A stretch of 34,250 nucleotides of DNA, from NCBI GenBank assembly GCA_017440045.1, contig JAFSIA010000055.1, positions 1 through 34,250 on the forward strand. Reading direction: 5' to 3'. A program made the translations under genes and the position numbers. This document shows positions 1 through 34,250 of the stretch, piece after piece. A model generated the notes under the pieces. That model saw nothing but the letters and a program-made list of their open reading frames with translations. It searched no databases and had not been told where the DNA came from. Every line of letters begins with the position of its first letter. The first letter of the stretch is position 1. The DNA comes from Lachnospiraceae bacterium. GTDB lineage: Bacteria > Bacillota > Clostridia > Lachnospirales > Lachnospiraceae.

Positions 1-1
1 C

Positions 2-583
<582 letters not shown>

Positions 584-593
584 GTGAGAGCGT

Positions 594-1001
594 ATGGCAG
601 ATGAAAAATTTTTCGACCTTGAAATCATCTCGCCTGAGAGAACCTTTTATAAAGGTCAGGCAAGTTTCTTGGAGCTTACAACAAGTGAGGGAGAGGTAGG
701 TATTTACAAAAACCACGTTCCTATGACTAATGTAGTAGTTCCGGGGATTGTTACCATCCACGAGGCAGATGGTGTAAAGGAAGCAGCAGTTCATTCTGGA
801 TTTATGGTAATCTTACAGGATTCTATTAAGATTATGGCAGAGGTGGCTGAGTGGCCTGAGGAAATTGATGAAAACAGAGCTAATGAGGCAAGAATACGTG
901 CTGAAAGACGTCTTAAGGAAGGCGGAAGCGGAATAGATACAGTACGAGCTGAGGCTGCACTAAAACGTTCACTTACAAGATTAAATCTTGTTGGAAAATA
1001 A
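594..1001 (+). CDS. atpC: F1Fo ATP synthase subunit epsilon
   Basis: The 135-residue protein has the usual epsilon length. The N-terminal beta-sandwich contains FDLEIISPERTFYKG, a GEVGIYKNHVPM stretch and VHSGFMVI. A charged C-terminal helical hairpin follows, with EIDENRANEARIRAERRL. In the complex epsilon sits in the central stalk and couples rotation to, or inhibits, F1 catalysis. The ATG is preceded by GGTGAGAG and follows the beta stop by 10 bases. A strong hairpin starts four bases after its stop, so this is the last gene of the atp operon. Confidence 0.97.
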   Translation: MADEKFFDLEIISPERTFYKGQASFLELTTSEGEVGIYKNHVPMTNVVVPGIVTIHEADGVKEAAVHSGFMVILQDSIKIMAEVAEWPEEIDENRANEARIRAERRLKEGGSGIDTVRAEAALKRSLTRLNLVGK

Positions 1002-1004
1002 GCA

Positions 1005-1041
1005 AATGGGGCTGCATTTTATATGCAGCCCCATTCGTTTC
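1005..1041 (+). terminator. Rho-independent terminator of the atp operon
   Basis: A perfect 13-bp stem pairs AATGGGGCTGCAT (1005-1017) with its complement at 1023-1035 around a five-base loop. The following CGTTTCT is only a modest T tract. The position directly after atpC fits transcription termination of the operon. Confidence 0.85.
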
Positions 1042-1112
1042 TGAAAAATGTGTATAAAGCTCCAAAAGATGGAAATAATGAAAACATCTTTAATAAAAAG
1101 GAGTGTTTATAG

Positions 1113-1889
1113 TTGAAAGATAAAAGATTTAAGGCAATAGGTCTTTTGGTTGCAGTATGGCTGGTGGCCTTCATAGGTCTTATAAGTTCATGGAAAGATG
1201 ATAATGTGGAAAAGGATATAGTAACAGCCTTTGCACCGGGAAATTATATAAAGACTAATGGAACAGTATCTGTATATGTCAATTATGGTAATAGATATCT
1301 GTCTTATGATGCTAAAAAGGAGCTCATAATAAATATAGCAAAGTCTCTTGGTATCAAAGGAGAACTAAATATAGAAACAAGTCGACAATACGAGGAAGGT
1401 GATACATCAGCAATTGAAATCGCATCCTATGTAACAACGACTGATACATCTGTGACAGATATAAGAATAGTTACTATAGAAAATATATCACAGGATAATA
1501 TGGTATCCTTAGAGCAGTACATTACGGTGGATGTATCCATAGAAAATTCTATAGAAAGTGCTGTATATTACGAGCAGAAATTAAGAGATGCTTTTAATGA
1601 TTTGGGAATGTCAGCAGATGTAACCTTAAGTCTTGAAGGAAGCATAAAAGGTGCGATAAGTAATGCAAAGAAAAACCAGATATGTGAAGAAATCATAGAA
1701 GGCATGGATGGAGAACTTGTCATAGGAGGAAGTAGTGATGACATATATACAGTATATGCATACACAGAAAAAATAGAGGATTATGTTGTAAATGGAACAA
1801 CAAAATCCAACATCAACATTGTAATATCCTACGACGAAATAAACGACGAAACATGGATATACGTAGCTACACCAATATATAACCAGTAA
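1113..1889 (+). CDS. ywmB: YwmB family protein (TATA-box-binding-like fold family)
   Basis: A 258-residue protein starting at TTG 1113, with AAGGAG nine bases upstream; no ATG gives a better fit. Residues 9-27 form a hydrophobic N-terminal signal or anchor segment, so the rest is probably extracytoplasmic. The C-terminal part (VYAYTEKIEDYV, then NINIVISYDEINDETWIYVATPI) matches my memory of the YwmB family, whose function is unknown. Position supports the call: in Bacillus, ywmB lies between the atp operon and murA, and here it follows atpC, although murA is 30 kb away. The stop codon lies inside a large inverted repeat. Confidence is good for the family and nil for biochemical function. Confidence 0.75.
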   Translation: MKDKRFKAIGLLVAVWLVAFIGLISSWKDDNVEKDIVTAFAPGNYIKTNGTVSVYVNYGNRYLSYDAKKELIINIAKSLGIKGELNIETSRQYEEGDTSAIEIASYVTTTDTSVTDIRIVTIENISQDNMVSLEQYITVDVSIENSIESAVYYEQKLRDAFNDLGMSADVTLSLEGSIKGAISNAKKNQICEEIIEGMDGELVIGGSSDDIYTVYAYTEKIEDYVVNGTTKSNINIVISYDEINDETWIYVATPIYNQ

Positions 1890-1974
1890 CTTCAATTCAC
1901 AAAGTGCATATCTCCATTCCATAATTCGCATTATAGGAAGAAAAATATAAAGTGCCTTGTGAATCGAAGTTACT
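1885..1974. repeat. Large imperfect inverted repeat (90 bp)
   Basis: The left arm 1885-1902 (AGTAACTTCAATTCACAA) pairs with 1957-1974 at 17 of 18 positions. The heptamer AAAGTGC occurs as a direct repeat just inside both arms (1901-1907 and 1950-1956). A second, inner hairpin (TTCCATAAT with ATTATAGGAA) occupies the centre. The left arm overlaps the ywmB stop codon. There is no open reading frame and no obvious target-site duplication. It could be an extended terminator, an mRNA-stabilising structure or a miniature mobile-element relic. The structure is seen directly; the role is unknown. Confidence 0.7.
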
Positions 1975-2043
1975 TAAAAAAATAGTAGATTTTTTGGTTG
2001 CAGTGGAATATACTATCAGTGAGGTAAAAATGTAGAGGATTTT

Positions 2044-2577
2044 ATGTCAATTCTATTGTATCTTTCTGATATGATTATTCCGCTGCTGATTTTTTGCATT
2101 GTCGGAACAGGTATTCTTAAGAAGAAAAATGTTTATGATGACTTTGTGAAAGGTGCCAAAGACGGTATGAGGACAGTTGCTGGCATTTTGCCTACACTAA
2201 TAGGATTGATGGTAGGTGTAGGCGTTTTAAGAAGTTCTGGATTCTTTGATTTTTTATCCCAAAAATTGAGCTATATTACAAATTTAATAGATTTCCCTGC
2301 ATCATTAGTCCCTTTGACTATAGTAAAAATGTTTTCCTCATCTGCAGCAACAGGCTTGCTTCTGGATGTATTTAAGGAGTATGGGACTGATTCGTACATA
2401 GGTCTTATTGCATCTATTATGTTAAGCTGCACAGAGACTATTTTTTATACAATGTCAGTTTATTTTCTTGCTGCAAAAGTTACAAAAACAAGATGGACAC
2501 TAAAAGGTGCATTGATTAGCACATTTGCCAGTATCGTAGCCAGTGTTGTGCTGGCTAGCTTTATGAGCAGGGCATAG
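2044..2577 (+). CDS. spmB: Spore maturation protein B (SpmB-like, nucleoside-recognition/Gate domain membrane protein)
   Basis: A 177-residue integral membrane protein of normal SpmB length. It has an N-terminal hydrophobic segment, then the family-typical NVYDDFVKGAKDGMRT stretch, several membrane segments (for example LPTLIGLMVGVGVL) and the conserved SSSAATGLLLDVF and SCTETIFYTMSVYF regions. In Bacillus, SpmA and SpmB act together in spore core dehydration. No spmA lies next to it here: only ywmB and the inverted repeat are upstream. The start at ATG 2044 follows GTAGAGGA and agrees with the family N terminus. A presumed ATPase gene begins eight bases downstream, so the two are probably co-transcribed. 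Confidence 0.88.
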   Translation: MSILLYLSDMIIPLLIFCIVGTGILKKKNVYDDFVKGAKDGMRTVAGILPTLIGLMVGVGVLRSSGFFDFLSQKLSYITNLIDFPASLVPLTIVKMFSSSAATGLLLDVFKEYGTDSYIGLIASIMLSCTETIFYTMSVYFLAAKVTKTRWTLKGALISTFASIVASVVLASFMSRA

Positions 2578-2585
2578 GAGGAAAT

Positions 2586-3716
2586 ATGCAACGAAAGATA
2601 ATGGAAGATTTGTATCAGTGGTATAAGTGCGAAGATAAGAAAATATTGATTTTGAAGGGTACATTTGGTTGTGGAAAAACATGGGCAGTAAATGAGCTTG
2701 TAAAAAATATAGATATGAAAATCCCAATATATGATGATGTAAATAGTGAAAATGATATTGAGGAAACGTTGAGAAAAGCTTATGAAAATTGTGACACAAA
2801 AAGCATTATAATAACGAGCATTGTTGTGTCTGATTTATACGAGAAAATCCCAATATATTATGAATGGGTTTCTATTTTGGAAATGTATCCTTTAAGCTTT
2901 GCAGAATTTTGTGATGCATTAACGGACATTGATGTAGAACATAATATTGGTAGCTTTAATCTGTATATGATGATAGGTGGGATGCCGGAAATGGTAAGCT
3001 ACCTTGCATCTGCGGGAAATAAGGCTTTGATATATGAGCGTCATATAGATATGCTCAAAAGGATTTTGAGAAAAATTGCCGGAGAGGATAAGACATTTTA
3101 TTCAAAGCTATGGGATATATGTCTGTGGGCGGCTAAATATGAGCCGGAAGATACCTCGGGATTTTGTCTAACCGCCATAAATAGACATGCAAGAGGCAGA
3201 GATTATGGAACTGCTATGGATACTCTTATAAAATATGGAATACTTTTAAAAATTGGACGATTTGACCATATTACGGACAGAATAAATAAAAATTACAGGT
3301 TGGTATTTGGAAATACGGGATTCGCTATAGCTATGAAGATAAATCGTGAAAACGAGCTTTATTTGTGGGAGAATCACTTATCTGAAATGGTTATAACTTC
3401 CTATATCATTGTGGATATATATAGAAAATTTGGAAGAGATAAGTGGATAGTTGAATATTGGATAAGAGAGAGAGGAAAGGCCAGAGTGCCGATTGTTTTA
3501 TCAAAAGATGTGGATGGACCATATAGGACAGTGATGGCCCTTGTATATGCTTTTCATCAATGTAAAAAAAATATAAGACTTGATAGTTTTCTTAAGTTGT
3601 ATAAAGATGCACGTGGAATAAAGGTATTACTTCCGATTATGCCAAAAACGTCTATATTAAGCAATGATTGCATATATCCTGAAGAAGTCAGTCATCTTTT
3701 ATTAAAATATATTTAA
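2586..3716 (+). CDS. Degenerate AAA_14/DUF4143-type ATP-binding protein
   Basis: A 376-residue protein whose ATG follows GGAGGAAAT and lies eight bases after spmB, suggesting co-expression. A Walker A motif (GTFGCGKT) is at residues 25-32. EMYPLSFAEF at about 99-108 and IGGMPEMV at about 130-137 are landmarks I associate with the AAA_14/DUF4143 family. The ENHLSEMV segment and the KWIVEYWIRERGKARVPIVL stretch near residue 295 match the DUF4143 C-terminal domain. Two oddities are visible. The ATPase core between Walker A and PLSF is very short (about 70 residues) with no clear Walker B acidic pair. The acidic residue usual in the EVDFV-like C-terminal motif is also missing. It may bind but not hydrolyse ATP. 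The cellular role of the family is unknown. Confidence 0.65.
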   Translation: MQRKIMEDLYQWYKCEDKKILILKGTFGCGKTWAVNELVKNIDMKIPIYDDVNSENDIEETLRKAYENCDTKSIIITSIVVSDLYEKIPIYYEWVSILEMYPLSFAEFCDALTDIDVEHNIGSFNLYMMIGGMPEMVSYLASAGNKALIYERHIDMLKRILRKIAGEDKTFYSKLWDICLWAAKYEPEDTSGFCLTAINRHARGRDYGTAMDTLIKYGILLKIGRFDHITDRINKNYRLVFGNTGFAIAMKINRENELYLWENHLSEMVITSYIIVDIYRKFGRDKWIVEYWIRERGKARVPIVLSKDVDGPYRTVMALVYAFHQCKKNIRLDSFLKLYKDARGIKVLLPIMPKTSILSNDCIYPEEVSHLLLKYI

Positions 3717-3780
3717 TTTTATATCATATTGTTTAGTGATATAGCATACATTCTATTAATATAATATATTGGAGCGAAGT

Positions 3781-4113
3781 ATGTCAGAGATGTTTGAAAG
3801 TGATACTTCTATGTACAGGAGGTTTAGTCCGTATGATGAGGATAGAGAGGATGCGGATTTTTTAAAATCATTATATCCGGTTGAACTAATGGAAATACAG
3901 CTAGTGGTGGAAGATAAATGTGATGAGCTTGAATATGATGGAAGTATTATGTTTGATGCATATCCGGATAAAGTGAGAGTATTAAATGTGGCTAAGGGTA
4001 TATGTGATAAGAAAAAGGAATATGATAAAAATTTAGTTGAGGTATTAGTTGTCAACGAGATGCTTCGAAGAAGAATACGCAGAAGAAATTGCAGAATAGG
4101 AGGCTTTTGTTGA
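3781..4113 (+). CDS. Small acidic/basic-tailed hypothetical protein
   Basis: I prefer ATG 3781 (110 residues) because GGAG sits six bases upstream. An in-frame TTG at 3769 would overlap that ribosome binding site. The protein is strongly acidic for its first 60 residues (PYDEDREDADFLKSLYPVEL, then DKCDELEYDGSIMFDAYPDK). It ends in an arginine-rich tail (RRRIRRRNC). I recognise the general pattern from small uncharacterised Clostridia proteins but cannot name a family. There is no signal peptide or membrane segment. A TATAAT hexamer at 3760-3765 could be its own -10 box, but no convincing -35 accompanies it. Confidence 0.6.
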   Translation: MSEMFESDTSMYRRFSPYDEDREDADFLKSLYPVELMEIQLVVEDKCDELEYDGSIMFDAYPDKVRVLNVAKGICDKKKEYDKNLVEVLVVNEMLRRRIRRRNCRIGGFC

Positions 4114-4184
4114 TATATTTTGAAATATAGGGTAAAATGTACCTGTTAGAAAAAGTTTGATGCTTCTTAGCAGAGGATACAAAA

Positions 4185-6641
4185 ATGAAAAAATTACTTT
4201 TAAAAATAGGAACGTCAGTTATTGCATTTATAGGCGTTTTAATAGTATATTTCGTGTCTATTTATGAGACTAATGAAGACAGCGAACAGGTTATGCAGTC
4301 TGCGACACTGCCAATTGTAAATATGGTATATCAGGATGCTAATATAAATATGCTTCAAGGTTATACCACATATATGGATGGAAAGTATATGCGAGATTGT
4401 ATAACACCGTTGGATGAGCAGAGAACATTAGGCGTAAATATACGAAGATATGGCAATGTTATTGCCACTATGTCATATGAGATTAGAAGCTTGGATACCG
4501 AGAGACTTATCGACAAGCAGAATATCGAAAAGTTTGTTACATCGGGTGATAATATATATGCGACAATAGATGTCAGCAATATTGTAGAAAAGGATACAGA
4601 GTATCTTTTGATTATTGAACTGGTATCAGAAAAGCATGGAAATATATATTATTATACTAGAATTGAGGAACAAACTCAGTCGGATATAAAGGAGCATATT
4701 GATTTCGTCAGTGCCATGAGCATAAGCTCTCTTGATGATAATGCGGCGATGGATTTTCTTCCTTATCTTGAACCTAGCAGCTTATCAGATAGTACTAATC
4801 TTGGATATGTAAATATAAAGTCAAGTTTTTCAAGCTTTACCTGGGGTGATTTGAAAGTATCCAGGGTAACAGAGCCGATGGTAACAATTAAGGAAATTCT
4901 TGATGATTTTGGAAGCTACGAGCTTCAGTATAAGGTAATGGCCAGCAATGAATATGGCATTGCCCAATATTACAACGTTACTGAATACTACCGAATAAAA
5001 AAGAACGGGGATGTTATGTATCTTTACGTTTATGAGCGAAAGATGGAGCAGATTTTAGACGGAAGAAATCATAACGTATCGACAACCCGTATAAATCTGG
5101 GTATTGATAGTGATTTGACTGTAGATTATTCGTATAGTCCTAGAGGGAATTATGTAAGCCTGGTCAAGGAGAGAAATCTCTGGCTTATGGATATGTCAAA
5201 AAATCAGATAATAAATGTGTTCTCATTTGAGAGTGGTAGTGACAATGATGTGCGAGATGTCTTTGATGAAAATGACATAGAGATAATATCTACGGATGGA
5301 GATGGAAACGTTTTATTCATAGTATATGGTTATATGAATAAAGGTGGACATGAGGGAAAAGTAGGAACAGCTCTTTACAGGTACGAGAGAGAGTCTAACA
5401 AGGTAACTGAGCTGGCATTTGTGCCATCTACGAAACCATTTTATATTTTAAATGAATCCATGGGCAAATTTGCTTATATAAAAGATGATAACCTTTTATA
5501 TCTGATGATAGATGATGCTATTTACACAGTTACCTTCGATAGTAACGAGTATGTTCAGCTGGTATCAGGCCTTAAAAAAGGAAATTATATTATAAGCGAC
5601 GATAAGAACATTATTGCATGGCATGAAAACACAACAATTGATAATGCTGATTCCATTCGAGTTATCAATATTAAAACAGGCGATGACTATATAATAGAAG
5701 CAGCAGAAGGCGAGTATATAAAGGCAATAGGATTTATTGAACATGACCTTATATATGGAGCTGCAAAGCAGTCGGATGTATATGTTGACCAGATTGGTGA
5801 TACAATTTTTCCAATGTATAAGCTAAGTGTTATGTTAGAGTCTAAAGAAAATGTGGAAAGCTATCAAAAGGAAAATATCTATGTATCAGATGTGTCCATA
5901 GAAGGAAATATGTTGAAGCTTAAGAGAATGTCCAAGGATGAAAATGGCAGCTTCGTAAATATTGAAGATGACCAGTATATTAACAAGAACGTATCTGCCA
6001 ATTCAATAGTTGAGCTAAGTATTATTGCAACAGACTTAAAAAAGAAGGAGCTAATACTAGAGTTTGCATATACCATTACGTCTGAGAATGAGCTGGAGAA
6101 GCTGGTGCCGGATGAGATAGCATTTATTCAGGGAAATTCCTTTGAACCAATAAAGGATGAAAATCCGGATATGAATCTGTATGTATATGCAGATGGTGAG
6201 CTGGAGCTAGTAACAGAAAAGCTATATGAAGCCATAAATACTGCATACGAAAATTACGGAGTAGTCATTGATGGTAATGGTAATTATGTGTGGGCTAGAG
6301 CTGGTAAGGTTAATAGTGTAGGAATTGATATGAAGTATATGGTGGGTCAGGGTTACGACTCATTTGATTTGGCAGCTGACATATGGGATGGCTCAGTTCT
6401 TGATGTGTCAAAAGCACACTACGATACAATGTTTTACTATGTTACAAACAGAATGCCGGTACTCATTATGGTTGATGATTATGGACTTGTATGTGTGGAT
6501 GGCTATAATGGATATCAAGGTGCTGTCGGTACAGTATATATGACTGATTTGGATACAGGAATAGAATTTGATATGGGATACTATGAGTTAGAAAATATAT
6601 ATAACGATAGTGGTATGAGATATATGGTTCTTGGAGAGTGA
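4185..6641 (+). CDS. Large membrane-anchored extracytoplasmic protein of unknown function
   Basis: An 818-residue protein starting at ATG 4185 behind AGAGGA. Residues 1-8 are basic and 9-27 form one hydrophobic segment without a lipobox cysteine. The rest is therefore predicted to sit outside the membrane, held by an uncleaved N-terminal anchor. The exterior part is acidic and tyrosine-rich. It contains repeated beta-strand-turn motifs such as YSPRGNYVSLVKERNLWLMD and STDGDGNVLFIVYG, which suggest a beta-propeller of the WD40/TolB sort from about residue 300. That fold is inference. No catalytic motif was recognised. It stands in its own interval ahead of a bidirectional terminator. Codon use is relaxed and AT-rich, like the neighbouring unknown genes. 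Confidence 0.7.
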   Translation: MKKLLLKIGTSVIAFIGVLIVYFVSIYETNEDSEQVMQSATLPIVNMVYQDANINMLQGYTTYMDGKYMRDCITPLDEQRTLGVNIRRYGNVIATMSYEIRSLDTERLIDKQNIEKFVTSGDNIYATIDVSNIVEKDTEYLLIIELVSEKHGNIYYYTRIEEQTQSDIKEHIDFVSAMSISSLDDNAAMDFLPYLEPSSLSDSTNLGYVNIKSSFSSFTWGDLKVSRVTEPMVTIKEILDDFGSYELQYKVMASNEYGIAQYYNVTEYYRIKKNGDVMYLYVYERKMEQILDGRNHNVSTTRINLGIDSDLTVDYSYSPRGNYVSLVKERNLWLMDMSKNQIINVFSFESGSDNDVRDVFDENDIEIISTDGDGNVLFIVYGYMNKGGHEGKVGTALYRYERESNKVTELAFVPSTKPFYILNESMGKFAYIKDDNLLYLMIDDAIYTVTFDSNEYVQLVSGLKKGNYIISDDKNIIAWHENTTIDNADSIRVINIKTGDDYIIEAAEGEYIKAIGFIEHDLIYGAAKQSDVYVDQIGDTIFPMYKLSVMLESKENVESYQKENIYVSDVSIEGNMLKLKRMSKDENGSFVNIEDDQYINKNVSANSIVELSIIATDLKKKELILEFAYTITSENELEKLVPDEIAFIQGNSFEPIKDENPDMNLYVYADGELELVTEKLYEAINTAYENYGVVIDGNGNYVWARAGKVNSVGIDMKYMVGQGYDSFDLAADIWDGSVLDVSKAHYDTMFYYVTNRMPVLIMVDDYGLVCVDGYNGYQGAVGTVYMTDLDTGIEFDMGYYELENIYNDSGMRYMVLGE

Positions 6642-6648
6642 TATAAAG

Positions 6649-6679
6649 AAAAGACGCTGATTAAAACCAGCGTCTTTTT
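6649..6679. terminator. Bidirectional Rho-independent terminator
   Basis: An 11-bp stem pairs AAAAGACGCTG (6649-6659) with CAGCGTCTTTT (6668-6678) and is followed by TTTTTG on the plus strand. The A run on the left gives a T run on the minus strand. It lies between two convergent genes: the 818-residue protein and the DUF1858 protein. Confidence 0.88.
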
Positions 6680-6694
6680 GTTTGTTTAATTGAA

Positions 6695-6889
6695 TTAAGC
6701 TAATGCAGCGTTAAGCTGTGCAACGAGCTCGTCAGCATCAATTCCGTGAACCATACAAGCTTCCTCTAATGACTCACCCTGTGCTGAGGGGCATCCAAGA
6801 CAATGCATACCTGCATTTAATAATACAGGAATTGTTCTCTCGTCTCCATTAACAATCTGTCCAATGAGCATATCCTTAGTGATCTGCAT
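6695..6889 (-). CDS. DUF1858 domain-containing protein
   Basis: A 64-residue protein. I take ATG 6889, with AAGGAG nine bases upstream; longer readings into mecA have no ribosome binding site. The sequence covers the whole DUF1858 domain: an [11 protein letters not shown] start, the [19 protein letters not shown] centre with the conserved CxGC pair, and a [12 protein letters not shown] end. The two cysteines suggest metal or redox chemistry, but function is unknown. It follows mecA by 16 bases on the same strand, so the two are probably one transcript. Confidence 0.88.
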
Positions 6890-6905
6890 AAATATAATCT
6901 CCTTC

Positions 6906-7736
6906 CTATTTTTCAACCAGTGAAAGCTTTTGTAAAGCTCTCTTGGCAATAATCTTTTTAAAGTGTTCTTTGAAATAAACTTCACCTGCCGCAGTAAATT
7001 TGGCAGCAGTACCGTACTCTGAAAGTATGTTGCATACTTTGTTAAAATCTTCAACAGATTGAGTACCTTTGTTTATACATAAGTAGTAAATGCCTTCTTG
7101 TGGTGATTTGTACAAAGAATTGGCACCATTATACATCTCTGTAAGCTTCTTAGCAACGCTGATAATGGAATCAAGCTCTTTAAAAGCATATATCTTTACG
7201 ATATTTTTAGGCGTAGTGTTCACAACCTTAGGAGCTTCTTTTTCCTTTGAGACAACTGGCGCAGAGTTAGCCTGCTTTTTGGCCAGTGCCTGAGGGAATG
7301 GAATGAAGTTGTCACCAGTACCCTCCACAGCGTTCTTAAGCTCTGTCTTAAGATGGTTAAATAAATCCAATAAGTCGCTGGCTGACTGACCTGTTGAAAG
7401 AGAGTTTCCTTCGTCATCGGCTGGTTCATCACCATCTATTTCGTCCATAGAAGGGGCAAATCTTGAGAAACGTGTGTCAAGCTCCTCAGGATCTTCAACC
7501 TTTGTAATAACAAGGACAATGCAATCCCCAGAAACAGGGATGGCTTCTATCATAAGAGGAATATCCTCGGCCTCAAATCCAAATTCGTTTGATGCCTGTT
7601 GCATCATGTCACGAAAAAGACTTTTTGCTTTCTCTGTGCCGTACGCCAGCTCGCTAAGCTTTATCTGTCTTGAAGCCAAATCCGACCTATTCAAAGTACA
7701 CTTTATTTGATTGTCATTGATTTTTTCAATTTTCAT
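6906..7736 (-). CDS. mecA: MecA-type adaptor protein for ClpC
   Basis: A 276-residue protein of two domains. The N-terminal domain begins [20 protein letters not shown] and contains the [20 protein letters not shown] and [14 protein letters not shown] signatures of MecA. It is followed by an acidic, low-complexity linker (about 105-175). The C-terminal domain ([14 protein letters not shown] to the end) in known MecA proteins binds ClpC and promotes its hexamer assembly, delivering substrates for proteolysis. In Bacillus the substrates include ComK. The target in this organism cannot be read from the window. A promoter is visible upstream on the minus strand. Confidence 0.93.
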
Positions 7737-7782
7737 ATAAAGACCTCTTTGTTTTGATGTTGGATATAGTTATTGCATTATT

Positions 7783-7812
7783 AGTATACCCTAAAAACAA
7801 CCTATATGTAAA
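7783..7812 (-). promoter_or_regulatory. Putative sigma-A promoter of mecA
   Basis: Read on the minus strand, TTTACA (7807-7812) and TATACT (7783-7788) are separated by 18 bases. The -10 box lies about 47 bases upstream of the mecA start. Confidence 0.55.
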
Positions 7813-7833
7813 GTATTATTATGCAAAAAAATC

Positions 7834-7862
7834 TTGAAAAATATACCAGATGTGTTTATAAT
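7834..7862 (+). promoter_or_regulatory. Putative sigma-A promoter of the kinase operon
   Basis: TTGAAA (7834-7839) and a perfect TATAAT (7857-7862) are separated by 17 bases. The predicted start near 7869 gives a leader of under 20 bases if ATG 7887 is used. It is divergent from the mecA promoter. Confidence 0.65.
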
Positions 7863-7886
7863 TACTAAAGAGGTTTTTCAAGCTGT

Positions 7887-9356
7887 ATGTACTTGTCGGA
7901 AGGAGAAGGAACCGTACAAATTACATTATTTGAAAAATACAAGGTAGTCGATGTTGTTTATGAGTCTGACACCACTGCCGTTTATCTGGTAGAACATCTC
8001 AGTATGTTATCCAGGAGAATTATAAAAAAGATTCTCAAAAAATCTATACATCAAAGCAGTTTTTATTCCGAGATAAATATTCTTAAAACTATTAGACATC
8101 CCAGTATTCCAGTTATATATGATATAGAGGAAGATGCTAGTGCATATTATATTGTTGAAGAATATATGGAAGGCACAAATCTCTATGATTATGTTTTGGA
8201 AAAGGGAACATTGTCTTTGGAGGAAGCTTCATTTATCGGATGTAAAATCTGCGAGATTGTAAATTATTTGCATAGTCATAAACCTATACCTATTCTATTT
8301 TTGGATATACAGCCAAAAAACATTCTTATTAACAATGATAAAGTCTATCTGGTGGACTTTGGAAGTTCGTATTATGCTGACGAATCAGACAAGAGGCGGT
8401 TTTTGTTTGGAACAGTAGGTTATGCTGCACCTGAGCAGTATCGTTATGAAAAATTAGACCAGCGAACTGACATATATGGTATAGGAGCAGTGCTTTATTT
8501 TATGATTACAGGCCAGGCTTGTGAGCATAAAGGCACTAATTCTTTAAAATTTCCCAATAATATTTCAGGAAAATACAAAATGATTGTCTTGCAATGCTTG
8601 TGCGTTGACAGTGAAGAGCGTTTTGTCTCTGTCAGTGTCATTGAGAAGAATTTGCAGGAGATATTATCAAAAGACAATGCATATAGCAATGAAAATAAAC
8701 CTCTAAATATCTATATTGTAGGAGCTCAAAGTCGAGTTGGAACAACACATATAAGTCTTGCATTAGCTTCATATTTGGCAAATGTGGGAAAATCAGTTGT
8801 CTATGAGGAGTGTAATGCTTCTAATCATTTGCGGCTTCTTGCCAAGGAAAGAAAGCTTGATTACAAAGGTGGTTTTTTTAGAGAGGGAGCTCTGCTATTA
8901 AAACCGGAGTATGGTCCGCAGGTAAAGCTGCAGGTATCGGCAGATGTTTTGATTAAGGATTGTACAGGAGTGGAAGCTTCGGATATAAACCCCAATGATA
9001 TTATTTTGCTTATCTTGGGCACAAAGCCGTGGGAGTTAGACAATTCTATAAAAAAATATACAGAGCTGTCAGAGGTAAAAGAATCTGTAGGGTGCAAGCT
9101 GATAGTTCTTTCAAACCTTGCGTCAAAGGGCAAATCTTTAGCTTTATGGAAGAGCATAGAAAGTGTAGGATTGGAAATTCCATATATGGATGATGTGTTT
9201 GTTGAAGGCAATATAGAAAAAGAATTTTTCCAAGGACTTATGATGGAGCTTGGATATAGTCAGGGAGGTGAATTAAATAAAAAGAAAACAAGGTTATTTA
9301 GAAGAGCTTCGAAGAAAGCAAAGAACAATAGTAATAGGAGTAATGGGCCTTCATAG
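7887..9356 (+). CDS. Serine/threonine protein kinase fused to a degenerate ParA/MinD-like P-loop domain
   Basis: A 489-residue two-domain protein. Residues 15-260 are a eukaryotic-type kinase. It has a candidate ATP lysine at 47/48, Glu62 in helix C, a catalytic loop FLDIQPKN with Asp140 and Asn145, DFG at 157-159, APE at 181-183 and TDIYGIG at 194-200. The glycine-rich loop is not recognisable, and the usual Lys of DxKPxN is Gln. Residues 273-450 resemble a ParA/MinD domain (NIYIVGAQSRVGTTHISLAL, then SVVYEECN). The P-loop has Thr where the catalytic Lys belongs, so ATP hydrolysis is doubtful. There is no membrane segment. The C-terminal 28 residues are basic and low-complexity and overlap the next gene. 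ATG 7887 has only a weak ribosome binding site. An alternative is initiation near ATT 7920, behind GGAAGGAGAAGG. Confidence 0.8.
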   Translation: MYLSEGEGTVQITLFEKYKVVDVVYESDTTAVYLVEHLSMLSRRIIKKILKKSIHQSSFYSEINILKTIRHPSIPVIYDIEEDASAYYIVEEYMEGTNLYDYVLEKGTLSLEEASFIGCKICEIVNYLHSHKPIPILFLDIQPKNILINNDKVYLVDFGSSYYADESDKRRFLFGTVGYAAPEQYRYEKLDQRTDIYGIGAVLYFMITGQACEHKGTNSLKFPNNISGKYKMIVLQCLCVDSEERFVSVSVIEKNLQEILSKDNAYSNENKPLNIYIVGAQSRVGTTHISLALASYLANVGKSVVYEECNASNHLRLLAKERKLDYKGGFFREGALLLKPEYGPQVKLQVSADVLIKDCTGVEASDINPNDIILLILGTKPWELDNSIKKYTELSEVKESVGCKLIVLSNLASKGKSLALWKSIESVGLEIPYMDDVFVEGNIEKEFFQGLMMELGYSQGGELNKKKTRLFRRASKKAKNNSNRSNGPS

Positions 9357-9888
9357 AGGAGCTGGGGTTACTTCTATGTCTGTATCTATTGCAAATTATC
9401 TAGTAGCTTTTCTAAAAAAGAGAGTGGCCGTTTGTGAGTGTAATGGAAGCAGAGATTTCATTAAGGCTAAGGATAAGCTTGTGGGTATGGATTGGCATGG
9501 TGATAATACATTATCCTTTTCATACGGAGGCTGTGATTATTATCCTAAGGGTGCTGTAAATGAGATGGATATTAATGCAGAAAATTATCACATTGTTATA
9601 AAAGATTTTGGAACGGATGGCGTGATAAAAGATGATTTTTTAAGGTGTGATCACAAAATGATTGTCAGCTCATTATATCCATGGATGTCAAAAAAATTGG
9701 AAACTTTTTATGATAAGGCAGATTCCTATGCTGGCAGTGATACATGGCTTTATGTTCTGGCAGGAAGTCATGAGCAGATAAAAGCAGAGCGTAAAAAACA
9801 TAGTATATACGCAGTGGTGAGACCATATATAGAAAATCCGCTTGTCATAGACAGTGGCTTAGTTGATTTTTTTGAAGCCTTGTTTTAG
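9343..9888 (+). CDS. Second degenerate P-loop (ParA/MinD-like) protein; start uncertain
   Basis: The ATG at 9343 gives 181 residues but begins in the middle of the P-loop (GLHRGAGVTS). The expected first beta strand (TIVIGV) is encoded just upstream in the same frame. That frame is open back to a TAA at 9274. A very strong GGAGGTGA (9264-9271) lies six to nine bases before ATA 9277 but faces no ATG, GTG or TTG in this frame. The ATG 9343 itself has AGGAG only two bases away. The real start is therefore probably upstream, or arises by frameshift from the kinase gene. The P-loop has Val in place of Lys. The strand after it (VAVCECNGS) parallels VVYEECNAS in the kinase fusion, so the two domains look paralogous. 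Function is unknown. Confidence 0.65.
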   Translation: MGLHRGAGVTSMSVSIANYLVAFLKKRVAVCECNGSRDFIKAKDKLVGMDWHGDNTLSFSYGGCDYYPKGAVNEMDINAENYHIVIKDFGTDGVIKDDFLRCDHKMIVSSLYPWMSKKLETFYDKADSYAGSDTWLYVLAGSHEQIKAERKKHSIYAVVRPYIENPLVIDSGLVDFFEALF

Positions 9889-9896
9889 GAGGAAAT

Positions 9897-10517
9897 ATGA
9901 CACTTATAAGAGGCAAAAAAAGAAAGATGGCAACGACAGCTTTGGCTGTGGGTGCAGGTGTATTTCTCATTGTTGTAGTAGCTATACTTGTGAGCATAAA
10001 CAATCATAAGGAGCCGGTGGAAAAAACGATAACCACGGTACATAGAGAAGATGAGTCAAGTGAAGTTCATATGTCAGAAGAAGCGACTACAGGTGAGGCT
10101 GTGGTGGAAGAGCTAAGGGAATACTATATTGATTATGTCAATGTGGCCAAGGGTCAACAGGTTACAACTCTCTGCGATATTAGGATTCATTTTCCTAACG
10201 GAGAGGATTTTATAGTAGTTTCCGGCAAGGAAATCACAGGTCAAACAGACGAAGGATTTTTTGCATTTCTCGATGAGAGGGAAGTGCATATGATATCGTC
10301 TGCAAGGACAGATGTGGAGGTGTACGAGGGTGCATATCTATATCTGGCTGTTTACAAAACTGAATATGATAAAAAAACTAAAGCCAATTATCCGTGGAAT
10401 GTGTACGTTATATCTTCTTATGGATTGTCTGAGGAGGATGCAGAAGATGTATACAACAGACGCATTTTGCTAGAGGAGAACTTATTGGCATTTATGAACA
10501 AAGCATTAGAAAAATAA
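9897..10517 (+). CDS. Single-pass membrane protein, third gene of the kinase operon
   Basis: A 206-residue protein with an excellent AGGAGG ribosome binding site, eight bases after the previous gene. A short basic N terminus (RGKKRKM) precedes one hydrophobic segment at about 13-32, then an acidic linker rich in Glu, Ser and Thr (about 35-75). An alpha/beta domain follows (YYIDYVNVAKGQQVTTL, then NYPWNVYVISSYG). Predicted topology is a cytoplasmic N terminus with the domain outside. No family was recognised. Tight spacing implies it works with the kinase and the P-loop protein, for instance as sensor, anchor or substrate; that is inference. Confidence 0.7.
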   Translation: MTLIRGKKRKMATTALAVGAGVFLIVVVAILVSINNHKEPVEKTITTVHREDESSEVHMSEEATTGEAVVEELREYYIDYVNVAKGQQVTTLCDIRIHFPNGEDFIVVSGKEITGQTDEGFFAFLDEREVHMISSARTDVEVYEGAYLYLAVYKTEYDKKTKANYPWNVYVISSYGLSEEDAEDVYNRRILLEENLLAFMNKALEK

Positions 10518-10798
10518 ATACGCAGTAGGATTATGTGGACATTTAATTCATCACAGATTTATTGGCATAATTTTACCGACATTAATTGTTGATTATAAAA
10601 GTAAAAGAAAGGAGAATGAGGATAAAGAAAAATTATTGATTTAAGATTTTAAGATAAATGTAACTATTAATTTGATTTTATTCTGCATGGAGGAAATAAA
10701 AAACGGAAAACATAACAATAATATAAGAGAAGATTTACAAACAGCAAACAAAAAAGAAAAATAAAGAAAACTGGCCGTGCAGAAATGTGCGGCCTTTT
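10518..10798 (+). other. Intergenic stretch without a supported gene
   Basis: This stretch is very A-rich and contains no convincing coding region. A 25-codon ATG frame at 10687-10764 has no ribosome binding site. A possible TTTACC/TATAAA pair near 10570-10600 and the strong terminator at its end make a small transcript possible. It may equally be a long 3-prime untranslated region of the kinase operon. Confidence 0.4.
10773..10798 (+). terminator. Rho-independent terminator
   Basis: A nine-pair stem, GGCCGTGCA (10773-10781) with TGTGCGGCC (10786-10794), includes two G-T pairs and is capped by a GAAA tetraloop. TTTT follows directly. It lies 12 bases upstream of the next promoter, separating the kinase operon from the GH18 gene. 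Confidence 0.88.
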
Positions 10799-10810
10799 AA
10801 ATCTTCAATG

Positions 10811-10839
10811 TAGACTTGAAGAAACGGATTTGGTATAAT
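10811..10839 (+). promoter_or_regulatory. Extended -10 promoter of the GH18 lipoprotein gene
   Basis: TAGACT (10811-10816), a 17-base spacer and a perfect TATAAT (10834-10839) preceded by TGG form a good extended -10 promoter. An in-frame TTG at 10816 lies inside it, which argues against that codon as the translation start. Confidence 0.75.
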
Positions 10840-10872
10840 GTCCAGTGGAATTTCTATTTGGAGGTAGGATTG

Positions 10873-12627
10873 TTGATTTTTGGAAATAGAGTAAAGAAAA
10901 TATCTATATTGGCAATGGTTGGAGCTCTTGCATTGAGCATTGGAGCATGTAAATCAAAGGAAAACACAGAATATGCTGATTTGGAAAGTTATTTTGAAAT
11001 AGAGCAGGTTGGTCAGTATGACGGTGCGGCAGTAATCGTGGATGGAAGACTGTCAGGCGCAGGCTTTGTAAAAGATGGTTATTATTATATAAATTATCAG
11101 ACAGTAAGAGAAAAGATAGATGATCATTATTATTTTGATGAGACGGAAAAAATATTGACATATGCCTCATCAAAGCATATATATGACGCTGTGTCAGGTC
11201 AGCTGACATACACAGAAGACGGCAAAGAGAACACAGCAGGTACAGAGCCGGTTCTGTGGGTGGACGAGTCAGCATATATTAGCATAGATTACATTAAGAT
11301 AATGAATGGCGGTATATTATCTGAGACATACAGTGAGCCACATAGAGTTGATGTCAAAGTAAATAATCAGGTGACTTTGGCAAAGACCACAGAAGCTACA
11401 GTTTTAAGAACGGATAAGGGTGTTGGCTACCCTATTGTGGCTGATATTTCAAAGGATGCAGAGCTCTACATTGTAAGTGATGGCGACACTTGGACCAAAG
11501 TATGCAATGGAGACGGAATAATGGGCTACATTGAAAATGGTAAACTGGGAGAGTCGTACGAAAAAACATGGACCCTCGAAAAGTCGTGGGTGGAGTATGA
11601 GCCATACACATATCTTACAATGGATGAAAAAGTTTGTCTCGGCTGGCATCAAATGGAGTATGAAGGAGGCAATGATTCATTAAGCAGCCTTATAAAGGGT
11701 GCAGATGGCTTAAATGTTATATCTCCAACTTGGTTTGAAGTCACTGATATCTATGGTGGTATAAGTTCTTTAGCTTCAAAAAACTATGTTGATAAAGCAC
11801 ACAAATCAGGAATTCAGGTATGGGGACTTATAAGTGATTTTGTTTTTGGTGAAGATGGAAATAGCTTAGTTAATAAAGCCTTATCCGTTACGTCATCAAG
11901 AAGAAAGCTTATTGGTAACATTATGGAAGAAGCTGCCGCCTGTGGAATGGATGGCATAAATATTGATTTTGAGAATATCAGACGAGTATATGTAGAGGGT
12001 TATATTCAGTTTATTAGAGAATTAGCCATAGAATGTGAGTCAGCAGGTCTTGTGTTATCTGTAGATATGTATGTGCCAAGAGAAGATAATCAGTATTACG
12101 ACAGGGAGTCAGTTGGCGAGGCTGTAGATTATCTTGTTATAATGGGTTACGACGAGCACTGGGCCGGATGTAATCAGGCAGGAAGTGTTGCCTCACTACC
12201 ATATGTGACAAATGGCATAACAGACACTCTGCTGGAGGTACCGGCATCAAGAGTTATAAATGCCATACCGTTTTTTACAAGAGTATGGTATGAGGATTCG
12301 CTGGAGAATGCGCCAGATGGAGCCGTTATAGTTGAGGATGCCATAAATGGTGACTATGCTTTGAGTAGCAAGGCATATGGTCTGGAAACAGCAAGAAAGC
12401 TTTTGGAGGACAACGGTGCAAACATTGTCTGGCTTGAGGATTTAGGGCAGCATTATGGTGAATATTACGCTGACGGACGACTTTCCAGAATATGGCTTGA
12501 GGATAAAACATCCCTCACAGCTAAATTAAATGTTATGAAATCCAATAATCTGGCTGGTGTTGCCTGCTGGAGACTAGGTCTTGAGTCGCCGGAAGCCTGG
12601 GAAGCAATTGGAGAATTCTTAAAGTAA
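10873..12627 (+). CDS. Lipoprotein with SH3-like and glycosyl hydrolase family 18 domains
   Basis: I place the start at TTG 10873 (584 residues), eight bases after GGAGG; TTG 10870 is equally possible. The N terminus is a lipoprotein signal peptide ending in LALSIGAC, so the protein should be lipid-anchored outside the membrane. A copper-amine-oxidase-like or stalk-type region (about 35-150) is followed by a bacterial SH3-like segment (YIVSDGDTWTKVCNGDGIMGYI). A GH18 barrel occupies the C-terminal 370 residues. The catalytic motif is intact (MDGINIDFENI, the DGxxxDxE pattern), and YDEHWAG and WRLGLE follow. The closest known architecture is that of spore or cell-wall N-acetylglucosaminidases such as SleL/YaaH. 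The likely substrate is peptidoglycan or chitin-like glycan. Confidence 0.85.
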   Translation: MIFGNRVKKISILAMVGALALSIGACKSKENTEYADLESYFEIEQVGQYDGAAVIVDGRLSGAGFVKDGYYYINYQTVREKIDDHYYFDETEKILTYASSKHIYDAVSGQLTYTEDGKENTAGTEPVLWVDESAYISIDYIKIMNGGILSETYSEPHRVDVKVNNQVTLAKTTEATVLRTDKGVGYPIVADISKDAELYIVSDGDTWTKVCNGDGIMGYIENGKLGESYEKTWTLEKSWVEYEPYTYLTMDEKVCLGWHQMEYEGGNDSLSSLIKGADGLNVISPTWFEVTDIYGGISSLASKNYVDKAHKSGIQVWGLISDFVFGEDGNSLVNKALSVTSSRRKLIGNIMEEAAACGMDGINIDFENIRRVYVEGYIQFIRELAIECESAGLVLSVDMYVPREDNQYYDRESVGEAVDYLVIMGYDEHWAGCNQAGSVASLPYVTNGITDTLLEVPASRVINAIPFFTRVWYEDSLENAPDGAVIVEDAINGDYALSSKAYGLETARKLLEDNGANIVWLEDLGQHYGEYYADGRLSRIWLEDKTSLTAKLNVMKSNNLAGVACWRLGLESPEAWEAIGEFLK

Positions 12628-12633
12628 TTTAGC

Positions 12634-12693
12634 TTGTATAAAGTTTAGATTATTGATATAATCAAAATAGCGACGGTCAATTTCGATGTGACC
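12634..12693 (+). promoter_or_regulatory. Promoter and palindromic operator of the FGGY kinase gene
   Basis: TTGTAT (12634-12639) and a perfect TATAAT (12657-12662), with TGA ahead of the -10, are 17 bases apart. The inverted repeat GGTCA (12675-12679) / TGACC (12689-12693), spaced by nine bases, begins about six bases after the predicted transcription start. That is a typical repressor position. The regulator is unknown. Confidence 0.6.
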
Positions 12694-12724
12694 ATAAAAG
12701 ATTTTTATATGGAGGAAAAAAGTA

Positions 12725-14323
12725 ATGAGTTTTGACGCAAAGAGCACTATTGAGAGTGGAAAAGCAGTTCTTGGTATTGAGTTTGGTTCAACAAGAATTA
12801 AAGCAGTTGTTATAGGTGAGGACAATTATCCTATCGCATCAGGTGACCATCAGTGGGAGAACAGATATGAGAACGGTGTATGGACATACAGCCTTGACGA
12901 TATCTGGACAGGTGTGCAGGATGCATACAAGAATATGGTAGCTGACGTAAAGGCAAAGTATGGCGTTTCTGTTAAGAAGTTTGCAGCTATGGGATTCTCA
13001 GCTATGATGCACGGATATATGGCATTTGATAAGCAGGGAGAGATTTTAGTTCCTTTCCGTACATGGAGAAATACAATCACAGAGGAAGCTTCAACAAAGC
13101 TTACAGAGGTATTTAATTACCATATTCCACAGAGATGGAGTATAGCACATCTTTATCAGGCAATTCTCAATGGTGAGGAGCATGTTAAGGATATTACATA
13201 TTTGACAACACTTGAAGGATACATTCACTGGAAGCTTACAGGCGAGAAGGTTCTCGGTATTGGTGAGGCATCTGGTATGTTCCCTATTGATATTGATACA
13301 AAGCAGTACAATGCAAAGATGGTTGCACAGTTCGATGAATTAGTTGCAGCAAAGAATTTCCCATGGAAGTTAAATGATATTATGCCAAAGATTCTTCTTG
13401 CAGGTGACAATGCAGGTACACTTACAGCTGAAGGTGCTAAGCTCCTTGACGTTTCAGGAGAGCTTGAGGCTGGTTGCCCACTTTGTCCTCCAGAGGGAGA
13501 TGCTGGTACAGGTATGGTAGCAACAAATAGTATCACAAAGAAGACAGGTAACGTATCAGCAGGTACATCAGTATTCGCAATGGTTGTACTTGAGAAGGAT
13601 TTAAATAAGGTTCATGATGAGATTGATCTTGTTACAACACCAACAGGTAATCTTGTAGGTATGGTACATTGCAACAACTGTACATCAGACCTTAATGCAT
13701 GGGTAAATCTCTTCAAGGAGTTTGCTGAGAGCTTTGGTATGGAAGTTGATATGAATAAGCTCTTTGGTACACTTTACAATAAAGCTCTTGAGGGAGATGC
13801 TGATTGTGGCGGACTCCTCGCATACAACTATTTCTCAGGTGAGCATGTAACAGGCTTCGAGGAAGGACGTCCAATGTTTGTACGTACACCAGAAAGCAAC
13901 TTCAACCTTGCTAACTTTATGAGAGTACATCTTTTCACATCTCTTGGTGCACTTAAGTGTGGTCTTGATATTCTTCTTAAGGAGGAAGGCGTTAAGATTG
14001 ATAAGATTCTTGGACATGGTGGTCTCTTTAAGACAAAGGGCGTAGGCCAGAGCATTCTTGCAGCAGCTATCAATGCACCTGTTACAGTTATGGATACAGC
14101 AGGTGAAGGTGGAGCTTGGGGTATCGCAGTACTTGCTTCATATATGATTAATAAAGAAGCTGGCGAGACACTTGATGACTTCCTTAACAACAAGATTTTT
14201 GCAGGACAGGAAGGAACAACACTTGCTCCAAATCCAAAGGATGTAGAAGGCTTTGATAAGTTCATCCAGAACAGATACAAGGCTGGATTACCAATTGAGA
14301 GAGCAGCAGTAGAGTCAATCTAG
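12725..14323 (+). CDS. FGGY-family pentulose kinase, probable L-ribulokinase
   Basis: A 532-residue sugar kinase behind GGAGG. The first phosphate-binding motif [15 protein letters not shown] is at about 17-31. [14 protein letters not shown] segment, the [14 protein letters not shown] centre and the C-terminal [18 protein letters not shown] and [12 protein letters not shown] motifs of the FGGY fold follow. The family phosphorylates pentuloses and other polyols with ATP in the cytoplasm. The sequence alone does not separate L-ribulose from D-xylulose. Location with araA, araD and pentose-phosphate genes makes L-ribulose the likelier substrate, as in Clostridia that use an alternative ribulokinase instead of classical AraB. 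Codon use is that of a highly expressed gene. A terminator follows immediately. Confidence 0.85.
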
Positions 14324-14341
14324 TATAAGAAATATAAAAAT

Positions 14342-14380
14342 AAAAGGTAGCTATGAAGTATCATCATAGCTACCTTTTTT
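14342..14380. terminator. Bidirectional terminator between the sugar kinase and mutS-like genes
   Basis: A perfect 15-bp stem pairs AAAAGGTAGCTATGA (14342-14356) with 14364-14378 around a seven-base loop. T6 follows on the plus side and an A run flanks the other side. It serves the two convergent transcripts. Confidence 0.9.
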
Positions 14381-14411
14381 AAATGGTTACGCTTTATTCC
14401 ATCTCAAAATA

Positions 14412-15929
14412 TTAGTCTTCTAAAATCTTAAACAGGTCAGTTCCATAGCTTGTTGAGCTCGGTGCACCAGGAATCATTCTAAAGGTTCGGGCACCATCGT
14501 CTTTTCTCTCTGCAACTAAGAAGGTTGTGTGAGGTAATTGTTCATTGTAAAGAGATTCGGCAAGCTGGAAAAGATGAGTTACCATCATAGTGGAAATATC
14601 CTTTTCGTAAAATGCTCGCAATATGCCGTCCGCAATTCGCGAACCCTCTTTTTCTGTGGTGCTTGCAAAGGACTCATTTAATAAAAATAGGCAGTTTTTA
14701 GAAGCATTGTCTATCATACGGCTAATACGTGAAAGCTCCTCGCGCAAACGACCGCTATTAAGCTGTTCATCCTCACGTCTTGTGAAGTGAGTAAATATCT
14801 GTGTGTAGATTGGTGCTGAAAAGCTAATGGCAGGAACCGGCATGCCACATTGCATCATAATCTGTGCGATGCCATAACTTCTAAGGAAGGTGGATTTACC
14901 ACCCTGATTGGCACCAGTAATAATAGTCAATTGGTTATCCGTAAAGCTTAAGCTATTTACTACTGGCAGCATTTGAAGATATATGGCCATTGATAATTCA
15001 TAAATATTTACAAAGGATGTATCTTTTGAGCCAATAGGTAAAGGCTTAGGCATAGCGAGAGGGATATGAAGTTCATCCATACGTGTCATAAAGCGAATAA
15101 CACCCATATAGAAAGCAATTTCTTCGGCAAAATGGTCAAAGAAATGGATCATATCCGTCAAGTATGGTCTATAAAATTTCAGCACATGTAAAATAGTGAC
15201 TTCAGATAAACGTGATACATCTGAACGTAGAGTCTCGTTACCAGTCAGCGAAATGCTGTCCTTTTTCACATATTTGTTATAGAGGTTTTTCCATCCCTTT
15301 TGTGATGTGCGCCTTTTGGAAAAAGTTTTATCAGTGAAGTAATTAATTGTAGCATTACATATTTTTAAACCGCCACCAAACTGAAGGGTGTATTGGATTT
15401 CGCCACCAGTTATAAAATAGTCAGTTTCTTTAAGTCTTTCTGCAATCTGGTCAAGATGCGCAGACTCTAAACGAGCCAAAAGATTTTTAAGTCCCTCGGA
15501 GCGGAAAAATACAGAGCTGCTTCTAAGTATATCTCGAATTTTTATTAGTTCCATTTGACCTGAATTAAGGTAATTGAGAGTCTCTATAATTTCGCTGGTT
15601 CTGTTAGTGGTTCTGGTACGGTTATTCTCAGTAACCTCCTTATACTGGCGAAGAGCCTTTAGCTGTCGTTCGGCACAGGAATATAATTCAGATATAATGT
15701 CCTGATGATTCAAGAAATCCTTTATAATCTCCTGGCGATATCGAATTTCCTCTGGAGTTTCCAGCGGAATCATAGTGATTCGTCTGGCCTTCTCTGCAAC
15801 GAAAATATCTTCTCTCGCCATAGTCTTAAAGAGGATATCAAGGTTTAAGTCTTTTATAATATCACTTCTGTGTGAATATCCTCTTTTTCCATCGGCTGAT
15901 GAATCTTTGTATAGTAAAAAAGAATCCAT
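14412..15929 (-). CDS. MutS-like ATPase (second of a coupled pair)
   Basis: A 505-residue protein. The C-terminal third is a MutS-type ABC ATPase. It has Walker A GANQGGKS at 339-346 (MutS proper has GPNxxGKS), the THFTRREDEQLNSGRLREEL signature, and a Walker B-like LFLLNESF at 414-421 with Asn before the catalytic Glu. MVTHLFQLAE follows as the H-loop region. The N-terminal 300 residues are helical lever/clamp-like, and no mismatch-recognition domain I is present. Its ATG overlaps the stop of the preceding paralogue by one base (TAATG), so the two are translationally coupled and may form a heterodimer. The family is recognised as MutS-related; its role is unknown and need not be mismatch repair. 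Confidence 0.8.
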   Translation of the reverse strand: MDSFLLYKDSSADGKRGYSHRSDIIKDLNLDILFKTMAREDIFVAEKARRITMIPLETPEEIRYRQEIIKDFLNHQDIISELYSCAERQLKALRQYKEVTENNRTRTTNRTSEIIETLNYLNSGQMELIKIRDILRSSSVFFRSEGLKNLLARLESAHLDQIAERLKETDYFITGGEIQYTLQFGGGLKICNATINYFTDKTFSKRRTSQKGWKNLYNKYVKKDSISLTGNETLRSDVSRLSEVTILHVLKFYRPYLTDMIHFFDHFAEEIAFYMGVIRFMTRMDELHIPLAMPKPLPIGSKDTSFVNIYELSMAIYLQMLPVVNSLSFTDNQLTIITGANQGGKSTFLRSYGIAQIMMQCGMPVPAISFSAPIYTQIFTHFTRREDEQLNSGRLREELSRISRMIDNASKNCLFLLNESFASTTEKEGSRIADGILRAFYEKDISTMMVTHLFQLAESLYNEQLPHTTFLVAERKDDGARTFRMIPGAPSSTSYGTDLFKILED

Positions 15930-17497
15930 TATGATAACCTCCTTATAATATCTTCGTAATTAAGGTTAAACTCAGATACAAGATAATCGGAATAACCATA
16001 TCCCTGTGCCTTAGCATTGATCATTCTAAAGGTTCGCTTGTGGTTGCTGCCATCCTCTAACTGAGCAACAAGACTTATAATAGAATCAGTCTCCTCCGCC
16101 AATTCTTGTATATGAGTAACATATATTCCGTAGCAGTCGCGACTGAGAAAATGCTCCATAACCTTTCGACCCATAATCAGAGCGTCGTGGGTTGTGGCAG
16201 TGGTAAAAAGCTCATTTAAGATAACAAAGCTATTTCTCTTCTCCTGCTTCATCATAGGTGCGAGACGATTAAGTTCCTCTTTTAGTTTTCCTGAGTTTGA
16301 CTGAAGAACTTCCTCTGCTTCAAAGTGGGTCATAATGCCATTAAAAAGCGGTAAGGAAATGGATGAAGCATTTGTATAGAGGCCCATCATAGAGAAATAT
16401 ACCGCCTGTCCCAAGGAACGAGCAAATGTAGTCTTACCGCCCTGATTAGGACCGGTGACAACAAAGAATGACGCACTGCCATTATATTTAAAGTTATTTG
16501 AAACTACATTGTAATCGCTGCTGGAATTTTTCCATACAAGGGCAAGGTCATATACATCTGAACCTGAAAAACAGCCTGTATCTGATATGTTAGCAGTGCA
16601 GAATGGATATCCAAGTGCCTGGGTTTTCTCCTTGAATTCTATAAAGCTTATGTAAAATTGAACCTCTTTCTCAAAATTAAGAATGAGCTTTGACTGGTAA
16701 TCAGGAAATTTGCTTTGAAAAGAGCGAATATCCTTGAATAATGCTTTATTATTTTTCATTAAAGTGTTCATAAGAACAGATTCCATATAGGAAGGCTCCA
16801 AAATATTTGGGAAAATATCATTTACAGTGAAATCTTCTTCCTCGGCTCCAAAGCTTAGAAGCGAAGCCAAATCCTTTAGATAATTTCTGGAGGTGCTAAG
16901 GTCCGCGTCCTTATCAGAATCTTCCTCATTATTTTCTTCGTCTGCAGCTTCAGTTATGGTTACATACTCGTTATCGATATGTAGCTTAAAGCGCTTTGAT
17001 GCAAAGAAATCATTTGCGCTAAGTATAGCCTGCTCAAAACCGGCTTCTCTCAAGTCGTGTATGTGCTTTTCTAAATGTTTGACAAGTAAAGTAAACCCGT
17101 CAGCAGAAAGAGAGCATTCACTTAAATCATTTAAAAAGCTAGTGACAGCGTGCCAATACAAATCGGCGGCTTCTATGTAGAAGCTGGCAGACTGTACAGC
17201 ACCTTCACTCTGGTTACATAAATCCAGTGCGGCACGTGATTTCTGCATCGTTAAGCAAAATGTTTTTATGGCTGTTTTGAGCTGCACATTTGACAAGTCA
17301 GAAAAAACATTCTGGCGATATTTTATTAAGTCAACAGAGCCGGGAAAACTATAGTAGTACTGTCGGATATCATAATCCTTGGCACTGCGCTCAATAAGAC
17401 CTAGTAAATAATCAAGCTGTAAATCCTGAAAAAATGCCGGTGCAATTTTATTAATTTCAGGATTTGTATCTGCATATAAGATACTTTTAAATTCCAT
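15929..17497 (-). CDS. MutS-like ATPase (first of a coupled pair)
   Basis: A 522-residue paralogue of the downstream gene, starting at ATG 17497 behind GGGAGGG. Walker A is GPNQGGKT (349-356). The signature THFEAEEVLQSNSGKLKEEL spans about 390-409. The Walker B-like FVILNELF at 424-431 again has Asn before Glu, and VTHIQELAEE follows. The N-terminal part is a long helical region interrupted by a very acidic insertion (DEENNEEDSDKDAD, about 186-199). There is no domain I with the Phe-x-Glu mismatch wedge. No good -35/-10 pair was seen upstream. The pair sits inside the pentose locus on the opposite strand with no functional link apparent. Confidence 0.8.
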   Translation of the reverse strand: MEFKSILYADTNPEINKIAPAFFQDLQLDYLLGLIERSAKDYDIRQYYYSFPGSVDLIKYRQNVFSDLSNVQLKTAIKTFCLTMQKSRAALDLCNQSEGAVQSASFYIEAADLYWHAVTSFLNDLSECSLSADGFTLLVKHLEKHIHDLREAGFEQAILSANDFFASKRFKLHIDNEYVTITEAADEENNEEDSDKDADLSTSRNYLKDLASLLSFGAEEEDFTVNDIFPNILEPSYMESVLMNTLMKNNKALFKDIRSFQSKFPDYQSKLILNFEKEVQFYISFIEFKEKTQALGYPFCTANISDTGCFSGSDVYDLALVWKNSSSDYNVVSNNFKYNGSASFFVVTGPNQGGKTTFARSLGQAVYFSMMGLYTNASSISLPLFNGIMTHFEAEEVLQSNSGKLKEELNRLAPMMKQEKRNSFVILNELFTTATTHDALIMGRKVMEHFLSRDCYGIYVTHIQELAEETDSIISLVAQLEDGSNHKRTFRMINAKAQGYGYSDYLVSEFNLNYEDIIRRLS

Positions 17498-17623
17498 AAT
17501 ACCCTCCCATAATCACAGCAAAATCATAATGTCAATCATATCATATTCTCGTAAAAAAATATATAAGATTTGTACAATAATGTTCTTAATATAAAAATAT
17601 AAGAATAGGATTTAAGGAGAAGT

Positions 17624-17644
17624 GTGAAAGTGATTATCTTATGA
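17624..17644 (+). CDS. Possible six-codon leader ORF ahead of cwlD
   Basis: GTG 17624 opens a frame reading MKVIIL and stops at TGA 17642-17644, overlapping the cwlD ATG as ATGA. A strong AAGGAGA (17614-17620) is well placed for this frame but is over 20 bases from the cwlD start. Translation of cwlD may depend on reinitiation here. No homology support is possible at this length. Confidence 0.3.
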   Translation: MKVIIL

Positions 17645-18393
17645 AGAATAAAAAGCAGATAATAAATATAATATTGTCCTTATGCGTGGGTGGTGTACTA
17701 TTGCTGGCACTGGTTTTATGTATTGACGGAGGAGATAAGGAGAATACGTCTAAAGGGATTTCACAGGAGGAAACAAAGAGAAAAAGTAGCAAAGGAACTG
17801 AGGAGTTTACAGTTGTTTTAGATGCTGGTCATGGTGGTGTGGACCCTGGTAAGGTAGGTGTTGATGGACAACTGGAAAAGGATATTAATTTGAGCATCGT
17901 AAAAAAATTAAAGGATATATTGGAAGCGTCTACAGAGGCTGATATAGAGGTGATTCTCACGAGAGAGGCTGATATGGGACATTATGAAGAGGATGATACC
18001 AATAAGAAAATGGCAGATATGAAAAAAAGATGTGAAATAGTAAATTCATCATCGGCTGATATGGTGGTAAGTATTCATCAAAACAGCTATCATTCATCAT
18101 CAGTAAAAGGAGCGCAGGTTTTTTATTATAAGAGTTCGGAGGGAGGAAAGAGTCTCGCAGGTATAATTCAAAAGGAGCTTGTAGCCGAGCTGGCAGAAGG
18201 TAACAAAGGAAGAGTTGAAAAAGCAAATGATAATTATTATTTACTTCTAAATGTTACCTGTCCGGCTGTCATTGTAGAGTGTGGTTTTTTGTCCAATCCA
18301 AATGAGGCAAATCTGCTGACACAGGATAGCTATCAGGAGCGCGTTGCACAGGCGATTTCTAAAGGGATAATTACATATTTAAGGGGTATATAA
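17641..18393 (+). CDS. cwlD: N-acetylmuramoyl-L-alanine amidase, CwlD-like
   Basis: A 250-residue Amidase_3 family zinc hydrolase that cleaves the lactyl-amide bond between muramic acid and the stem peptide. An N-terminal membrane segment (about 7-28) is followed by a short basic linker and the catalytic domain. Expected zinc and catalytic residues are present: His64 in LDAGHGG, Glu79 in LEKDINL, His146 in VSIHQN and Glu213 in VECGFLSN. Length and the single N-terminal anchor resemble CwlD, which makes muramic-delta-lactam in spore cortex, but a vegetative amidase is possible. The ATG lacks its own close ribosome binding site; see the six-codon leader overlapping it. Confidence 0.85.
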   Translation: MKNKKQIINIILSLCVGGVLLLALVLCIDGGDKENTSKGISQEETKRKSSKGTEEFTVVLDAGHGGVDPGKVGVDGQLEKDINLSIVKKLKDILEASTEADIEVILTREADMGHYEEDDTNKKMADMKKRCEIVNSSSADMVVSIHQNSYHSSSVKGAQVFYYKSSEGGKSLAGIIQKELVAELAEGNKGRVEKANDNYYLLLNVTCPAVIVECGFLSNPNEANLLTQDSYQERVAQAISKGIITYLRGI

Positions 18394-18421
18394 CAATTAT
18401 TGTAAAAAATAAAAAAATAGC

Positions 18422-18451
18422 TTGTAGAGATACCCCTAAAAGTTGTATAAT
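18422..18451 (+). promoter_or_regulatory. Putative promoter of the araA gene cluster
   Basis: TTGTAG (18422-18427) and TATAAT (18446-18451) are 18 bases apart. The -35 lies in the nonamer TAGCTTGTA (18418-18426), which also spans the -35 of the FGGY kinase promoter (12630-12638). This suggests shared control. Confidence 0.6.
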
Positions 18452-18489
18452 GGAACCATATACAAACATTAAAGGAGGACGATAAAAAA

Positions 18490-19989
18490 ATGTTTACAAA
18501 CAAAGCGTACAAGTTTTGGTTCTGTACAGGTTCACAGGATCTTTACGGAGATGAGTGTTTAAGAAAGGTTGCTGACCATTCAGCAAAGATCGTGGAGGCA
18601 TTAAATGCTTCAGGAAAGCTTCCATATGAGGTTGTTTTAAAGCCAACATTAATTTCACAGGCTTCTATTAGACAGACATTCAACGATGCTAACAATGACG
18701 CAGAGTGTGCTGGTGTTATCACATGGATGCATACATTCTCACCTGCTAAGATGTGGATTTTAGGATTAAAGGAGTTCAAGAAGCCTCTTTGCCACTTACA
18801 TACACAGTTCAACGAGGAGATTCCATACGATACAATTGACATGGATTTCATGAACGAGAACCAGTCAGCTCACGGTGATAGAGAGTATGGTCACATCGTT
18901 AGCCGTATGGGCATTGAGAGAAAGATTATTGTTGGTCATTGGTCAAGAGAGTCAGTTCAGCAGAAGTTAGCTGATTGGATGATTACAGCAATCGGATGTA
19001 TCGAGTCAAGCCATATCAGAGTTTGCCGTTTCGGTGACAACATGAACAACGTTGCCGTTACAGAAGGTGATAAGGTTGAAGCTCAGATTAAGTTTGGTTG
19101 GGAAATTGATCATTACTGTGTAAATGATGTAGTTGAGTACGTAGATGCAGTTTCTAAGGGTGATGTAGATGCATTAGTTGACGAGTACTACAGCTTATAC
19201 AAGGTTATCGATGATGGCAGAGATGCTGACGAGTTCAGAAGACACGTTGCAGTACAGGCTCAGCAGGAAATCGGTATTGAGAAGTTCCTTGTAGAGAACA
19301 ATTATCAGGCAGTTGTAACACACTTTGGTATGTTAGGTGGATTAAAGCAGTTACCAGGTCTTGCTATTCAGAGACTTATGGCTAAGGGCTACGGCTTCGG
19401 TGCAGAAGGTGACTGGAAGGTTGCTGCAATGGTTCGTTTAATGAAGCTTATGACAGCTGGAAAGAAGGATGCAAAGGGTTCTTCACTTATGGAGGATTAC
19501 ACATATAACTTAGTAGCTGGTAAGGAAGGAATTCTTCAGGCTCATATGATGGAGGTTTGTCCTACAGTTGCTGAAGGCGATGTATCTATGAGAGTTACAC
19601 CATTATCAATGGGTAACAGAGAGGATCCAGCTCGTCTTGTATTCACAGCTAAGGAAGGTCCAGCAGTTGCTACATCATTAGTTGACCTTGGAGACAGATT
19701 CAGACTCTTAATCAACGCTGTTGATTGTAAGAAGGTTGAGAAGCCAATGCCTAAGTTACCAGTTGGTACAGCATACTGGACACCACAGCCAAACTTTGAG
19801 GATGGTTGTGAAGCTTGGATTCTTGCAGGTGGTGCTCACCATACAGCATTCTCATATGACTTAACAGTTGAGCAGATGGTTGATTGGGCTAACTACATGG
19901 GCATTGAGACAGCAGTTATCGATAAGGATACAAACCTTAGACAGTTCAAGAACGAGCTTAGATGGAATGCTGCTGCATACAGAAAGTAA
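18490..19989 (+). CDS. araA: L-arabinose isomerase
   Basis: The 499-residue protein has the normal AraA length and matches along its whole extent. It opens with FWFCTGSQDLYGDE and contains PTLISQASIRQTFNDAN, GVITWMHTFSPAKMWI and LCHLHTQFNEEIP. The metal and active-site regions are GFGAEGDWKVAAMVRLMK, ILQAHMMEVCPT and AGGAHHTAFSYDL. It converts L-arabinose to L-ribulose in the cytoplasm with a divalent metal. The start follows AAAGGAGGACG. Codon use is strongly biased, typical of high expression. It leads the block araA, araD, tal and the two transketolase genes. Confidence 0.98.
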   Translation: MFTNKAYKFWFCTGSQDLYGDECLRKVADHSAKIVEALNASGKLPYEVVLKPTLISQASIRQTFNDANNDAECAGVITWMHTFSPAKMWILGLKEFKKPLCHLHTQFNEEIPYDTIDMDFMNENQSAHGDREYGHIVSRMGIERKIIVGHWSRESVQQKLADWMITAIGCIESSHIRVCRFGDNMNNVAVTEGDKVEAQIKFGWEIDHYCVNDVVEYVDAVSKGDVDALVDEYYSLYKVIDDGRDADEFRRHVAVQAQQEIGIEKFLVENNYQAVVTHFGMLGGLKQLPGLAIQRLMAKGYGFGAEGDWKVAAMVRLMKLMTAGKKDAKGSSLMEDYTYNLVAGKEGILQAHMMEVCPTVAEGDVSMRVTPLSMGNREDPARLVFTAKEGPAVATSLVDLGDRFRLLINAVDCKKVEKPMPKLPVGTAYWTPQPNFEDGCEAWILAGGAHHTAFSYDLTVEQMVDWANYMGIETAVIDKDTNLRQFKNELRWNAAAYRK

Positions 19990-20044
19990 GAATTAATCAA
20001 TTTTAAACCAAATAAAACCAATAAATAAAACGAGGTAAAGTTAA

Positions 20045-20740
20045 ATGTTAGAAGAACTTAAGAAAGCCGTATACGAAGCGAATATGGATCTTCCAAAGTA
20101 CGGTCTTGTTACATTCACATGGGGCAACGTAAGTGGTATTGATAGAGAGAAGGGACTTTTCGTTATCAAGCCAAGTGGTGTTGAATATGACAAGCTTACT
20201 CCAGATGATATGGTTGTTATGGACTTAAACGGAAATAAGGTTGAAGGAAAGTATAAGCCTTCTTCTGATACAGCTACACATCTTGAGATTTACAAGGCAT
20301 TCCCAGAGGTAGGTGGCGTAGTACACACACACTCATCTTACGCTACAAGCTGGGCGCAGGCAGGAAGAAGTATTCCATGTTACGGAACAACTCATGCAGA
20401 TTATATGTATGGAGAGATACCTTGTGTAAGATGTCTTACAAAGGAAGAGATTGATGGAGCATACGAGGAGAACACAGGACACCTTATCGTTAATGAGTTC
20501 AATCGTATGGGCAAGGATCCACTTGCTGTTCCAGCAGTTCTTTGTAAGAACCATGGACCATTTGCATGGGGCAAGGATGCTCATGAAGCTGTTCACAATG
20601 CAGTGGTACTTGAGGAGGTTGCTAAGATGGCATACCGCGCTGAGACAATCAACGCTCGTATTCAGCCAGCACCTCAGGAGTTACAGGATAAGCATTACTA
20701 CAGAAAACATGGTGCAAATGCTTATTATGGACAGAACTAA
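20045..20740 (+). CDS. araD: L-ribulose-5-phosphate 4-epimerase
   Basis: The 231-residue protein has the full AraD length. This class II aldolase-fold enzyme turns L-ribulose-5-P into D-xylulose-5-P. Visible landmarks are the substrate loop GNVSG and KPSGV, the zinc histidines in [14 protein letters not shown], the catalytic Asp in THADYMYGE, the HGPFAWG motif with the third zinc histidine, and the C-terminal HGANAYYGQ with the catalytic Tyr. The start follows GAGGTAAAG. It lies 55 bases after araA. Confidence 0.97.
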
Positions 20741-20790
20741 TTGCTTTTAAAACAATAATACAAACATAAACCAAGAGGAGGATTCACAAA

Positions 20791-21444
20791 ATGAAGTTTT
20801 TTGTTGACACAGCAAACGTTGAAGACATTAAGAAGGCAAATGATATGGGTGTTATTTGTGGTGTTACTACAAACCCATCATTAATCGCTAAGGAAGGAAG
20901 AGACTTCAACGAGGTAATAAAGGAGATCGCATCAATCGTTGATGGACCAATCAGCGGTGAGGTTAAGGCTACAACAGTAGATGCAGAGGGTATGATTGCA
21001 GAAGGCCGTGAGATTGCAAAGATTCACCCTAACATGGTAGTTAAGATCCCTATGACAGTAGAAGGCTTAAAGGCTACAAAGGTTCTTGCTTCAGAAGGTA
21101 TCAAGACAAATGTAACATTAGTATTCACAGCAAATCAGGCTCTTCTTGCAGCTAGAGCAGGTGCTACATATGTATCACCATTCCTTGGAAGACTTGATGA
21201 TATTTCACAGCCAGGTATCGACCTTATCAGACAGATTGCTGATATGTTCGCAGTAGCTGGTATTGAGACAGAGATTATTGCTGCTTCAGTTCGTAACCCA
21301 ATCCACGTTACAGACTGCGCATTAGCTGGTGCTGATATCGCAACAGTTCCATATAGCGTAATCGCTCAGATGACAAAGCACCCACTTACAGATCAGGGTA
21401 TTGCAAAGTTCCAGGCAGATTATAAGGCTGTTTTTGGAGAATAG
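20791..21444 (+). CDS. tal: Transaldolase (TalC/FSA-type small family)
   Basis: A 217-residue single-barrel protein. The Schiff-base lysine is Lys85 in MVVKIPMT. Transaldolase and the related fructose-6-P aldolase differ at two positions. Here Glu57 (SGEVKATT) replaces the Gln of the aldolase, and Phe131 (SPFLGRLDD) replaces its Tyr. Both favour transaldolase, transferring dihydroxyacetone between sedoheptulose-7-P and glyceraldehyde-3-P. The start follows GAGGAGG. It links arabinose breakdown to glycolysis together with the transketolase genes that follow. Confidence 0.95.
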
Positions 21445-21458
21445 AGTGAAAACAACGA

Positions 21459-21509
21459 GTCAGGCAAATGAAAGTTATATGCTTGCATATTAACTTTCAT
21501 TTATCTGAC
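21459..21509 (+). promoter_or_regulatory. Long intergenic hairpin between transaldolase and transketolase
   Basis: Left arm 21459-21481 pairs with 21486-21509 in blocks of 5, 12 and 4 base pairs, with one 2x2 mismatch, one bulged base and a four-base loop. No T tract follows, so it is not a standard terminator. It may block 3-prime decay, be a processing site or tune differential expression within the operon. Confidence 0.65.
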
Positions 21510-21577
21510 GAGTGTACAGTCTGAATAGCGAAGCAATTTTTTCGCAAAAATTAATAATACATTAGGAGGCAGCAAAA

Positions 21578-22417
21578 ATGAACAAAGTAGAGCTTCAGAA
21601 GACAGCCAATGAGGTTCGTAAGGGTATTGTAACTGCTGTTCACAGTGCTAAAGCTGGACATCCAGGTGGATCACTTTCAGCAGCAGATGTTTATACTTAT
21701 TTATATTTTGAAGAGATGAACATTGATCCAAAGGATCCTAAGAAGGCAGACAGAGACAGATTCGTTCTTTCAAAGGGTCACACAGCCCCAGGTCTTTATT
21801 CAACTCTTGCACAGAGAGGATATTTCCCAGTAGAGGATTTAAAGACACTTCGTCAGTTAGGTTCTTACTTACAGGGACATCCTGATATGAAGCATATCCC
21901 AGGTGTTGATATGTCATCAGGTTCTTTAGGACAGGGTATTTCAGCAGCTGTAGGTATGGCACTTTCAGCTAAGCTTAGCAATGATTCTTACAGAGTATAT
22001 ACACTTCTTGGTGATGGTGAGATCCAGGAAGGACAGGTTTGGGAGGCAGCTATGTTCGCAGGACATAGAAAGCTTGACAACCTTGTAGTTATGGTAGATA
22101 ACAACGGCTTACAGATTGATGGTAAGATTGAAGATGTATGTTCACCATACCCAATTGGCGATAAGTTTAAGGCATTCAATTTCCACGTAATTGAGAATGT
22201 TGATGCACATGACTTTGATGCTATCAAGGCAGCATTCGACGAGGCAAAGGCAACAAAGGGTATGCCAACAGCTATCGTATTTAAGAGTGTTAAGGGTAAG
22301 GGCGTTTCATTTATGGAGAACAATGCTGGATGGCATGGAAAGGCTCCAAATGATGATGAGTACGCTACAGCAATGGCAGATTTAGAGAAGGTAGGTGAAG
22401 CAATATGTCAGAAGTAG
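21578..22417 (+). CDS. Transketolase, N-terminal subunit
   Basis: A 279-residue protein carrying the thiamine-pyrophosphate pyrophosphate-binding half of transketolase. Landmarks are SAKAGHPGGSLSAAD, LSKGHTAPGLYSTLA, GSLGQGISAAVGMAL, and the TPP/Mg motif GDGEIQEGQVWEAA followed by DNNGLQID. As in many Clostridia, the enzyme is split, and the other half is the next gene. The start follows TAGGAGGCAG. It exchanges two-carbon ketol units between pentose phosphates. Its end overlaps the next gene by 13 bases. Confidence 0.96.
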   Translation: MNKVELQKTANEVRKGIVTAVHSAKAGHPGGSLSAADVYTYLYFEEMNIDPKDPKKADRDRFVLSKGHTAPGLYSTLAQRGYFPVEDLKTLRQLGSYLQGHPDMKHIPGVDMSSGSLGQGISAAVGMALSAKLSNDSYRVYTLLGDGEIQEGQVWEAAMFAGHRKLDNLVVMVDNNGLQIDGKIEDVCSPYPIGDKFKAFNFHVIENVDAHDFDAIKAAFDEAKATKGMPTAIVFKSVKGKGVSFMENNAGWHGKAPNDDEYATAMADLEKVGEAICQK

Positions 22418-23343
22418 TAAAGGTTGCAACAAGAGACAGCTATGGTAATGCACTCGTTGAGTGTGGCAAGGAATATCCAAACCTTGTAGTATTAGATGCG
22501 GATTTAGCAGCAGCTACAAAGACTGGCACATTCTTAAAAGCTTTCCCTGAGCGTCATATAGACTGTGGTATCGCAGAATGTAACATGGTAGGTATTGCGG
22601 CAGGACTTGCAGCTACAGGAAAGATTCCTTTCGTTAGCTCATTTGCAATGTTCGCAGCAGGACGTGCTTTCGAGCAGGTTCGTAACTCAGTTGCATACCC
22701 ACATTTAAATGTAAAGATTGGTGCTACACATGCAGGTATCTCTGTAGGTGAAGATGGTGCAACACATCAGTGTAACGAGGATATCGCTCTTATGCGTTCA
22801 ATCCCAGGTATGGTTGTTATCAACCCATCTGATGATGTTGAGGCAAAGGCAGCAGTTAAGGCTGCAATTGAGCATGATGGACCTGTTTATTTAAGATTTG
22901 GTCGTCTTGCTACACCAGTAATCAACGACACACCAGATTACAAGTTTGAGCTTGGCAAGGGTGTAGTTCTTCGTGAGGGTAAGGATGTTGCAATCATCGC
23001 TACAGGTTTATGTGTAGCAGAAGCACTTGCAGCAGCTGATAAGCTTGCAGCAGATGGAATCTCTGCAAAGGTTATCAATATCCATACAATCAAGCCTTTA
23101 GATGAGGAGCTTGTACTTGCAGCAGCTAAGGAAACAGGTAAGGTTGTTACAGTTGAAGAGCATTCAGTTATCGGTGGTCTCGGCAGTGCAGTATGTGATT
23201 GCTTAAGCGAGAAGGCACCTACACCAGTATTAAAGATTGGTGTTAATGATGTATTCGGCGAGTCTGGTCCAGCTACAAAGCTTATTGCTAAGTATGGACT
23301 TGATGCAGAAGGCATCTACAGCAAAGTTAAGAGCTTTGTATAA
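22405..23343 (+). CDS. Transketolase, C-terminal subunit
   Basis: A 312-residue protein with the pyrimidine-binding and C-terminal domains of transketolase. It contains LDADLAAATKTG, the catalytic-glutamate region CGIAECNMVGIAAGLA, FAAGRAFEQVRNSVAYP and the C-terminal VVTVEEHSVIGGLGSAV. ATG 22405 lies inside the end of the preceding gene and uses GTAGGTGAAG as ribosome binding site, implying coupled synthesis of equal amounts of the halves. A terminator follows at 23364. Confidence 0.96.
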   Translation: MSEVVKVATRDSYGNALVECGKEYPNLVVLDADLAAATKTGTFLKAFPERHIDCGIAECNMVGIAAGLAATGKIPFVSSFAMFAAGRAFEQVRNSVAYPHLNVKIGATHAGISVGEDGATHQCNEDIALMRSIPGMVVINPSDDVEAKAAVKAAIEHDGPVYLRFGRLATPVINDTPDYKFELGKGVVLREGKDVAIIATGLCVAEALAAADKLAADGISAKVINIHTIKPLDEELVLAAAKETGKVVTVEEHSVIGGLGSAVCDCLSEKAPTPVLKIGVNDVFGESGPATKLIAKYGLDAEGIYSKVKSFV

Positions 23344-23363
23344 AAGATAATATAAAAAATGCT

Positions 23364-23396
23364 AAAGTAGCTCAGGAGAAATCCTGAGCTACTTTT
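23364..23396 (+). terminator. Terminator of the pentose operon
   Basis: A 14-bp stem, AAAGTAGCTCAGGA (23364-23377) with 23382-23395, is closed by a GAAA tetraloop and followed by a T-rich run. Confidence 0.9.
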
Positions 23397-23430
23397 ATGT
23401 ATAGATACTATGTTTGATAATTAGTAAAGA

Positions 23431-23459
23431 TTGTATTTTAAACAAGGCTACGATATAAT
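23431..23459 (+). promoter_or_regulatory. Putative promoter of the ABC exporter operon
   Basis: TTGTAT (23431-23436), 17 bases, then a perfect TATAAT (23454-23459), 41 bases ahead of the first permease start. Confidence 0.6.
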
Positions 23460-23500
23460 CATAATTGTTGAAAATATGCGATATGGAAGAGGAATAGGTA

Positions 23501-24652
23501 ATGAATTGTATTAAGACTATATTTGAAATGACTAAAAAGCGAATAATAAATACGCCGGTCACATCTGTGTTTCTTATGATAGGCCTTATTCTTTCTATGC
23601 TTACCATATCTATATGTGTTAGTTTTATATCAGAGTATGCTGCGGCACAGGAAGCTAGAGAAGATGCTAAGCCTCCTAATGGACAGCAATATGTTTTATC
23701 TATGGAAACAGATAATGACGTTATTGACTTTCAAAGTATTTTTGAAAATATAAGACAAGATAGCGGTGTAGTCGTAAATGGAATAATGGTACATATAGAA
23801 GAAAGTGACGTGAATACGTTTTCTTCTTTAAGTGGCGAATGGTTTATATCAGATGAGACATGGCATTATCCTTTAGTAGAAGGGAGATATTATACAGCCA
23901 AAGAAGTAGCATCTGGAGAAAAAGTAGTTTTAATAGGAAAGAACTATAAGCAGTATACATATGAAGAAAATGGTAAAGAGTACATTGATATAGAGGAGGA
24001 AAAATATCAGGTGCTGGGAGTTGTAGGCTTGGAGAAGCAATTGTCAGCATGGGATTCCCGTCTTTTTATGCCATGTACATCACTGCCAGATGCAGTAATG
24101 GGAGTAATGAGCTCAAAAGGATATATAAGCTGCATTTTGCATAATTATAATGGAAATATGATTGTAGATGAGCAGCAGATAAGAAGTAATTTGTTCAATA
24201 TTTCGCAATCTGTGGAATTTACATACGCTGGTGAGATTCAGACGGAAGATATTACTATGACATTAATGAGTAATGGTGATATGATTATTACAATTGCAGC
24301 AGTTGGATATTTCGTATCATTGGTATACGCCATTAATATAGTGGTATTCTGGGTGGAAAACAGAAAAAAAGAAATTGCCATTAGAAAAGCGGTGGGATTT
24401 AAAAATAGTGATATAGCAAAGTTGTTGATGTCTGAAATGATTGGTTTGTCTGCATTATCATGTGTAATAGCTATATTTATTCAGTGTGTTCTTCAAATAT
24501 TTATGGATACTTTCGTTGGATATAACCTTAAGATATACATATCAAATATAGTAATCGGTGTGGTGGTTGTATTTTTTACAGCAGCCATAACATCCATAAT
24601 GCCTATTAGAAAACTGCTTAAAATACAGCCGATAGAGGCTATGAAGAGATAA
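23501..24652 (+). CDS. ABC transporter permease (FtsX/MacB type)
   Basis: A 383-residue permease. One membrane helix at about 20-45 is followed by a 220-residue extracytoplasmic domain of the MacB kind. Three helices close the protein (about 262-285, 310-340 and 345-370), the last with the ENRKKEIAIRKAVGFKNSDI stretch typical of FtsX-like domains. The end (MPIRKLLKIQPIEAMKR) matches the family's C-terminal PxEALR-like signature. It forms a tripartite exporter with the next two genes. The family moves lipoproteins, peptides or antibiotics; the substrate here cannot be read. Start follows GAAGAGGAATAGG. Confidence 0.88.
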   Translation: MNCIKTIFEMTKKRIINTPVTSVFLMIGLILSMLTISICVSFISEYAAAQEAREDAKPPNGQQYVLSMETDNDVIDFQSIFENIRQDSGVVVNGIMVHIEESDVNTFSSLSGEWFISDETWHYPLVEGRYYTAKEVASGEKVVLIGKNYKQYTYEENGKEYIDIEEEKYQVLGVVGLEKQLSAWDSRLFMPCTSLPDAVMGVMSSKGYISCILHNYNGNMIVDEQQIRSNLFNISQSVEFTYAGEIQTEDITMTLMSNGDMIITIAAVGYFVSLVYAINIVVFWVENRKKEIAIRKAVGFKNSDIAKLLMSEMIGLSALSCVIAIFIQCVLQIFMDTFVGYNLKIYISNIVIGVVVVFFTAAITSIMPIRKLLKIQPIEAMKR

Positions 24653-24671
24653 TGAGGGGTAGAGAGTATAC

Positions 24672-25865
24672 ATGATTGAAGTGATAAAGAGCTTAAGTAA
24701 GAAAAAAATATTTTATATATTGATTATGTTGCAGTTTATATTCTCCTTGGTATATTTCTTTGTTATTGCAGCTGCTATTCAAAGTGCTTTTTATATTAAT
24801 ATAAATGTTCCAAGGCAGCTGGATATAAGTACTGAACAGCTGATTCATATAGAAGTAGATGTTTTCGAAGAAAAATCAAATTTTAATAATTTTGTAGCGG
24901 ATATTGAGAGCCAACTTAATGGAAAAGTTGGTACATATGAAAGCAATGTAATAAACAGTGTTGAACTTGGTGGAGATGTAGGAACTGTAGAGATAGATTC
25001 AAACATTGTCTTAATGAAGGAGCTTGAGATTGAGCAGGGTACCTATTTTGATGATTGCGATTTCAAATACAATATAATGATTTCAGATGAAGATAATCCT
25101 GTATCCATACTTATTGGCAGTGAGTTAGCTAAGGAGTATGGTGTGGAAATAGGAGATGAAGTATATGATTTGGATAATAGTCAGAGCTTTATAGTTAAAG
25201 GAATCTTGAAACCGGGTAGTAAATGGTTTGCAGACACGGTTGACGAAGGCTCTATAGCAGATTTAGGATACGAGGTAATAGTACCGCGTTCAGAGAGTGA
25301 TTATATTCATGTGCATTATTATTGCATTATGCCGGAGCAGGTTGATATTGACGACACAATTAAGCAGATTAAACAGCTGGCAGAAAAAAATAGTGTAACA
25401 ATGGAAGCTGAATTTGTGTCTGATGAGTTAGCAGTGAAATTCAGCGACAGTCTGGAAGAAAATAAAAACTGGATGATTTTTGTCGTGGTTATGATGATTA
25501 TGATATCAGTAGGTACTGCATCATTGTTTATGGCACAGATGAATTCAAGGAAGCACGAAATCGGAATAAAAGTTGCCGTTGGATATTCCTGTAAGAAAAT
25601 TATTAAAATGTTATTTGGCGAAGTATTGGTTGTGGCTACAGTGGCATTTTCTATAGCAGCCATACTAGGAAAAGCAATGTTGGGACAGGTAGAACAACCA
25701 TCCATATGGGGACAGGGCACTTATGTAGATGGATATTATATATCAGCAGATATATTAATAATGGGAGCTGTGATTTTGATGATTATGTGTGTCCCAGCTG
25801 TTGTGTTGCTTGGAGTAAAGACAAAACGATTACAACCTAGAGAGCTCATAGGAGGAAATGAATAA
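24672..25865 (+). CDS. ABC transporter permease (FtsX/MacB type), second subunit
   Basis: A 397-residue permease with the same plan as its neighbour: an N-terminal helix at about 13-38, a large acidic extracytoplasmic domain, then helices near 275-298, 315-335 and 355-385. The FtsX-like NSRKHEIGIKVAVGYSCKKI segment precedes the second helix. A 20-base gap separates it from the first permease, and its TAA overlaps the ATPase ATG by one base. Two different half permeases suggest a heterodimer. Confidence 0.88.
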   Translation: MIEVIKSLSKKKIFYILIMLQFIFSLVYFFVIAAAIQSAFYININVPRQLDISTEQLIHIEVDVFEEKSNFNNFVADIESQLNGKVGTYESNVINSVELGGDVGTVEIDSNIVLMKELEIEQGTYFDDCDFKYNIMISDEDNPVSILIGSELAKEYGVEIGDEVYDLDNSQSFIVKGILKPGSKWFADTVDEGSIADLGYEVIVPRSESDYIHVHYYCIMPEQVDIDDTIKQIKQLAEKNSVTMEAEFVSDELAVKFSDSLEENKNWMIFVVVMMIMISVGTASLFMAQMNSRKHEIGIKVAVGYSCKKIIKMLFGEVLVVATVAFSIAAILGKAMLGQVEQPSIWGQGTYVDGYYISADILIMGAVILMIMCVPAVVLLGVKTKRLQPRELIGGNE

Positions 25866-26533
25866 TGGCAATAATAGAGTTACGAAATGTTGGAAAAACC
25901 TATGGAAAAGGTGAATGTGAAACTGAAGCCTTAAAAAATGTAAATATAAAAATAGATGAAGGTGATTTTTGGTCTATTATGGGGCCGTCTGGGTCAGGGA
26001 AATCGACACTTTTAAATATACTTGGATGTATGGACAAGCCAAGCGAGGGTGAATATCTGTTTAATGGTAAGAGTATAGAGAAATATAGTGTTGATGAACT
26101 TAGCTATGTGAGAAATACGCATATAAGCTTTGTATTTCAGCATTTTGCCCTACTAAACGATTATTCAGTATTTGATAATATTATATTGCCGCTAAACTGT
26201 AAAAAAATGACATCATCAGACAAGAAAAACAAGGCAGAATATTATATGAAGCAATTGGGAATAGAAAGTTTGGGAAAAAAGAAGCCGTCCCAGATATCAG
26301 GTGGCCAACAGCAGAGAGTAGCAATTGCCAGAGCGTTGATTACTGAACCTGACGTTATATTGGCTGATGAGCCTACGGGTGCTTTAGACCAGAAAACTGG
26401 TGAAGAATTAATGAAACTTTTAAAGGAAATTAATATTCAAGGTAAGACAATTATAGTAGTTACTCATGATGAAAAAATTGCTAATGTCGCCAGCAAAAGG
26501 ATATATATTGAGGATGGAATATGCCATATATAA
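25865..26533 (+). CDS. ABC transporter ATP-binding protein (MacB/LolD type)
   Basis: A 222-residue nucleotide-binding subunit with every motif intact: Walker [11 protein letters not shown]-loop [17 protein letters not shown], signature [15 protein letters not shown], Walker [13 protein letters not shown] and the H-loop VVTHDE. The [10 protein letters not shown] region and GALD D-loop are typical of MacB/LolD exporters. AGGAGG lies 10 bases upstream of the ATG, inside the end of the second permease. It powers the two permeases at the cytoplasmic face. No two-component regulator is adjacent. Confidence 0.95.
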
Positions 26534-26568
26534 TGAGCCCATTACTTGTGTAGATTTAATGAAAACCA

Positions 26569-26597
26569 TTGTTGCCTCTGCTTAAATATGATAATAT
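26569..26597 (+). promoter_or_regulatory. Putative promoter of the alarmone synthetase gene
   Basis: TTGTTG (26569-26574), 17 bases, TAATAT (26592-26597). The match is moderate. The gap to the gene is about 45 bases. Confidence 0.4.
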
Positions 26598-26641
26598 GTA
26601 CTAAGCAAAATAACATTAATACATAATAGGCGGAGAGATAA

Positions 26642-27334
26642 ATGGATAGAGGTTTACAGAGAAGAATATTAGAAAATACGCCCATAGCTCCAATTCCAGA
26701 GGAATTGTTTGAGCAGGCTGAGAAGATGGAGGAGCTATTTTTATATAATAGATGCGCCATTAAAGAGATACAGACAAAGCTAGAAATTCTAAATGATGAG
26801 CTGGCGATGAAGACAAAGAGAAATCCTATAGAGTCGGTAAGTTCCAGAGTTAAAGCGCCTGCCAGCATTATAGAAAAGATGCAGAGAAAAGGGTATCCTC
26901 TTACTGTGGAGAGTGTTTGGGAGAATTTAAATGACGTTGCGGGAGTTAGAGTAATATGTTCTTTTGTGGAAGATATTTATGATGTGGCGTCTATGTTTAT
27001 GAAACAGGATGATATAGAAGTTATAGAAGTAAAGGATTATATAAAGAACCCTAAACCAAATGGATATAGGTCGTTACACTTGATTGTGGGAGTACCGATT
27101 TTCTTATCAGAAAAAACTGTACAGATGAGAGTTGAGGTACAGATTAGAACGATAGCTATGGATTTCTGGGCATCTCTAGAGCATCAGGTAAAATACAAAA
27201 AGGGTGTGCCGGATGCAGAAAGAATCTCAGATGAGTTAAAAGAGTGTGCAGAGACTATCACAGCAACAGATTTAAAGATGCAGGAAATATATCACGAAAT
27301 ACAAGAAATGAGTAAAAAGGATGTTCAGGCTTAA
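26642..27334 (+). CDS. relQ: Small alarmone synthetase, RelQ/SasB-type (p)ppGpp synthetase
   Basis: A 230-residue RelA/SpoT synthetase-domain protein with no hydrolase or regulatory domains, the size of RelQ. It transfers pyrophosphate from ATP to GDP or GTP. Visible motifs are SSRVKAPASIIEKMQRKGYP (about 67-86), DVAGVRVICSFVEDIY, PNGYRSLHLIV with the conserved Tyr-Arg-Ser, and VEVQIRTIAMDFWASLEHQV. The C-terminal helices needed for tetramer assembly are present. Start follows GGCGGAGAG. The last codons and the stop form one arm and the loop of the terminator. A RelP-type relative is possible. Confidence 0.88.
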   Translation: MDRGLQRRILENTPIAPIPEELFEQAEKMEELFLYNRCAIKEIQTKLEILNDELAMKTKRNPIESVSSRVKAPASIIEKMQRKGYPLTVESVWENLNDVAGVRVICSFVEDIYDVASMFMKQDDIEVIEVKDYIKNPKPNGYRSLHLIVGVPIFLSEKTVQMRVEVQIRTIAMDFWASLEHQVKYKKGVPDAERISDELKECAETITATDLKMQEIYHEIQEMSKKDVQA

Positions 27335-27351
27335 GCCTGAACATCCTTTTT
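27314..27351. terminator. Bidirectional terminator overlapping the relQ end
   Basis: A perfect 17-bp stem, 27314-27330 with 27335-27351, has the TTAA loop containing the relQ stop codon. T-rich flanks occur on both strands, serving the convergent sigma-like gene as well. Confidence 0.9.
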
Positions 27352-27359
27352 ATTTAAGT

Positions 27360-27386
27360 AATCAAAGTTGCAAAGCAACTTCGATT
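27360..27386. repeat. Short inverted repeat after the sigma-like gene
   Basis: AATCAAAGTTGC (27360-27371) pairs with GCAACTTCGATT (27375-27386) at 11 of 12 positions around AAA. It touches the stop codon of the minus-strand gene. It resembles the arms of the repeat at 1885-1974 (AATCRAAGTTRC core). Confidence 0.55.
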
Positions 27387-28180
27387 TAGTTTATAGTCAT
27401 GGCATCTAAAGATATTTTAATAGCCTCACGTATCTCATCCTCAGATAAAGACATATATTCACATAACTCTTCTATTGTAGCTTCGCGGCCAAGCTTTTCG
27501 GCTAAAGCGGTAGTGGCATCACTTATGGCATTGGCACGCTCAGCAGCGTGTTCGGCGATTCTGTGCATACCGCGCTCCTCATCAATGGCATCCTGCATAG
27601 CATTTTCGATAAATTTCACTACGAACTGATCGAAATCGCTTTTGTGGTCATAGTTCATAATTGCTTCTATAAGTCCTAAGTTGCCATCCTGGATAAGGTC
27701 TGCCTTTCTTACGCCCTGTCCTAAATATCGTTCAGCTACATTTAAAACTATAGGAAGAGAAACCTCTACTAAATTAGCGAATGCTGTTCTATCTCCCATG
27801 CAGGCCTTTTCAATAAGAATAGCCTTCTCCTCAGGAGTAGGGACAGGGATAGAATCTATATCCTTCATATAAAGCTCCAAAAACATCTTTTCTTCGTCAC
27901 TTGAGTCATCATGGTGGTGACAATGAGATGTGTCTGCATCATTCTTAGATGAATTATCTGTATTTAAAGTAGCAAGAGACTTTGCTGTGGCATCATCTAA
28001 ATCAACAATTTTTATTTTGCTGTCTAAAAGATATTTATATACTGCAGTATACATATCCTCATTATCTAAAATACCGTTAAAGTAAGTGTGTACATTTTCG
28101 CATGATACTTGATTTCCGTTTACTGTTGCAAATTCTATGAGAGCACTTAATGCCTCGTTAAACTCCAATTTCTTATCCAT
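27386..28180 (-). CDS. Sigma-70-like protein lacking region 4
   Basis: I take ATG 28180 (264 residues), which has GGAAAGGA about eight bases upstream; a start at 28225 lacks one. Residues 1-62 resemble primary sigma region 1.1. A linker with a HCHHHDD cluster (86-92) follows, then region 1.2/2 (FLELYMKDIDSIPVPTPEEK, then VRKADLIQDGNLGLIEAIMNY) and region 3 (ALAEKLGREATIEELCEYMS). The protein ends before any region 4 helix-turn-helix. The DNA-melting segment of region 2.3, normally rich in Trp, reads FDQFVVKFIENAMQDAI. It may bind core RNA polymerase but not recognise an ordinary -35/-10 promoter. The stop is supported by a terminator and repeat right after it, so this is not an obvious frameshift. 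Confidence 0.8.
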   Translation of the reverse strand: MDKKLEFNEALSALIEFATVNGNQVSCENVHTYFNGILDNEDMYTAVYKYLLDSKIKIVDLDDATAKSLATLNTDNSSKNDADTSHCHHHDDSSDEEKMFLELYMKDIDSIPVPTPEEKAILIEKACMGDRTAFANLVEVSLPIVLNVAERYLGQGVRKADLIQDGNLGLIEAIMNYDHKSDFDQFVVKFIENAMQDAIDEERGMHRIAEHAAERANAISDATTALAEKLGREATIEELCEYMSLSEDEIREAIKISLDAMTIN

Positions 28181-28238
28181 TTTTCTATCCTTTCCAGATG
28201 TATTTCTATTAAAAAGGTAATACATGCATATATGGTAG

Positions 28239-28267
28239 AGTATACATTAATTTAGTGTAATAGACAA
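28239..28267 (-). promoter_or_regulatory. Putative promoter of the sigma-like gene
   Basis: On the minus strand TTGTCT (28262-28267), 17 bases, TATACT (28239-28244), about 58 bases upstream of ATG 28180. Confidence 0.5.
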
Positions 28268-28349
28268 GAAGTTGAATAAATATCTATCAATGACAGAAAA
28301 AATGTAGTATACTAAATCTATGTGAGATTTTAATAGGAGTAGTGATATT

Positions 28350-29510
28350 ATGAAGGTTATAGAGGCTGTTAAAAAGTTTTTTATAAAAAGAAAAAAGTCT
28401 ATTTTACAATTGCTTGGCTCCATAGGACTGTTAGCGGTGTCAGCAGGCATTGGAATATACATTGGTCTTAAAGAGACAAATGGGTTGGAAAAGTATGTAA
28501 ATATGGCATATGAATATGTACAGACTAATAACTGGGTTGCCATTTATCAAAACGCTGATATGGTGGACAATGACTTTATAAATGAATACTTTTTTGAGGA
28601 GATGGCATTTGACTATTTTGGTGAAATAGATGCAGATAAGCTTGAGCTGGATGATTTCTACGACGAAGATGGAAAGGGTGTGGCAGAGTTTATCTACACA
28701 AATGAATCTGGAAAAGAAGTAAAGTATGAAATCCATTTTTCTGAGTTGGCAGAAAAGACATATGTGTTTTTTAATAAGTGGAAGTTTAACATAGATAATT
28801 ATATTATCAGAGAATGTGAGATTACGGCACCACAGGGTTTCGAGGTATATGTTGATGGAGTTCAGCTTTTAGAAGACATTACAGAGTTTTCTGTTGATGA
28901 GGAGGCAGGTACTGTTACATATAAGATACCGAGATTATTTAGAGGCGAGCACACCATATACATAAAAGGTGATAATGTAGAGGTGGTAGAGACCACAGTT
29001 CAGTGGGAAAAGAATAAAGAAAGCTACGTTCTTGGCACAGAGGAATTGACACTGGAGTTAGCGCAGCGTGATGGTATAAAGAGTAGTGCAGAGTCAATCG
29101 TACAGCTGATGTATAAAGCAGCTCTTAACGAAGAAGGTATAGAGGGACTAAAACCATATTTTAAGCAGGATGAAGAACTGATAGCGAAGGTACAGGCAAT
29201 ATATGACCAAATGCTTCTTGCAATTAATCCGGATGATGGTTCGTCGCTTATGTCTATGAGTATTATAGAATTTAAGGATCCTCAGTTTGAGTACACTTAT
29301 CCTTTAAATGTAAATTATTCAGTGACATATGATTGTAGCTTTAATGCCAGAGAGGCATGGGGCGAAACTGGTGGAGTTAGGGAACAGTACGAGGGTACAA
29401 CAAGTAGTACAGCTGCTTTCCATTATATGTGGAATGGTGAGAACTGGCTTTGCGATAGTATAGAGATGCAGTGCATTGATTATAGTAAGAAAGAGGAGCC
29501 GGAAGAATAA
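28350..29510 (+). CDS. Membrane-anchored extracytoplasmic protein, possibly TcaA/YvbJ-like
   Basis: A 386-residue protein behind ATAGGAGTAG. A basic N terminus (KKFFIKRKKS) precedes one membrane segment at about 19-40. The exterior part starts with a helical pair (LEKYVNMAYEYVQTNNW), then a beta-rich domain with FEVYVDGVQLLEDI and FRGEHTIYIKG, which resembles the PEGA-like/TcaA repeat domain. It ends in an NTF2-like domain (AFHYMWNGENWLCDSIEMQ). The N-terminal zinc ribbon common in TcaA-type proteins is absent. Role is unknown; family relatives are linked to cell-envelope stress. It lies 26 bases ahead of the flavin reductase gene. Confidence 0.65.
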   Translation: MKVIEAVKKFFIKRKKSILQLLGSIGLLAVSAGIGIYIGLKETNGLEKYVNMAYEYVQTNNWVAIYQNADMVDNDFINEYFFEEMAFDYFGEIDADKLELDDFYDEDGKGVAEFIYTNESGKEVKYEIHFSELAEKTYVFFNKWKFNIDNYIIRECEITAPQGFEVYVDGVQLLEDITEFSVDEEAGTVTYKIPRLFRGEHTIYIKGDNVEVVETTVQWEKNKESYVLGTEELTLELAQRDGIKSSAESIVQLMYKAALNEEGIEGLKPYFKQDEELIAKVQAIYDQMLLAINPDDGSSLMSMSIIEFKDPQFEYTYPLNVNYSVTYDCSFNAREAWGETGGVREQYEGTTSSTAAFHYMWNGENWLCDSIEMQCIDYSKKEEPEE

Positions 29511-29536
29511 TATAATAATTAGAAAGGAAGTTTTCC

Positions 29537-30142
29537 ATGGCTAAAGAGATTTGGAAGGCTGGAAATATGATATATCCGTTGCCAGCAGTGATGGTAAGCT
29601 GCAGAGACAAGGCTGGAAATGACAATATAATAACAGTGGCATGGACGGGAACAATATGTACAAATCCCGCTATGGCGTATATATCTGTCAGACCGGAAAG
29701 ATATTCATACAATATGATAAAAGAGACAGGTGAATTTGTCATAAATCTCACGACAAAGGATTTGGTATATGCCACTGATTATTGCGGTGTTACATCAGGA
29801 AGAGATGTAGATAAGTTCGAAAAAATGAAATTGACAAAGGAAATGGGTGTACATGTTAATGTACCTATGATAGCTGAAAGCCCTGTAAATATTGAATGCA
29901 AGGTGGAACGTATAGATGAATTGGGTTCTCATCATATGTTTATAGCAAAGGTCTTAGCCGTTCATGCAGACAGTAAATATATGAGTGAAACGGGCAAGTT
30001 TGATTTGTCAAAAGCAGAGCCTATAGTATATTCGCACGGAGAATATTACAGTATGGGTGAAAAGCTTGGAACCTTTGGATATAGTATAAAGAAGAACAAA
30101 AATGTAGTTTCTAAGAAGCTTAGATTAGAAAAGAGGAAATGA
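29537..30142 (+). CDS. Flavin reductase family (FMN-binding split-barrel) protein
   Basis: A 201-residue protein starting at ATG 29537 behind AAAGGAAG. It has the flavin-reductase-like split barrel: YPLPAVMVSCRDKAG at the start, NIITVAWTGTICTNPAMAYISVRPERYSY, GEFVINLTTKDL, CGVTSGRDVDKFEKM and HHMFIAKVLAVHAD. These proteins bind FMN and reduce flavins or act as flavoredoxins in anaerobes. The specific partner is not visible. Its final codons and stop form the left arm of the terminator. Confidence 0.9.
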   Translation: MAKEIWKAGNMIYPLPAVMVSCRDKAGNDNIITVAWTGTICTNPAMAYISVRPERYSYNMIKETGEFVINLTTKDLVYATDYCGVTSGRDVDKFEKMKLTKEMGVHVNVPMIAESPVNIECKVERIDELGSHHMFIAKVLAVHADSKYMSETGKFDLSKAEPIVYSHGEYYSMGEKLGTFGYSIKKNKNVVSKKLRLEKRK

Positions 30143-30164
30143 AGTTAATTCATTTCCTCTTTTT
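30129..30164. terminator. Bidirectional terminator overlapping the flavin reductase end
   Basis: A perfect 15-bp stem, AAAAGAGGAAATGAA (30129-30143) with 30149-30163, has a five-base loop and T5 at the end of the right arm. The A run gives a T run on the other strand for the convergent pgsA gene. Confidence 0.88.
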
Positions 30165-30207
30165 GAATGGAAGCTACATATAAGTTCCATTTAGTATTCA
30201 TTTTATA

Positions 30208-30873
30208 TTAGTTTTGCTTTTCTTCTAATTTGGCAGCTTTCTTTGCCTCTTTAGCTTCCTTTTTAGCCTCTTTTATAACGGCCCAGTCCTCTTTTGTTCT
30301 GTATGAACCATCTTCCTTTAACTCTCTAAAAAGCTTTTTATAAGCCTGCATATATACAATAAATGAAAGAATAAGACAGGCACTGGCTATACCAATAAGA
30401 GTAAATACAAACTTGTCAACAATCATATGAGCAGGAAGTCCAATGATAAGTAATAAGCTTAAATCAAGAACGACAGTGCTTAATTTTCCGCACCACATAG
30501 CTCCAGCCAGGTTTGCACCTCTATGATAAATATATAGACCAACAATAAGCATTATCACTTCCTTTAAAAGGAAAACACCAATTAAGATTAATACCCATTG
30601 GTTTTTAAATATAGCCATAACAAGCATTGCAAGCTGCATAAGCTTGTCTGCTAACGGGTCAATGAATTTACCCCAGTCTGTGACCATGTTAAAATGTCTG
30701 GCTATCCAACCATCTATAACATCAGTGGCCGATGCAGCCATAACAATAAGGGCTGATTGCCAGTAATATTCATTTAAAAATACAATGATGAAAAGAGGAA
30801 TGAGTAAGATACGTATATAACAAAGAATGTTTGGTATCTTAAACAAATCTTCTTTTTTTGGTTCTCCTCGCAT
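30208..30873 (-). CDS. pgsA: CDP-diacylglycerol--glycerol-3-phosphate 3-phosphatidyltransferase
   Basis: I take ATG 30873 (221 residues), with AAAGGAG five bases upstream; the in-frame ATG at 30894 lies in a palindrome. This integral membrane enzyme makes phosphatidylglycerophosphate. The CDP-alcohol phosphotransferase signature is complete: Asp51, Asp54-Gly55, Ala58-Arg59, Gly68, Asp72 and Asp76. Membrane segments follow (about 80-105, 140-160 and 165-185). A highly charged Lys/Ala/Glu tail closes the protein (about 195-221), longer than in typical PgsA. Other CDP-alcohol transferases share the motif, but FNMVTDWGKFIDPLADKLMQ is PgsA-like. Confidence 0.9.
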   Translation of the reverse strand: MRGEPKKEDLFKIPNILCYIRILLIPLFIIVFLNEYYWQSALIVMAASATDVIDGWIARHFNMVTDWGKFIDPLADKLMQLAMLVMAIFKNQWVLILIGVFLLKEVIMLIVGLYIYHRGANLAGAMWCGKLSTVVLDLSLLLIIGLPAHMIVDKFVFTLIGIASACLILSFIVYMQAYKKLFRELKEDGSYRTKEDWAVIKEAKKEAKEAKKAAKLEEKQN

Positions 30874-30895
30874 ATTAACTCCTTTCTTATGCATG

Positions 30896-30917
30896 ACCCT
30901 TTAACACGTTAAAGGGT
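30896..30917 (-). promoter_or_regulatory. Perfect palindrome in the pgsA leader
   Basis: ACCCTTTAAC (30896-30905) and GTTAAAGGGT (30908-30917) are exact complements around two bases. The site lies between the promoter and the pgsA ribosome binding site, about 11-32 bases after the predicted transcription start. It fits a repressor operator or a leader hairpin. Confidence 0.65.
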
Positions 30918-30934
30918 GGAAAAAACTAGAAAAC

Positions 30935-30963
30935 ATTATAATCCTTTTGTGCATAAATGTCAA
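30935..30963 (-). promoter_or_regulatory. Consensus sigma-A promoter of pgsA
   Basis: On the minus strand a perfect TTGACA (30958-30963) and a perfect TATAAT (30935-30940) are 17 bases apart. It is the best promoter in the window. Confidence 0.85.
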
Positions 30964-30980
30964 TGAAAGTATTGAATTTA

Positions 30981-31011
30981 TTGACATAGTTTTGCTTGAC
31001 GAGGATATAAA
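30981..31011 (+). promoter_or_regulatory. Putative promoter of the shikimate kinase-like gene
   Basis: TTGACA (30981-30986) with GATATA at a 17-base spacing or TATAAA (31006-31011) at 19. It is divergent from the pgsA promoter. Confidence 0.45.
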
Positions 31012-31066
31012 AGTGAATTAAATTTATAAATAAAGATATACATACTAGTTTGGAAGAGGAATATAT

Positions 31067-31579
31067 ATGAAAATAGAAAAGAATAACATTATCTTAATAG
31101 GAATGCCAGGTGTGGGCAAGAGTAGTGTTGGTGTCGTGCTGGCAAAAATAATGGGATATAGATTTTTAGATTCAGATTTGATTATACAGGATAAAGAAGG
31201 AAAGCTGCTCAGTCAGCTAATTGAGGAAAATGGAGTGGAAGGCTTTCTTCAGATTGAGAACACAGTTAATAAGTCTATAAAATGTGAAAAGTGTATAGTG
31301 GCTACCGGAGGCAGTGCTGTATATGGTAAAGAAGCTATGGAGCATTTTAAAGATATAGGTGTGGTTGTGTACTTAAAGACGGATTATAAAACATTAAGTG
31401 AGAGGCTTGGAGATTTGAAGACAAGAGGTGTTGCAATGAAGGAGGGACAGAGCCTTCTTGACTTGTTTGAGGAAAGAGAACCTCTATATGAGAAATATGC
31501 GGACATAGTAGTAGATGAGAGTGGATGTGGCAGTGTAAGAGAGACTATCGCTAAGGTATTAGAGCAATTATCCTGCTAG
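31067..31579 (+). CDS. aroK: Shikimate kinase-like protein
   Basis: A 170-residue P-loop kinase behind GGAAGAGG. Walker A is GMPGVGKS (12-19). The DSD at 35-37 matches the metal/shikimate Asp region, TGGSAV at 80-85 matches the GGG motif, and REPLYEKYAD at 138-147 contains the lid-side Arg. The conserved Arg of the family's FRxxE motif is Leu here (GFLQIENTV, about 59-67). That Arg contacts shikimate in characterised enzymes. The gene may therefore be a variant AroK or a relative with another small substrate. It stands alone, not in an aro operon. Confidence 0.75.
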   Translation: MKIEKNNIILIGMPGVGKSSVGVVLAKIMGYRFLDSDLIIQDKEGKLLSQLIEENGVEGFLQIENTVNKSIKCEKCIVATGGSAVYGKEAMEHFKDIGVVVYLKTDYKTLSERLGDLKTRGVAMKEGQSLLDLFEEREPLYEKYADIVVDESGCGSVRETIAKVLEQLSC

Positions 31580-31595
31580 ATTGTAAAATATTTCG

Positions 31596-31624
31596 TTTAC
31601 AAATGAGAAAAGTTGTACTATAAT
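31596..31624 (+). promoter_or_regulatory. Promoter P1 upstream of murA
   Basis: TTTACA (31596-31601), 17 bases, TATAAT (31619-31624). The predicted transcript begins near 31631, directly before the hairpin at 31634. Confidence 0.6.
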
Positions 31625-31633
31625 GAATTCGAT

Positions 31634-31657
31634 ATGGGTATAATTGTGCCCATTTTT
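31634..31657 (+). terminator. Hairpin with T tract between aroK-like gene and murA
   Basis: ATGGG (31634-31638) and CCCAT (31649-31653), extended by wobble pairs inside, are followed by TTTT. It is probably the terminator of the upstream gene. It also forms the very 5-prime end of any P1 transcript. Confidence 0.55.
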
Positions 31658-31687
31658 ATGGAGGATTTTTCCTCATAACTTATGATT

Positions 31688-31717
31688 TTGACATAATTAG
31701 AAACGTTAATATATATA
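31688..31717 (+). promoter_or_regulatory. Promoter P2 of murA
   Basis: A perfect TTGACA (31688-31693) with TATATA (31712-31717) at an 18-base spacing; a TATAAT at 31714 would be at 20. It lies about 35 bases before the murA start. Confidence 0.5.
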
Positions 31718-31752
31718 ATTTAATTAGTACAATTGAAAAATTGAGGTGTATT

Positions 31753-33045
31753 ATGGAAAGATACATTATTAAAGGTGGAACACCGCTTGTAGGAGAGGTT
31801 GAGATTAGTGGGGCAAAAAATGCTGCATTAGGTATTCTTGCGGCCGCAGTTATGGCAGACGAAGCAGTATATATCGAGAATCTTCCTGATGTTAGCGATG
31901 TTAATGTATTGATTGATGCAATTGCAGAAGTTGGAGCATCAGTAAAGAGAGACAGCCGTCACAGTGTTAAGATAAACGGTGGCACTATTACATCTACACG
32001 AGCAGATAATGAATATATTAAGAAGATTAGAGCGTCGTACTATCTGCTTGGTGCATTACTTGGAAAGTTTAAGAAGGCGGAAGTGCCTCTTCCTGGTGGA
32101 TGCAATATCGGTAGCAGACCGATAGACCAGCATCTTAAAGGATTTAAGGCTCTTGGCGCTGATATAAAGATAGAGCATGGAATGATTATTGCCAAGGCAG
32201 AAGAGCTGGTTGGAGCACATATTTTCTTTGACGTAGTATCTGTAGGAGCTACTATAAATGTAATGCTTGCTGCATCATTGGCAAAAGGAAATACTGTATT
32301 AGAGAACGTTGCAAAGGAGCCACATGTAGTAGATTTAGCAAATATGTTAAACAGCATGGGCGCTAATATAAAGGGTGCAGGTACAGATGTTATCCGTATA
32401 AAAGGTGTTGAGAAGCTTCATGGCAGTGAATACTCAGTTATTCCAGACCAAATTGAAGCCGGTACATTTATGTTGGCAGCAGCTATTACAAGAGGAGATG
32501 TACTTGTAAAGAATGTTATACCAAAGCATTTAGAGGCTATTACAGCTAAGCTTTATGAGATTGGATGCTCTGTTGAGGAGTATGATGACTCTGTACGTGT
32601 TATTGGTAAAGAAGTTATCAAACCTACATATGTCAGAACTCTTCCATATCCGGGTTTTCCTACTGATATGCAGCCACAGATGGCAGTTGCATTAGCTCTT
32701 GCTGATGGTACTAGTACAATTACAGAGAACCTTTTTGAAAATCGTTTCAAATATGTGGATGAGCTTACTAAGATGGGAGCCAGCATAAAGGTTGAGAGTA
32801 ATATAGCTGTTATTGAAGGTATAAGTAAGTATACAGGTGCCCAGGTTAACGCGCTTGATTTAAGAGCAGGTGCGGCTTTGGTTATAGCTGGTATGGCAGC
32901 AGAAGGATACACCATCATTGATAGCATACATTATATTAAACGTGGTTATGAGATGTTGGAGAAAAAGCTTCAGAAGCTTGGAGCAAAGATTGAACTTGTT
33001 GATTCAGATAAGCAGATTCAGAAGTTTAAGCTGAAGGTAGGTTAA
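31753..33045 (+). CDS. murA: UDP-N-acetylglucosamine 1-carboxyvinyltransferase
   Basis: I take ATG 31753 (430 residues); the TTG at 31741 overlaps the GAGGTG ribosome binding site. MurA transfers enolpyruvate from PEP to UDP-GlcNAc, the first committed step of peptidoglycan synthesis in the cytoplasm. The active-site Cys117 is in VPLPGGCNIGSRPIDQHLKG. Lys22-Asn23 and Arg93 of the substrate site are present, as is the C-terminal PGFPTDMQPQMAVAL and FENRFKYVDEL. The Cys makes the enzyme likely fosfomycin-sensitive. Clostridia often have two murA copies; which one this is cannot be told. Confidence 0.97.
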   Translation: MERYIIKGGTPLVGEVEISGAKNAALGILAAAVMADEAVYIENLPDVSDVNVLIDAIAEVGASVKRDSRHSVKINGGTITSTRADNEYIKKIRASYYLLGALLGKFKKAEVPLPGGCNIGSRPIDQHLKGFKALGADIKIEHGMIIAKAEELVGAHIFFDVVSVGATINVMLAASLAKGNTVLENVAKEPHVVDLANMLNSMGANIKGAGTDVIRIKGVEKLHGSEYSVIPDQIEAGTFMLAAAITRGDVLVKNVIPKHLEAITAKLYEIGCSVEEYDDSVRVIGKEVIKPTYVRTLPYPGFPTDMQPQMAVALALADGTSTITENLFENRFKYVDELTKMGASIKVESNIAVIEGISKYTGAQVNALDLRAGAALVIAGMAAEGYTIIDSIHYIKRGYEMLEKKLQKLGAKIELVDSDKQIQKFKLKVG

Positions 33046-33082
33046 TATATTTTTGTTATATTTTGGATTTTGCAAAAATATC

Positions 33083-33111
33083 TTGACATAAGCACTATAT
33101 GATAATATAGT
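33083..33111 (+). promoter_or_regulatory. Promoter of the metK transcript
   Basis: A perfect TTGACA (33083-33088), 17 bases, TATAGT (33106-33111). The predicted start near 33118 is 24 bases before the riboswitch. Confidence 0.8.
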
Positions 33112-33141
33112 GTAATCGTAATTGAAACTAAATAAAAATTT

Positions 33142-33236
33142 CTCTTATTCAGAGTGGTGGAGATACAAGGATCTATGAAGCCCGGCAACCCCGATAAGGA
33201 AGGTGCCAACCTGAGCGAAAAGTCGAACAATAAGAG
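33142..33236 (+). ncRNA. SAM-I (S-box) riboswitch
   Basis: The first stem pairs CTCTTATT at the start with AATAAGAG at 33229-33236. Inside are the S-box core elements: AGAGTGGTGGAG, the kink-turn block ATGAAGCCCGGCAACC (33175-33190) and GGTGCCAACCTGA. The aptamer binds S-adenosylmethionine. With the terminator at 33256 it should switch metK off when SAM is plentiful, a feedback loop on the enzyme that makes SAM. Confidence 0.96.
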
Positions 33237-33255
33237 CGTATAATACTTGATGTTT

Positions 33256-33285
33256 AGTCCTTTCGCTATGCGAGAGGACTTTTTA
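33256..33285 (+). terminator. Riboswitch-controlled terminator of metK
   Basis: An 11-pair stem, AGTCCTTTCGC (33256-33266) with GCGAGAGGACT (33270-33280) including one wobble pair, has a three-base loop and is followed by TTTT. It is the expression platform of the S-box leader. Confidence 0.9.
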
Positions 33286-33338
33286 TCATATAGGGAACTA
33301 TGCGGACTTGTCCGCTTTGTCAAAGAAAGGAGATACAA

Positions 33339-34250
33339 ATGGAAAAGAGATTATTTACATCAGAATCAGTTACAGAAGGACATCCAGATAAACTTTGTGA
33401 CGCAGTATCAGATGCTGTCTTAGATGCGCTTATGGCTGAGGACCCAATGAGCCGTGTTGCCTGTGAGACATGCACAACAACAGGTATGGTAATGGTAATG
33501 GGTGAGATTACAACAAAGGCAAATGTAGATATTGCTGCTATAGTTAGAGATACTGTTAGAGAAATTGGTTATACACATTCAGATATGGGATTTGATGCGG
33601 ACTCATGTGCAGTTATGGTTACATTGGACAAGCAGTCAGCAGATATTGCTATGGGTGTTGACAAGGCTTTAGAGGCAAAGGAAAACACAATGACTGATAC
33701 AGAGCTTGATGCTATCGGCGCAGGCGATCAGGGTATGATGTTTGGATATGCTACAAATGAGACAGAAGAATATATGCCTTACCCAATTTCATTAGCCCAT
33801 AAGCTGTCAAGAAAGCTTACAGAGGTTAGAAAAAATGGTACACTTACATATCTTCGTCCTGATGGAAAGACACAGGTTACTGTAGAATATGACGAGGCTG
33901 GAAAGCCGGTAGGATTAAATGCAGTTGTATTATCTACACAGCATGATAAGGATGTGACACAGGAGCAGATTCATGCAGATATTAAGAAGTATGTATTTGA
34001 TCCGGTTCTTCCAAAGGAGCTTATAAGCGATAAGACAAAGTTCTTTATAAATCCAACAGGAAGATTTGTTATCGGTGGTCCTAACGGAGATTCAGGTCTC
34101 ACAGGAAGAAAAATTATAGTAGACACATACGGTGGATATGCTCGTCACGGCGGCGGTGCTTTCTCTGGAAAAGACTGTACAAAGGTAGACCGTTCCGCAG
34201 CATATGCAGCACGTTACGTTGCAAAGAATATTGTTGCAGCAGGATTAGCA
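33339..34250 (+). CDS. metK: S-adenosylmethionine synthetase, N-terminal part
   Basis: The first 304 codons are in the window and the gene runs off the end. MetK makes SAM from methionine and ATP. It opens [20 protein letters not shown] with the ATP-binding His15, Asp17 and Lys18. [12 protein letters not shown] is the methionine/ATP loop, and [20 protein letters not shown] and [19 protein letters not shown] are the P-loop-like and catalytic segments. Start follows AAAGGAG. Control is by the SAM-I riboswitch immediately upstream. Confidence 0.97.

Follow-up and report, generated by a model that had tools for sequence, protein, structure and literature searches.

Kinase-ParA, ParA-like and membrane-protein genes of a Lachnospiraceae bacterium as the probable detached head of a divergent Tad-like operon

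Organization of the locus

The window analysed here is a 34,250-nucleotide stretch of DNA from a Lachnospiraceae bacterium. It contains three genes, K, P2 and M3, which lie on one strand between a divergent mecA homologue and a gene for a GH18 protein (Table 1). The operon given in a preliminary description, with open reading frames at 7887-9356, 9343-9888 and 9897-10517, was recovered, and the three-gene order is conserved among relatives. It also proposed a single promoter; a good candidate site is indeed present, but sigma-70-like sites number 15 in the region against a shuffled mean of 13.0, a class no commoner than in shuffles. The same holds for terminator-like hairpins, with one in the region against a shuffled mean of 1.4.

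The gene order mecA-K-P2-(M3)-gh18 recurs in relatives. Among 32 genomes chosen as lacking a strong P2, 29 have a strong GH18 match, and in 25 of these 29 mecA is divergent from the GH18 gene within 4 kb, with a median gap of 877 bp. The idea that the module works together with GH18 or MecA was rejected because the pair stays together with or without the module; the two genes serve only as a landmark.

Table 1. Features of the locus, in window coordinates
Feature	Position	Strand	Basis or remark
mecA homologue	6906..7736	-	divergent neighbour; genomic landmark outside the system
Sigma-70-like promoter candidate, 5' of operon	7834..7862	+	TTGAAA-17-TATAAT; 11/12 consensus matches
K, Ser/Thr kinase domain fused to ParA-like (TadZ-like) domain	7887..9356	+	489 aa; ORF, Pfam
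Kinase domain of K	7980..8636	+	Pfam Pkinase match
KP, ParA-like domain of K	8685..9242	+	Lys-less P-loop GAQSRVGTTH at 8721-8750
Shine-Dalgarno-like AGGGAGG, 5' of P2	9262..9268	+	within K
P2, second ParA-like protein, TadZ-like	about 9277..9888	+	putative ATA start at 9277; overlaps K
M3, single-pass membrane protein	9897..10517	+	206 aa; homologue of SAF-domain CpaB/RcpC-like proteins, SAF region absent
Terminator-like hairpin, 3' of M3	10773..10794	+	sequence scan
GH18 protein gene	10816..12627	+	downstream landmark

P2 must begin before its first ATG, at 9343, since the β1 strand, TIVIGV, is encoded ahead of that codon. The frame is open from 9277 and holds no ATG, GTG or TTG start before 9343. 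A programmed frameshift joining K and P2 is not favoured: relative to K, P2 is read in the +1 frame, and slipping by -1 at the A-rich stretch would miss it. Only about 16 residues precede β1 in P2, which has no N-terminal receiver-like domain.

The kinase-ParA fusion and the Lys-less P-loops

The fusion of a Ser/Thr kinase with a ParA-like domain, as first described, is borne out by a Pfam Pkinase match to residues 32-250 of K (3.7e-37) and by detection of the C-terminal domain with the P2 family profile (6.9e-15). The kinase retains the VAIK Lys, the α-C Glu, the HRD Asp, the Asn, DFG and APE, and the absence of a glycine-rich loop (YESDTTAV at that place) was confirmed; further losses are the HRD Arg, replaced by Leu, and the catalytic-loop Lys, replaced by Gln (FLDIQPKN). 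Among 49 kinase homologues outside the family, the first Gly is kept in 45, the HRD Arg in 46 and the catalytic-loop Lys in all 49. Judged by these residues, the kinase is near-canonical outside the family and eroded in the window's genus, where it may have a weak or scaffold role.

Searching the genome with K returned one other kinase, on contig C30. By eye, from its size and neighbours, this is the usual PASTA-type kinase beside PP2C and unrelated to the module.

The P-loops of K and P2 (GLHRGAGVTS, 9346-9375, in the latter) both lack the Walker A Lys, in accord with the preliminary description. The residue is absent from 117/117 P2 sequences (2 more are gapped there), 71/71 KP sequences and 95/95 sequences of a third ParA-like protein, Z, whereas the motor E of the operons described below keeps it in 100/100. 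P2 and KP thus differ in this position from a ParA/MinD partition or placing ATPase. The matching strand of the two domains (EECNAS and CECNGS) is present, and their proposed paralogy agrees with a quick tree, with long branches, in which a branch with SH-aLRT 99 separates both of them from the Z group.

Neither ParA-like domain found a Pfam match when the window proteins were scanned. The P2 family profile detects the ParA/Soj structures 3k9g (1.7e-5) and 1wcv (2.8e-4), and P2 gives a weak hhalign match to the canonical TadZ of its own genome (E 7e-5, probability 63), so that it shares with TadZ/CpaE a ParA/MinD-type domain with a deviant Walker A motif. That canonical TadZ is itself similar to PDB entry 3fkq (4.2e-7), named 'NtrC-like two-domain protein' in the PDB table, which we take to be the TadZ of E. 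rectale. A chromosome or plasmid partition ParA was rejected because the P-loops are Lys-less across the aligned family and relatives carry the genes in pilus-type operons.

The membrane protein M3

Window P2 and M3 gave no match over cut-off in Pfam and NCBIfam scans, and the conserved DIRIxFPNGEDYIV domain of M3 is unnamed in both. Homologues point to the CpaB/RcpC class: the one at locus L039 has a SAF domain (PF08666, 24.8 bits, cut-off 21), the one at L070 matches TIGR03177 CpaB weakly (15.3 bits, below the cut-off of 71), and the M3 family profile matches FlgA 3frn at 1.1e-6. Like CpaB/RcpC, M3 has a single N-terminal transmembrane segment and an envelope-side domain, and its relatives have the SAF domain; window M3 differs in having none. 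The topology was assigned from the position of the transmembrane segment and the positive-inside rule. With the Ser/Thr-rich linker then outside the cell membrane and a cytoplasmic tail of just some 10-12 residues, action of the kinase on M3, as previously suggested, is unlikely.

Tad-like operons in relatives and a companion locus

The preliminary description noted no adjacent pilus or Tad genes. This holds within the window; genome-wide, the Tad-like rest of the operon sits at another locus, on contig C59 (L066). Independence from pilus machinery, against which homologues in Tad loci were to count, is not supported, since homologues sit in Tad-like operons. Single operons of the order K-P2-M3-Z-E-F-S-T-U occur at L039 and L038, with like operons at L122, L123, L124, L126, L127 and L121 (kinase fused to P2). 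Here E is a CpaF-class motor, F a polytopic platform candidate, and S, T and U are pilin-like single-pass proteins. A search with the motor gave 80 named loci, of which 69 include 6 kb or more of upstream sequence; a kinase-ParA fusion and an M3 homologue share the operon at 38 of these 69, and a separate kinase ORF occurs at one. At L074 the P2 slot holds a 350-aa protein with an extra N-terminal part, for which a single-sequence search of solved structures gave no match.

The motor half in the window's own genome is open and aligned over its whole length. The E family profile best matches CpaF structures (8rkd, 2.6e-14; 9e24, 4.3e-14), and the L066 motor scores 28.4 bits with PF00437 (cut-off 24.9) and 46.5 bits with TIGR03819, far under the cut-off of 373. 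F of L066 is one protein with 6-8 transmembrane segments by a crude hydropathy count; it has no Pfam or NCBIfam match, and compared by hhalign it does not resemble the TadB/TadC candidates of the canonical locus (probability 5.1 and 0.3). The possibility that F is a TadB-TadC fusion gained no support, as its two halves are also unlike each other. No Flp pilin or A24 prepilin peptidase was detected by Pfam in the stretch M3-U of L039 (eight proteins) or in Z, E, F and T of L066; for S of L066 the scan covered NCBIfam alone. In neither library did Z, F or S, taken from the companion locus or from L039, score over a cut-off.

The genome also carries a canonical Tad/Flp pilus (C7, L051), which likewise has a T2SSE-family motor and a TadZ-like ParA. 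The canonical locus has a T2SSE match of 199 bits, a Flp1-like pilin, an A24 peptidase and a pair of T2SSF-like proteins scoring 34.1 and 23.7 bits against a cut-off of 25.2. At the divergent locus the T2SSE match is 28 bits, a single long protein is the platform candidate, and neither Flp nor peptidase was recognised.

Comparison with TadZ/CpaE

K and P2 resemble TadZ/CpaE in their ParA/MinD-type domain, their deviant Walker A motif and the setting of their homologues, a pilus operon with a CpaB-like gene and a CpaF-class motor. They differ in that a kinase domain, or nothing, replaces the receiver-like domain of TadZ; that the module's P-loop is G-x-T-H without Lys, whereas the canonical TadZ of the genome keeps Lys (GKS); and that most loci of this order have two paralogues, not one. 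A Lys-less loop, KGGVGSS, is likewise given for Liberibacter CpaE in a passage of PMC8513845. Passages of PMC6668835 describe TadZ as an early polar hub with an atypical Walker A motif that binds ATP and has low ATPase activity, and text of PMC13170226 presents a model in which dimers of CpaE encircle CpaF as a ring. Among the literature matches listed, the titles, abstracts and passages hold no description of a kinase-TadZ fusion.

Co-occurrence of the two halves

In a family set of 200 genomes, P2 occurs in 27/28 motor genomes and in 35/172 motor-less ones. Both halves are thus present in 27/200, on different contigs in 25 of these 27, and the motor is absent from 35 of the 62 genomes bearing P2. 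G001, of the same genus, and G160 have a motor and no convincing P2. Outside the family, P2 and the motor lie within 15 kb in 21/23 genomes, and five genomes have an E match with no strong P2. In 71 genomes chosen for P2 or motor, M3 is present in 29, all but one of which (G021), thus 28, also have the motor; M3 is missing from 6 of 34 motor genomes, counting G022 as one on a 283-aa fragment. A relatedness-corrected test yields two well-supported independent pairs, with which the motor-M3 association cannot reach significance.

Alternative explanations

Could K and P2 have left the pilus machine and act on their own as a switch for positioning or signalling, with M3 and the motor as optional partners? 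The motor-less genomes that keep P2, mostly at the mecA-gh18 site, speak for this, as do their kinases, which conserve the VAIK Lys (31/31), the α-C Glu (31/31), the HRD Asp (32/32) and the DFG Asp (32/32). Against it stand the near-constant presence of P2 in motor genomes and its proximity to the motor outside the family. The motor-less kinases are also often altered, with DFG changed to DFD or DFN in 13/32; these counts suggest a tie between kinase erosion and motor loss, but independent pairs give it no support, and no such tie is claimed. We regard this switch as a somewhat unlikely account of the module.

That the genes are a decaying remnant of a Tad-like head with little function is improbable. 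The split operon, the M3 without SAF, the odd P2 start and the three losses in the kinase would fit decay, but K and P2 are both open frames in 7/8 genomes of the genus, those having P2, and the motor half of the window's genome is open and aligned over its length. Membership of a type VII secretion system (T7SS) we consider highly improbable. Homologues in a type VII locus, which the preliminary description would have counted against its reading, occur in one genome (G049), where a kinase-P2 fusion lies beside WXG100, DUF4176, PP2C and FtsK/EssC-type ATPase genes; this grouping of T7SS genes with a kinase, a phosphatase and Tad genes recalls the T7SSg and T7SSh loci, which passages of Garrett et al. 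2024 (PMC11217815) report next to Tad genes. The G049 cluster, however, also carries a Tad-like gene set (L075), no T7SS genes were seen among the window proteins scanned, and the T7SS kinase-like TshM has a C-terminal transmembrane helix and is not described as ParA-fused in those passages.

Proposed function and implications

Sequence comparison makes K, P2 and M3 the probable head, now detached, of a divergent operon for a Tad-like (type IVc-like) pilus or secretion machine, with K and P2 of TadZ/CpaE type. A positioning role, already put forward in the preliminary description, is the most likely function of the family. As TadZ/CpaE-type proteins, K and P2 would form nucleotide-binding, poorly hydrolysing dimers at the membrane, which could position the motor and control its activity. 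The kinase would sit where the receiver domain of TadZ would be and, where intact, might phosphorylate parts of the machine or P2 and so act as an assembly switch. M3 would be an envelope-side alignment protein, here cut down to its C-terminal part.

More tentatively, we speculate that Firmicutes hold a widespread Tad-like machine in which a Ser/Thr kinase on the placing protein replaces the receiver and phosphorylation gates pilus assembly. In Lachnospiraceae the kinase-TadZ pair might then have undergone duplication and become separate from the motor; many species might have retained it after motor loss as a new cell-positioning switch, made of ParA proteins that lack the Lys and share a conserved G-x-T-H loop. 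A kinase-bearing head of TadZ type would connect signalling by Ser/Thr kinases with the ParA-type positioning of pilus machines. The proposed detached head offers a testable function for genes unnamed in the libraries (window P2 and M3, together with Z, F and S from the companion locus or L039), and the split operon would explain the absence of adjacent pilus genes in gut Lachnospiraceae. The natural series of fused operon, split operon and head without motor would allow the role of the head alone to be tested.

The three-gene operon and its flanks

The positions of the three genes proposed in the preliminary description were confirmed (Table), comprising a kinase-ParA fusion (K), a second ParA-like protein (P2) and a single-pass membrane protein (M3), by mechanical gene calls and crude transmembrane counts in a 74%-complete draft genome of 68 contigs. 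No Pfam model names the C-terminal domain of K (KP), and P2 had no match in Pfam or NCBIfam scans. A promoter-like site is found where a single promoter had been placed, and a terminator-like hairpin closes the operon; either kind of element is no commoner than in shuffled sequence. The flanking genes, mecA and the GH18 gene gh18, adjoin each other even where the module is missing, in 25 of the 29 genomes that could be tested, and hence serve as landmarks. A conserved 818-residue protein with an N-terminal transmembrane segment and no Pfam match over the cut-off is encoded upstream of mecA, as also in L025, L026 (truncated by the contig end), L027 and L029. In several genomes, small proteins of 72-91 residues separate gh18 from P2 or M3. 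Near the window end lies a SAM riboswitch (RF00162, 66.7 bits).

Coordinates of features in the window and at related loci
Feature	Location	Coordinates	Strand	Remark
818-residue protein	window	4185-6641	+	
mecA	window	6906-7736	-	
Promoter-like site	window	7834-7862		
K	window	7887-9356		Pkinase domain, Pfam 3.7e-37
M3	window	9897-10517		one transmembrane segment near N-terminus
Terminator-like hairpin	window	10773-10794		
gh18	window	10816-12627	+	
SAM riboswitch	window	33142-33236	+	
Small protein before gh18	L034	8929-9204		
Small protein before gh18	L035	10126-10347		
Small protein before gh18	L029	10914-11132		
Large protein beside motor half	L070	14059-18744		
Large protein beside motor half	L071	1618-4773		
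Large protein beside motor half	L072	13880-16909		
Large protein beside motor half	L079	14664-17831		
WXG100/Tad-like cluster (L033 and L075)	G049:C2	147000-180900		

A Tad-like operon divided between two loci

With P2 as the sole query, homologues turned up in 21 of 61 genomes, counting the window's own. Lachnospiraceae-like loci usually run mecA (divergent), K, P2, sometimes M3, and the GH18 gene; L094 has K without P2. At L039 and L038, from other families of the Lachnospirales, M3 is followed by a small protein of 204 or 231 residues and then by a third ParA-like protein (Z), a CpaF-class motor (E, with PF00437 just above cut-off), a polytopic platform candidate (F) and the small, single-pass, pilin-like S, T and U. 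Loci L121, L122, L123, L124, L126 and L127 resemble this arrangement, and at L125 and L138 that place is taken by a ParA domain lacking the kinase. No pilus, secretion or Tad genes had been seen next to the module, which is true of the window; independence from pilus machinery is nevertheless not supported, given these Tad-like operons headed by K-P2-M3 homologues.

The entire L039 operon sits between mecA and gh18, the site of the window's three genes. Its motor has a homologue in all seven same-genus genomes (G001-G007) and, at 51% identity, on contig C59 of the window's own genome, where the companion locus L066 encodes Z-E-F-S-T plus a weak U in the order of L039. The window thus carries half of such an operon, and the remainder lies elsewhere in the genome.

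Among 200 family genomes (199 at least 85% complete, plus our own), strong P2 matches (E-value up to 1e-15) occur in 62 and E in 28, one of these (G022) a 283-residue fragment: 27 have both, one (G160) E only, 35 P2 only and 137 neither. At 1e-3, P2 matches rise to 119 of 200, the additional ones probably being other ParA proteins. P2 and E lie on different contigs in 25 of the 27, and this is a true split rather than broken assembly, since mecA and gh18 flank 24 of these 25 K-P2 loci, the remaining one (G036, L044) having gh18 alone. Outside the family but within the order (P2 cut-off 1e-9), P2 and E co-occur in 23 genomes and lie within 15 kb in 21; the two exceptions are G056, where both genes are close to contig ends, and G378, a draft of 580 contigs. 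Five further genomes there have E only and seven P2 only. A renewed search for P2 in the E-only genomes and in G001, a member of the window's genus, gave only weak ParA matches or none. As 35 family genomes keep P2 without E, the K-P2 pair can live without this motor, and may then serve a canonical Tad pilus or something different.

M3, sought in 71 genomes selected for having P2 or E, is accompanied by E in 28 of 29 and absent from 6 of 34 with E. Fisher values for co-occurrence were 3e-15 and 1e-12, with relatedness ignored. A kinase tree of 62 rows implies at least seven changes of state for E; only two independent pairs are well supported, in which E and M3 agree on average in 1.8 of 2, and significance is out of reach at that number. 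Scanning named genomes with an E profile confirmed at least 484 relatives, from which the best 80 were kept; 11 have less than 6 kb upstream, leaving 69. Among these best-scoring loci, a kinase-ParA fusion and an M3 homologue share the operon in 38, the kinase is a separate ORF in one, ParA and M3 occur without kinase in two, M3 alone in 15, and none of the three in 13 (seven titled Lachnospiraceae). The 38 are not independent because many come from close Paenibacillus species.

The divergent machinery

The closest solved structures to the E profile are CpaF motors (2.6e-14), and the Walker A lysine is kept in 100 of 100 distinct E sequences. The M3 homologue of L039 carries a SAF domain, a region absent from the window M3, and the M3 profile matches FlgA. 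A SAF domain plus one transmembrane segment beside a CpaF-class motor is the arrangement of CpaB/RcpC. F of L066 matched neither Pfam, NCBIfam nor the genome's canonical TadB/TadC candidates. By alignment, S has an N-terminal hydrophobic helix like that of pilins and no visible leader. A canonical Tad locus lies apart from it on C7 (L051) and encodes a T2SSE protein (199 bits), a Flp1-like protein, an A24 peptidase, two T2SSF-like proteins (one below cut-off) and a protein similar to PDB 3fkq, which we take to be E. rectale TadZ. Since a search of the divergent locus found neither Flp nor peptidase, we name it Tad-like rather than a Tad system. Contig C53 carries a further pair of genes of the T2SSE family (457 and 157 bits), read as PilB/PilT type. 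Large proteins of 1009-1561 residues with one transmembrane segment (crude count) adjoin the motor half at four loci, that of L072 with a DUF5704 domain (2.3e-30), and are candidate surface or tip proteins.

ParA-like and kinase domains

A P2 profile (A1) built from 22 sequences matches ParA/Soj structures in the PDB (3k9g, 1.7e-5) and also the C-terminal domain of K (6.9e-15), which makes P2 and KP paralogues, as previously proposed. The lysine-less P-loops noted earlier in both proved general: none of 117 P2 (two more are gapped there), 71 KP and 95 Z sequences has the Walker A lysine, the alignment being less sure for Z. The loss thus characterizes the family and does not reflect decay in this genome. 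A histidine follows the threonine (G-x-T-H) in 95 of 117 P2 and 59 of 71 KP; in the window, K has it (GTTH) and P2 does not (GVTS). Such loss is known among CpaE/TadZ proteins yet not general, as Liberibacter CpaE has KGGVGSS (PMC8513845) whereas the canonical TadZ of our genome has GKS.

In the window's order, P2 is a separate protein alongside kinase-KP in most members. Paenibacillus, Saccharibacillus and Alkaliphilus instead have the kinase joined to a single domain of P2 type, and at L037, L041, L109 and L114 the kinase is fused to P2 with KP missing. One cluster in G049 combines WXG100, DUF4176, FtsK/EssC-type ATPase and PP2C genes with a 618-residue kinase-P2 fusion and a Tad-like gene set.

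Outside the family, the kinase is by sequence intact in most members (n = 49): HRD Arg in 46, Asp, catalytic-loop Lys, Asn and DFG in all 49, and the first loop Gly in 45. Family kinases accompanied by E (n = 30) retain HRD Arg in 0, Lys in 22, Asn in 25, DFG in 30 and the first Gly in 18; for those without E (n = 32) the counts are 1, 15, 22, 19 and 24. The window kinase indeed lacks the glycine loop, with Leu replacing the HRD Arg and Gln the catalytic-loop Lys, and from these residues its activity is doubtful.

The first ATG of P2, at 9343, would remove strand β1. The frame is open from 9277, directly after an in-frame TAA (9274-9276), with no ATG, GTG or TTG ahead of the first β-strand. 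A Shine-Dalgarno-like AGGGAGG (9262-9268) precedes an ATA codon at 9277, which is a possible start; three relatives of the genus (L025, L026 and L027) have ATA at the corresponding position, and in these an in-frame GTG also abuts the Shine-Dalgarno-like site.

A possible placing ring

No account of a kinase-TadZ fusion was found among the papers listed from the open literature, which is no proof of novelty; the nearest of them, Garrett et al. 2024 (PMC11217815), notes that kinases occur in T7SS clusters and that Tad loci adjoin T7SSg and T7SSh. TadZ is an ATP-binding protein of low ATPase activity that arrives early at the pole and recruits other parts (PMC6668835), and RcpC assembles into a periplasmic dodecamer (PMC12307814). 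CpaE has an atypical receiver domain, and its dimers, perhaps linked through these domains, have been modelled as a ring round the CpaF hexamer (PMC13170226). By analogy, K and P2 would form a placing ring in which the kinase occupies the place of the receiver domain. KP may pair with P2, and phosphorylation of putative substrates by the kinase may act as a switch.
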